Shown here: piece by piece, positions 1 through 48,896 of the stretch
Layout: every line of letters begins with the position of its first letter
Position numbering within the stretch: position 1 is the stretch's first letter
Source: Bryobacteraceae bacterium CoA2 C42
Lineage (GTDB): Bacteria; Acidobacteriota; Terriglobia; Bryobacterales; Bryobacteraceae
DNA length: 48,896 bases
Assembly: GCA_019931245.1 (NCBI GenBank)
Contig: JAINDL010000093.1
Location: forward strand, 1-48,896
Direction: 5' to 3'
Notes under the pieces: generated by a model
Seen by the model: only the letters and a program-made list of their open reading frames with translations
Told to the model about the DNA's origin: nothing
Databases searched by the model: none
Translations under genes and position numbers: made by a program

Positions 1-250
1 CGTCGTCCGTGGCGGGCATCGGGGTCCGGCGGCAGGGGCGTTGCGCCACGCTCGGGCGGGACAGCGCGGTGGGGAGTTGGGCGAGGCCGCGCTACATTGT
101 CACCGCACGGCGTTGTCCGTGGCGGGCATTGGGGTCCGGCGGCAGGGGCGTTGCGCCACGCTCGGGCGGGACAGCGCGGTGGGGAGTTGGGCGAGGCCGC
201 GCTACATTCTCACCGCACGGCGTCGTCCGTGGCGGGCATCGGGGTCCGGC
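1..250. repeat. 110-bp tandem repeat, two full units plus a partial third
   Basis: Unit 1 is 1-110, unit 2 is 111-220, and a third unit starts at 221 and stays alike for about 30 bases before diverging near 250. Units 1 and 2 differ at three positions that I can see (unit positions 4, 20 and 99). The array probably continues to the left of the window. A period of 110 is not a multiple of three, so a repeated peptide is not encoded in one frame; I regard it as non-coding. From 251 to 357 I see GC-rich sequence with no gene, followed by the stop of the DUF1501 gene. Its role is unknown. Confidence 0.9.
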
Positions 251-357
251 AGGGCGGCGGGAGGGTCGGGAAGCCGGGGCGAAGGGGTGCTCCTGCCACT
301 GGGCGGGACCAGGCGGATCGAGCACGGTAGCGGTCAGGTCGTGGGGGAGGTCCGCCG

Positions 358-1728
358 CTACGCGATCAGTTCCCGCAGCACAGTGCCGTGGACGTCGGTC
401 AGTCGGCGGTCGATGCCGTTGTGGCGGTAGCTCAGCCGCTGGTGGTCGATGCCCAGCAGATGCAGCATCGTGGCGTGGAGGTCATAACAGAAGACCGGCT
501 TTTCGACGGCCTTGTACGACCATTCATCGGTGGCGCCATAGCTGAGGCCCCCGCGGAAGCCTCCGCCGGCGAGCCAGCTCGTAAAGCCTGCCGGGTTATG
601 GTCGCGCCCGAGGCTCCCTTGGCTGCAGGGCATGCGGCCGAACTCGGTCGTCCAGTGGACGATCGTATCGTTCAGCAGACCACGGGCCTTTAAGTCGCGC
701 AGCAGACCCGCCACGGGGCGGTCGAGCGACTTACCCAACTCGCCGTGATCTTTGGCCAGATTCTCGTGGCTGTCCCAGTTGCGGCGGGGAAAGCCGTTGT
801 CGGCCCCGCTCCAGATCTGCACGAAGCGGACGCCGCGTTCGACGAGGCGGCGGGCCACCAGGCAGCGCTCCCCCATCTCCGCCGTGGCGGGGTCGTCCAT
901 GCCATAGAGTTGGCGGGTCGCCGGCGATTCGCCACCCGTGGCAAGCACCTCCGGGGCGCTCATCTGCAGACGCGCCGCCATGGTGTAGGAGGCGATGCGG
1001 GCTTCGAGCAGCGAGTCGCCGGGGTGCGTGGCCAGATGCTGCCGGTTCACGCGGTCCAGCAGCGCGAGGCCCTCGCGCTCGCTCTCCGGGCTGATGTAGC
1101 TGGCCTGCTTGGGCGCCGCCAGATCATAGATGGGCTGCGGCGTGCCGACGCGCACCGTGGTCGCCTGGTGCGCCGCGGGAAGGAAGCCGGACGACCAGTT
1201 GCCCGGGCCGTTCGGCGGCACGCCGCGGTGGTCGGGCAGGACGATGAACTTCGGCAGATTGTCGTTCAAGGTGCCGAGAGCGTAGGAGAGCCACGCGCCG
1301 GCGCTGGGGAACCCGGGCAGGATAAAACCCGTGTTCTGCATGAACGTGGCCGGGCCGTGGATGTTCGACTTGGATTGCAGCGAGTGGACGAAGGCGATGT
1401 CGTCAACGCACTGGGCAATTTCCGGAAACAGATCGCTGACCCATTTGCCGGACTGTCCGTAGCGCTTCCACGCCCACGGGCTGGGCATGACCACGCCGGG
1501 GTTGCTTTGGAAAAGCTCGACCTTTTCGCCCGGGTCCCAGGGCAGGCCGGCTTTTTCGATCAACTTCGGCTTGTAGTCGAAGCTGTCGCACTGACTGGCG
1601 GCGCCCGATAGAAAGATCTGAATGACGCGTTTAGCGCGCGGGGTGTGATGGGGCGCGCCGCCCTCCTGCCCCAGCATCTGCGCCACGGCCAAACCGCCAA
1701 ACGAACCCAACAGATCGCGTCGCCGCAT
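358..1728 (-). CDS. DUF1501 family secreted protein (sulfatase-like fold)
   Basis: About 456 residues. The N-terminus MRRRDLLGSFGG followed by a hydrophobic stretch is a Tat-type export signal. The C-terminal third carries the hallmark blocks of DUF1501: TTEFGRMP, GRDHNPAGF, AGGGFRGG, GATDEWSY, DLHATMLHLLG, RLTDVHG. DUF1501 proteins have a fold related to alkaline phosphatase/sulfatase; their substrate is not established. They are almost always encoded next to DUF1549/DUF1553 cytochromes, as here, where the upstream gene stops 8 bases before this start. I chose the ATG at 1728 because TTGAGGATAACC just upstream gives a GAGG ribosome-binding site; a TTG at 1740 in the same frame would consume it. 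It is probably exported folded to the periplasm and acts with its neighbour. Family is clear, function is not. Confidence 0.93.
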   Translation of the reverse strand: MRRRDLLGSFGGLAVAQMLGQEGGAPHHTPRAKRVIQIFLSGAASQCDSFDYKPKLIEKAGLPWDPGEKVELFQSNPGVVMPSPWAWKRYGQSGKWVSDLFPEIAQCVDDIAFVHSLQSKSNIHGPATFMQNTGFILPGFPSAGAWLSYALGTLNDNLPKFIVLPDHRGVPPNGPGNWSSGFLPAAHQATTVRVGTPQPIYDLAAPKQASYISPESEREGLALLDRVNRQHLATHPGDSLLEARIASYTMAARLQMSAPEVLATGGESPATRQLYGMDDPATAEMGERCLVARRLVERGVRFVQIWSGADNGFPRRNWDSHENLAKDHGELGKSLDRPVAGLLRDLKARGLLNDTIVHWTTEFGRMPCSQGSLGRDHNPAGFTSWLAGGGFRGGLSYGATDEWSYKAVEKPVFCYDLHATMLHLLGIDHQRLSYRHNGIDRRLTDVHGTVLRELIA

Positions 1729-1736
1729 GGTTATCC

Positions 1737-4115
1737 TCAATCTACGAACAAAAACTCGTTAGTGTTTAACAGGACCCGGGCCAGATTGGCGAGGCCGTGG
1801 CGGGCGCCGTAGCTGGCCTCTGCCGTCGCCAGGCGCCGCCCGAGAACGAGACGGCCCAAACGATCGCCGTCGCCCGCCACGCGGGCGGCCAGATGCTCCG
1901 CCATGCGGACCATGAACCGGTTGTTCCACATGGCCAGCGCCTGAATGGCCGTGAGCGTGGTGGAGCGTTTCGGCGTGAGTAGCGAGGGGTCCGGGCAGTC
2001 GAGGCGCTCCATGAAGGGGTCCGGCGCGCTGCGGACGAGGAAGCGGTAGATGCTGCGGCGGTAGCCGCCGGGGGCATCGGGGTCGAAGGCGGCGTAGTCG
2101 TAGACGGGCGAGTGGTCGTCTTTAAACCCGAACTGCCGGACGGCGGGGCCGCCCATGGTGAGGTCGAGCTTGCCGGCGGCGAGCAGGACGGAGTCGCGGA
2201 TGCTTTCGGCGTCGAGGCGGGTGCGGTTCATGCGCCAGAGAAGGCGGTTGCCGGCGTCGAGCCGGGCGGGGGCATCGCGGTGGGCGGAGCTTTGGCGGTA
2301 GGTGGCGCTGAGGACGAGCAGTCGGTGGAGCTGTTTGAGCGAGCCTTTGGCTTCGTCGCGGAACCAGACGGCGAGCCAGTCGAGGAGTTCGGGGTGGGAC
2401 GGGAGCGAACCCATGCGGCCGAAGTCGTTCGGGGTATCAACGAGGCCGGCGCCGAAGTGGTAGTGCCAGACGCGGTTGACGATGGAGCGCCAGGTGAGGA
2501 CGTTAGCGTCGGCCGTGATCCAGGCGGCGAGGGCGGCGCGGCGGGGGCCTTCGTCAGCGCCGGGGTCGGCGAAGGTGGCGCCGAGGCCGGGTACGCAGCG
2601 GAGGGCGCCCGGGGTGGCCGGCGCGCCGGGGGCGCTGAGGTTGCCGCGGTCGAGGATGTGGACCGGGCGGGGGGTGAGTGAGGGGCGGAAGGCGCCGGCG
2701 CGGGGAAAGTAGGCGGCGCCGGAGTAGACGAGTTGGGGGGCGGGCAGGGCGGCCAGGCGGGCGTCGAGGGCGGCGAGCTCTTTTTGTCCGGCGGCGATGG
2801 CGGCGAGAGTTTCGGCGCCGGCCAGAGTGTCGACGAGTTTCTGGCGGGTGGCGCGGTCTGCCGTGCGGCGGGTTTCGAGGCGGAGCTTTTCGGCGATTTC
2901 GGCGGGGGTTTTGGGGGTGCCGAGGTGGGCGATGAGCAGGCCGGCGTCCTGGATGCGGATATCGAGGGCGGTGAGTTCGGGGCTCGAGGCGAACTCCACG
3001 CGATCGAGGTGGGGCTGCAGGCGGCGCTGGACGGCGAGTTTTTCGTTGAGGAGCGCCCGGCGGGCGGCGGAGACGGCCGGGTCGGCGTCATAGGGCCGGT
3101 CGGCGCGATCGATGCCGGCGAAGACGGCCTGGAGGTTGTAGTAGTCGGCCTGGGGGATGGGATCGAACTTGTGGTCGTGGCAGCGGGCGCAGTGGGCGGT
3201 GAGGCTGACGAAGGTGGAGATGGTGGTGGCGACCATGTCGTCGCGGTCGAGCAGGCGCGTGAGGTTTTTGTTGGCGGTGCCTTCTTTGAGTTCCTGGTGG
3301 CCGACAAAGTCCCAGGGGCCAGCGGCGAGGAAGCCGGTGAGGGCGAAGGCGTGGGGGTCGTTGGGGTAGAGGAGATCGCCGGCGAGTTGGGCGCGGACGA
3401 AGCGGGGGTAGGAGAGGTCTTCGTTGAAGGCGCGGATGACGGCGTCGCGGTAGGGCCAGGAGTGGGGCCGGGGCTTGTCTTTGTCGTAGCCGTGGGAGTC
3501 ACCGTAGTGGACGACGTCGAGCCAGTGGCGGGCCCAGCGTTCGCCGTAGCGCGGGGAGGCGAGGAGACGGTCGACGAGGCGTTCGTAGGCGCGGGGATCG
3601 GGGTCGGCGGCGAAGGCGTCCGACTCTTCGGGGGTGGGCGGGAGGCCGTGGAGATCGTAGGTGAGGCGGCGGATGAGGGTGCGGCGGTCGGCTTCGGGGG
3701 AGGGGGTGAGGCCGGCGGCTTGGAGTTTGGCGTGGACGAACTCGTCGATGGAGGCGGGTCTGGACGGGGGTAGGGGGCGGAGGGACCACCAGGTGGCCGG
3801 CTCGCCGGTGGAGTCGTCGGGGGCGCCCTGTTCGACCCAACGGCGCAGGAGCGCGACCTGTTGGGCTGTTAAAGGAGGGCCCGCTTTCGGCATGCGGGGG
3901 CGTTCGCCGGTGAGGGTATCGAGGAGGAGCCCGGAGCGGGCGGCGCGGGCGACTCCGGTGGCCGTTTCGGCCACGAAGCCGCCGGAGGGGTTGCCGGATT
4001 GGTGGCAGGCCACGCAGCGTTGTTGCAAAACGGGGGCGATCTCGCGCCGGTAGCTGACGGGCTGCGCCGCGAGCGAGGCGGCGAACAGCACCGGCAGCAG
4101 ACATGCCTTGTTCAC
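1737..4115 (-). CDS. DUF1549/DUF1553 protein with N-terminal cytochrome c-like domain
   Basis: 792 residues. A Sec signal (MNKACLLPVLFAASLAAQ) is followed by a cytochrome-type domain (PSCyt1 class) with one heme c motif, CVACH, at residues 34-38. Then come the DUF1549 domain (IDEFVHAKL, LTYDLHGLPPTPEE, YGERWARHWLDVVHY, ending in CARCHDHKFDP) and the C-terminal DUF1553 domain (LTWRSIVNRVWHYHFG, GRMGSLPSHPELLDWLA, ATYRQSS, NTNEFLF). These proteins are typical of Planctomycetota, Verrucomicrobiota and Solibacter-type Acidobacteriota. They are presumed periplasmic electron-transfer partners of DUF1501 proteins, but the reaction is unknown. CARCHDHK is a family motif that also reads as CxxCH; whether it holds heme is not decided by sequence. 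Start is GTG at 4115, 22 bases after the upstream gene's stop; the signal peptide supports it. Confidence 0.93.
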   Translation of the reverse strand: MNKACLLPVLFAASLAAQPVSYRREIAPVLQQRCVACHQSGNPSGGFVAETATGVARAARSGLLLDTLTGERPRMPKAGPPLTAQQVALLRRWVEQGAPDDSTGEPATWWSLRPLPPSRPASIDEFVHAKLQAAGLTPSPEADRRTLIRRLTYDLHGLPPTPEESDAFAADPDPRAYERLVDRLLASPRYGERWARHWLDVVHYGDSHGYDKDKPRPHSWPYRDAVIRAFNEDLSYPRFVRAQLAGDLLYPNDPHAFALTGFLAAGPWDFVGHQELKEGTANKNLTRLLDRDDMVATTISTFVSLTAHCARCHDHKFDPIPQADYYNLQAVFAGIDRADRPYDADPAVSAARRALLNEKLAVQRRLQPHLDRVEFASSPELTALDIRIQDAGLLIAHLGTPKTPAEIAEKLRLETRRTADRATRQKLVDTLAGAETLAAIAAGQKELAALDARLAALPAPQLVYSGAAYFPRAGAFRPSLTPRPVHILDRGNLSAPGAPATPGALRCVPGLGATFADPGADEGPRRAALAAWITADANVLTWRSIVNRVWHYHFGAGLVDTPNDFGRMGSLPSHPELLDWLAVWFRDEAKGSLKQLHRLLVLSATYRQSSAHRDAPARLDAGNRLLWRMNRTRLDAESIRDSVLLAAGKLDLTMGGPAVRQFGFKDDHSPVYDYAAFDPDAPGGYRRSIYRFLVRSAPDPFMERLDCPDPSLLTPKRSTTLTAIQALAMWNNRFMVRMAEHLAARVAGDGDRLGRLVLGRRLATAEASYGARHGLANLARVLLNTNEFLFVD

Positions 4116-4137
4116 GGTTACCAGGATATCAGGCTAT

Positions 4138-5361
4138 CTACAGGCGCTTGCCGTCCGGTCCCCAGCCGCTGACGCAGAAATTGGAGGTGCGGGGGGTTTG
4201 GTAGCGGACCTGTTGGAGTTCGGGAGTGGCGAGTTTGCGGTGGCCCTGGAGGCGGGATTCGAGGCCGAAATCGAGAATGCCGCTCGACAGCAGGGTGCGC
4301 TCGACCGGGTAGGGGGCCCGGCCGGTGAGGAACATCTCCTCGATCTTCTGGACGAGGCATCCGAAATGATGATACGGGCGGCCGTCCTGGAGCTTCATCA
4401 GTGTGGAAATGGGTTCGTTTCGTCCGGCGACGTCGACGGCGACCGTGAAGTCCTCGACGGCACCCGTGAGCAGGAAGGCGGCGCCGAGGAGGCCATCGGC
4501 GTATTCGACGACGAAGACGGCCGGGGTGGGGACGATCTTTTTCAGGTCGCCGGGCTTGCGGGTTTCACTGTGGGAGATAGCGCGGTCAAACAGTTTCTGC
4601 GCCCAGGCGTTGGTGGCGAGAAAGTTCCAGCAGGCCTCGCCTTCGAGGCACTGGACGCTCTTGACGCCAGTTTCGCCGCCGGCGCGGCGTTCGGTCATCG
4701 ACTGCAAGGCGTCGAGGACGTGGAAGCCGTAGATGTCGAGCCCGCTGTAGGAGATGGCGACGGCGTAGCGCTGCTTTTCGCCCCAGGGGGCGTCGACGCC
4801 GGGCGTCCGGAAGGCGACCGGGGCGGAGGAGCCGGCGAGCATGGGGAACTTGAGTTCGCGGGAGATGTCGACCATGCGTTTGGCCTGGCGGAAGCTCCAG
4901 GACAGATGCTTGTCGTTGAAGACCGGGACGGAGCGGCCGGATTGCCGGAAGACATCGGTGATCTTCAGGAACATCTCAAAACGGGGGTAGAGTTTCTGCT
5001 CTTTGTCGTTGGAGGGGTAGTCGCCGTGTTCGCCGATGAGCAGGACGCCGTCGACGGCGAGTTGGGCGCCACCGAGGGTCAACGCTTCGGCGACCGTGCG
5101 GTAGATGGGGACATTGAACTTTTTGGCGCGCTCCCGGCTCATGTCTTTGGGCGGGACCTGTTCGGTGAACAGGGAGACGATGCGGGATTGGGGGTAGGGC
5201 GGGCGCTCGTCCTGGTTGAAGCCCTCAAGGTACTTGCCGACGATGACGTCGGCGTGGGACATGGGCCGGTACTCGGTCACGATGGCGGCGATGCGGCGGG
5301 GAGGGGTCTGGGCGGGGACGGAAGCGGCGGCGGCGCTGGCCAGGAAGAGTCTTCTTTGCAT
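4138..5361 (-). CDS. Exported protein of unknown function, first gene of the DUF1501/DUF1553 set
   Basis: 407 residues; I do not recognise a named family with certainty. The N-terminus MQRRLFLASAAAASVPAQ is a Sec or weak Tat signal. The first half looks Rossmann-like: a beta strand IAAIVTEYR, later GVLLIGEHGDYP, then VPVFNDKHLSW and an RELKFPMLAGSSAP block, which reminds me distantly of Gfo/Idh-type folds. The second half has FHVLDALQSM, GVKSVQCLEGEACW and a C-terminal VERTLLSSGILDF. The gene stops 22 bases before the DUF1549/DUF1553 start, so the three genes are probably one transcript. The RBS is GAGG about 10 bases before the ATG. A periplasmic role alongside the two downstream proteins is inference only. 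Confidence 0.8.
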   Translation of the reverse strand: MQRRLFLASAAAASVPAQTPPRRIAAIVTEYRPMSHADVIVGKYLEGFNQDERPPYPQSRIVSLFTEQVPPKDMSRERAKKFNVPIYRTVAEALTLGGAQLAVDGVLLIGEHGDYPSNDKEQKLYPRFEMFLKITDVFRQSGRSVPVFNDKHLSWSFRQAKRMVDISRELKFPMLAGSSAPVAFRTPGVDAPWGEKQRYAVAISYSGLDIYGFHVLDALQSMTERRAGGETGVKSVQCLEGEACWNFLATNAWAQKLFDRAISHSETRKPGDLKKIVPTPAVFVVEYADGLLGAAFLLTGAVEDFTVAVDVAGRNEPISTLMKLQDGRPYHHFGCLVQKIEEMFLTGRAPYPVERTLLSSGILDFGLESRLQGHRKLATPELQQVRYQTPRTSNFCVSGWGPDGKRL

Positions 5362-5387
5362 GGAGAATTTACCTCGGGAGAAAGCGA

Positions 5388-5418
5388 AACGGCCCGTTCC
5401 GGGTGGGAAGAGGCCGTT
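5388..5418 (-). terminator. Possible terminator after the act-cox operon
   Basis: On the minus strand, AACGGCC (complement of 5412-5418) and GGCCGTT (complement of 5388-5394) can form a 7-bp stem around a 17-base loop, followed by TTTCGCTTTCTCC. It lies in the 80-base gap after coxD. The loop is long and the T tract is interrupted, so it may be weak and allow read-through into the DUF1501 module. Confidence 0.35.
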
Positions 5419-5441
5419 GGTTTCGATTGGTGACTGACGAA

Positions 5442-5822
5442 CTAGTGTTTCGCGGGTGCAGGAGGAGCCGCCGCCGGGGCTGCCGAGGGGGGCGGATCCA
5501 CTTTGCGAAGACCGGTAGGGTAGACGCGTTCACGGCTGCCGAGGTCGATCATGCAGAAGCCCAGCAGGATGCCCAGGAAGATCAAGGAGCTGACGAAAAT
5601 AATGGAATTGAGCGCTTTGTCATGCCGGAGGTGCATGAAGATGAGGGCGACCAGAGAAGCCTTGAAGGTCGCGATCAACATGGCAATGATGATATTCACG
5701 GTCGACGAGCCGAAATCGACGTACGCCGCGCCGACGGTAATCCCGGTCAGGATCAGCAGGGCGATCAGCGTAAGCAGGTACGGAAGAGGGGAGTGAGGAG
5801 TGTGGTGCGCTTGTTCGCTCAT
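5442..5822 (-). CDS. coxD: Cytochrome c oxidase subunit IV (prokaryotic type)
   Basis: 126 residues with three hydrophobic segments (about 14-33, 42-62 and 74-92) and the usual subunit IV pattern, including the LIFMHLRHDKALN block between segments two and three. Small bacterial subunit IV proteins sit in the membrane at the edge of heme-copper oxidases and close the gene set. It starts 7 bases after coxC stops and is the last gene of the operon. The C-terminus is a 25-residue Ala/Pro-rich tail ending in PAKH, longer than in usual family members. A similar Ala/Pro/Lys tail ends the unknown protein at 9936-10370 of the same operon. Confidence 0.9.
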   Translation of the reverse strand: MSEQAHHTPHSPLPYLLTLIALLILTGITVGAAYVDFGSSTVNIIIAMLIATFKASLVALIFMHLRHDKALNSIIFVSSLIFLGILLGFCMIDLGSRERVYPTGLRKVDPPPSAAPAAAPPAPAKH

Positions 5823-5829
5823 GAGTATC

Positions 5830-6489
5830 CTAGCTGACGAGATAGAGAAGGGGGAACAGGTAAATCCAGATCAAATCGACCAAGTGCCAGTACAACCCGA
5901 TCAGGTCGACCGGGGTGTAATAGGCGCTAGAGAAGTCGCCGCGATTGGCTCGGATCATAATCCAGGTGATCAAAATAATGCCGATCAAAACGTGGAAACC
6001 ATGGATACCCGTCATGGCGAAGTAAAAACCGAAGAACATCGCCTGCTGGGGGGGGCCACCGATTCCGGCCAGATTAAAGAACCGGCCCGGCAGCAGCCCG
6101 TCATGGAACTTGTGGGAGTACTCGAAGTATTTGACCACCAGAAAGGCGAAGGCAAAGCCGAGGGTCAAGCCCAAGTTGAGGACAGTCTTCGACTTCTCGT
6201 CGGTCGAAGCGTAATGAACCGCCATCACCATCGTGAAAGAGGAGCAGAGCAGGAAGACGGTGTTGACCGCGCCGAGCACCCGGTCGAGATGATGATGACC
6301 GGCCACCCAGGCTTCCGGATAGACGCCCTGCATCAGGCCAAAGCCCACAAAGAGCCCGCCGAACATCAGAATTTCGGTGGCCAGGAAAAGCCACATGCCG
6401 ATCTTCGAAGTATCGAGTTGTTGTTCGGCGGTAGCGAAGTGATGCTGGCGGAACCGGTGTTCCGCCACATCATGCGTGGAATGACTCAA
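5830..6489 (-). CDS. coxC: Cytochrome c oxidase subunit III
   Basis: 219 residues with the start I chose. Matches CtaE/Cox[18 protein letters not shown] in the first membrane helix, [28 protein letters not shown], the [16 protein letters not shown] block, and the C-terminal [17 protein letters not shown]. Five to seven membrane helices. The open frame extends 35 codons upstream inside coxA, but those residues do not look like subunit III. A TTG at 6489 overlaps the coxA stop as TTGA and is preceded by GGGGAGG five bases away, a near-perfect ribosome-binding site. I therefore call TTG as the start, translationally coupled to coxA. The subunit stabilises the oxidase core and has no redox centre. 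Confidence 0.95.
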
Positions 6490-8132
6490 GCGTTCCTCCC
6501 CTGTCCCACCGGCCGGTAGTAATCGTAAGGACCACCGCCAACGGAGGGGACTTCGTGGAAATTGTGGGTAATCGGCGGCGAAGCGGTCTGCCACTCCAAC
6601 GTCCGGCTATGCCAGGGGTTGGCTGGGGCATCCATCTTCTTCCGCAGCGAGGCGAACAGATAGCCGGCCATGATCAAGAAACCGAGACCCAGAATCCACG
6701 ACCCAACGGTAGAAACCTGGTGCAGGAACTGGAACTCCGGCAGATAGTTGTAATAGCGACGGGGCATACCACGGCTACCCAGTACAAACTGTGGCAGGAA
6801 GGTGGCGTTGAAACCGATAAAGACGAGGGCACAGGCCACCTTGGCGGCCGATTCGTTGTACATCCGGCCAAACATCTTGGGCCACCAATAGTGGAGACCG
6901 CCGAGGAAGGCGATGACGGTTGAACCCATCATCACGTAGTGGAAGTGTGCGACAACGAAGTAGGTGTCGTGGAGGTGGATATCGACGGAGACCGCACCGA
7001 GGAAGATGCCCGTCAGACCGCCGATGCCGAACAACAGCAGAAAGCTGAGGGCGTAGAGCATCGGGGCATTGAACGCAACTGAACCTTTGTACATCGTGAC
7101 GATCCAGTTGAACGTTTTGATAGCCGATGGAACCGCCACAAAGAAGGTAATGAAGGAAAAGATCGCCGAGGCCAACTGGGACTGGCCAGAGGTGAACATA
7201 TGGTGGCCCCACACGATGAACGACACGAGCGCGATTGCGACCGAGGAGAAGGCGATGGCCCGGTAGCCGAAGATCGTCTTCTGCGAAAACGTCGGGATAA
7301 TTTCGGAGATAATCGCCATGCCGGGCAGGATCATGATGTAAACGGCCGGGTGCGAGTAAAACCAGAAGAAGTGCTGGAAGAGCACCGGGTCGCCACCCAG
7401 TTTCGGGTCGAAAATACCAATCCCGAAGGTCCGCTCCATGATGAGGAGAAGAAGAGTAATGGCGAGGACGGGGGTGGCAAGCACCTGAATGAGCGCGGTG
7501 GCGTAGATGCCCCAGCAGAAGAGGGGCATATCGAACCAGCCCATGCCGGGAGCGCGCAGCTTGTGGATGGTTGCGACAAAGTTGACACCCGTGAGGATGG
7601 AACTGAAGCCAAGGACAAAGGCCGCAAACGTCATTAACGCAACGCTACCATCGGTCGTGGTTGAGTAGGGCGTATAGAACGTCCAACCGGTGTCGACTCC
7701 GCCGGTCACCATGGCGGCAACCGCAATCAAAGCACCTGCCATGTAGATGTACCAGCTGAACAGGTTTAGTTTGGGAAATGCGACGTCCTTGGCACCTAGC
7801 ATCAGCGGGAGGACGAAGTTGGCGAGCGCGGCGGGTACGGACGGGATAATGAAGAGGAACACCATGATCGCGCCGTGAAGCGTGAACACTTTATTGTAGG
7901 TTTCCGCGCTCATGATCGTCTGTTTGGGCGTCAGTAGTTCCAGACGAATCATCATGGCGAAGACGCCGCCCAGAAAAAACATGAACAGAATGGACCACAG
8001 ATACATGATGCCGATGCGTTTGTGATCGACCGTGGTCAGCCAGGATTTCAGGCCTTTGCCGTCGTGTAAATAATCCACATCATGGTGATCGGCGTGGCCG
8101 CTGATGTGTGGTGTTGTGATGATGTCAGCCAT
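6486..8132 (-). CDS. coxA: Cytochrome c oxidase subunit I, A2-type heme-copper oxidase
   Basis: 548 residues, twelve or more membrane helices. Heme and copper ligands are visible: H86 (low-spin heme), H261 of the CuB site with Y265 (cross-linked Tyr, HPAVY), the HH pair at 310-311 (CuB), H396 (high-spin heme) and H398 (low-spin heme). In place of the glutamate of the A1 group (GHPEV), this protein has YSHPAV at 259-264, the mark of A2-type oxidases such as the caa3 enzymes of Thermus and Rhodothermus. D116 and K339 (SAIKTFNW) keep the D- and K-channel positions. The C-terminal 40 residues are an extra hydrophilic tail. It reduces O2 to water and pumps protons. Upstream coxB ends 16 bases away; coxC begins on its stop codon. 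Confidence 0.98.
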
Positions 8133-8148
8133 GTGAAACCCCCTTGTT

Positions 8149-9090
8149 TTACTTTAATTCTTTAATGTACGCTATGATACCGCGCATCTCCGGGATCCTC
8201 AAAAGACCCTGGAAGGTGGGCATTACCGGTTCGTAGCCGGCCACGATGCGCGCCTGCGGATTATTGATCGACTCGGCGATGTAGTTGTCGTCGACAGTCA
8301 CGGTTGAACCATCGGTGAACTTTTCGAGGCGACCGTACAGACCCTTAAAAGAGGGACCTGTATTCTTGCTGCCGTCGATGCTGTGGCAAGAGTTGCAGCC
8401 CTTATTTTCGTAGACGAGTTTGCCTACCTCGACGGGCGGCATCGTCTGCAATTCCGGATCACCCTCCACCAGCCACTTTTCGTAGGCCTCCGGGGAGTCG
8501 ACGAACAGATTCGCCATCATGTCCGAGTGCGACTTGCCACAATATTCGGCGCAGAAAACCTGGTGCCGTCCGGGTACCGTGGGGGTGAAAGTGAGGTCGA
8601 CGAAGCGACCTGGTATAACGTCGGTTTTCTGCCGCATCGATGGGATGTAGAAGTCGTGCAGGACATCCTCGCTTGTGAGAATCAGCTTTACCGGCCGGTT
8701 GACAGGGACATGGAGGTTTCCGATCGTCCGCGTGCCGTCCGGGTACTCAAACGCCCAGAGCCATTTTTTGCCCGTGACGTGAATCTCGATGGCGTCGTTC
8801 GGCGCCACGCTCGCGCGCACGTAGTCATTGAATCCCCAGAAGAAGATCCCCATGACGATAATCAGTGGCACGATGCTCCAGAGGAGCTCGAGGGCTAAAT
8901 TGTGTCCAATGTTCGGGGTCAAGACCCCCTCTTTCCGCCGACGATATTTCCAGGCGAAATATACGGTCAAAAATACGATGAGAGCGAAGAAAAATACGCT
9001 GAGCCACACCAAGAACATATAGAGCACGTCAACGTCGTTGGCGTACGCGCTTCCCTGTGGGCCAAGCATCCAATGCCTGATGGAATCCAT
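8149..9090 (-). CDS. coxB: Cytochrome c oxidase subunit II with fused cytochrome c (caa3 type)
   Basis: 313 residues. Two membrane helices (about 22-48 and 66-86) anchor a periplasmic cupredoxin domain with all CuA ligands: H145, C180, E182, C184, H188 and M191 ([12 protein letters not shown]). After it comes a C-terminal cytochrome c domain with CNSCH at 232-236 and a likely Met ligand at 290 in EPVMPTF. This is the caa3 arrangement, in which the fused heme passes electrons to CuA. There is no obvious cleaved signal. The open frame runs 67 codons further upstream, but the ATG at 9090 has AAGGAAGG six bases before it and opens a family-like N-terminus, so I chose it. It lies 10 bases after sco. 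Confidence 0.97.
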
Positions 9091-9100
9091 AGTGCCTTCC

Positions 9101-9916
9101 TTATGATGAAACCGGCCCCGCAAGGGGCGACTGCTTAAGATCCTCCCGCTCCTTGCGCCAGAAGCGCAGGAGGGAAGCGCCGACAATGAACACCGTGAGC
9201 GCCCCGCCGCCGCGCATAATGTTACGAGCGAACAGGACGTAACTTTTGGCCGAGGGGTCGTACTGGAAACAATACAAAAGGAGATGCTCACCCGTAGAGC
9301 GCATTTTCCCGTCCCGCGCCTCGGTCAATCCCATGCGGAGGTCAAAGGGTTTGTACTTAATGCCATAGAGGTAGCGGGCAATCTTTCCCTCGGGAGTGAG
9401 CAGGACCAACGCGGCGCTGTGGGCATATTGTTGCCGATCCTTGTCCCACCGGTAGCGAAACCCCGCCTGGTCGGCCAGTTTGCGAGCGTTGTCGTTGTAG
9501 TCGGATAGAAAGTGCCAACCAGGCGCTGGCCGGTCGAAACTGATCAACTGAGCCTGCTTCTTGGCGGCGGCAAGGGTGTACATCTCCCGGGGATCGATCG
9601 AAATAGTGACGATCTCGTACTCCTGGCCCGGGGTCCAGGAGAGCTCGCGGATGCTCGACGTCAGGCCATTCATCACGAGACTACACAACATCGGGCACGA
9701 GTAATAAACGAAATTCAAAATTACCGGGCGGCCCTGACGGAGAAACGTTGCCAGGCGCGTCGGACGTCCATTCTCGGCCACGAACTCGAGATTGCCGTCA
9801 ACTACCGTGCCCAATCGCTCTTCCACCCCAACCCCGTTCAATTCCTGTGGAACAGAGGCATTCCCCTCAGCAAGAGCGAGGGAGAACAAAGCGGAGATGA
9901 CAAGCCGGGCCAGCAT
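9101..9916 (-). CDS. SCO1/SenC-type copper chaperone with C-terminal membrane anchor
   Basis: 271 residues from the ATG at 9916. Signal-like N-terminus (LVISALFSLALAEG), then a thioredoxin fold with the SCO copper site CPMLC (C74, C78) and a conserved His in QYAHSAALVLLTPEGKI. The C-terminus (about 238-256) is a second hydrophobic segment followed by KEREDLK, so the protein is probably anchored with its SCO domain outside. SCO proteins insert copper into the CuA centre of subunit II; coxB is the very next gene, 10 bases on. The start is not certain: the RBS is weak, and a TTG three codons upstream is an alternative. Members with a C-terminal anchor are often found in acidobacterial act-cox clusters, as far as I recall. 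Confidence 0.92.
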   Translation of the reverse strand: MLARLVISALFSLALAEGNASVPQELNGVGVEERLGTVVDGNLEFVAENGRPTRLATFLRQGRPVILNFVYYSCPMLCSLVMNGLTSSIRELSWTPGQEYEIVTISIDPREMYTLAAAKKQAQLISFDRPAPGWHFLSDYNDNARKLADQAGFRYRWDKDRQQYAHSAALVLLTPEGKIARYLYGIKYKPFDLRMGLTEARDGKMRSTGEHLLLYCFQYDPSAKSYVLFARNIMRGGGALTVFIVGASLLRFWRKEREDLKQSPLAGPVSS

Positions 9917-9935
9917 AGAATTCAAAGAGACTGAT

Positions 9936-10370
9936 TCACTTGGCAGGTGTAGGAGCCGCTGCCGCGGGAGCGGCGGCGGCAGCATCCTCTGGTTTCTTGA
10001 CCGGATATGGATTCACGGGAAACTTCCATTTACCACCTGGAGCGGATTCCGAGACGACCAACTCCATCGCTTTCTCAATCGGCAGACGCACGGTCCCAGC
10101 CGCCTTGTTAATCGTGCCGTATGTACCGAGTTGCTGCGCTTCACGCGCCTGAAGGTCCAGGTAATCCTTCGAAACCGGCTCGAGCTGGAGACGCTCAACG
10201 GCAGCATCGCGGAAGCTATTGTAGTAGATGGCGCAACCAACACAGACCGCTACAATAAATCCGACGGTCAACACGGTCACCACCAAAACGGGGACAGTTT
10301 GAACCTCCGTGCGATCGAAACCAAGTTCAGCGATCTCTTCCGGGGTGAGATTCTTGGGAGTGTTAGACAT
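9936..10370 (-). CDS. Small membrane-anchored protein of the act-cox operon, unknown function
   Basis: 144 residues, not a family I can name. The N-terminus is cytoplasmic and polar (TPEEIAELGFDRTEVQ), then one membrane helix (about 30-55) and a periplasmic part with an amphipathic region (LQAREAQQLGTYG), a block TVRLPIEKAMELVV, and an Ala/Pro-rich tail. TVRLPIEKAME resembles a short conserved stretch found in small proteins encoded near alternative complex III and caa3 genes. It overlaps the actF stop by 8 bases, with GGAG eight bases before the ATG at 10370. Position between actF and sco suggests an accessory subunit or assembly factor for the complex III-oxidase supercomplex; this is inference. 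Confidence 0.82.
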   Translation of the reverse strand: MSNTPKNLTPEEIAELGFDRTEVQTVPVLVVTVLTVGFIVAVCVGCAIYYNSFRDAAVERLQLEPVSKDYLDLQAREAQQLGTYGTINKAAGTVRLPIEKAMELVVSESAPGGKWKFPVNPYPVKKPEDAAAAAPAAAAPTPAK

Positions 10371-11571
10371 TCTGGAACTCCAATCCTTTTTGCAGTCGAG
10401 GATCGCCGACCGCCACAATCGGGGCCGACTTCAGCCGCCACCAGAAGCCCAGGGCCAAAGTGCTCATGACAGCGACAAAACAGGCCGCATCCATCCAATG
10501 CGGGGCGACGCCCGCTTTGGCGAAGTTCGGCATGACGAGCCAATAGATGTCCACGTAGTGCATGCAAAGAATCCAGACCGTCACAAAACGAAGGACATTC
10601 AAGCTACGCTTGCTCGCCCGAGCCAGGAGTACGAGGAAGGTGGCGGCAAAATGGCCGAGCAACAGCACTCCGCTGACCGTTTCCCAGGATCCCGTGCGAC
10701 GCACCTTAAAGAAGATGGTCTCTTCCGGCAGATTAGCGTACCAGATCAGCATGTACTGCGAGAAGGCCACGTATGCCCAGAACACCGTGAGCGCGAACAT
10801 CCATTTTCCCATGTCGTGATAGTGTTCCACCGTGACGGAGTTGGCCAAAATGCCATTGGCGCGAAAACGGAGCAGCGTGAAGGTCAGGATAGCGAAGAAG
10901 GCCCACATGCCGCCCGCAAGGCAGTACACGCCGAAAATGGTCGAGTACCAGTGCGGTTGCAACGACATCACCCAATCCACGCTCGCCAGGGAAGCCGAGA
11001 GGAAAAACAACAGCATACCGGGGGCGGAGATCCGCTCGCTCTTGAACGTCAAATTGAGGTCCTTCGATTGATCCTGCGCCCGAGACCAGCTCGATAAGCG
11101 CCACGCCCAGAAGCTCCAGATCAGGAAGTAGATCGCGGCGCGGATGTAGAAGGCGGTCGGATTGAGATAAGCCTCCTTTTTCTTGAGCAGAGCATCGGTT
11201 TCCATGATGCCCGGATGCGACCACTCATACAGTTCATGTAAACCGAAGGCTACCGGCAGGAAGAGCAGCGCGAGAACCGGCATCGACATCATGATGTTTT
11301 CCATCAACCGGCGGAGCGGAACGCTCCAGGCAGCACCGGTCAGATGCTGAATCATCGTGAAAAGGGCGGCTCCGATCGCGATCCCCGTACCGAAGAAGAA
11401 GGCCACCAGATAGGAAGGGAAGAACTGTTTGTGGTCGATACTATAGCCCGCCAGCGCCGCGACCCAACCGAGGACAACGACGCCAAGAAGGATGTTCCGA
11501 CCCTTCTCCCAGGTAGCGGCCGGGAGCTCATAACTGTCTTGTGGAGCGGCGTGATGGTGATGTTTGCTCAT
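10363..11571 (-). CDS. actF: Alternative complex III subunit ActF (quinol-side membrane subunit)
   Basis: 402 residues with about ten membrane helices and a His-rich N-terminus (SKHHHHAAP). Blocks such as GWVAALAGYSIDHKQFFPSYLVAFFFGTGIA-like first helices, FLPVAFGLHELYEWSH, SVDWVMSLQPHWYSTIFG and FSQYMLIWYANLPEET are characteristic of ActF. ActF is a shortened relative of ActC/NrfD and forms part of the membrane core of alternative complex III, which oxidises quinol and passes electrons to cytochrome c or directly to the oxidase. It follows actE by 21 bases and overlaps the next gene. Together with actC it makes the paired NrfD-like core. Confidence 0.95.
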   Translation of the reverse strand: MSKHHHHAAPQDSYELPAATWEKGRNILLGVVVLGWVAALAGYSIDHKQFFPSYLVAFFFGTGIAIGAALFTMIQHLTGAAWSVPLRRLMENIMMSMPVLALLFLPVAFGLHELYEWSHPGIMETDALLKKKEAYLNPTAFYIRAAIYFLIWSFWAWRLSSWSRAQDQSKDLNLTFKSERISAPGMLLFFLSASLASVDWVMSLQPHWYSTIFGVYCLAGGMWAFFAILTFTLLRFRANGILANSVTVEHYHDMGKWMFALTVFWAYVAFSQYMLIWYANLPEETIFFKVRRTGSWETVSGVLLLGHFAATFLVLLARASKRSLNVLRFVTVWILCMHYVDIYWLVMPNFAKAGVAPHWMDAACFVAVMSTLALGFWWRLKSAPIVAVGDPRLQKGLEFQNV

Positions 11572-11592
11572 GTTGCGACTCGTAGTCCTCGA

Positions 11593-12204
11593 TTAATTCA
11601 GTTGAGCCCGGAGGTTCTCCGGCACGTCTTCTTTGGTCCCGGAGTGGGCCCGGTGCAGCGCCCGGAGGTAGGCTACGATCGCCCAGCGATCGTGATCACT
11701 GGTCTGGGTCCGGTAACCCATCATGGTCCGCCGGCCCTCACTGGCGACCGAGTAGAGTTCCCCGTCGTTCATCTGCTGCACCCGCGGCTCGAGGAGATTG
11801 GCGGGCTGGAAAGCCGCCCCGGCGCGAATGCCAACGATCCCTTTCCCATCTCCCACCCGGGAGTGGCAAGGGGCACAATAGGTGTTGAACTTCAGCTGGC
11901 CGTGGGCGAGAAGTTCCGCCGTGACGGGTTCCTGGATCTTACCCACATATTGCGAGGAGACTATGCCCCAACGGTAAGCATCGTCACCGCTCAGTTGACC
12001 AATGGCCACGGTCCCCTCCGGCGGACGACGACTGGACCGCTGGTCGGCGAACAAGGAGCTTTGCTGCTGCGATTTGTACTTGGGCTGCGCTTTCATGTCA
12101 TCCCAGATCTGCAACGGAGTGGTATCCCGACTCGGACTGAGGCAACCGGTCAGCAGCAGGCTGCTGGCTAGCGGCAGGAGAAACAGCAAACGGGAACGCA
12201 TCAT
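11593..12204 (-). CDS. actE: Alternative complex III subunit ActE, monoheme c-type lipoprotein
   Basis: 203 residues. The N-terminus has a lipoprotein signal with lipobox LLTGC (lipid-bearing C21). One heme c motif CAPCH lies at 110-114, with a probable Met ligand in RRTMMGYRTQ. The C-terminal ALHRAHSGTKEDVPE is typical of ActE. The protein is expected to be anchored in the outer leaflet of the inner membrane and to relay electrons from the pentaheme ActA and iron-sulfur ActB toward the oxidase. Its ATG overlaps the actD stop as ATGA, which indicates coupling. A second Met codon directly follows the first; the choice makes no difference to the mature protein. Confidence 0.95.
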   Translation of the reverse strand: MMRSRLLFLLPLASSLLLTGCLSPSRDTTPLQIWDDMKAQPKYKSQQQSSLFADQRSSRRPPEGTVAIGQLSGDDAYRWGIVSSQYVGKIQEPVTAELLAHGQLKFNTYCAPCHSRVGDGKGIVGIRAGAAFQPANLLEPRVQQMNDGELYSVASEGRRTMMGYRTQTSDHDRWAIVAYLRALHRAHSGTKEDVPENLRAQLN

Positions 12205-12740
12205 GCCTCGACGACCTCCAACTTCTCGGCTCCGAGGGAGGCGAGGAAATCTTTTGTAGCGTTGGCGTCGAACTTCTTGTCGGAAGCTTCGATTACCAGC
12301 AGAAAACGGTCATCCGAGGATCCGGCGACCCCCGAGTAATTGAAGATCGGATGGCTGAGGCGCGGCAAGCCGTTCAATCCGAGCATGCCGAAGACCGCCG
12401 CGAAGGCCGAGAGAAGGACGGTCAATTCAAACATGACCGGAAACCCGAATTCAAAGGCGAACAGCGGCTTGCCGCTGATGACCAGCGGATAGGCGATCGT
12501 ACCGGTCCACCACTGCAAAAGAACAGCGGTGGTGAAACCAGTCGCGCTGCCGCAAAGAACGATGTAGCCAAGGATGGAGGGTTTGGCGCCCATCGCTTCG
12601 TCGATGCCATGGATCGGGAAGGGGGTGTAGGCTTCCATCCTGGTATAGCCCTGCGCCCGGGCGGCTTTCACCGCGTCGAGGAGCGTATCCGGGGAAGCAA
12701 AGTCGGCAACTACGCCGTGTATGGAGGAGTGTTGGGCCAT
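12201..12740 (-). CDS. actD: Alternative complex III subunit ActD (DUF3341)
   Basis: 179 residues. The N-terminal soluble ferredoxin-like part (GVVADFASPDTLLDAVKAA, YTPFPIHGIDEAMG) is followed by two membrane helices (about 57-77 and 96-120, with FGFPVMFELTVLLSAF) and a C-terminal soluble strand-helix part. This is the DUF3341 pattern of ActD. ActD has no redox cofactor and stabilises the complex beside ActC. It follows actC by 8 bases and overlaps actE by four bases. Family assignment is firm from both sequence and position. Confidence 0.95.
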   Translation of the reverse strand: MAQHSSIHGVVADFASPDTLLDAVKAARAQGYTRMEAYTPFPIHGIDEAMGAKPSILGYIVLCGSATGFTTAVLLQWWTGTIAYPLVISGKPLFAFEFGFPVMFELTVLLSAFAAVFGMLGLNGLPRLSHPIFNYSGVAGSSDDRFLLVIEASDKKFDANATKDFLASLGAEKLEVVEA

Positions 12741-12748
12741 GGCGTTCC

Positions 12749-14179
12749 TCAGTGAGCCTTGACGGACTCGGGAGAGCCGGCCGTCGTGGCGGGTAGATAA
12801 TGCTTTTCGTGTTCGGTCTGGATCATCATGCCCTTCACCTCACTCACGGCGATGATCGGCAGGAACCGCGTAAAGAACACAAACAACGTGATGAAGAGGC
12901 CAAAAGTGCCGAAGAAGGTAAGAATATCGACGATCGTCGGGCGGAAGTAGCCCCAGGAGGAGGGCAGGAAGTCGCGATGCAAGCTCGTCGCGATGATGAC
13001 GAACCGCTCGAACCACATGCCAATGTTCACGAAGATTGACAGGACGAACATGAAGGGGATGTTCGTCCGCAGCTTTTTAAACCAGAAGAATTGCGGCGAG
13101 ATCACGTTGCAGGAGACCATCGACCAGTACGCCCAGGCGTAAGGCCCCATCGCACGGTTTATGAAGGTAAACCGTTCATATTCGTTGCCCGAGTACCAGG
13201 CGATGAAGAACTCGGTGGCGTAGGCATAGCCGACGATCGTGCCGGTGGCCAGGATCACCTTGTTCATATTCTCGAGGTGCGTCATCGTGACCAGGTGTTC
13301 GACCTTGAATACCCAGCGCGCGATTACCATCAGCGTGATTACCATCGCAAAACCGGAGAAGATGGCGCCGGCGACGAAGTAGGGCGGGAAGATGGTGGTG
13401 TGCCACCCCGGGATGATGGAGACCGCGAAGTCGAAAGAGACGATCGTGTGGACGGAGAGGACAAGGGGGGTGGAAAGGCCGGCCAGGATCATGTAGGCCT
13501 TCTCGTAGTTTTTCCAATGGGTCGCCGAACCGCGCCAGCCGAGGGAGGCGATCCCGTAGATGGTGTGGCGCAGTTTGGTGGTGGCACGATCGCGAATGAT
13601 GGCAAGGTCAGGAATCAGACCGACGTACCAGAACAGGGCGGAGACCGTGGCATAGGTCGATACTGCGAACACGTCCCAGAGCAGAGGGCTGCGGAAATTC
13701 TGCCACATGGCCAGATCAGCGTTCGGGATCGGAAACAGCCAGTAGGCACGCCACGGACGTCCCACGTGGACGAGCGGGTAGATGCCGGCGCACGCCACGG
13801 CAAATAGCGTCATCGCTTCAGCGAAGCGATTGATCGAGGTGCGCCACTTCTGCCGGAACAGAAACAGGATGGCCGAGATCAGAGTACCGGCGTGGCCGAT
13901 ACCGATCCAAAACACGAAGTTAGTAATATCCCAACCCCAGCCAACTGGGTTATTGTTGCCCCAGACACCGATGCCGGTGGAGATGAGATAGGCCAACATG
14001 GAACCGAGGAGCAGGGTGACGCTTCCGCTGATGGCGAGAGCGATGTACCAGTTCCGATGCGTTTCCAGTTCCGTGTGAATGCTGACCGCTTCGGTGACTT
14101 CGTGCAACGAGGGCTTGCCCGTCACGAGCGGAGGACTTAACTGTTCAACAGCCTTGGGATCGAATGCGAGATCAGCCAT
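12749..14179 (-). CDS. actC: Alternative complex III subunit ActC (NrfD/PsrC-like quinol-binding membrane subunit)
   Basis: 476 residues, about ten membrane helices. The NrfD-like signature is seen in [23 protein letters not shown]-type first half motifs, [30 protein letters not shown] and [17 protein letters not shown], and in [10 protein letters not shown]. In alternative complex III this subunit carries the quinol site near ActB and is thought to take part in proton movement. Its ATG shares one base with the actB stop (TAATG), so translation is coupled. Residues 28-45 ([19 protein letters not shown]) are a typical start of the ActC mature part. Confidence 0.96.
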
Positions 14180-17100
14180 TAGGCAAGCTCCGGATTGGGA
14201 TTGCGCACCTTCGCCAGGTACGTCGTGCGCGGCTTGACATTGAGTTCATGAAGAAGCGTGTAGTTCCGATTATTCTTCTTCAATTTGGAGACGGCGCTTT
14301 CCGGGTCGTTCAAATTACCGAAAGAGATCGCTTCGGCCGGACAGGTCTGCTGACATGCCGTCAAAACGTCACCGTCCTGAATCGGCTTGCGGCCATTCAC
14401 TTTGTGAGCGATCTTGACTTCCTGAATTCGCTGGACGCAGTAGTTGCACTTCTCCATCACACCCCGCATGCGAACCGTAACATCGGGGTTGAAGACCATC
14501 TTGCCAACCTCTTCGAGGTCTTTGTGCCAGTTGAAGTAATTGAAACGGCGCACCTTGTACGGACAGTTGTTGGCGCAATAACGGGTGCCGACGCAACGGT
14601 TGTAGGCCATGTCATTCAGGCCTTCCGGACTATGAACCGTGGCGGCCACCGGGCAGACCGATTCGCAAGGGGCGTTTTCACATTGCTGACAGGCCATCGG
14701 CTGGTGCACGACCTCCGGATCGTCCTCGGTTCCGGTAAAGTACCGGTCGAGGCGAATCCAGTGCATTTCACGGCCTTTGGACACTTGATCGCGACCCACT
14801 ACCGGAATGTTGTTCTCCGATTGGCAGGCCACCAGGCAGGCATTACAGCCGATGCACGACTGGAGATCGACCACCATGCCCCACTGGTTCCCCTTCGAGT
14901 AGTCGTAAGAGTCAAACAGCTGGAACAGTTCAATGTGGGCGTCTTCGTGCGACGCAAACTGCGCTTCCTCTTTATACTTGGCTAAGGTCGCCTCACGCAC
15001 GACCGGGCGTCCGGCCTGATCGTGATGCTCCTGCGTGGTCACCAGGGAGTAAGTACGGGAAGACTTGGTGATGGTCACCCCCGTGCCGAAGCCCATTGCG
15101 TCCGAGGTGCGGAGCAGGTAAGCGTTGTATCCGACGCCGGTTCCGACGCGCCCGACGGCCGTGCGGCCGTAGCCCAGGGTCAGAGTAACGGAGTTGTCGG
15201 CGTGGCCCGGCTGGACCAGAACAGGCGCCTCAACCTTCCGGCCTGCCCGTTCGACCACGATCACCGAACCTTCCTCGAGCTTCAGTTCCTTGGCAGTCTT
15301 GGGACTCACCAGAGCCGGGTTGTCCCAAACGATCTTGGTCATCGGCTCGGGTGCTTCCTGGAGCCAGGCGTTGTTGGCGTAACGGCCATCAAAGGTGCTG
15401 GCCGAGGGGGCAAAGACCACCTCAATCCCAGCGGCCGGCTTCGGAGCGGCGGCCAGAGCCGCCTCGACCGCTTTCGCATTGAGCGCCGGCTTAACCGTCG
15501 CCGACTGTGAGCCCGCAATCAGGCCATCATGCAGCGCCTGCCGCCAAGCCGCATCGTCCAGTTTGGACTGGGCCTTAACCTGTTCGTAGGCGCTCGTGCT
15601 CATTCCAAGGGCGAGCGAGAGAACTTCAATGGCCGACTTCGTCTTAAAGATCGGCTCGATCAGCGGCTGCTGCAGCGAGATGGCGCCATCGGGGGACGCG
15701 GCATCGCCCCAGCTTTCAAGGGGATGGGACTCCGGAAGATGCCAAGTGGAGGCTACGGCCGTCTCGTCCACTTCACTGCCGAGATGGATCGTGGTGGCAA
15801 CAGACTTGAATTTGGCGGCGAAGTCCAGATCGGCCGGGGCGTTGTACACCGGATTTCCGCCAAGCACTACCAGCGTCTTCACCTGGCCCGCGCCGATCTC
15901 TTTTCCCAGTTCTGTGATAGCGGTCGCGGAGGACTCGCGCCCCGCGCGAGTGAAGGTGACCGTCTCGCCAAGGTTGCCCAGCGTCTGGTTCAGGGCAGCG
16001 GCCAAGGCATGCACTACGGCCGGTTGCCGGGGACCGGCCATGACGACGGACCGGCCTTTATGTGCCAGCAAATCCTTGGCTAACGCGGCGATCAGCTTGT
16101 CAGACTGCCCGAGAATCTTCAGGCCCTGGGGCAGCGCACCGACTTCGCGAGCAAGGTCGGCCGCAAAGGCCTGCACATCGGCAGCTCGAAGGCGCAACCG
16201 ATGGTCAGCCTGCGCCCCGGTGAGGGTAAAGTTGTTTTCAATGACGTAAAGGCGGTTGACGGTCGCGGCTTCGGTCGCGGCGACGGGGGCCGCCGGGGTA
16301 TGAGCCGCGGCAGCGGCCGGCGGGGCCGGGGCTTTGTGCTCCTCGGCTTTGTGTTCGTCAGCTTTATGTTCGGTGGCTTGGTGGCCAGTGGCGGCGTGTC
16401 CGCCCGCGTGATCTGCGGATACACCGACATCCACGGCCTTCCGACGCTTAGCAAAGTCCCGAATGACGTGTAGACCGGGGTTGTCGAGCTGCAGGAAGTC
16501 ACAGTCGAGCGACAAGACGACATCGGCTTTCAACAGGTTGTACTGCGGACGCAACCGGTCGCCAAAAGCAAGCTCGGAGCCGGCCAAGGCGGCATCTTCA
16601 TTTACTGCTTCATACTCCAACCACTTTGCTTTGGGATACTTGGCCAGCAAGGCCGTGCGCAGAGATCCCAACGTGGGCGACAACACCGCACCCGAGAGCA
16701 CCCGAACGCCCTCACCATCGCCCACAAACGTGCCTTTGGCGGCAGCCGCGAAGGCTTCCCAACTACTCACCTTCCCCTTTTCGAGAACCTGTTGGGACCG
16801 ATCCGGGTCATAGAGGTTCAGGATAGAGGCCTGGGCCCACGCATTGGCGGCACCGTTTGAGAGCGGGTGCTTCCGGTTTCCCTCGATCTTTACCGGGCGA
16901 CCATCGATGGCTTCCACCACCAGCGCCTGCGCCTGTCCCGCTACGTTCATCACCGTCGCGTAATGCTGTGGCGCACCGTGCACCAAACCTTCGACGCCTT
17001 TGGCGTGAGGCAGAATTTTCTCAACAGGACGACGACAAGCCGTCAACCCGGCGAGCCCCATCGACGCCGCCATGAGCTGCATAAAGCGCCGCCGTGACCC

Positions 17101-17238
17101 GGAATCGAGCAGGTCGGTGGCTCCCTCGGGGAACTCCTGAACCAGCCACTCCTTGAACTTGGGCGTCGCCGCCAGTTCGTTCAAACTGCGCCAGAACTTC
17201 TTTCCGGTCTGATTTCCAATCCCTTCGATCTGAATCAT
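14179..17238 (-). CDS. actB: Alternative complex III subunit ActB, molybdopterin-oxidoreductase-like plus iron-sulfur protein
   Basis: 1019 residues from the ATG at 17238, which overlaps the actA stop as ATGA; GTG at 17247 is possible but less likely. The N-terminus ([17 protein letters not shown], then EFP, then [12 protein letters not shown] at about 48-59) is the extended Tat domain of MoCo/4Fe-4S proteins. A long region resembles the molybdopterin enzyme family, although ActB is known to lack that cofactor. The C-terminal part, about 795-970, is a multi-cluster ferredoxin domain: [41 protein letters not shown] and CQQTCP, which fit three 4Fe-4S and one 3Fe-4S cluster. Unusual: a His/Ala/Pro-rich insertion near 269-326 with three tandem xEHKA pentapeptides. 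Confidence 0.96.
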
Positions 17239-17882
17239 CGATGACACCCTGAGCAGTTGACAGGCGGATTAATGCCCTTCTTCGCAATGATTTCGCGGCC
17301 AAGGGCAGCGGGATCACCCTCGGCTTTCCAATCGAGTTTGGTGACGAACTGCGTCGGCCGCAGATTTGGCGCGGGGTTGCGGTGACATTCCAAACACCAG
17401 CTCATCGCCAGCGTCTGCACCTGCTTTACCTCCACCATCTGGTCGATCCGGCCGTGACAGCTCACGCAACTCACCCCGGCGTTCGTGTGTGCACTGTGAT
17501 TAAAGTAAACGTAATCCGGCAGGCGATGCACCTTCACCCAGGGCACCGATTCGCCGCTCGCCCAACTCGCCCGCACCGGTTCGAGCACCAAGCTCTTCTC
17601 CTTGACCTTCGAATGACAGTTCATGCAGGTCTGCGTAGGGGGAATCGACGCATAGGCGGCCTTCAACACCGAGGTATGGCAGTAGGTACAATCCATACCC
17701 ATGTTGCCGGCATGCAGCTTATGGCTGTAGGGCACGGGCTGTTGCGGCTGGTACCCGGGCTCGAGAGTAGTCGGCAGCGTCGCATAGTACAGAGTACTGG
17801 CGCCTCCAATCACCCCGAGACCAGCCACCACTAGAACAGTTCGCAGAATGCGATCTGATTGTTTGGAAAACTTGAGTCCCAT
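17235..17882 (-). CDS. actA: Alternative complex III subunit ActA, pentaheme cytochrome c
   Basis: 215 residues. An N-terminal hydrophobic anchor (about 13-33) is followed by exactly five CxxCH motifs: CTYCH, CMNCH, CVSCH, CLECH and CSGCH, with additional His residues in PYSHKLH, VYFNHSAH and VKVHRLP available as distal ligands. This is the ActA pattern. The protein collects electrons from ActB and hands them to ActE or the oxidase on the outside of the membrane. It is the first gene of a twelve-gene run down to coxD, with gaps of at most 21 bases. AGGAG lies 14 bases before the ATG, rather far for a ribosome-binding site. I see no clear sigma-70 promoter. Confidence 0.96.
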   Translation of the reverse strand: MGLKFSKQSDRILRTVLVVAGLGVIGGASTLYYATLPTTLEPGYQPQQPVPYSHKLHAGNMGMDCTYCHTSVLKAAYASIPPTQTCMNCHSKVKEKSLVLEPVRASWASGESVPWVKVHRLPDYVYFNHSAHTNAGVSCVSCHGRIDQMVEVKQVQTLAMSWCLECHRNPAPNLRPTQFVTKLDWKAEGDPAALGREIIAKKGINPPVNCSGCHR

Positions 17883-18125
17883 GGTCGTTATAGCAACTCC
17901 TGAAAGGCCGGGTAGTCTTTACGACCGACCGGAGGCAAATTCCTGGACGTGTCGCAGCCGGGATTGCGGAAGGGGTTTAAACGCGTCACAACTCTCCCTC
18001 TCTACGTCTACCATAGCGCCACCTATTCTGCAATATCGGCAAAAATTCCAGTTTGACAGGAATTTTTTCCTCCGAACGCGCTCGACGACGCCCTAGGCTG
18101 GAAAAACGCATAAACTGATTTGAGG
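17883..18125. other. Divergent intergenic region between the act-cox operon and the sensor kinase operon
   Basis: About 240 bases separate actA (minus) from the histidine kinase (plus), so both operons must start here. The part 18020-18075 is AT-richer than its surroundings. TTGACA occurs at 18053-18058 on the plus strand, but no matching -10 box follows at 16-18 bases. On the minus strand several TTGC-type hexamers lie near 18025-18045 without a good -10 partner. I see no riboswitch or strong terminator. Confidence 0.5.
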
Positions 18126-19628
18126 ATGAGTTCGGGCTGGAAAATTCGTTTTCCCGAGGTTCGCTCCCCCGGCTATCTGGGGCGGCGGTTCGGCAATCTG
18201 CAACTGCGCCTGAAGCTCATTCTCCTGCACAATCTCTTTTTTCTGGTACTATCTGGCGCCGTTTATTTTACCGTCTTCCCCTTACTGGAGCAACGGGTGC
18301 AGGACGATCTGGCCCGCGAGGTCGCCCTTTGCATGGTGTTGTTTGAGGCCGAGACCCTGTGGACGGGGCCGACGGCGACAGCAATTCTGCCGCGCTACGC
18401 CTTCCGGGAGGGCAGCGCCCAGGAACTGGAAATCTCCTCCGAATTGCGCCAGCGGCTGGACCGGCAGCCGGGAGTCAGCATCACCGGCTCGGCCGAAGCT
18501 GGCGCTCCGGCCGGCACAAGTGTTTATCGGCGATTACCCTCTCAAGAGATATATCGGAAAATCCGGATGCCGTATGCCTACTACGAACGTTCGGTCGACC
18601 GGGTCCGCGTTGCCCTCTTTACGGTGCTGGGCATCATCTACGTCCTCGCGATTGTGCTGCTCGAGTCGGTGATCATGCCGCTCTACGTTTACCGTCCCCT
18701 GCACGCCATGCTGAACGCCGACCTGGCATCGCAGACCGGCGACCGGGCCAACGAGATTATCCCGGCCGACTATATCCCGGGAGATGAGATCGGGCAGATC
18801 ATGCGCTCCCGGAATCGCACCGTGGCCGAGTTGCGGCGGCAGGAGGATGAGTTGGAGCATGCGCTCGACCGCCTCGAAAGTGCCAAACGGAAGATGGCCG
18901 ACCAGGACCGTCTGGTGAGCCTTGGCATGCTCAGCGCGGGCGTGGCCCACGAACTGAACACCCCGCTCGCCGTGCTGCAGGGCTCGATTGAGAAGCTGCT
19001 CGAAACGGTGCCGGACCCGCCCACCCGGGAGCGCCTCGGCCGGATGCAGCGGGTGGCCGCGCGCCTGAAGACGATCAGCGAAGGGCTGCTCGATTTCTCC
19101 CGGGTCCGCCGTGAACAGAAGCAGATTGTCCCGCTGCACGAACTCGTCGAAGAGGCCTGGGAGTTGGTCTCGCTCGACGAAAAGGCCGCGCAGACGATTT
19201 TTGACAACCGGACGGCGCTGGAGTGCCGGGTCTATGGCAACGCCGACCGGCTGATGCAGGTCTTCGTCAACCTGCTGCGCAACGCCCTGCAGGCGGTACC
19301 CGCGGGTGCGGGCCGGATTGCGGTGCACACCGCACTGGAGATCGACAACGCGGAACGGTGGTGGAGGATCGCGGTGGAGGATAACGGCCCGGGAATTCCG
19401 CCCGATGTGCTGCCGGATATCTTCGAGGCGTTCATCTCCACCAAGCTCGATGCCAAGGGAACGGGCCTGGGCCTGACCGTCTCGGAGGGCATTATTCAGC
19501 AGCATGGCGGCAGCATCAGCGCTGCCAACCGGCCTGGCGGGGGTGCCCGCCTTGAAATGCGCCTGCCGGAGGCGCCTGTCACCGTGCCGGCCGAAACCAT
19601 GGAAGGAGGCAGCGTCTATGCCCGTTGA
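18126..19628 (+). CDS. Membrane sensor histidine kinase
   Basis: About 500 residues. Two membrane helices (about 29-54 and 161-188) flank a periplasmic sensor of roughly 105 residues without a recognised fold. A HAMP-like linker and a coiled coil (RRQEDELEHALDRLESAKRK) lead to the HisKA domain with the phospho-acceptor His in SAGVAHELNTPLAV (about residue 275). The HATPase domain shows the N box (VFVNLLRNALQAV), G1 (DNGPGIPP) and G2 (GTGLGLTVSEG, then QQHGG). It autophosphorylates and passes phosphate to the regulator encoded next, whose gene overlaps it by 11 bases. ATG at 18126 or TTG at 18120 are both possible starts; the only GAGG lies too close to the ATG to help. Confidence 0.93.
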   Translation: MSSGWKIRFPEVRSPGYLGRRFGNLQLRLKLILLHNLFFLVLSGAVYFTVFPLLEQRVQDDLAREVALCMVLFEAETLWTGPTATAILPRYAFREGSAQELEISSELRQRLDRQPGVSITGSAEAGAPAGTSVYRRLPSQEIYRKIRMPYAYYERSVDRVRVALFTVLGIIYVLAIVLLESVIMPLYVYRPLHAMLNADLASQTGDRANEIIPADYIPGDEIGQIMRSRNRTVAELRRQEDELEHALDRLESAKRKMADQDRLVSLGMLSAGVAHELNTPLAVLQGSIEKLLETVPDPPTRERLGRMQRVAARLKTISEGLLDFSRVRREQKQIVPLHELVEEAWELVSLDEKAAQTIFDNRTALECRVYGNADRLMQVFVNLLRNALQAVPAGAGRIAVHTALEIDNAERWWRIAVEDNGPGIPPDVLPDIFEAFISTKLDAKGTGLGLTVSEGIIQQHGGSISAANRPGGGARLEMRLPEAPVTVPAETMEGGSVYAR

Positions 19629-20247
19629 GGCTCCGGGCCCCGACCTCAAGATTGAGATCGCCATCCTGGACGACGATCTCGACTTTCGCAACTACATGGA
19701 GGATTTCCTGGCCGACGAGGGGATCTACAACGTCCGCCTGTTCTCTCATCCGGAGGAGCTGTACGCCGCCAACGAGCAGCAACTGGCCGACATCGTCCTG
19801 CTCGACATGAAGATGGGCGACTTTCAGGGTGACCAGGTGCTTGAACACCTGCATACGCGCTGGCCCGGGCTCTGCGTGATCGTGGTCACCGGCTACCCTT
19901 CGCTCGAAGACATGCGGCTGACCTTCAAGATGAACGTGTTCGACTACCTGTCGAAACCGTTCTCGCTGGCGCAGCTGCGGCAGACGCTCAAGAACGCCAT
20001 TGAAACCTTCGGCCTCGGCAAGACGCCGCAGGACCGGCTGCGCGAGCGGCTCGGGCACCGCATCAAAGTCCTCCGCGTCGAGCGCGACTGGTCCCTCAAA
20101 GACCTGGCCGCCTCCACAAAACTGAGCGTGTCGCAGATCAGCGCCATTGAGCGCGGCACGCATCTGCCGAGCATGGAGAGCCTGCTGGCCATCTCGCGGG
20201 CCTTTGACAAGAAACCGTCTGAACTCCTGGAAGCGATCGACTTTTGA
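19618..20247 (+). CDS. Response regulator with C-terminal XRE-type helix-turn-helix
   Basis: 209 residues. The receiver domain (about 11-128) has the acidic pair DDD at 18-20, phospho-acceptor D63 in VLLDMKMGD, T91 in VVTGYPS and K113 in YLSKPFS. The C-terminal domain (about 145-205) is an XRE/Cro-type helix-turn-helix: HRIKVLRVERDWSLKDLA, then TKLSVSQISAIERG. This pairing is uncommon; most regulators of this type carry winged-helix, LuxR or Fis domains. The ATG at 19618 has AAGGAGG nine bases upstream and overlaps the kinase gene by 11 bases. It probably binds DNA near its own operon or the receptor gene that starts on its stop codon. Confidence 0.93.
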   Translation: MPVEAPGPDLKIEIAILDDDLDFRNYMEDFLADEGIYNVRLFSHPEELYAANEQQLADIVLLDMKMGDFQGDQVLEHLHTRWPGLCVIVVTGYPSLEDMRLTFKMNVFDYLSKPFSLAQLRQTLKNAIETFGLGKTPQDRLRERLGHRIKVLRVERDWSLKDLAASTKLSVSQISAIERGTHLPSMESLLAISRAFDKKPSELLEAIDF

Positions 20248-22742
20248 AATATCTTCTCACGCTGTTTCTCCCCTGCGTTTTCTGGGCGCAGAAGCCCGAG
20301 GCGGGCGATGCGCAAAAGCGCGTTGAACTGAATTTGCTCGGTAAAGAAGATGCGGCCAAAGGCGAAAGCCGCCGCAATGAGAACATTCAGTTCAATCTGG
20401 TGGACAACAACGCCCTGAAGGAGCTGAACGTCCGGCTGGGGGCGACGGCGACACTCGTCGAGGAGTTCCGGGCCGATCGCGGCTACTTCGGCGCCGAGTT
20501 CGGCACCCCGGCCCCGGGGCCGATTGCGCTTGCGGCGCAGCGCCGGGCCGGCTGGCATGGGAATCTCTTTGCCAACCATCAGAACAGCGTCTTTTCGGCG
20601 CGCGCCTTTTTCCAGGTGGGCGATGTGAAGCCGGCGCGGGAGAACCGTTACGGCTTCCAGACCGGCGGCAGCCCCTGGCGCGGTGGGTTCGTTTCGCTCC
20701 AGGGATCACAGGAGAAGCTGCGCGGACAAGTGAACGGCAACGTGCTGGTGCCCTACGCCGACGAGCGCACCGCGCGGGCCACGGACCCGGCAGTACGGGC
20801 GCTGGTGCAGCGCTACTTCGACGCCTTCGGCCCGGAGCTGCCGAACCGCGCCAACGGCACCCGCCAGTTGAACACCAACGCCCCGCAGCGCATCGACAGC
20901 AACGACGGCGCCATCCGTCTTGAACAGGACCTGACGGCGAAAGACCGGCTCTTCGCCCACTACCAGTACACGAGCCAGACCGTCGACGCCTTTCAGTTGA
21001 TCGCCGGGCAGAACCCGGATACGACCACGCGCTCCCACCGGGCGCGCCTGACGTGGAACCGGGGCGGCAAACTGCTCGTGACCACCAGCTTCGACCGCAT
21101 CGGCTCGCTGCTCGTGCCGGAGCCGAACGCCGTGGGCCCGATGATCTCCACCGCCGGGCTGACCACGCTGGGGCCGCTCGGCGCCATCCCGATCGACCGG
21201 GCGCAAAACACTTTCCGGCAGGAGGCGCAGTACGCCGCTACTTACGGACGGCACACCCTCAGCCTGGGCGGCGGGCTCACGCGCCGGCAGTTCAACGGCC
21301 AGGAGACGGACTCGCACCGCGGCTACCTCTCGTTCTCGAACGACTTCGGGCGGACGGGGATTGAGAATATGCGGCTCGGCACGCCGTCGCAGTATCTGGT
21401 GGCAGTGGGCGATATCCACCGCGGCTTCCGGCAGACGCTGGGCGTGCTGCACGCGCAGGACTCCTGGAAGGTCAACACCAATCTCACGCTCCAGTTGGGC
21501 CTGCGTTGGGAGATGGTGGGCCGCCCCACGGAGGTCAACCGGCGCAACGAAATTCCCTACGACGCGGACTGGAACAACGTGGCGCCGCGCGCGGGCTTTG
21601 CCTGGCGGCTGCCGAAGGGCGCCGGGGTGCTGCGCGGGGCCGCCGGGGTTCACTTCGGCGAGATTCTGCCCGTCTCCTACTCGCAGATCCGCTTCTCGCC
21701 GCCGCTGAGCGTCAAGTTGGTGATCCTGGCCCCCAGCCTGCTCAATCCGCTGGCGGGCAGCGGCGTTGCGCCCAAGGGCAACCTGTATTTGATTGACCGC
21801 GAGATGGCGACGCCCTACCACTACCAGTACAACTTCAGCTGGGAGCGGGCGCTTGGCGCGGGATGGAGGGTGCAGGCCGGCTACGCTGGCAGCCGCGCGC
21901 ATAAGCTGCCGATCATGTGGTACACCAACCGCGCCCACCCGGCGCCCGGCATTCCGCTCACCACGGCGACGATCAACGAACGGCGCCCGATTGCCGAGCT
22001 GGCCGATGTCCGCCTCGTGCTGAACGGTTCGCGCGGCTACTTCGACGCCGGACGGCTCACCGTGGTCGCCCCGCGGGTCAAGCGTTTCACCGTCGACGCC
22101 GCCTACTGGTTCAGCAAGGCGCTCGACCTCGGCGCCGACTACACCAACACGGCCTACGACGCCGACTCGCGCCTGTCCCGCAGCCAGAGCGAGTACGAAA
22201 CGCACAGCGACCGGAAGGGCCGCAGCCAGTTCGACCAGCCCCACGCCTTCCTGGCCCGGGTGAGCTACGACCTGCCCAGGGGCTGGAGCCTCAGCACCGT
22301 GGCGCTGCTCAAGCAGGGGACGCCGTTCAACCTGACCACCCTCGACGGACCCGGCTTCGGCAACGTTGACGGCAACGGCGGCGACCGACCCAACCTGCTT
22401 GACCCCTCGATTCTCGGCCGCAGCTACGGCAACCCGGATACGTCGGTGGCGCGCCTGCCGCGGACGGCCTTCCGCTACATCGACGCGGGCGCGGAGACGG
22501 GCAACCTGGGGGCGAACGTCTTTCGCAAGGGAGCGATCCGCAACGTCAACGCGGCCCTCGCCAAGAGCTGGCAGTTGCCCAAAGACATGAAGCTGCTGGT
22601 CCGGGCCGAGTCGATCAACCTGCTGAACACGCCGCAGTTTGCCGAACCCGGCAGCATCCTGGGCACCCCGGAGTTCGGCTTTATCACGAACACGCTGAAC
22701 GATGGCCGGACGTTTCGGTTTAACTTAGGGCTGCAGTGGTAG
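20244..22742 (+). CDS. TonB-dependent-receptor-like outer membrane protein, co-encoded with a two-component system
   Basis: 832 residues. A signal peptide (KYLLTLFLPCVFWAQ) is followed by a short N-terminal region (FRADRGYFGAEFG, matching the plug region of Oar-like receptors) and a long beta-barrel typical of Acidobacteria: LTAKDRLFAHYQYTSQ, GLRWEMVGRPTEVN, WNNVAPRAGFAWRLP, YQYNFSWERALG, GYAGSRAHKLP, LLNTPQFAEPG and a C-terminal FNLGLQW with the terminal aromatic residue of barrel proteins. It lacks the carboxypeptidase-regulatory-like domain and most of the plug usual in the family, so it may be a specialised porin-like or signalling form. The start is TTG at 20244, overlapping the regulator's TGA as TTGA. 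It converges on the next gene with an 18-base overlap at 22725-22742. Confidence 0.88.
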   Translation: MKYLLTLFLPCVFWAQKPEAGDAQKRVELNLLGKEDAAKGESRRNENIQFNLVDNNALKELNVRLGATATLVEEFRADRGYFGAEFGTPAPGPIALAAQRRAGWHGNLFANHQNSVFSARAFFQVGDVKPARENRYGFQTGGSPWRGGFVSLQGSQEKLRGQVNGNVLVPYADERTARATDPAVRALVQRYFDAFGPELPNRANGTRQLNTNAPQRIDSNDGAIRLEQDLTAKDRLFAHYQYTSQTVDAFQLIAGQNPDTTTRSHRARLTWNRGGKLLVTTSFDRIGSLLVPEPNAVGPMISTAGLTTLGPLGAIPIDRAQNTFRQEAQYAATYGRHTLSLGGGLTRRQFNGQETDSHRGYLSFSNDFGRTGIENMRLGTPSQYLVAVGDIHRGFRQTLGVLHAQDSWKVNTNLTLQLGLRWEMVGRPTEVNRRNEIPYDADWNNVAPRAGFAWRLPKGAGVLRGAAGVHFGEILPVSYSQIRFSPPLSVKLVILAPSLLNPLAGSGVAPKGNLYLIDREMATPYHYQYNFSWERALGAGWRVQAGYAGSRAHKLPIMWYTNRAHPAPGIPLTTATINERRPIAELADVRLVLNGSRGYFDAGRLTVVAPRVKRFTVDAAYWFSKALDLGADYTNTAYDADSRLSRSQSEYETHSDRKGRSQFDQPHAFLARVSYDLPRGWSLSTVALLKQGTPFNLTTLDGPGFGNVDGNGGDRPNLLDPSILGRSYGNPDTSVARLPRTAFRYIDAGAETGNLGANVFRKGAIRNVNAALAKSWQLPKDMKLLVRAESINLLNTPQFAEPGSILGTPEFGFITNTLNDGRTFRFNLGLQW

Positions 22743-25400
22743 CAGGCCGATCTCGCGCAGCCAGGCGAAGCTGTCCGTGAGAGCGCGGTCGATCTCGGCG
22801 GGCGTGGCCGTGTAGCCGGGGACGACGAAGGCGTGCTGGGAGCCGGGATAGAGAATCACCTTCGACCGCCGGTGCGCCCGCGCGAAGCGCTCGGACTCGG
22901 TAAAGGGCACGACGGTATCGTTGCGGCCGTGCAGCAGTAGGGCGGGCGGCGTCCGGGCGTCGATGGCAAACAGCGGCGAAAGGCGGCGGGCTTCGGCCGG
23001 GGACGCCGTGCGGTCCACCCACTTGCCGGTGAGATCGGGGACGGGATTAAAGGCCACGATGGCGTTGGCGCGCTCGCGGGTCACGGTTCCGAGCGCCAGC
23101 GCCAGGTGGCCTCCGGCGCTGTCTCCGGCGGCGACGATGCGCTGCGGGTCCACGCCCAACTCGGCCGCGTTCTTGCGGATCCAGACGAGGGCGGCTTCCA
23201 CGTCTTCGACGGCCGGGGCCACCGAGCCGAGGCGGTACTGCGCCGTAAAGCCGATCGCCCCCTGCGCGGCGCTGTACTCGGCCGCGGGCAGGAACATCTC
23301 CGGGCGGCCGCCGGTCCAGCCGCCGCCGTGAATCCAGAGCACGGCGGGCTTCGGCGCCGCGCCGCGGCGGCCGACCATCGTCAGCTTCAGACCGGGCTTG
23401 TACTCGAACGTCTGCGCCTTCTGCATCTCCCAGGGATCGGCGGCGAGGCCGTTCTGATCCCACACGACGCGACCGGCGCGGAGGGTGAGTTCGCATTGGA
23501 GCAACTGCGTGCCGCTGATCTTCGACCCGCCCACATCGAGGAAGCCGTACTGGCCTTTGTCGAGCCGGAGCAGCGCGACATCGGCTTCGGCGCCGGGCGT
23601 CAGGTGACCAAGCGCGGGGCGGCGGATCGCCTGCGCCGGGGCCCAGGTGGAGGCGCGGATGACGTCGACGAGCGGCATGTTCAGGTTGAGAAACTTCGAC
23701 ATGGTGGCGAGCATGTTCTTCATGCCGCCGTTGGCGCTGCCGACGTGGAGGTCGGTGGAGATCGTGTCGGGCGCGAAGCCCTGGCGCATGGCGGGAACGG
23801 CCCATTGAAACAGCAGCGAGCCCGAGCCGTGGCCCACGTCGAAGAGAATGCCGCGTTCGCGCGCTGCGCGGTAGTGGGGCCGCAGCTTGCCGTCGTGATC
23901 GAGTACGGGATCAAAGGGCCGGTACATGTGCGTGTAGATATCGCCGGGGCGGAGCTTATCGAGGAACAGATCGCGGTGCGGCCGTTCGATGTGGATGACG
24001 CCGAAGTCGACCATCACGGGAAGCTTGGCGAGGGCGGCGGCCTGCACGGCGCGGTCGACGGCAAACCAGTCGGGAGCCATCCAGTGGGCGGTCTTGATGC
24101 CGACGATCAGGTCCGGGTTGGCGGCGGCCATGCGGGCGGCCTCGGCCGGATCGAAGTCGGCCGGGTCCTGCTCATTGGCACCGCCCATGCCGCCGGCGAC
24201 GATGTTGAGAAAGGCCAGCACGCGGGTGGCGGCGGAGCGGATGAGCCGGTCGCGGAAGTCCGGGAAGTTGCGCCAACCGGAGCTGCCGGCATCGACCAGG
24301 GTGGTGACGCCGGCGCGGAAGCTGTGCATGTCGGCCGGGACGGATTGATCGCCGCCGGCGAGCACCTGCCCGTTGGGGCCGGTATAGACGTGGGCGTGCA
24401 GGTCGATGAGGCCGGGGACGACGTAGAGGCCGCGGGCTTCGACCACCCGTTTGGCTTGGGCGCGCGGGATATCGGCGGCGATGGCGGCGATTCGGCCGTT
24501 GTGGATGGCGACGTCGCGGACGGCGTTGAGCTGGTTTTTCGGATCGATGACGGTGCCGCCTTTGAGCAGCAGGTCATAAGCGGGTTCGGCGCCGGTATCG
24601 AAGACGGCCAGCACGGGGAGATGGTCGCTGGGGTAGCGGCCGGCGTTGTGGCGGGTGATGGCATCGACGCGCTTGACCTTCCATTGGGGGGCGCGGAAGA
24701 GGATCCAGTCGATGCGATTGGGGCCGACGGTTCCTTTGAAGCCGTGGAAGGTGCCTTCGGGGCCGCTGGTGGCGGCGGCGACGGACTTGGCATCGGTGAG
24801 GGTGGCGGTGAGGACGCGATAGGCCTCGCTGCCGGGGGCGGTGTTGAAATCGCCGGTGAGGACGAAGGGGGAGGCCAGGCCGAGGCGCGAGGCGATGAGC
24901 TTGGCCGAGGCGACGCGGGCCGCTTCATCCTGCTGGCCGCGGTGGGCGAAGTGGGTGTTGTAGTACGTGAACTTCTGGCGGGTTGCGAGGTCGGTGAAGA
25001 TGGCCCAGGAGACCATGCGCGGCAGCGACATGTTCCAGGAACTGGAGCCGGGGACCTCGGGCGTCTCTGACAGCCAGAAGTTGCCCGAGTCTTCGAGGCG
25101 CAGGCGCGAGGTTTTGTAGAAGACGCCCATGTGCTCGTCCTCTTTGTTGCCGCGGCGGCTGAGGCCGAACCAGGCGTAGCCCGGGAGCTTTTCGACGATG
25201 TACTGGCCCTGGGAGTAGAAGAGTTCCTGCGTGCCCATGACATCGGGAGCGGCTTCGCGGATGGTGTCGACAAGGAGGTCGCGCCGGTTCTCCCAGATAT
25301 CCGGGCCATCGCCGGGATTGGGGTAGCGCACGTTGAAGGTCATCACGCGCAGCTCGGCGGCGAGCAGCGGCAGGGCGGCGAACAGAAGCAGGAAACGCAT
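22725..25400 (-). CDS. Three-domain hydrolase fusion: EEP phosphodiesterase-like, amidohydrolase, alpha/beta hydrolase
   Basis: 891 residues in one uninterrupted frame. After a signal peptide (MRFLLLFAALPLLAA) residues 17-268 are an endonuclease/exonuclease/phosphatase-type domain with E59 (GTQE), NTH at 148-150, GDFN at 183-186, RID at 229-231 and SDH at 258-260. Residues 275-655 are an amidohydrolase with HAH at 335-337, K436 (GIKTAH, probable carboxylated Lys), H491, H524 and D550 (STDLH), close to the amidohydrolase/deacetylase group. Residues 667-890 are an alpha/beta hydrolase with HGGGW at 691, GDSAGG around S761, D828 and H856. All three active sites look intact. It is last in the operon, 11 bases after the dehydrogenase. 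ATG 25400 was chosen for the signal peptide; the open frame upstream is unrelated. Substrate unknown. Confidence 0.88.
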   Translation of the reverse strand: MRFLLLFAALPLLAAELRVMTFNVRYPNPGDGPDIWENRRDLLVDTIREAAPDVMGTQELFYSQGQYIVEKLPGYAWFGLSRRGNKEDEHMGVFYKTSRLRLEDSGNFWLSETPEVPGSSSWNMSLPRMVSWAIFTDLATRQKFTYYNTHFAHRGQQDEAARVASAKLIASRLGLASPFVLTGDFNTAPGSEAYRVLTATLTDAKSVAAATSGPEGTFHGFKGTVGPNRIDWILFRAPQWKVKRVDAITRHNAGRYPSDHLPVLAVFDTGAEPAYDLLLKGGTVIDPKNQLNAVRDVAIHNGRIAAIAADIPRAQAKRVVEARGLYVVPGLIDLHAHVYTGPNGQVLAGGDQSVPADMHSFRAGVTTLVDAGSSGWRNFPDFRDRLIRSAATRVLAFLNIVAGGMGGANEQDPADFDPAEAARMAAANPDLIVGIKTAHWMAPDWFAVDRAVQAAALAKLPVMVDFGVIHIERPHRDLFLDKLRPGDIYTHMYRPFDPVLDHDGKLRPHYRAARERGILFDVGHGSGSLLFQWAVPAMRQGFAPDTISTDLHVGSANGGMKNMLATMSKFLNLNMPLVDVIRASTWAPAQAIRRPALGHLTPGAEADVALLRLDKGQYGFLDVGGSKISGTQLLQCELTLRAGRVVWDQNGLAADPWEMQKAQTFEYKPGLKLTMVGRRGAAPKPAVLWIHGGGWTGGRPEMFLPAAEYSAAQGAIGFTAQYRLGSVAPAVEDVEAALVWIRKNAAELGVDPQRIVAAGDSAGGHLALALGTVTRERANAIVAFNPVPDLTGKWVDRTASPAEARRLSPLFAIDARTPPALLLHGRNDTVVPFTESERFARAHRRSKVILYPGSQHAFVVPGYTATPAEIDRALTDSFAWLREIGLLPLQP

Positions 25401-25411
25401 AGGAGGAAAAA

Positions 25412-26113
25412 TTATTCTCGGCCGGGGAGCGGGAGTACGGCGCCGGTGATTTCGGCGCCGGCATCGCTCGATAGCCAGACCAGGAGGCTGGCGACGTTGG
25501 CGGGCTGCACCCAGCGGGTGGAGTCGTAGTCGGGCATGGCGGTGCGGTTGGCGTGGGTGTCCATGGTGCCGGGCGCGACGATGTTGGCGCGAATGCGGGC
25601 GTCGCGGTTTTCGACGGCGATGGTTTTGATGAGCGAAATCAGCGCGGCTTTGGCGGCGGCGTAGGCGCCGAGGGCCGGCACCGCTTCGAGGGCTGCCGGG
25701 CTGCCGATGGCCAGGAACGCTCCCCGTTTGGCGGCGCGCATGACGGGCAGCACGGCGCGGGCCAGATGGATGGCCGGGCGGAGATTGACGGCGAACATCT
25801 TGTCCCACACTTCGTCCGTCGTCTCTTCGAGGCGCAGTCCGCCGGCGAAGCCGCCCACGAGGTGGACCACCGCGTCGATGCGCCCGTGCAGCAGCATCGT
25901 ATCTTTGACGAGGTCTTCGACCGCGGCGAAATCTTCAAGGGCGACGGCGACGTGGGTGAGGGCCGGGTGCTCCGGGCTCTTGGAGCGCGGCACGCGATCG
26001 ACCCCAACCACGCGGGCGCCGGCTTCAAGAAATGCTTTGGTCACCGGGATGCCGAGGCCGCCGCTGGCGCCGGTGATGATGACGACCTTACCGTCGAGGT
26101 TGAGAGAGAGCAT
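25412..26113 (-). CDS. Short-chain dehydrogenase/reductase
   Basis: 233 residues. Classical SDR: cofactor motif TGASGGLG at 14-21, a D in VVGVDR that would bind the adenosine ribose of NAD(H), HLVGG in place of NNAG, N in MFAVNLRP, catalytic S in AIGSPAALE and the YAAAK pair (Tyr and Lys). The C-terminal VAPGTMDTHANR resembles the substrate loop. It reduces or oxidises an alcohol/ketone; the substrate cannot be read from sequence. It lies between sulfatase (13-base gap) and the hydrolase fusion (11-base gap), so it is very probably part of the same catabolic operon. Unlike its neighbours it has no export signal and acts in the cytoplasm. Confidence 0.94.
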   Translation of the reverse strand: MLSLNLDGKVVIITGASGGLGIPVTKAFLEAGARVVGVDRVPRSKSPEHPALTHVAVALEDFAAVEDLVKDTMLLHGRIDAVVHLVGGFAGGLRLEETTDEVWDKMFAVNLRPAIHLARAVLPVMRAAKRGAFLAIGSPAALEAVPALGAYAAAKAALISLIKTIAVENRDARIRANIVAPGTMDTHANRTAMPDYDSTRWVQPANVASLLVWLSSDAGAEITGAVLPLPGRE

Positions 26114-26126
26114 AGCGTTCGAACTC

Positions 26127-27770
26127 CTAGGTTACCTGCTTGATCTCGACGTACTGCACGCCGAGCTCTTCGCCGTTGATCCGCAGCACGGGTTCGAGAC
26201 GCCCCGGACCCACGGGCAGGCGCAGGCCGGAGAGGCGGACCGTGCGGGCGCCGGCGGCGAAGGAGGCGGATTGCTCGAGGGTGCCGAGTTTCAAGACCGC
26301 CGTGCCGGCCGCGGCAGCGGGGGCAAAGAGCAGGTCGACATCGTAGGAGGCCGCGCGCAGCACTTCGACCTCCCAATAGCCGATGCCCTTGGCCTCCCAA
26401 CTGGCGCGGGGCCCGCGCCAATCCTGCCGCGTGAGCAGCGTCGGGTTCTCGCCGGGATAGCCGATGGCGAGGCGGGGCGGGGCGTAGCCGCCGCGCGAGG
26501 CCGCTACGCTGCGGAACCAGGCTTCGGTCTCGCCCCGCAGGCGGGCCACCACGGCGGGATGCTGCGCGGCGACGTTGTTGGCTTCGGCCGGGTCGGCGTC
26601 CATGTCGTAGAGTTCGACGCCGTTGACGAGTTTCCAGCGCTGCGTGCGGACGGCATGGGAGCGGAACAGTTCGGGCGCGTCGCCGCGGTGCCACTGCGTG
26701 TGGATGCTGCGGTCCTTCCAGCCGGCGGACTTGCCGTCGAGCAGCGGCAGCAGGCTGCGGCCGTCGAGCGGCACTTTGGGCAGCGGGACGCCGGCGGCGG
26801 CGAGCAGGGTGGGCAGCAGGTCGAGGTGGGAGGCGATGCGATCGATCTTCAGCCCGGACTTAACGCGGGCGGGCCATTGCAGGAAGCAGGGTACGCGGAT
26901 GCCGCCCTGATAGACGGTAGTCTTCAGGCCGCGCATGCCGCCGTTGAAGCGGGGCTGCTGGGGGCCGTTATCGCTGAGGAAGACGACGATGGTGTTGTCG
27001 CGCAGTTGGAGCCGCGTCAGCTGTTCCTGCAGCTTCCCGATGTTCTCGTCGACGTTCTGGAGCATGCCGTAGATCTTGGCCGTGACGTCATCGAGGCCCT
27101 TGGCTTTGTAGGGCTGACTGTACTTTTCGTCGATCTGCAGCGGGGTGTGCGGGGCGTTGGTGGGGAGGTAGATGAAGAATGGCTTCGTTTTGTTGTTTTC
27201 GATGAACTGCATCGTCTCGCGGAAGAAGATATCGGTGCAGTAGCCGGCGGCCTTCTCGTATTTGCCGTTGCGGCGGAGGACGGGATTGAAGTAAGACTGG
27301 CCGGGCGGCGGGTCGCCGGGCTGGGCGAGGCCGCCGCCGTTGATGACGAGGGCCTCGGCGAATCCCTGGTCGCCGGGGCGGAGGGGGTAGTTGTCGCCGA
27401 GGTGCCATTTCCCGAAGATTGCCGTGCGATAGCCGGCGGACTGGAGCGCTTCGGCGATGGTGACCTCTTTCGTGTCCATGAGGGCGCGGCCGAGGTAGGT
27501 GTCGACGACGCCGGTGCGATAGTTGTAGCGGCCGGTGAGCAGTCCGGCGCGGGTGGGGGCGCAGACGGGGCAGACCTGGAACTGGGTGAACTGCGCGCCC
27601 TGGTTGGCGATGGCGTCCATGTGGGGCGTGGCGAGGTCGCGGTTGCCGTGGAGGGAGAGATCGCCGTAGCCTTGGTCATCGGTGATGATGACGATGATGT
27701 TGGGCCGGGAGCGGGGGGCGGCGGCCGCGCCCAAAGAGGCGGCGGCGAGGAATTGGCGGCGATTCAGCAT
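26127..27770 (-). CDS. Tat-exported type I sulfatase
   Basis: 547 residues. Tat signal NRRQFLAAASLGAAAA, then the sulfatase fold with metal site DDQGYGD at 31-37, the formylglycine signature CAPTR with C70 as the residue to be oxidised, GKWHLG, a TNAPHTP block and FLSDNGP. The C-terminal 90 residues (YWEVEVLRAASYDVDLLF onward) form an extra beta-rich module seen in some arylsulfatase A-like enzymes. It should release sulfate from a carbohydrate or aryl sulfate ester in the periplasm. No formylglycine-generating or anaerobic maturase gene is in the window. It follows the DUF6454 gene by 15 bases and precedes the dehydrogenase by 13. Confidence 0.94.
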   Translation of the reverse strand: MLNRRQFLAAASLGAAAAPRSRPNIIVIITDDQGYGDLSLHGNRDLATPHMDAIANQGAQFTQFQVCPVCAPTRAGLLTGRYNYRTGVVDTYLGRALMDTKEVTIAEALQSAGYRTAIFGKWHLGDNYPLRPGDQGFAEALVINGGGLAQPGDPPPGQSYFNPVLRRNGKYEKAAGYCTDIFFRETMQFIENNKTKPFFIYLPTNAPHTPLQIDEKYSQPYKAKGLDDVTAKIYGMLQNVDENIGKLQEQLTRLQLRDNTIVVFLSDNGPQQPRFNGGMRGLKTTVYQGGIRVPCFLQWPARVKSGLKIDRIASHLDLLPTLLAAAGVPLPKVPLDGRSLLPLLDGKSAGWKDRSIHTQWHRGDAPELFRSHAVRTQRWKLVNGVELYDMDADPAEANNVAAQHPAVVARLRGETEAWFRSVAASRGGYAPPRLAIGYPGENPTLLTRQDWRGPRASWEAKGIGYWEVEVLRAASYDVDLLFAPAAAAGTAVLKLGTLEQSASFAAGARTVRLSGLRLPVGPGRLEPVLRINGEELGVQYVEIKQVT

Positions 27771-27785
27771 GGCCTCGCCAGCATA

Positions 27786-28490
27786 TCAAGGCAGGCGGTA
27801 GCGGAACAGTCGGCTGGGATCGTCCTCGGGGAGGAGATAGAGAACGCCATCGCGGAGGGCCATGCCCTCGTTAGAGAAGCGGACGCCGCGGTCGGTGAGG
27901 CCCGTGGTGATGGACTTTTCAACGGCCAGGGTTTCCGGGTCGAGCCACTCGATGGCCCCGGCCGTGCGGCTCTTGACGCCGTTGCCGACGAGGCGGCCGC
28001 CGGTGGCTTTGAGATCCTGGAAGCCGGTGCCGGTGGGGTTGGGCCGCTGGTCGAGCAGGGTTCCGTCGGGGCGCCAGCGGTAGAGCAGGCGCGCATCCCA
28101 GTTGCCGCCCCAGACTACGCCGTTGGCGATGGCCACGCAGCCGATGTGATCCGGCACGGCGAACTGCGCTTCGAGCGCGAGCGTGATTTTGTTGCGCTTC
28201 TGCACCCAGGCGCTCGACTCCCGGCGATACTCGGCAACGGGTACCCAGAGCGAATCGCCGGCCAGTTGCATGCCGCCGGGGTGGTAGCGTTCGCCGTCCT
28301 GCAGTTCGACGGTCGAGAGGCGCTCGCCGGTCTTCCAGTTGAACCGGGAGAGGTAGCCTTGGTGGGTCGCCTTCTCGACAGCGGAGACCCAGAGGAAGTC
28401 GCCTTCGACATCGATGCCCTGGACATGGTGGGTGGGGCCGGCGAGGTTGGTGATGCCGAGCAGGGTGAGCGAAGCGAGTTCAGCGAGCAC
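27786..28490 (-). CDS. DUF6454-like beta-propeller-type protein
   Basis: 234 residues. Repeated beta motifs such as HHVQGIDVEGDFLWVSAV, RYHPGGMQLAGDSLWVPVAEY, HIGCVAIANGVVWGGNWDARLLYRW and NEGMALRDGVLYLLPEDDPSRLFRY point to a propeller of the DUF6454 kind. Its function is unknown; several members sit in carbohydrate or sulfatase loci. The start is GTG at 28490, sharing one base with the antiporter stop (TAG). The first residues (LAELASLTLLGIT) are mildly hydrophobic, so export is possible but not clear. Position in the operon suggests a binding or auxiliary role with the sulfatase. Confidence 0.8.
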   Translation of the reverse strand: MLAELASLTLLGITNLAGPTHHVQGIDVEGDFLWVSAVEKATHQGYLSRFNWKTGERLSTVELQDGERYHPGGMQLAGDSLWVPVAEYRRESSAWVQKRNKITLALEAQFAVPDHIGCVAIANGVVWGGNWDARLLYRWRPDGTLLDQRPNPTGTGFQDLKATGGRLVGNGVKSRTAGAIEWLDPETLAVEKSITTGLTDRGVRFSNEGMALRDGVLYLLPEDDPSRLFRYRLP

Positions 28491-29686
28491 TATTCAATTC
28501 TAATCGGCGACTCGTCGGGGTCCTCCGGCATCTGCGCGAGCGACCGGAAGGTCAGGGCGAGCAGGACCGGAGCGACGACCGTCGTCAGGACGGCCATGAC
28601 GACCACGACGCCGTAAGTCGCCTTGCTGACAATGCCCATCGCGGCGCCCAACTGCGCCACGACCATACCGACTTCACCGCGCGGCACCATGCCGGCGCCG
28701 ATGCGGCGCGCATCCGGCCAGCCGAGCGACAGGGCGCCGAGGCCGCAGCCGAGGAGCTTCGACACAATGGCGGCCACGGTGATGACACCGGCCAGGGTCA
28801 GCGTGCGGGGATCCCGCAGAACGTTGACGTCCAGCGCGAGGCCAATGCCGGCGAGGAAGAACGGCACAAGCAGTTCGGTAACTCCTTGCGCCAGATCCTG
28901 CACGCGATGCGAGACCGATTCCGCGAGCGCCACGCCGGCCAGGAACGCTCCGATGATGGCCGCCACGCCGGCATAGCTGGCAAAGACGGCCAGCGCGAAC
29001 AGAAGAATCATCGCGAGCGAAAACTGCGACTCGCCGCCGCGCAGGCGCCGGTCGATACCGGGCAGCACACGGCCCATGGTCCGGCTGCCGAAGCTCAGCA
29101 CAAAGAGAGTAAAGCCGATGGAGAGGCCGGCGGTGGTGGTCAATTGCAGGACGTCGAAAGTGCCCCGCGCCATGCTCGAAACGATCGCCAGAACGATAAG
29201 GCCGAGGATGTCGTCGATCACGGCGGCGGCCAGAATGATGCGGCTGGCCCGCACGTTGAGCAGACCCTTGGCGGCGAGTACCTGGGCGGTAATGCCGACG
29301 GAGGTCGCTACCATCGCGGCGCCGACAAAGAGCGCCTCGATCTGGTTGGAACCCGTGTAGATATAAATCGCATAGCCCATGGCAAAGGGCAGCAACACCC
29401 CCAGCAACGCCACCAGCGAGGCCACGCGGCCCACTTGAAACAGGTCCGAAGCCTTCACCTCAAGGCCCACGCGGAAGAGCAGAAACATGACGCCGAGGTC
29501 AGAGAACTGGGTGATCTGGCCCGGCTCTACCCAATTCAGAACGCTGGCGCCGAGCAGCACCCCGGCCAGAATGTCGCCGACGATGCTGGGCAGGGCGAGT
29601 CGTTCGGAGATCTCGCCGAGGATTTTCGCCGTGCCGAAGACGAGGAGCATCGCCAGCGGCAGTTGGGAGCCGGCGTGCTCAGTCAT
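28490..29686 (-). CDS. CPA2-family cation/proton antiporter
   Basis: 398 residues with about twelve membrane helices. KefB/NapA-type features: ALPSIVGDILAGVLLG near the start, FRVGLEVK, MVATSVGITAQVL and the ion-binding Asp pair D158-D159 in AAAVIDDILGL, then PFFLAGIGL and GMVPRGEVGMVVA near the end. It exchanges Na+ or K+ for H+ across the inner membrane. There is no RCK/TrkA domain, so regulation by nucleotides is not expected. I chose the ATG at 29686, which overlaps the isomerase stop as ATGA; the open frame 27 codons upstream is Arg-rich and unlike the family. Its place in a catabolic operon is odd and may reflect ion release or a coupled transport need. Confidence 0.93.
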   Translation of the reverse strand: MTEHAGSQLPLAMLLVFGTAKILGEISERLALPSIVGDILAGVLLGASVLNWVEPGQITQFSDLGVMFLLFRVGLEVKASDLFQVGRVASLVALLGVLLPFAMGYAIYIYTGSNQIEALFVGAAMVATSVGITAQVLAAKGLLNVRASRIILAAAVIDDILGLIVLAIVSSMARGTFDVLQLTTTAGLSIGFTLFVLSFGSRTMGRVLPGIDRRLRGGESQFSLAMILLFALAVFASYAGVAAIIGAFLAGVALAESVSHRVQDLAQGVTELLVPFFLAGIGLALDVNVLRDPRTLTLAGVITVAAIVSKLLGCGLGALSLGWPDARRIGAGMVPRGEVGMVVAQLGAAMGIVSKATYGVVVVMAVLTTVVAPVLLALTFRSLAQMPEDPDESPIRIE

Positions 29687-30573
29687 TGAGCGCGCATCCA
29701 GGCGACAAAGGCACGGGCGTAGCGGTCCAGGTTGTCTTCTGTGCCGCCGCCGAGCAGCGGTGAACACATCTCATAAGCCACGCCCCCAGTGTACCCGGCC
29801 TGGACGGCGGCGCCGAAAAACGCCCGGTAGTCGATGAAGCCTTCGCCGAACGGCACGGCCTGCACGTAGGGGGTGGCCGGGACGTAGTTGACGAGCGCCG
29901 GCTCATAGCGATGGCGGGGGCGGCGGACGTAGTCGGCGACGGTGGTGTGGGCCATCCAGGGCGCGAGCGCCGTGGCCGCGGCGGCGAGGTCATCGCCGTG
30001 CAGGGCGGGAGCCCAGGCGTCGAAGCCGGCCTTCAGGTTTGGGTGGTTGACCTCGGCCAGCAGATCGCGAAAGCTCTCCCAGCCGGCGGCGACATCGTGG
30101 TGGTTCTGCAGCAGGAGCGTGACGCCGAGGCGTCCGGCGCGGTGGGCGCATTCGCTGAGGGCATCGGCAATCATCCGCCATTGGGCGGAAAAGGAGGCGG
30201 CGCGATGTTCGTAGCCCGTAAAGATGCGAACGGCGGGGGCGCCGAGATCGGCGCCGAGCTGCGAGAGCGCCTCGACGTAGTGAATCTGCATCTCGCGCTG
30301 GGGGATCTCGGCGTGTTCGAGGTCGGCGGTGAAGTTCGTGTAACCGGCCAGCACGTTGTGACGAAGGCCGGCGGCGGCCAAATGGTCGCGCAGCTGCCGC
30401 CGGCGCGCCGCGTCCCAGTCGAGCGGACTGAGGTGGGGCCGCTTGGCCATCAGCATCACACCGTCAAAACAAAAAGCCGCGGCCTTGTCGGCGACCTGCT
30501 CGAGCGACAGGGCCGCCTGTCCCCAGGAGCCCGAGTAACTGACCGAATGGAGAAGAAGAGGCAGGGTGTGCAT
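29683..30573 (-). CDS. Sugar phosphate isomerase/epimerase-type TIM barrel
   Basis: 296 residues of the xylose isomerase-like TIM barrel family. Visible blocks are FCFDGVMLMAKRPHLSPLDW, NVLAGYTNF, QIHYVEALSQLGADLGAPAVRIFTGYE, LGVTLLLQNHHDV (metal-site region), LKAGFDAWAP, HTTVADYVR, GEGFIDYRAFF and GGVAYEMCSPLLGG. Residues E, D and H in these blocks would form a divalent metal site. It probably isomerises or epimerises a sugar or sugar-derived acid. It is the first gene of the six-gene minus-strand operon and its ATG lies 13 bases from the palindrome shared with the divergent GntR gene. No ribosome-binding site is seen upstream of the ATG, so the message may be leaderless. Confidence 0.9.
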   Translation of the reverse strand: MHTLPLLLHSVSYSGSWGQAALSLEQVADKAAAFCFDGVMLMAKRPHLSPLDWDAARRRQLRDHLAAAGLRHNVLAGYTNFTADLEHAEIPQREMQIHYVEALSQLGADLGAPAVRIFTGYEHRAASFSAQWRMIADALSECAHRAGRLGVTLLLQNHHDVAAGWESFRDLLAEVNHPNLKAGFDAWAPALHGDDLAAAATALAPWMAHTTVADYVRRPRHRYEPALVNYVPATPYVQAVPFGEGFIDYRAFFGAAVQAGYTGGVAYEMCSPLLGGGTEDNLDRYARAFVAWMRAQ

Positions 30574-30585
30574 GGCGCGTAATTA

Positions 30586-30600
30586 GCTATACTCTATAGC
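30586..30600. promoter_or_regulatory. Palindrome between GntR regulator and isomerase operon (probable operator over divergent -10 regions)
   Basis: GCTATA CTC TATAGC is a perfect 6-bp inverted repeat with a 3-base centre in a 36-base divergent gap. It contains TATACT at 30588-30593 on the plus strand and TATAGA/TATAGC on the minus strand, all -10-like. No good -35 boxes are seen. The distance from TATACT to the regulator ATG (30610) is only 16 bases, which leaves almost no leader. Confidence 0.6.
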
Positions 30601-30609
30601 ACTTTCCTC

Positions 30610-31242
30610 ATGGCGGCCGCATATCTTCGCATTCACCAGGCGATCTCCGAGCAGATCCGCTCCGGCAAGCTCCAGCCGGGCGATAAACTGCCGTCCGAGC
30701 GCGATCTCGCGGCCCGCTTCGGGGTGAGCAACATGACGGCGCGCCACGCCGTGGCGCAACTGCAGCAGGAAGGCAGCGTGATCCGGCGGGTCGGCTCCGG
30801 TACGTTCGTCGCCCCGGCGACCTCCGGCGGCCAGCGCTTGCAGGATCCGCATGAACTGTGCGGCAGCAAGCTGGTGGTACGGCTGGCCGCGGCGCAGATG
30901 CTGGCCGAAGGCGCCGTGCTGCCGCCGCCGCTGGCCGGGCAAACCTGCGGCATGCTCAGCCGGGTGTGGACCGCCGGAGCCGCCCGCGTCATCGAGGAGC
31001 AGATTTGGCTGCCGGCCCGGAACGAACGGGAGCTGCGCAAAGTAGCCGGCACCCCCCTGCTCACGTGGCTCGCGGCGCAGGATCTGTTTGCCAAAGAGAC
31101 CATCGAGGCGGTCGTCATTCAGGGTTCGGCCATGCTTCGCATCACCCAGACGCTCTACGAAGGCAGCCAACGGGTGGTCGCTCACCGCGTGGCGCTCTGC
31201 CTGGCTGACCGGGTGCGCATGCAGCGGATTATTCAGCGCTGA
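30610..31242 (+). CDS. GntR-family (HutC type) transcriptional regulator
   Basis: 210 residues. Residues 1-70 are the GntR winged helix: AYLRIHQAISEQIRSGKL, GDKLPSERDLAARFGVS, MTARHAVAQLQQEG and RRVGSGTFVA. The rest fits a UTRA ligand-binding domain, somewhat short. Such regulators repress divergent or downstream catabolic genes until a small effector, often a sugar or acid derivative, binds. It is divergent from the six-gene isomerase-to-hydrolase operon and shares a palindrome with it, so that operon is the likely target. No Shine-Dalgarno precedes the ATG; the upstream bases are CTTTCCTC. The PilZ-J gene follows 43 bases after its stop. Confidence 0.93.
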   Translation: MAAAYLRIHQAISEQIRSGKLQPGDKLPSERDLAARFGVSNMTARHAVAQLQQEGSVIRRVGSGTFVAPATSGGQRLQDPHELCGSKLVVRLAAAQMLAEGAVLPPPLAGQTCGMLSRVWTAGAARVIEEQIWLPARNERELRKVAGTPLLTWLAAQDLFAKETIEAVVIQGSAMLRITQTLYEGSQRVVAHRVALCLADRVRMQRIIQR

Positions 31243-31285
31243 AGCTGCCGTTCAGACTTTGCCGTCCAGCGCCGATACGCTCCTT

Positions 31286-32170
31286 ATGGATGGTCTTCGC
31301 CAGAAGGAAAGACGCCGCCGGCCCCGCCTGCCTGCGCCCGCGTCGATGGAGGTGCAGCTTTGGCTGCAGCTGCCCAACGGCAAATGGCAGAGGATTCCGG
31401 CCGCCATCGAAAACTTTTCCCAGTCCGGGGTAGGGGTACTGGTGCACTGGGAGTTGGAGCCTGGCCAGCCGTTGTTGATGGACGGGGCCCCGGCCGGCGT
31501 GGCGCCGGGTCCGGGCCGGCCGCAGGGAGTGGTCAGCTGGGTCAGCCAGTCGGGCAAGGCCTACCGGGCCGGCATTTCCTTCGAGGGCAGTTCCGCCGCC
31601 AATCCCGCTGACGAGGAGCTGGATTACTACGAATTCCTGCAGATTCACCCGAAGGCCGAACCGGAGACGATCCACCGGCTCTACCGGATTCTGGCCAAAC
31701 GGTACCATCCCGAAAACCAGGAGACGGGCAACGAACTGCTCTTCAAGGCGCTGGTGATGGCGTACCGCGTCCTGGGGGACCCGGTCCGGCGGGCCGCCTA
31801 TGACGTCGAACGCTCCCGCGCGCAGAAGCGGCAGTGGCGGGTTTTCAGCCAGGAGTCGGCCGGAGGAGGCGTGGCGGCCGAGCGCGATCAGCGGCGGGCG
31901 GTGCTGGCGCTGCTCTACGTCAAACGAATGCGCGAGACGCATAATCCCGGCGTCGCCGTGCAGGAGTTTGAGGAGTTGCTCGGCATCCCGCGGGAGCACC
32001 TGGAGTTTACGCTCTGGTATCTCCGCAAGCAGGGATTTGTCGCCCGCACCGACTATGGCCGCTTCGCCATCACGGTTAGAGGGGTTGACCGGGCGGAGGA
32101 GTGGGGTGTAGTGCCCCAACCGGCGATGCCGACACCGGAGATGGAGCCTTGCTTGAGCCATGGACGCTGA
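31286..32170 (+). CDS. PilZ domain - J-like domain fusion protein
   Basis: 294 residues. Residues 8-100 look like a PilZ (c-di-GMP binding) domain, with an Arg cluster RRRRPR at 9-14 and NFSQSG at 43-48 matching the D/NxSxxG motif. Residues 113-173 are a J-domain: DYYEFLQIHPKAEPETIH, LAKRYHPEN, FKALVMAYRVLGDPVRRAAYD. The invariant HPD is HPE (141-143), so Hsp70 stimulation may be weak or absent. A C-terminal part (about 198-268) has helix-rich segments ending in LRKQGFVARTDYGRFAIT, like a winged helix. I chose ATG 31286 because the frame upstream overlaps the GntR gene and is unlike protein. Its 3' end overlaps the convergent gene by 95 bases. No family name is known to me for the full architecture. 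Confidence 0.83.
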   Translation: MDGLRQKERRRRPRLPAPASMEVQLWLQLPNGKWQRIPAAIENFSQSGVGVLVHWELEPGQPLLMDGAPAGVAPGPGRPQGVVSWVSQSGKAYRAGISFEGSSAANPADEELDYYEFLQIHPKAEPETIHRLYRILAKRYHPENQETGNELLFKALVMAYRVLGDPVRRAAYDVERSRAQKRQWRVFSQESAGGGVAAERDQRRAVLALLYVKRMRETHNPGVAVQEFEELLGIPREHLEFTLWYLRKQGFVARTDYGRFAITVRGVDRAEEWGVVPQPAMPTPEMEPCLSHGR

Positions 32171-34151
32171 AGGTAACCAGGTGCTGGCCCCGCGGCAGCA
32201 GCATCGCGTATCGTCCCGGGCCGCCGTCGAGAATCGGTAAGCTAACCTCCACGCCGTCAATCTCCACCATCGCCGGACGTACATCGAGCACCGCGATCGC
32301 CCGCCCGGCACTCGCATACGCGAGGTCCACCGCGCCGCCGCGCACCGCCGCCGTCTGCAGTTCCCCGTTAAAATCCAGCACCCGCAAGGGCAGCGTGGCC
32401 GTCGCCGGCTCAATCGCCACCGGCCCCGGCGGCAGCCATAACGTCCGCTCTTCGGCCACCGGCCACAACCGGCCGTTCACCATCGCCGCGCCCTGCCACG
32501 GAATCCCCACTCCCCGCGGCGATTCGATCACGAGCCGGTTGGCCACGTACTCCACCCGGTCCACCGCCGCGGCCGCTGATGGCAACAGCGGCAGGTCCTG
32601 GGTCAGAATCGAGTTCTCAAAGTAGAGCGCCACGCGGGCAAAAGCCTTGGCCGAAAGGTTTACCAGTTGAAACAGCTCCGTTCCGGTCTGTTGTTTGGTC
32701 GGGTAGACGTCCTGGTAGCGTTCGACGATGTTGATGTCAATCGCCAGCTTTTCCCGGTGCGTGGTGAGCGGCTTGTACTTGTCGGCAATCTGCGGATACC
32801 GCTGCGGACCCAGATGCCAGATGGTGGCCGGGTCTTCGATCAGAAAGGTGAAGTCGTGCGTGTCGAGCAGGGGCAGCAGGCGGCCCGCGTCGGCGCCGAT
32901 CAACTCGCGCATGCGGGTGTCGAAGCGGTCATCGACGTGGGTCAGCACGATGTCGAGATGGGGTTTCTGCCGCCGTTCGGCCTCGAGGCGCGCCAGCCAC
33001 TCCTCTTGCATCTGCTTGGCCAGATGGGCCCGAAAATCGAGCCAGACCGCCCGCAGTGCGTGCTTGCGATCCTTGACGATGGTCAGCGGGTCGACGCCGT
33101 GCGCCTGAGAAAACGCGGCCCGGGCGTTGTCGTTGAAGGGGGTGAAGCGGGCCGGGTTGTCGATTCCCTCGAGCGATTCAAAGTACAGTTCGGCCAGGTT
33201 GACGCCGTCCCAGTCGAAGCGGCGCACGAGCGCTGACAGACCCGCCGCGACGGCGCGCACGCAGTCGGGATTCTGCAGGTTCATTAGCTTACGCCAGTCG
33301 AGATGAGCGTCCTGCAGCAGGGCGGTCTTTTCCCGCCATTGGGGATGCTGCTGCCAGAACTGCTCGCTGACGTGGGGTAGTTCGACCCAGGCGTAGACGA
33401 GAATCGCCCGCCGGTGGCACGCCTCGATGAGCTTGCGGAGATAGTCGTCGCGACCGGGATCGGGTTCGTGATAGTGCCAGGCGGCCACGTGCAGGGCGCC
33501 GATGCCGGCCCGCCGCCACCGCTCGGCGAAGTAGTCCGGATCGACGCGCAGACGGTAGCTCGAATCAAAAAAGGCCCAGAGCCGGCCGGTGCGGTAGGGC
33601 GGTTGCAGTCCGAGGTCCACCAGCGCCTGGAGAGCGTAGGGAAAGCGCTCATGACCCTGCTTACCCGGGCCGACGGCGAGCCACAAAACCGCGCCCGCAC
33701 CGTGGCGAAGCCCGGCCATCAGCGGCATCCTGCTCCAGCGCTCGTGCGCGTAGACCTTGGCCGCGGCCGGCAGCGTGAAGCGGGGGAGGTCGAGCGACTC
33801 CTGCCAGATGATCGGCAGCTTCGGATCGGCGACGTCTATCACGCTGCGCGTGGTGACCCGCTGCCGGCTCGCCACGATGCCGAGCGCCTCGGCCAGCGGG
33901 CTATCGCCTTCGAGGATCACCAGTGCGCCCGCGGCGATCCGGGGCATCCAGACGGCCGGATCGGCCGACGTGCCGGCGGGCAGCACGAGCAGGCGGGAAG
34001 GGCCATCGGCCGCCGGGGTCAGGCCGATCGAACTCAGCACCGCCGGCCAGGAGGTGGGTTCGTCGCCCACCACGTGGTAGGCGTAGCGGAACTCGGGCCG
34101 TACGGCCCCCAGGAGCCCCACCGCGAAAAGAAGACTAACGAGTAACCGCAT
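32076..34151 (-). CDS. Exported glycoside-hydrolase-like TIM-barrel protein
   Basis: 691 residues. A signal peptide (RLLVSLLFAVGLLGAV) precedes an N-terminal domain (30-170) and a TIM barrel of the GHL10/PgaB C-terminal kind, about 185-480: LWAFFDSSYRLRVDPDYF, AGIGALHVAAWHYH, ACHRRAILVYAWVELPH, DWDGVNLAELYFES and LPLLDTHDFTFLIEDPA. The C-terminal 200 residues are beta-rich. No CAZy family is certain. Its start overlaps the TPR gene by 17 bases, so both are one operon. The pair resembles the PgaA (TPR plus barrel) and PgaB (deacetylase plus GH-like barrel) layout of exopolysaccharide export, but no deacetylase domain is present. The stop lies inside the convergent PilZ-J gene. Confidence 0.8.
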   Translation of the reverse strand: MRLLVSLLFAVGLLGAVRPEFRYAYHVVGDEPTSWPAVLSSIGLTPAADGPSRLLVLPAGTSADPAVWMPRIAAGALVILEGDSPLAEALGIVASRQRVTTRSVIDVADPKLPIIWQESLDLPRFTLPAAAKVYAHERWSRMPLMAGLRHGAGAVLWLAVGPGKQGHERFPYALQALVDLGLQPPYRTGRLWAFFDSSYRLRVDPDYFAERWRRAGIGALHVAAWHYHEPDPGRDDYLRKLIEACHRRAILVYAWVELPHVSEQFWQQHPQWREKTALLQDAHLDWRKLMNLQNPDCVRAVAAGLSALVRRFDWDGVNLAELYFESLEGIDNPARFTPFNDNARAAFSQAHGVDPLTIVKDRKHALRAVWLDFRAHLAKQMQEEWLARLEAERRQKPHLDIVLTHVDDRFDTRMRELIGADAGRLLPLLDTHDFTFLIEDPATIWHLGPQRYPQIADKYKPLTTHREKLAIDINIVERYQDVYPTKQQTGTELFQLVNLSAKAFARVALYFENSILTQDLPLLPSAAAAVDRVEYVANRLVIESPRGVGIPWQGAAMVNGRLWPVAEERTLWLPPGPVAIEPATATLPLRVLDFNGELQTAAVRGGAVDLAYASAGRAIAVLDVRPAMVEIDGVEVSLPILDGGPGRYAMLLPRGQHLVTFSVHGSSKAPSPVSASPVGALHPTPPPGQPL

Positions 34152-36168
34152 ACCAGAAACCTGCCCGGATATCGAGATAGTTGGGACGCCGCGGATTGCC
34201 GGTGTTCACAAGGTGCACACCGCGCAGCGCCTGCACGGTGAAGAGCATCGAAGGCGGCATGGCGGCCCAGCGGAACCGGACACCCGGGCCGGTTTCGGCG
34301 GTGTTGGCCCAATACTGCCGCTTCAGATCCGCATTGAGGTTCATCGACCAGAACAGCTGCGTCCGGAAGGTATTCCGGTCCTCGCTGCCGCCAAAGTTGC
34401 GGCCGAGCTTGTTCTGCGATTGAAAGATCGTGTTGTTGTCAAAGCGGCTCATGTACACCGCGTCGTTGCCGGATTCGGCAAACCAGCCCGGCTTGTTGTT
34501 GAGAATGGTCGGGCCGTGGAAGCGGGTCAGGCTCAGGCCGGCCCGGTAGTCCGGCATGGCGCGGGGGACGTCGGAGCGCCGGATATAACTCAGGGCCGTA
34601 CCGGCCTCGGCCCAGCCGAACAAGCCGCGGTAGACCGGCGTGGAGACGCCGAGACCGACAATCAGGGCGCTTTCCGAGAAGTACATGGGGCTCGCCGCCG
34701 TCATCTGCGCGCGGTCGAGGCGGCCGCTGCGGGCGTCGCCGACAAAACGGGCGGAGAAGTAGGGCCGGAGAGGCCCCTTCACCTTCCATTCGGTCTTCAA
34801 CTGGCCGTAGGCGAAAACATCCTGCCAGCGGGAGCTGAACAGAGGAAACATCCAAAAAGTGGTTTGCAGACGAGCCCGGGCCGACTGGAGGTTTTCGAAG
34901 GCTTTGTTGGCTTCGAGGGCCACTTTGGGATCGGGGCTGCGCCGGGCGAGGTCAAACCAGCGGACCGCCACCTGGTCCTGCCGGGTAATGTTGTGGGCCC
35001 AGCCGAGCTTCAACATTACCTCAAAGTCGAGCGGGTCCGTCTCGTGGGCGATGGCCAGGTATTTCAGAGCATCGCGCAGGTAACCTTTTTCGAGCGACCG
35101 TTGGGCCAGTTCTTTGGCTTCCACACGGCGGGCCGCCTGCGGGGTCTCCGGGCGTTTGCGCAGGCTCCGCGGCAGTTTCAGCACCTCCCGCACGCGGTCG
35201 GCGAGTTCGCCTTCGTCGCCTTTGAGCACGCGGTCGAGCAGCGGCATGGCGCCGGTCAGATCGTTGCGGTTGATGCGGAGGAAACCCAGTTGGGCGGTGG
35301 AAAGCAGGTCCTGGGGCGCAGACGTGACAATGCGGCGGAACTCGTCTTCCGCCTCGGTCTTGTTGCCCATCTCGAGCAGCAGATAGGCCAGTTCGCGGCG
35401 CAGTTCGGTGTTGCTCTCATCGAGCGAGAGCGCCTTGCGGAACTCGTAGACGTAGGGATAGCGGGCCGGCAGCAGTTCGCGGGCCGCCTCGGCGACGCGT
35501 GGTTCGGCACCCCGGCTGGCGGCGAGCAGCGCGGCAAAAGCATCTTCGGCGCGGCCCAGCGACTTCCACACGCGGCCGAGATCGAGCAGAAAGGCGCGGA
35601 TGGTAGGTTTCAGGCGCCAGGCGCGTTCAAAGTGCGCGGCGGCCAGGACGAGTTCCTCCCGCTGCTCGGCCAGCTTGGCCAACTCTTCATGGCCGGAGTA
35701 ACTGTCGGGCAGCTCGGCAACGGCCTGCTTCCAGCGGGCGATGCCGGTGCGGAGCGGGAGATCGATGTTTTCAAAAGCCTGGGCGGCGGTCTGCCGGCTG
35801 GCGGGGTCGCTGGAGTGGCGGATCCGGTCGAAGACGCGCCGGGCGGCGATGGTCTCTTTGGTCTCGTGCGCGAGAAAAGCGTATTCGAGGGCGACGTGGG
35901 AGTCGGCCGGATCGAGTTCCATGGCGCGGCGGAAGTGATCGCGGGCGGCGATGGTCTCGCCGACTTTGAGCAGGGTGTAGGCAAGATCCTTGCGAATGGC
36001 AGGACGGTCGGGGGCCAGCCGGACGGCTTCCTCAAACCGGCGAATGGCCTCGTCGAACTGGCGGTCCCGGAGCGCCGCGTAGGCTTTTTCGAGGACGGGG
36101 TAAGACGAATCCGTGGCCCGGGCGCCGGACAGGGCGGCCAGCCAAAGAATGATTACTCTTGTTTGCAC
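34135..36168 (-). CDS. TPR-rich protein with C-terminal outer membrane barrel-like domain
   Basis: 677 residues. Signal peptide QTRVIILWLAALSGARA, then multiple TPR units in about 25-330 (for example YAALRDRQFDEAIRRFEEAVRLAPDRP-type, HFRRAMELDPADSHVALEYA and RREL-AYLLLEMGNKTEAEDEF patterns) and again 355-430. The last 230 residues are rich in alternating aromatic strands (YFSARFVGDARSG, VGLGVSTPVYRGLFGWAEAG, AGFWYAVTR at the end), which fits a beta-barrel like that of NfrA/PgaA/BcsC. It would export or guide a polysaccharide across the outer membrane. The start is GTG 36168 with CAGGA upstream. No glycosyltransferase is in the window, so the product is unknown. Confidence 0.82.
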   Translation of the reverse strand: MQTRVIILWLAALSGARATDSSYPVLEKAYAALRDRQFDEAIRRFEEAVRLAPDRPAIRKDLAYTLLKVGETIAARDHFRRAMELDPADSHVALEYAFLAHETKETIAARRVFDRIRHSSDPASRQTAAQAFENIDLPLRTGIARWKQAVAELPDSYSGHEELAKLAEQREELVLAAAHFERAWRLKPTIRAFLLDLGRVWKSLGRAEDAFAALLAASRGAEPRVAEAARELLPARYPYVYEFRKALSLDESNTELRRELAYLLLEMGNKTEAEDEFRRIVTSAPQDLLSTAQLGFLRINRNDLTGAMPLLDRVLKGDEGELADRVREVLKLPRSLRKRPETPQAARRVEAKELAQRSLEKGYLRDALKYLAIAHETDPLDFEVMLKLGWAHNITRQDQVAVRWFDLARRSPDPKVALEANKAFENLQSARARLQTTFWMFPLFSSRWQDVFAYGQLKTEWKVKGPLRPYFSARFVGDARSGRLDRAQMTAASPMYFSESALIVGLGVSTPVYRGLFGWAEAGTALSYIRRSDVPRAMPDYRAGLSLTRFHGPTILNNKPGWFAESGNDAVYMSRFDNNTIFQSQNKLGRNFGGSEDRNTFRTQLFWSMNLNADLKRQYWANTAETGPGVRFRWAAMPPSMLFTVQALRGVHLVNTGNPRRPNYLDIRAGFWYAVTR

Positions 36169-36224
36169 GGCTTCCTGTCCGGTAGTGCTGCCGGTGCCAC
36201 AATTCTCTCAGTCAATAATGGAGT

Positions 36225-37391
36225 ATGAGTTTTCCGGGCGTCGATTACTTTCTGGTGGATTCCGCGCTAAGCGACGACGAGCTGTTGGTTCGCCGCTCGA
36301 CCCGGGAGTTTGTGGAAGCGCGGGTGACGCCCGGCATCAAGGATGCCTACCGCCAGGGTCGTTTCCCTCTCGATCTGGTACCGGAGCTGGGCCGGATGGG
36401 ATTTTTCGGCGCCAATCTGTCCGGTTACGGCTGCGCGGGCATGACGAATGTGGAGTACGGCCTCGTGATGCAGGAGCTCGAACGGGCCGACTCCGGACTT
36501 CGCTCGTTTGTGAGCGTGCAGGGCGCGCTGGTGATGTATCCCCTGCACGCTTACGGTTCCGAGGAGCAGAAGCAGCGCTGGCTGCCCCGGTTGGCCACCG
36601 GCGAAGCGATCGGCTGCTTCGGGCTGACCGAGCCCGATTTTGGCTCGAACCCCAGCGGCATGAAGACCCGCGCCCGCCCGGAAGGCGGCGACTGGATTCT
36701 CGATGGCGAAAAGACCTGGATCACCAACGGCTCCCTCGCCGATGTCGCCCTCGTCTGGGCCCGCACGCCCGAAGGAATCCGGGGCTTCCTGGTCGAAAAG
36801 GGCACCCCGGGATTCACCGCCGCCGACCTCCACGGCAAGCTCTCCATGCGGGCGTCGGTAACCTCCTCTCTACATTTGACGAACTGCCGGGTTCCGGCAA
36901 CGGCGCTCCTGCCCGAGGCCAGAGGGCTCAAGAGCGCCCTATCCTGCCTGACCCAGGCCCGCTTCGGCATCGGCTGGGGCGTCCTGGGCGCCGCCATGGA
37001 GTGTTACGAGGTTGCCCGGCAGTACGTCATCGTCCGCAAGCAGTTCGATGACCGCCCGCTGGCTTCCCATCAACTGGTCCAGGAGAAGCTGGCCAATATG
37101 ATCACCGAGATCACCAAAGGCCAACTGCTGGCTCTGCACGCCGGACGGCTCAAAGATCAGGGCAAATTAGACCCGGCCCACGTCTCCATGCTCAAGCGAA
37201 ATAATGTGGCTATCGCCCTCGACTGCGCCCGGACGGCCCGGGACCTGCTCGGCGCCAATGGCATCATGGAGGACTACCCCATCATGCGGCACCTCTGCAA
37301 CCTCGAAACCGTGAAAACCTACGAGGGCACCGATCACATCCACGCACTTGTTATCGGAGAACGGGTGACCGGTGTTGCAGCTTACCGGTAG
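36225..37391 (+). CDS. Acyl-CoA dehydrogenase, glutaryl-CoA dehydrogenase-like
   Basis: 388 residues of the acyl-CoA dehydrogenase family. GCFGLTEPDFGSNPSGM and WILDGEKTWITNG are the FAD and substrate blocks, and TYEGTDHIHAL near the C-terminus holds the catalytic Glu at the position used by glutaryl-CoA dehydrogenase and relatives. The RSFVSVQGALVMYPLHAYGSEEQK region also fits GCDH. It oxidises an acyl-CoA and passes electrons to ETF; the exact acyl chain is not certain. The gene stands alone between the TPR gene (divergent, 56-base gap) and secG. GTG or ATG alternatives upstream are absent; the ATG at 36225 has only a weak GGAG four bases away. Confidence 0.92.
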   Translation: MSFPGVDYFLVDSALSDDELLVRRSTREFVEARVTPGIKDAYRQGRFPLDLVPELGRMGFFGANLSGYGCAGMTNVEYGLVMQELERADSGLRSFVSVQGALVMYPLHAYGSEEQKQRWLPRLATGEAIGCFGLTEPDFGSNPSGMKTRARPEGGDWILDGEKTWITNGSLADVALVWARTPEGIRGFLVEKGTPGFTAADLHGKLSMRASVTSSLHLTNCRVPATALLPEARGLKSALSCLTQARFGIGWGVLGAAMECYEVARQYVIVRKQFDDRPLASHQLVQEKLANMITEITKGQLLALHAGRLKDQGKLDPAHVSMLKRNNVAIALDCARTARDLLGANGIMEDYPIMRHLCNLETVKTYEGTDHIHALVIGERVTGVAAYR

Positions 37392-37403
37392 GTGCCCTAT
37401 ACT
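37375..37403 (+). promoter_or_regulatory. Sigma-70-type promoter for secG and tRNA-Leu
   Basis: TTGCAG at 37375-37380 and TATACT at 37398-37403 are separated by exactly 17 bases. The -35 lies in the last codons of the dehydrogenase gene. A start point near 37410 leaves a short leader containing GAGG before the secG ATG. Confidence 0.72.
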
Positions 37404-37423
37404 GGTTTGAGGTAGTTCGCTTC

Positions 37424-37864
37424 ATGCCGATACTCTTCTACTTTCTGACGGTGATTCACGTTATCGTCTGCCTGTTTCTGATCGTCGTCGTTCTTCTGCA
37501 GAGCGGCAAGGCGGCGGATCTGGCGGGTGCTTTCGGAGGTATGGGCTCGCAGACCGTGTTTGGTCCGCGCGGGGCGGCTACGGTGCTTACGAAGGCCACG
37601 ACGATCTCGGCTGGAGTTTTTCTGTTCACTTCCCTTTCTCTCTCCATTGTTGCAACGCGGAGTGGTGGGGGCGGGGCTAAGTCGGTTCTGGAAACGACCA
37701 AGGATCCAGCTGCGGCGACTCAACCCGCGCAGCCGGTCGCGCCGCCGGTGGTTCCGGGTGCGGAGCCGAAGGTGGAACTCTTCAACGAACAGGGCCAGAA
37801 GGTTGGTGAGCAGAAGTTGGATCTGTCGAAGCCGAACGTCCCGGTTGAGCAGAAGAAGAAGTAA
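37424..37864 (+). CDS. secG: Preprotein translocase subunit SecG
   Basis: 146 residues. The first 80 are SecG: LTVIHVIVCLFLIVVVLLQSGKAADLAGAFGG, the GSQTVFGPRGAATVLTKAT block and a second membrane helix (ISAGVFLFTSLSLSIVAT). SecG stabilises the SecYEG channel during SecA-driven export. After that there is a hydrophilic Pro/Ala/Lys-rich C-terminal tail (about 85-146), longer than in E. coli but usual in Acidobacteria-type SecG. It has its own promoter and is followed 16 bases on by a tRNA-Leu gene, the same neighbour as in E. coli, where secG precedes leuU. Confidence 0.95.
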   Translation: MPILFYFLTVIHVIVCLFLIVVVLLQSGKAADLAGAFGGMGSQTVFGPRGAATVLTKATTISAGVFLFTSLSLSIVATRSGGGGAKSVLETTKDPAAATQPAQPVAPPVVPGAEPKVELFNEQGQKVGEQKLDLSKPNVPVEQKKK

Positions 37865-37880
37865 AATAGTTTTCCCCACT

Positions 37881-37967
37881 GCGGAGGTGGCGGAATTGGC
37901 AGACGCACTAGCTTGAGGTGCTAGCGGGAGCAATCTCGTAGGGGTTCAAGTCCCCTCCTCCGCACCA
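37881..37967 (+). tRNA. tRNA-Leu (anticodon GAG)
   Basis: 87 bases including an encoded CCA end. The acceptor stem GCGGAGG pairs with CCTCCGC, the anticodon stem CTAGC/GCTAG closes the loop TTGAGGT with anticodon GAG, there is a long class II variable arm, and the T arm GGGGTTCAAGTCCCC is complete. It reads CUC and CUU codons. Confidence 0.97.
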
Positions 37968-37976
37968 TTTTCTTCG

Positions 37977-38010
37977 AAAGACCATCCCCGGCGGATGGTC
38001 TTTCTGTTTT
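37977..38010 (+). terminator. Rho-independent terminator after secG-tRNA-Leu
   Basis: AAAGACCATCC (37977-37987) and GGATGGTCTTT (37993-38003) form a perfect 11-bp stem around a 5-base loop, followed by CTGTTTTCTT. It begins ten bases after the tRNA CCA end and closes the secG-tRNA unit. Confidence 0.9.
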
Positions 38011-38084
38011 CTTACCTCTTCCGTCCCGAGAGTTGTATTTCACCCCAAAAGTGAGCGCGGGGGGATGTACACTGGAGAGGAATC

Positions 38085-38642
38085 ATGCTTTTTCGACTTT
38101 GGGCTGGCCTTTTCCTGTCTGCCTTGACGATGTTGGCGGCGGGAGAACTCTCCGGACGGCGCGCTCCGGGATTCGCTCTTCCTGACCTGAATCTGAATTA
38201 TCACGACCTCGCCGATTTGCAGGGCCGCGTTGTGCTGCTGGAAATCATGCAGACCACCTGTCCCCACTGCAAGACCCTGTCGGCGAATATTGAAAAGGCC
38301 AAGCGCAAGTTTGGTAACCGGATCGCCGTCCTCTACCTGGTCAATCCGCCCGACAACCAGGGAACTGTCCAGAACTACATCGCACAGAACGGCATCACAT
38401 CACCAGTCGTCTTCGACTGCGGCCAAGTCACTGCATCGTATCTCATGATCACCCCGCAGCGGCCCACGGTCAGCGTCCCCCACCTGTTTTTGATCGACCG
38501 GAACGGCTACATCCGCAGTGATTTCGCCCACTCTGAGGCGACCAAAAGCATCCTCGAAGGGAACGGCCTCGATGTGGAAATCACGAAATTGTTGAACGCC
38601 GCGCCCCTCGCGCCTAAATCTTCCGCTCCCCCCAAAAAGTAG
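38085..38642 (+). CDS. Exported thioredoxin-fold protein (TlpA/redoxin-like) with CPHC site
   Basis: 185 residues. Signal peptide (LFRLWAGLFLSALTMLAAG), then a thioredoxin fold with the active site CPHC at 59-62 in MQTTCPHCKTL and a cis-Pro-type SVPHLFLIDRNGYI block. CPHC is the dithiol found in DsbA, whereas TlpA usually has CxPC, so either oxidase or reductase activity is possible. The ATG is preceded by GGAGAGGA. It stands alone between the tRNA terminator and citrate synthase, about 40 bases upstream of the latter. Natural partners could be the many c-type cytochromes nearby, which need reduced heme-binding thiols; that link is inference. Confidence 0.9.
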   Translation: MLFRLWAGLFLSALTMLAAGELSGRRAPGFALPDLNLNYHDLADLQGRVVLLEIMQTTCPHCKTLSANIEKAKRKFGNRIAVLYLVNPPDNQGTVQNYIAQNGITSPVVFDCGQVTASYLMITPQRPTVSVPHLFLIDRNGYIRSDFAHSEATKSILEGNGLDVEITKLLNAAPLAPKSSAPPKK

Positions 38643-38682
38643 CCCGTTAAAATTCGATAAGCTGTCAGAGACTCTCACCGGC

Positions 38683-39954
38683 ATGCCTGCAGACACACTC
38701 ACCCTTACCGACAACCGCACCGCGAAAACCTACGAAGTGGCCATTAAAGACGGCGCCATCAAGGCCACCGATCTGCGCCAGATCAAGGTCGACGCCGATG
38801 ACTTCGGCCTGATGACCTACGATCCCGCCTTCATGAACACCGCGGCCTGCAAGAGCCGGATCACCTTCATCGACGGCGACAAGGGGATCCTGAACTATCG
38901 GGGCTATCCCATCGACCAGTTGGGGGAAGGCTCCTACGTCGAAACCGCCTATCTTCTCCTCCACGGCGAACTGCCCAACGCCGCGCAGCTGGCCGAATTC
39001 AACGCCGCCCTGCTCGCCCGCGTCGAAGTTCCCGCCTTCTTCGACAACTTTTTCCAGGCCTTTGAACAGTCGGCCCACACCATGTCCATGTGGATGGCCA
39101 GCCTTGCCGCCCTGTCGGCGGCAAGCCCCGGCGCCCGCAAGGTCCTCGACCCTGCCTCCCGCCACGAGTACACCCTGCGCGGGATCGCGCAGGTACTGAC
39201 GCTTGCCGCCTACGCCCACCGTCGCGCCCAGGGTCTGCCGATCGTCAAGCCGAAGGCCGGCCTCGGCCTCGTTGAAAACTTCCTCCACATGCTCTTTGAC
39301 CGGGAGCCGCATCCGGTTCTCGTCAAGGCGCTCGACGTGCTCTTTATCCTCCACGCCGACCACGAACAGAACTGTTCCACCTCCACCATGCGCCTTGTCG
39401 GCAGCTCGCAGGTGGACCCCTTCACCGCCCTCGCCGCCGCCTCCGGCGCCCTATTCGGCCCCTTGCACGGCGGCGCCAACGAAGCGGTTCTCAAGATGCT
39501 CCGCCACATTGAAAGCGTCGAAAACATTCCGGCGTTTATCGAAGGCGTCAAGAAGGGTGAGGGCCGGCTGATGGGCTTCGGCCACCGCGTTTATAAGAAC
39601 TACGATCCTCGCGCCCGCATCGTCAAGCAGACCGCCGATGCCGTCTTCGCCATCACCGGCAAGAACCCGCTGCTCGATGTCGCTGTCGAACTCGAACGGA
39701 TCGCCCTGAGCGACGAATACTTCATTAAGCGGCGCCTGTACCCCAACGTCGACTTCTATTCCGGCCTGATTTACGAGGCCATGGGCTTCCCGGTGGAGAT
39801 GTTCACCGTGCTGTTCGGAGTCGCCCGCACCTCCGGATGGCTCTCCCAGTGGGAGGAGTTAATCTGTGATGACGATCAGAAGATTGGCCGCCCGCGGCAG
39901 CTCTACCTCGGCGAAGCGAGGCGCGACTACGTCCCTCTCGCAAGCCGCGGCTAG
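38683..39954 (+). CDS. gltA: Citrate synthase
   Basis: 423 residues, type II hexameric citrate synthase. Visible are GILNYRGYPIDQLGE, the DHEQNCSTSTMRLVGSSQ-type block with active-site His in HADHEQN, GPLHGGANEAVL (second catalytic His), GFGHRVYKNYDPRA and VDFYSGLIYEAMG (catalytic Asp). It condenses oxaloacetate and acetyl-CoA to start the TCA cycle. The start at 38683 is supported by the family N-terminus. The last 89 bases overlap the next gene, and downstream genes follow with tiny gaps, so gltA probably leads a five-gene run. Confidence 0.97.
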   Translation: MPADTLTLTDNRTAKTYEVAIKDGAIKATDLRQIKVDADDFGLMTYDPAFMNTAACKSRITFIDGDKGILNYRGYPIDQLGEGSYVETAYLLLHGELPNAAQLAEFNAALLARVEVPAFFDNFFQAFEQSAHTMSMWMASLAALSAASPGARKVLDPASRHEYTLRGIAQVLTLAAYAHRRAQGLPIVKPKAGLGLVENFLHMLFDREPHPVLVKALDVLFILHADHEQNCSTSTMRLVGSSQVDPFTALAAASGALFGPLHGGANEAVLKMLRHIESVENIPAFIEGVKKGEGRLMGFGHRVYKNYDPRARIVKQTADAVFAITGKNPLLDVAVELERIALSDEYFIKRRLYPNVDFYSGLIYEAMGFPVEMFTVLFGVARTSGWLSQWEELICDDDQKIGRPRQLYLGEARRDYVPLASRG

Positions 39955-41131
39955 CGCGCTTTTCTTCGCTCTGTTGCCGGCTCTGGCGAGCGAGTTGCAC
40001 ACGGCGGCTCGCGCCGGAGACGCTCAGCGGGTCCGGGAGCTGTTGCGCTCGGGCATCCCGGTCTCCTCACACGATATGCTCGGCGGTACGGCGTTGCACG
40101 ACGCCGCCTGGAGCGGCCACCGCGAGGTTATCGAAACCCTGCTGGCCGCCGGCGCCGACGTCAACGCCCGCCACGTCGAAGGCGGCTCGACGCCGCTCCA
40201 CTACGCCATCATCACCAACCGCGGCCCCGTCGTCACTCTCCTGCTCGATCGCGGCGCCGACATCGCCGCCCGCGACCGCGCCGGCTCCACCGTTCTCCAT
40301 CTGGCCGCCAACCGCGGCTACGACGAGCTCGTCGAGCTCCTGATCGCTCGCGGCGCCAAAATCGACGTTGTCGATGAAAGCGGCGTCACCCCGCTCGAAG
40401 AGGCCGCCTGGAAAGGCCAATCCACCATCGTCGCCCTCCTGGTCAAGCACGGCGCCAACCCCCAGCGCCGCAACGCCACCTCTCACGCCGCCCCCCTCCA
40501 CGTCGCCGCCCAGAAAGGTCACGCCGAAGTCGTCCGGCTTCTGCTCGCCGCCGGGGCACCCGCCGACCTTCCGAACGGCGAAGGCGCCCGCCCCCTCGAC
40601 CTCGCTCTCGGCGCCCGCAAACTCGCCGCCGCCGACGCCCTGCTCACGCACGGCGTCCAGCTCAACAAGGTGCAGGGTCGGCTCGAAGCCGCCGTTGTCG
40701 CCGGCCATGCCGATCTGGTGCAATGGCTCCTCGCTCACGGCGGCAGCGCCAACGCCCCCACCGCCCAGGGCTCCACGCCCCTCCACGACGCCGCCCTCAA
40801 AGGCCACCTCGACGTTCTCCAACTTCTCCTCGCCGCCGGCGCGCCCGTGTCCACGCTCAACGCCGCCGGCGCCAGCGCCCTGCACGATGCCGCCCTCGCA
40901 GGCCGCCGGGATGCGGCCGCCCTGCTGCTCGACCGCGGTGCCGCCCTCAACCTCCAGGACCGGGAGACCGGCGCCACGCCCTTGTTCCTGGCCGCCTCCT
41001 GGGGGCGCCTCCCGGTGGTCGAACTGCTGCTCGAACGGGGCGCCAATCGCCTGCTCCGCAACAAAGCCGGCAAGACGCCCCGCGAAATCGCCTCGGAAAA
41101 CGGTTACCCCGAACTCGCGGCCCTACTCTAA
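39866..41131 (+). CDS. Exported ankyrin-repeat protein
   Basis: 421 residues from GTG at 39866 (ATG at 39869 is the next codon). GGGAGGAG lies eight bases before the GTG, inside gltA. A long basic N-terminus leads to a hydrophobic stretch SALFFALLPALAS, a signal or anchor, after which about twelve ankyrin units fill the rest (GGTALHDAAWSGHREVIETLL, GSTPLHYAI, GSTVLHLAA, GVTPLEEAA, APLHVAAQKGH, GSTPLHDAALKGH, GATPLFLAASWG and so on). Ankyrin repeats bind other proteins; no enzyme domain is present. No better start exists in this frame, so an 89-base overlap with gltA is real or the protein begins without its signal. The partner is unknown. Confidence 0.88.
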   Translation: MMTIRRLAARGSSTSAKRGATTSLSQAAASALFFALLPALASELHTAARAGDAQRVRELLRSGIPVSSHDMLGGTALHDAAWSGHREVIETLLAAGADVNARHVEGGSTPLHYAIITNRGPVVTLLLDRGADIAARDRAGSTVLHLAANRGYDELVELLIARGAKIDVVDESGVTPLEEAAWKGQSTIVALLVKHGANPQRRNATSHAAPLHVAAQKGHAEVVRLLLAAGAPADLPNGEGARPLDLALGARKLAAADALLTHGVQLNKVQGRLEAAVVAGHADLVQWLLAHGGSANAPTAQGSTPLHDAALKGHLDVLQLLLAAGAPVSTLNAAGASALHDAALAGRRDAAALLLDRGAALNLQDRETGATPLFLAASWGRLPVVELLLERGANRLLRNKAGKTPREIASENGYPELAALL

Positions 41132-41149
41132 CCAGTTAAGGAATTCCCC

Positions 41150-41815
41150 ATGCTGCCTGATTCTGAACTCCTCCCTATGCTCAAGCAGCGCGTCTTCAGC
41201 GCCCTGCTCGGCGACGTGCTCGACAAAATGGGCTATCTCCATCAATTCCTTCCGCCCGGCGTCCGCCCCCTGCGCGATGACATGATCCTCGCCGGCCGCG
41301 CCATGCCGGTCCTCGAAATCACCCTGCCCGAAGATGTCGCGCCCGGCCGCAAACCCTTCGGGCTGATGCTCGAAGCCCTCGACGACCTCAAGCCCCACGA
41401 AGTCTACATCGCTGCCGCCGGCCATCCGCCCTACGCGCTCTGGGGCGAGCTCATGTCCACCCGCGCCCGCCACCTCGGCGCCGCCGGCGCCGTCATGGAC
41501 GGTTACTCCCGCGATACGGCCGGCGTTCTCGCCGTCGGCCTCCCGGTCTTCTCCACCGGCGCCTACGCCCAGGATCAGGGCCCCCGTGGCGAGGTCGCCG
41601 ATTTTCGCGTGCCCGTCCACTTCGGCCGCGTCAAGGTCCATCCGGGCGACCTGATCTTTGGCGATCGCGACGGCGTCCTCGTGATCCCCCGGGCGGCCGA
41701 AGAGGAGTGCATCCGGCGCGCCCTCGAAAAACTCGAAGGCGAAAATCTGGTCCGCGTCGCCATCGAAAACGGCATGAGCACCGTCGACGCCTTCGCCAAA
41801 TACGGAGTCATGTAG
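41150..41815 (+). CDS. RraA-family protein
   Basis: 221 residues of the RraA/HMG aldolase-like fold. Motifs: GHPPYALWGELMSTRARHLGAAGAVMDGYSRDT (the G-E-L-x-x-x-A, G-A-V-x-D-G and R-D blocks) and the closing GDLIFGDRDGVLVIP. Members are either RNase E regulators or, in many soil bacteria, metal-dependent 4-hydroxy-4-methyl-2-oxoglutarate/oxaloacetate-type aldolases; the R-D pair favours an aldolase-like site. The adjacency to citrate synthase would fit oxaloacetate chemistry but is not proof. It starts 18 bases after the ankyrin gene and ends two bases before the next TTG start. Confidence 0.88.
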   Translation: MLPDSELLPMLKQRVFSALLGDVLDKMGYLHQFLPPGVRPLRDDMILAGRAMPVLEITLPEDVAPGRKPFGLMLEALDDLKPHEVYIAAAGHPPYALWGELMSTRARHLGAAGAVMDGYSRDTAGVLAVGLPVFSTGAYAQDQGPRGEVADFRVPVHFGRVKVHPGDLIFGDRDGVLVIPRAAEEECIRRALEKLEGENLVRVAIENGMSTVDAFAKYGVM

Positions 41816-41817
41816 CG

Positions 41818-42621
41818 TTGCCCTTCCTCATCCTCGGCGCCGGCTTCACGGGCGAACGCGTCGCCCGCCGCCTGGAAGCCGCCGGCCACGCCGTCTTGCG
41901 CACCAATTCCCGCAACCTCCCGCTGCCCGATGTCTCGCTGCTCAGGGGCCTACCGGGCGACGATTGGACCGTGCTGCACTCCATTCCCGTCATCCGCACT
42001 CCGGAAGGCCCGTGGGAGGCCACGCCGCTGCTGGTAGCCGCCCTCCGTGGCAAGGTCCGGCGAATGGTTTATCTCTCCACCACCGGCGTCTACGGCGAAG
42101 CCCGCGAGGTGGATGAGACCACCCCGGTGCAGGCTCGCACACCGCGCGAAACGCTCCGCGTCGACGCCGAACGGGCCGTCGACGCCGGCCCGTGGTCAAG
42201 CTGCATCCTCCGTCCGGCCGCCATCTACGGCCCCGGGCGCGGCGCCCACGTCTCCATCCGCGAAGGCAAGTGGAAGATCGGCGGCGACGGATCGAACTTC
42301 GTCTCCCGCATCCACGTCGACGACCTCGCCACCCACGCCGTCGCCGCGCTGACCGGCGAGTTGACCGGCGCCTGGCCCGTAGCCGACGAAGAGCCCTGCA
42401 CGACGCTCGCCATCACCGAATTCTGCTGCGCGCTCCTCGGCCTGCCCCTCCCGCCGGCCGTCCCCGCCCAATCCCTCGATGAAACCCGCCGGGCCGATCG
42501 CCGTGTCAACGGCGCCGCCGTTCGCGCCCGGCTCGGCATCACCCTCGAATATCCTAGCTACCGGACCGGCATCCCGGCATCCTTCAAAAAAGAAGAAGAA
42601 AATGACAGATCAAAAATATGA
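41818..42621 (+). CDS. NAD(P)-dependent epimerase-like protein (atypical SDR, YeeZ-like)
   Basis: 267 residues starting with TTG at 41818, two bases after the RraA stop. LILGAGFTGERVARRLEAAGH is a Rossmann GxGxxG motif, YLSTTGVYGE carries the catalytic Thr/Tyr region of extended SDRs, and RPAAIYGPGR and SRIHVDDLATHAVAAL follow the family. The substrate is not known; members often accompany heme or cell-wall genes. It overlaps hemH by 20 bases. The frame has no ATG or GTG near the Rossmann strand, so the TTG is the only sensible start; GGAGT about 11 bases upstream is a weak RBS. Confidence 0.87.
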   Translation: MPFLILGAGFTGERVARRLEAAGHAVLRTNSRNLPLPDVSLLRGLPGDDWTVLHSIPVIRTPEGPWEATPLLVAALRGKVRRMVYLSTTGVYGEAREVDETTPVQARTPRETLRVDAERAVDAGPWSSCILRPAAIYGPGRGAHVSIREGKWKIGGDGSNFVSRIHVDDLATHAVAALTGELTGAWPVADEEPCTTLAITEFCCALLGLPLPPAVPAQSLDETRRADRRVNGAAVRARLGITLEYPSYRTGIPASFKKEEENDRSKI

Positions 42622-43645
42622 CGCCTTCCTGCTCGTCGGCTTCGGCGGACCCGAGAAGCGCGAGGACGTGATTCCCTTCCTCGAAAACGTCCTCCGCGGC
42701 CGTAACGTCCCGCCCGAACGCATGCTCGAAGTCGCCGAGCACTACTATCACTTCGACGGCGTCAGCCCCATCAACGGCCACTGCCGCGAACTGCTCGCCG
42801 CGGTGCAGGCCGATTTCGCCGCCCACGGCCTCACCCTCCCGCTCTACTGGGGCAACCGCAACTGGGACCCTTACCTGACGGACACCGTCGCCGCCATGAA
42901 GGCCGCCGGCGTCCGGCGCGCCCTTGCCTTCCCTACCTCCGCCTTCAGCTCCTACAGCGGCTGCCGCCAGTATCGCGAAAACATCGCCGATGCCGTGGCC
43001 GCCGTCGGGGACATCGAGATTACCACCATCCGCCGCTTCTTCAACCATCCCGGCTTCATCGAGGTGATGATCGAAAGCGCTCGCGCCGCCGCCGCTTCCC
43101 TGCCCGGCGCCAAGCTGCTGTTCACCGCCCACAGCATCCCCAACGCCATGGCCGACACCTGCGCCTACGCCGGCCAGTTGCGGGAAGCCTGCCGTCTCGT
43201 GGCCGAAGGCGCCGGTGTTGCCTCGTGGGATCTCGTCTACCAGAGCCGCAGCGGCCCGCCCACCCAGCCGTGGCTCGAGCCGGACATCCTCGACGCCCTC
43301 CGCGCCGAAAAGGCCGCCGGCACCCTGGCCGTCATCGTCCAGCCGATTGGATTCATCAGCGATCACATGGAGGTCATGTTCGACCTCGACTACGAAGCCA
43401 GGCACCTGGCCGAAGAGTTGGAACTGCCCTTCCTCCGCGCGGCCACGGCCGGAACCCATCCCCGCTTCGTCACCATGGTCCGCGAACTGGTCAACGAGTA
43501 TCTCCACGAAGCACCGCCGCTCTCGATCGGCCTGCTCCCGCCCCGGCCCAGCGTCTGCCCCATCGATTGTTGCCCGCGGCCGGCCGGACGGCCAAACCCC
43601 GGCGGGCTCCCCCCGGCGTCGCCGCGGAGCCGCCCCGGCGGGTAG
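42602..43645 (+). CDS. hemH: Ferrochelatase (protoporphyrin or coproporphyrin type)
   Basis: 347 residues. FLLVGFGGPEKREDV at the start, FPTSAFSSYSGCRQYREN, TAHSIPNAM with catalytic H177 and FISDHMEVMFDLD with E257. Cys121 in SGCRQY and a C-terminal CPIDCC (C319, C323, C324) match the four-Cys arrangement of 2Fe-2S actinobacterial ferrochelatases. Product may be coproheme or heme; the sequence does not decide. After CC comes a Pro/Gly/Arg-rich tail of about 23 residues. Supplying heme suits the many cytochromes here. ATG 42602 overlaps the epimerase gene by 20 bases; the upstream purine run gives only a weak RBS. Confidence 0.93.
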   Translation: MTDQKYDAFLLVGFGGPEKREDVIPFLENVLRGRNVPPERMLEVAEHYYHFDGVSPINGHCRELLAAVQADFAAHGLTLPLYWGNRNWDPYLTDTVAAMKAAGVRRALAFPTSAFSSYSGCRQYRENIADAVAAVGDIEITTIRRFFNHPGFIEVMIESARAAAASLPGAKLLFTAHSIPNAMADTCAYAGQLREACRLVAEGAGVASWDLVYQSRSGPPTQPWLEPDILDALRAEKAAGTLAVIVQPIGFISDHMEVMFDLDYEARHLAEELELPFLRAATAGTHPRFVTMVRELVNEYLHEAPPLSIGLLPPRPSVCPIDCCPRPAGRPNPGGLPPASPRSRPGG

Positions 43646-43812
43646 CCACACCTCAGGTGTCGAGGCCGCGGTGTTGGAGACGGCATCTCGCGGAGCGGTG
43701 GACCGGATGCCGAGGGCGGCCAACGCAGAGGGAGCGCTGCCGCCGAATCGGCATAGAAGACGGGGGGGAACCGCAAACAGGCCATCGCACGACGGCAGGA
43801 CTCCCGGCGTGG

Positions 43813-43866
43813 ACTGCGGGAGGCGACCCGGAGGAGTATTCCCGGAGTGGGGATCGCCGTCGCAGT
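43813..43866. other. Extended imperfect hairpin between hemH and the Oar-like receptor
   Basis: In the 281-base convergent gap, ACTGCG (43813-43818) pairs with CGCAGT (43861-43866), GGCGA (43822-43826) pairs with TCGCC (43854-43858), and CCC/GGG plus GGA/TCC can extend the stem inward. A second smaller hairpin with TTGAC/GTCAA arms follows to about 43903. There is no T tract, so it is not a standard terminator, though the gap must terminate transcripts from both sides. Confidence 0.4.
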
Positions 43867-43926
43867 TGACCCGTCAGCGGCCTCCCTTCCGGCCCACCCG
43901 TCAACCCCAAAACGGGCTCTGCCCAA

Positions 43927-46900
43927 TCAGAAAACGTACTTCAAGGCAAACTGCATTTCCCGGTTGTTCACCGCCGTCGAAGTAATCTGGCCGAACGTTG
44001 CCGAACCCAGCGTACGATCCGGCGCGGAGAACTGCGGGGAGTTCAGGAAGTTGAACGACTCCCAACGGAACTGCAGCTTGTGGCCTTCCTTGACCCGAAA
44101 CTCCTTGAACAGCGCGAAATCCCACGTCTTCTGCCCTGGCGCATCGAACAGCGAAATGCCGGCGTTCCCATAGCCAAGCGTGCCTGGCAGGAAGAGGCCT
44201 TCCCCGGTCGACCCTTCAAACTTCGACCGGACGAACGCCGCCGTATTGAACCACCGGGTCACCGTGCGCTGGCTCCAGACGCGGTCCACCACCGCGTTGG
44301 CCGCAATGTGCGGCCGCTGCGCCGATGCCGGACCGGTATTCTGCGAGTCGCCATTCTGCACCACCGTCACCGGCAGGCCCGACTGCAGCACGATAATCGA
44401 GTTGAGCGACCACCCCCCGAACAGAAACCCCGTTGCGCCTTTGGCGTTCCGCATCCACGGAATTTCGTACACATTCGAATACACGAAGCGCAGCCGCTGA
44501 TCGATGTTCGACCGGCCGTAATCCGCTTCCCGGTTGCGGGGATTCTGCGGAAAGTTAGCTCCGAACCCGGCACCTTCGTTCGCACCGTAACCAATGGCGT
44601 GCGCCCGCGAGTAGGTAAAGGCGATGTTGAACGTCAAGCCGCCCGAAAGCCGCTTCTCCGCGCGGCCCTGCAGGGCGTTGTAGTTGGTGGAAGCGTAGCT
44701 TTCGTTGCGGCGGATGGTGCCGAGCGGCAGCAGCACGGACGGGTTCCGCGAATCCACGTAGGATTGGAAAGGCCGCCGGCCCTGCACCGCGCCGGGGCCG
44801 GGATCGGGATTGTTCGAGTTCTGGACGGAAAGCTCCAGGTTGCTGGCAGCGCTGCCCACATAGGCCAGACCCGTCACCAGCGACTTACCCCAACTTCTCT
44901 CCAGTTCCGCTGACCACTGCCAGATATCATTGTTCCGGTACCGGGACCGGCCGCGCGAATCGAGGTAACCCAGCATCAGCAGCGCCGCGGGAGAACCGGT
45001 GACCGGCGAACCGAGGAACGGCTGCGTAATGGTCGCCGTTGGCGTGTTGCGGTCGTTCTGGAACACAGCCGATCCCGAAAACGGGGGATTCAGATTGAGA
45101 ATCGAAAAGTTGTTCGTCTGCTGCGCGTTGTAAAAGTTGCCGGCGCCCAGGCGCAGCACCATGGTGTCGGTGAACCGGTAGGCGATGCCGAGACGGGGCA
45201 TCAACTGCCGCTTGTTCACCTCATAGATCGGCTCGTTCACGTTGGGATTCGGAAACAGCATCGGCGCGAGAACGTTATTGACGGTCTGGATCTTGCCCTG
45301 TTCGAAGGAGAGCGTGCGAATCTTGCCCTGCGCATCATAGACGGGCCCGAAGTAGTCGTAGCGCAGACCAAAGTTGATCGTCAGCTTCGAGGTGGCCTTC
45401 CAGTCGTCCAGCCAGTAGAGGCCCCACTTCGTCTGGCGGATGAAGCCGGAGGGCGCGCCCTCGGCCGAGTTGGCGTTCAGCGGCACACCGTACAGAAACG
45501 CGGCCATCCCATCGGGAACTCCGGCGATATCGGCCGTGAAGGTCATCTGCCCCCGCGGCAGGTTCGATCCGGAAAAATCCACGATGTTGAACCGGTACAC
45601 CCCGCCGAACTTGAAGTTATGGCGGCCGCGGGTGATCGCCACCGAATCGGAGGCCTCCCAAACCACTTTCTTGTTCAGTTGGACGTTCCCGCTGCCGATG
45701 CCGGTGTAACCGGCGATCGTGATGGCGGGCAATCCCTCTTCGACCGCCGTCAACGCGCGGTTGCCATCGCCCACAACGCGCAGATCGAGCCCCAGATCCC
45801 GGTGCGTGAAGTCCGTATTGGTCTGCAGTCCGCCCTGGGCCACGCGCATCCGGTTCATGCCGAAGCGGAAGTCATTCAGCATGTTGGCCGACAGAATCTT
45901 CGTGTAGCCGGTGGCAAAGTGCTGTGCCCGGTAGTCGGTATCGGTCTTGGAGACCCGCGTCAGCGGGTCATCCACAAAACGCGAGTCCACAAGCACGTAG
46001 TGTCCAAACATGCGATCGTTATCGGTGAAGCGATGGTCGCCGCGACCGAGATACTGATCCGAGTCGAGGATCTGATTGTTCGGCCCGGCCAGATTCAGCG
46101 TCGAGTTCTGCGAACGCGCCAGGGGGTCCTGGTTCGGAAAGGGCAGAAAGCCGCCTTCGGCGAAGGGGCTCGTCTTCTTGTAAGTCAGTAAGTTCAGCGA
46201 AGCCGGATTCAGCTGCGACCGAGGGATGAGATTCCCCGGCAGCGGCAGCGTCGACCCTACCCCGCGAATGGCCCGGCTCACCGCCGGATTCGGGTCGGCC
46301 GGATACCACCGGTTACCCGGAATCAGAATCTCCGAGAAGTCGCCGTTGCGCATGGCCAGCGTGGGCACGGCGGTGGCCGACGGGGAACCGCGCCGCTCCC
46401 GCCGCCCCTCGTAATTTCCCAGAAAGAAAGTCCGGTCCTTGACAATCGGACCGGAGAACACCCCGCCGAACTGGTTCCGCCGCAGCTTGTTCTTCTGCTG
46501 AGAGGCAGGCAGGAAAAAGCCGCGCGCGTCGAAGGTATCGTTCCGGAGGAACTCAAACGCGGTGCCGTGAAACGCGTTGGCGCCCGACTTGATGGCCAGA
46601 TTGGCCTGCGCACCGGAATTCATGCCAAATTCAGCCGAGTAGACCGCCGACTGAATCTTGAACTCTTCGATCGCCTCAATGGAGGGCGAAAACAGCATGG
46701 CCGAGTGGTGCGAGTCCACCGCGACGACACCGTCCAGCGTGATGTTCTGGTTGGCGTCGCGCTGGCCGTTGGCCGAAATGCCGGCGATCTGGCCGGGCAT
46801 GGCCAGCACGCTGGCGATCGTACCCTGACCGTTCAGCCCCATGCGCGAGGCACCAAAGTTCACCCCGGGCATCAAAGTAGCCAGTTGCGCAAAGTTTCTG

Positions 46901-47331
46901 CCGTTCAGCGGCAACTCCACAATCCGCTTATGTTCCACCACCGAACCGAGCGTGGCGTCCTCGGTGCGCAGAAGCACGCTTGAAGCCTTCACCTCGACGG
47001 TCTCCACCTGCTGTCCAACGCTGAGGGTAAAGTCGAAGCGGGCCTGCTGTTGTAACTGCAGCGTGATGCCGGTTCGCAGTTCGGACTTAAAGCCCGGAGA
47101 GGTGCAGGTCAACTCGTACTCGCCAATCGCCAGCAGCGGAAAAATGTAGTTTCCCGTGTCGTTGGACGTGGTCGTGCGCACATCCCCGGTGCGAATATGT
47201 TTCGCCGTAACTTTCGCCCCGGCCACTACCGCGCCGGAGGTGTCGCTCACCAGGCCCAGGATTTGGGTAGCGGTCTGCGCCAGCAGCGCACCGCCACAAA
47301 GAACCGAAACCGCCAGCAGACGCTCGAACAT
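43927..47331 (-). CDS. Oar-like TonB-dependent receptor with carboxypeptidase-regulatory-like domain
   Basis: 1134 residues. Signal peptide (ERLLAVSVLCGGALLAQ), then a carboxypeptidase-regulatory-like domain at about 23-105 (ILGLVSDTSGAVVAGAKVTA, TGNYIFPLLAIGEYELTCTSPGF), a plug region (VVEHKRIVELPLNGRNFAQL, QRDANQNITLDGVV, SIEAIEEFKIQSAVYSAEFG, GANAFHGTAFEFLRND) and a long barrel ending in QFALKYVF. This is the large family expanded in Acidobacteriota, thought to take up carbohydrates or siderophore-like compounds; the ligand is not known. The ATG has GAGGAGG about nine bases upstream. It is monocistronic by spacing: 154 bases separate it from the minus-strand gene upstream, and hemH converges on it. 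Confidence 0.95.
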   Translation of the reverse strand: MFERLLAVSVLCGGALLAQTATQILGLVSDTSGAVVAGAKVTAKHIRTGDVRTTTSNDTGNYIFPLLAIGEYELTCTSPGFKSELRTGITLQLQQQARFDFTLSVGQQVETVEVKASSVLLRTEDATLGSVVEHKRIVELPLNGRNFAQLATLMPGVNFGASRMGLNGQGTIASVLAMPGQIAGISANGQRDANQNITLDGVVAVDSHHSAMLFSPSIEAIEEFKIQSAVYSAEFGMNSGAQANLAIKSGANAFHGTAFEFLRNDTFDARGFFLPASQQKNKLRRNQFGGVFSGPIVKDRTFFLGNYEGRRERRGSPSATAVPTLAMRNGDFSEILIPGNRWYPADPNPAVSRAIRGVGSTLPLPGNLIPRSQLNPASLNLLTYKKTSPFAEGGFLPFPNQDPLARSQNSTLNLAGPNNQILDSDQYLGRGDHRFTDNDRMFGHYVLVDSRFVDDPLTRVSKTDTDYRAQHFATGYTKILSANMLNDFRFGMNRMRVAQGGLQTNTDFTHRDLGLDLRVVGDGNRALTAVEEGLPAITIAGYTGIGSGNVQLNKKVVWEASDSVAITRGRHNFKFGGVYRFNIVDFSGSNLPRGQMTFTADIAGVPDGMAAFLYGVPLNANSAEGAPSGFIRQTKWGLYWLDDWKATSKLTINFGLRYDYFGPVYDAQGKIRTLSFEQGKIQTVNNVLAPMLFPNPNVNEPIYEVNKRQLMPRLGIAYRFTDTMVLRLGAGNFYNAQQTNNFSILNLNPPFSGSAVFQNDRNTPTATITQPFLGSPVTGSPAALLMLGYLDSRGRSRYRNNDIWQWSAELERSWGKSLVTGLAYVGSAASNLELSVQNSNNPDPGPGAVQGRRPFQSYVDSRNPSVLLPLGTIRRNESYASTNYNALQGRAEKRLSGGLTFNIAFTYSRAHAIGYGANEGAGFGANFPQNPRNREADYGRSNIDQRLRFVYSNVYEIPWMRNAKGATGFLFGGWSLNSIIVLQSGLPVTVVQNGDSQNTGPASAQRPHIAANAVVDRVWSQRTVTRWFNTAAFVRSKFEGSTGEGLFLPGTLGYGNAGISLFDAPGQKTWDFALFKEFRVKEGHKLQFRWESFNFLNSPQFSAPDRTLGSATFGQITSTAVNNREMQFALKYVF

Positions 47332-47373
47332 CGGAGATCCTCCTCAAGGCATAGGAAAACGGAATAACGACGG

Positions 47374-47403
47374 AGACTACCACCTTTCTTGCCCGGCATA
47401 CAA
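47374..47403 (-). promoter_or_regulatory. Possible promoter of the Oar-like receptor gene
   Basis: On the minus strand TTGTAT, an 18-base spacer and TAGTCT lie about 43 bases before the ATG. Both hexamers deviate from consensus. The leader would hold the strong GAGGAGG ribosome-binding site. Confidence 0.35.
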
Positions 47404-47485
47404 TCCGGCCGTTCAGCCGACTGGATTGAATCCTTCCGCTGTTTCGAATTCCCCGCAGGATCCACTCCTCCTCGCCGCCTTGCTC

Positions 47486-48896
47486 TTACGGCTTCGAGCC
47501 CTGCAATTCGCGGCAGAACTCAAGCGGGAGCCCGTCCGCCACGCAAGCGGCAATCCGTTTCTCGACGGCTTCCGGTGGCTTCTTCTCCGACTCTTTTCTT
47601 TCGGGCTTTTCATCAGCCGGACTCGGCGGAAAGGACGCGCCCGCGTCCCCGGTAGCCGGGGCAGGCTCCAGCGTTCCCAGCCCCGCACACACCGAGGCCG
47701 GAAGGTTCTTCAGCGCCAGACAGCGCCCCTCGAGGCTCAAAGCTTCCCCCTGGAATGGCTTCAGGACATCACCCCATGCCAACGATCGTGGAAATCCCAT
47801 ATCTCCCATGTGCACCGACGTGGTACCCCGGATCGTTTCCATGAACCGCTGACGCCGCTGTTGGTACTCCTGCGAAAAGAACCCCGGAGGCAGTAAGGAC
47901 TGCACGACCCCAACTACCTGCGCTGCTCTTCCCGCAACCTTAAGCACCTTGCCCAACTTCCCAAACTTCGCGGGATCCGCCACCATCTCTCTCAACCGGG
48001 CGACCTGCCGGTTGATCGCCGCCCCGCGCAGATCGCTCTGTCGCCACTGCTCCATGAGCCGGGTGGCCACCGCCGTTTTCAGATCCTGCACCCGGGTGCG
48101 GTTTACATAAGATCGATAGTCCCAACCCTCCCCGAGCGCTCCGCCTAGCTGTCGATCGAGCTGATTCAGTACCTCCAAGGTCTCCTCGGCCGAGGAGACC
48201 TTGCCAAGCAAGGCCGGATAATCCCGTTCGACCAACTGGTCAAGAGCCGACACCACAATCCTTTGGCCCTCCGTTAACTGACCTGCCGCGGCGCCGGCAT
48301 TATCCGGTGCCAGCCCTTCAAAAGCCAGGGCCGCCAACCCTTCGAGCGCCGCATAGACGCCGATTGCGTTGTCGTAGGCGATCTCCAGGATCCGCGGGCC
48401 AACGCTGACCTGGGGATCCTCAAAGCCCAGTGGACCGGCCAGGGTACTGTACTTTAGCCCGATCCGATAGAGGCTCCAGACATCGCAGGGTTCGGCAGCC
48501 TGCTTCTGCTCCTCCCGCAGTCGTTGCTCGAAGATCGTGAAGAATTGTTCGTAGCGCTCCGTTCCGATCAGCACACGGGATGGGGCGTCATAGGAATAGT
48601 CCCAACTTCCCTGGTCCCGACGTAGCCCCTCCTCAATCCGGCGCAACGCATCCTTCGCCGGCGCCTTGCGGTAGGAGAGAGGCGATGTAGGATCCTTCAC
48701 GATACGAACGAGTCCCACCCTGCGGCCTCGCAGAGTCAAAACGCAGTCGGAGACGAAGGGGTTTGCCGGGTTGGGCGACTGCAGATGGCATACCGGTTCG
48801 CTGGAAACATGTTCGAGGTCATCGGAAGCAACCGATGAGCGGAACACATCGTCAGCGTGTTCGAAAATCAGGTCGTGCCGGATCAGATCGATGTCA
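47486..48896 (-). CDS. Protein of unknown function, 5' end outside the window
   Basis: At least 469 residues; the frame stays open to the window edge, so a GTG at 48847 is not convincing as the true start. I do not recognise a family. The N-terminal part (DSDL-type hydrophilic, then CVLTLRGRRVGLVRIVKD) is mixed alpha/beta. A helical middle (about 150-300 of the visible part) has NAIGVYAALEGLAALAFEGLA and QLTEGQRIVVSALDQLVERDYPALLGKV, likely amphipathic or coiled helices. KVLKVAGRAAQVVGVVQSLLPPGFF is a hydrophobic hairpin-like stretch that could insert in a membrane. The C-terminus is Pro/Glu/Lys-rich with paired Cys residues (CLALKNLPASVC, CVADGLPLEFC), suggesting disulfides or a periplasmic location. 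Confidence 0.7.
   Translation of the reverse strand, partial: DIDLIRHDLIFEHADDVFRSSVASDDLEHVSSEPVCHLQSPNPANPFVSDCVLTLRGRRVGLVRIVKDPTSPLSYRKAPAKDALRRIEEGLRRDQGSWDYSYDAPSRVLIGTERYEQFFTIFEQRLREEQKQAAEPCDVWSLYRIGLKYSTLAGPLGFEDPQVSVGPRILEIAYDNAIGVYAALEGLAALAFEGLAPDNAGAAAGQLTEGQRIVVSALDQLVERDYPALLGKVSSAEETLEVLNQLDRQLGGALGEGWDYRSYVNRTRVQDLKTAVATRLMEQWRQSDLRGAAINRQVARLREMVADPAKFGKLGKVLKVAGRAAQVVGVVQSLLPPGFFSQEYQQRRQRFMETIRGTTSVHMGDMGFPRSLAWGDVLKPFQGEALSLEGRCLALKNLPASVCAGLGTLEPAPATGDAGASFPPSPADEKPERKESEKKPPEAVEKRIAACVADGLPLEFCRELQGSKP

Follow-up and report, generated by a model that had tools for sequence, protein, structure and literature searches.

A clade-specific gene fusion places EEP, amidohydrolase and esterase domains in one probably exported chain

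Introduction

Domain fusions can show which enzymes work together, and a gene in an acidobacterial genome raises that question for three hydrolases at once: is a chain that joins an EEP (endonuclease/exonuclease/phosphatase) domain, an amidohydrolase and an alpha/beta hydrolase real, and what might the joining achieve? The gene lies in a 48,896-nt stretch of DNA, here called the window (contig JAINDL010000093.1, one contig of a 237-contig genome), whose positions serve as coordinates unless a locus is named. An earlier note had proposed three active domains behind a single signal peptide, working in sequence on one substrate carrying a phosphodiester, an amide or cyclic amide and an ester. G numbers denote genomes compared, and L numbers denote loci fetched from them.

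Results

Domain searches against Pfam and NCBIfam found all three hydrolase domains in the single open frame, as first described. At its 3′ end the fusion shares 18 bp with the end of a convergent beta-barrel gene; coordinates are collected in Table 1.

Table 1. Features of the fusion gene, its neighborhood and related loci
Feature	Position	Strand	Evidence
Three-domain fusion gene, 891 aa	22725..25400	-	Single frame (from the ATG at 25400 to a stop codon whose last base is 22725), Pfam, NCBIfam, intact orthologues
Signal-peptide-like N-terminus, residues 1-15	25356..25400	-	Sequence; seven copies compared, dN/dS 0.083
EEP domain, residues about 16-267	24600..25355	-	PF03372; PDB 3g6s, 3mpr, 4c1r
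Linker 1, residues 268-274 (DTGAEPA)	24579..24599	-	Seven-copy alignment, length invariant; stops of stand-alone EEP genes
Amidohydrolase/deacetylase-type domain, residues about 275-658, Asp465 at strand-5 metal position	23427..24578	-	NF006689; PDB 8je0, 8wzy, 2ogj, 2ics
Linker 2, residues 659-665	23406..23426	-	Seven-copy alignment; signal peptide of stand-alone esterase (L113) reaches up to here
Alpha/beta hydrolase domain (BD-FAE/TtEst-like), residues about 666-891, Ser761	22728..23405	-	PF20434; PDB 5ao9, 7bfn
SDR oxidoreductase, ending 11 bp ahead of the fusion start	25412..26113	-	PF00106; synteny
Sulfatase	26127..27770	-	PF00884; synteny
DUF6454 protein	27786..28490	-	PF20055; synteny
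CPA2-type cation/proton antiporter	28490..29767	-	PF00999; synteny
Xylose-isomerase-like TIM barrel protein	29683..30573	-	PF01261; synteny
Convergent outer-membrane beta-barrel protein (TonB-dependent-receptor-like)	20244..22742	+	PF25183; synteny
Amidohydro_3-EEP fusion, 837 residues, exported-looking, G606	L152 148-2658		Pfam
ChaN-EEP fusion, exported-looking, G636	L153 651-2471		Pfam
Decayed fusion, G012	L107 11050-12440		Start runs into esterase remnants with stops

The fusion was searched for in 41 genomes and then in 257 genomes of the order. Seven full-length copies were recovered, that of the window and six others that are 82 to 97% identical to it, all 890 to 891 residues long and in one frame; seven of the genus's 19 genomes thus have it intact, as do seven of the order's 257. 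A contig scan that gave 14 loci includes the same six further copies. In the order search, the seven copies scored 1,715 to 2,045 bits, the next match listed (533 bits) covered the amidohydrolase only, and none was listed between. The fusion is kept under purifying selection in these seven genomes, with dN/dS values of 0.090, 0.105 and 0.100 for the EEP, amidohydrolase and esterase domains (dS 0.6 to 0.9).

Another explanation would be that separate genes were run together by a frameshift or by faulty assembly. All copies come from multi-contig assemblies, the named ones titled MAG. However, seven assemblies give the same frame, under purifying selection, and the six beyond the window's, at the identities stated above, come from several projects by record title. 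We therefore reject this explanation, which is extremely improbable, and the fusion is almost certainly a single real chain.

Beyond the genus, a phylum sample chosen without close relatives contained the fusion in 1 of 396 genomes, the window's own, at E ≤ 1e-155, and none of 622 plasmid records with a match had one place covering 80% of it. No relative with the three-domain order was thus found outside the clade at the thresholds used; at most three candidates per genome were scored in the order search and at most two in the phylum search, so that diverged or two-domain fusions could escape. The architecture is not named among the literature matches listed, which came mostly from papers free of subscription and included PMC10564751. 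A combined query for amidohydrolase, "endonuclease exonuclease phosphatase" and "trifunctional" in the same, mostly subscription-free, scope returned no matches. The three-domain order is real, and as an architecture it is new and clade-specific, kept by selection and built from known parts.

The chain starts with MRFLLLFAALPLLAA, which by eye resembles a signal peptide and is nearly identical across the seven copies; the conserved start is hydrophobic, 15 residues long, and ends in LAA. These observations support a single export-signal-like start ahead of the three domains, and the protein is probably exported. Linker bounds were set from the termini of stand-alone relatives, which gives about seven residues each rather than the roughly 10 first proposed. 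Both are free of indels among the seven copies. Of the stretches compared, linker 1 shows the weakest conservation (dN/dS 0.226 over 7 residues), and the region around linker 2 (residues 653 to 672) has a dN/dS of 0.086. The contrast between linker 1 and the value of about 0.1 elsewhere would suit a polyprotein precursor that is cut into three enzymes after export, whereas the shortness and constant length of both linkers argue against it, and we regard such processing as very unlikely. Internal translation starts at the domain borders were rejected as well: no in-frame start preceded by AGGA, GGAG or GAGG occurs within residues 255 to 284 or 645 to 684 in any of the seven copies.

The EEP domain is matched by PF03372 over residues 20 to 260 (68.1 bits against a cut-off of 24.5). 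N23, E59, H150, D184, N186, D231, D259 and H260, the Asn, Glu, His, Asp-Asn, Asp and Asp-His positions that we take to be the catalytic set, are invariant in all seven copies. Its closest solved relatives include 4c1r, which matches at E 1e-33 and was deposited as a mannosyl-6-phosphatase, an enzyme that frees phosphate from mannose-6-phosphate ends. The EEP domain is accordingly at least as likely to be a phosphomonoesterase as a phosphodiesterase, and the phosphodiester first proposed as its target is not supported as stated; judged from these relatives, the domain more plausibly removes phosphate than acts as a nuclease or phosphodiesterase. At the other end of the chain, PF20434 (BD-FAE) matches residues 681 to 775 at 94.8 bits (cut-off 26.8). 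The HGGG motif at 691 to 694 and S761, D828 and H856, presumably the catalytic positions, are invariant in 7/7 copies, making up a complete Ser-Asp-His triad. Leaving aside a remnant in G012, the other best esterase matches in the genus are about 36 to 43% identical.

The central domain departs from expectation at one position. PF07969 (residues 318 to 355) and PF01979 (538 to 613) both match above cut-off, and NF006689 (PRK09237) spans residues 274 to 651 at 409.1 bits, against an equivalog cut-off of 371. Six amidohydrolase positions (HxH, Lys, His, His and Asp) are, we assume, metal ligands, and five of them are canonical here (H335, H337, K436, H491 and D550). Residue 465 (24006-24008) is Asp; 8wzy, 2ogj and 2ics align His at this place, and the nearest His of 8je0 aligns two residues beyond it. 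Compared with the binuclear ligand set of Atu3266, which we take to be 2ogj, the domain has Asp465 for the strand-5 His and the other five ligands in place. The claim that catalytic residues are in place in all three domains is supported, as three conserved active-site sets, with this one correction in the amidohydrolase. Atu3266, a member of the PRK09237/COG3964-like group, is an ester hydrolase. With the domain placed in that group and one metal ligand replaced by Asp, action on an amide or cyclic amide is not supported in the form proposed.

Counting the fused copies, Asp is found at this position in 40 of 41 distinct sequences from the loci fetched by that point, and the remaining one has a gap (duplicates and matches spanning under 250 query residues were left out). 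A Granulicella plasmid homologue also has Asp, and homologues from Thermomicrobium, Mesorhizobium and Chelativorans have His. The residue thus marks an acidobacterial subfamily rather than decay, and, as it stands where His is expected, the metal site may be non-canonical. One domain, most likely this one, might now be a binding or structural part and no longer a hydrolase, as Asp in place of the metal-ligand His that three of four solved relatives align could indicate; yet the recurrence of the same Asp in those 40 sequences and on the plasmid, the five remaining metal positions and an unremarkable dN/dS of 0.105 make this quite unlikely. We give slightly better than even chances that all three domains are active.

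The fused amidohydrolase and esterase belong to families with many paralogues per genome, and the amidohydrolase family is strongly expanded in the order. Tandem arrays of five amidohydrolase paralogues occur at G036:C1 21340-27716, G037:C26 41695-48179 and G038:C74 61775-68143. An acidobacterial PRK09237-type branch, which includes the L163 homologue, has Asp for the strand-5 His and, just after it, a few additional residues. Genes for PLP-dependent enzymes adjoin the amidohydrolase in a recurring pairing (L125 4071-6516, L110 2043-4933 and L163 2268-5251); by eye those of L125 and L110 are SelA-like, and that of L163 is annotated as a PLP-dependent transferase.

Gene order around the fusion (TIM barrel, CPA2 antiporter, DUF6454, sulfatase, SDR, fusion and convergent beta-barrel) is kept in 7/7 genomes. 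Elsewhere in the window (18120-20247), a sensor kinase gene is followed by one for a response regulator with an HTH_3/Cro-type output domain, an uncommon pairing.

Separate genes for the domains do exist in relatives, with stops at the domain borders, which the earlier note had considered a potential refutation. As the fusion is under purifying selection in seven genomes, these relatives reveal its origin rather than an artefact. Stand-alone EEP genes at 65 to 70% identity occur in 7 of 19 genus genomes (G003, G004, G005, G007, G014, G015 and G018). Five genomes have neither these nor the fusion: G002 and G008 gave no match, G011 partial ones (45 to 49%) and G013 one at 44%, and G012 has a remnant of the fusion instead of any EEP match. 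Fused and stand-alone EEP at 65% identity or more are mutually exclusive in the genus; weaker EEP paralogues accompany the fusion in G009 (46% and 37%), G001 (27%) and G017 (32%). Four of the seven stand-alone loci (L098, L101, L102 and L104) have a sulfatase-SDR pair resembling that of the window, some 0.2 to 4 kb away, and EEP was therefore probably near the pair before fusion. No sulfatase or SDR relative of this pair was found near the stand-alone EEP on the 13 and 17 kb fetched of L099 and L100, and L103 is a 4.3-kb contig. Hydroxyproline-catabolism-like genes, recognized by eye (racemase/epimerase-like and FAD oxidoreductase), stand beside the stand-alone EEP in L098, L100 and L101, as does a DapA-like gene, also named by eye, in L100 and L101.

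All seven stand-alone EEP genes end 2 residues past position 267. Stand-alone amidohydrolases have a signal-peptide-like stretch directly before the start of the fused domain in 10/10 places looked at, and also in L108, and the one stand-alone esterase checked (L113) has its signal peptide where the fusion has linker 2. Each fused domain is thus complete, with the inner signals missing. Long amidohydrolase frames were considered as further fusions and rejected, since the signal-like start directly ahead in those 10 places gives them the look of frame run-on.

In the stretches fetched (blastp E ≤ 1e-5), the nearest stand-alone relatives of the amidohydrolase and the esterase neighbor neither each other nor EEP. 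At the same threshold, no amidohydrolase-esterase operon was found around the amidohydrolases of L108-L110, L115, L116, L122-L131, L135 and L136 or the esterases of L113, L114 and L132-L134; no pre-fusion operon thus joins all three in these stretches. In an amidohydrolase tree of 37 sequences, midpoint-rooted and drawn without supports (duplicates, matches spanning under 330 and matches over 75% identical left out), the fused domain clusters with its counterparts in G177 and G046, which belong to a different genus in the same family. In G177, 12 bp separate the sister gene from a sulfatase-like one (28% identical to the window's), a weak hint at chemistry shared with sulfated compounds; no sulfatase relative was found on the 17 kb fetched from G046.

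G012 keeps the gene order, but between its SDR and beta-barrel genes a signal-peptide-like start runs into stop-containing remnants of the linker and the esterase; the interval L107 11050-12440 also holds another open stretch behind the remnant. In a sulfatase and SDR tree of 12 genomes, G012 is the sister of fusion-bearing G006 with support 1.000. Gene order and this position lead us to infer that the fusion had already formed when G012 lost it, and its retention of the neighbors indicates that the fusion is dispensable. When the four genomes that have EEP separate serve as root, the other eight form one group, several of whose inner branches are weak (down to 0.165). A single origin of the fusion is probable, in an ancestor shared by these eight species, where it replaced the stand-alone EEP near the sulfatase-SDR pair; trees and gene order suggest that a resident EEP gene there would have been joined to an amidohydrolase and an esterase.

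EEP domains have been fused elsewhere in the phylum. An EEP relative at E ≤ 1e-15 occurs in 40 of the 396 sampled genomes, the window's own included. Five genomes with long EEP frames were fetched, four (L152-L155) were searched for domain bounds, and three were scanned with Pfam: two frames were other fusions, in G606 and G636, and the third was EEP alone. The family of G606 was covered with 12 genomes, and among the matches listed there, the one in G606 alone spans the two domains. Those of G659 and G620 run no further than the amidohydrolase, behind which a stop codon follows, and G656 has EEP alone at a contig edge. The ChaN domain of the G636 chain belongs to the Tiki superfamily (haem-binding uptake). 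Together with the window's, these two fusions indicate that EEP was fused repeatedly, twice with an amidohydrolase.

Discussion

Three domains acting in sequence on one substrate, as originally proposed, are not supported as stated. Our preferred reading, which we give about an even chance, is a tandem substituent remover: one probably exported chain combining a mannosyl-6-phosphatase-type EEP domain, a PRK09237/COG3964-like metallo-amidohydrolase and a serine esterase. The chain would work outside the cytoplasm, where EEP would take off phosphate and the amidohydrolase (probably deacylating) and esterase would take off acyl groups, perhaps alongside the neighboring sulfatase on decorated carbohydrate- or cyclitol-like compounds. 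Fusing may secure co-export and a 1:1:1 stoichiometry. That the three domains share one substrate class is a tentative suggestion, with somewhat less than an even chance.

The strongest rival is export coupling alone, in which the domains act on unrelated substrates and the fusion couples only the export and expression of three scavenging hydrolases and implies no pathway. The abundance of amidohydrolase and esterase paralogues per genome, the lack of a stand-alone amidohydrolase-esterase operon in the stretches fetched, the readiness of secreted EEP domains to fuse (with Amidohydro_3 and ChaN elsewhere in the phylum) and the loss of the fusion from G012 without its neighbors all speak for it. 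However, the fused EEP adjoins a sulfatase-SDR pair that is also near stand-alone EEP in 4/7 loci, in an order fixed in seven genomes, and EEP has been joined on a separate occasion to an amidohydrolase of another family, a hint of a functional link. We consider export coupling alone less likely than not.

A stronger version of the tandem remover, in which one decorated molecule moves processively between the three active sites, is unlikely. Its substrate could be, for example, a conjugate of a sugar or cyclitol that bears phosphate and acyl groups and has lost its sulfate to the neighboring sulfatase. If this were true, the acidobacterial amidohydrolases of the Asp type would form an enzyme class of their own, with a chemistry to match. 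In any case, the chain offers a concrete, expressible handle on the role of many acidobacterial hydrolase paralogues, and if no substrate is shared, it is still a clean example of signal-peptide loss and end-to-end gene fusion, with later decay in one species.

Each part resembles a known system. The EEP domain is like 3g6s, 3mpr and 4c1r over nearly its whole length (E 6e-38 to 1e-33) and has their catalytic motif positions; those chains, of 267 to 298 residues, are single-domain by length, whereas EEP here sits in a fusion. The esterase shares Ser-Asp-His and HGGGW with the BD-FAE/TtEst-type esterases 5ao9 and 7bfn (E 3.5e-30) but is without a signal peptide of its own. The PRK09237/COG3964-type structures 2ogj, 2ics, 8wzy and 8je0 are like the fused amidohydrolase at full length, with HxH, Lys, His and Asp present, and the fused domain differs from them in Asp465 on strand 5 and in being embedded in a larger chain. 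The Amidohydro_3-EEP protein of G606 is, like the window's fusion, an exported-looking chain of amidohydrolase and EEP, but it has the reverse order, a different amidohydrolase family and no esterase.
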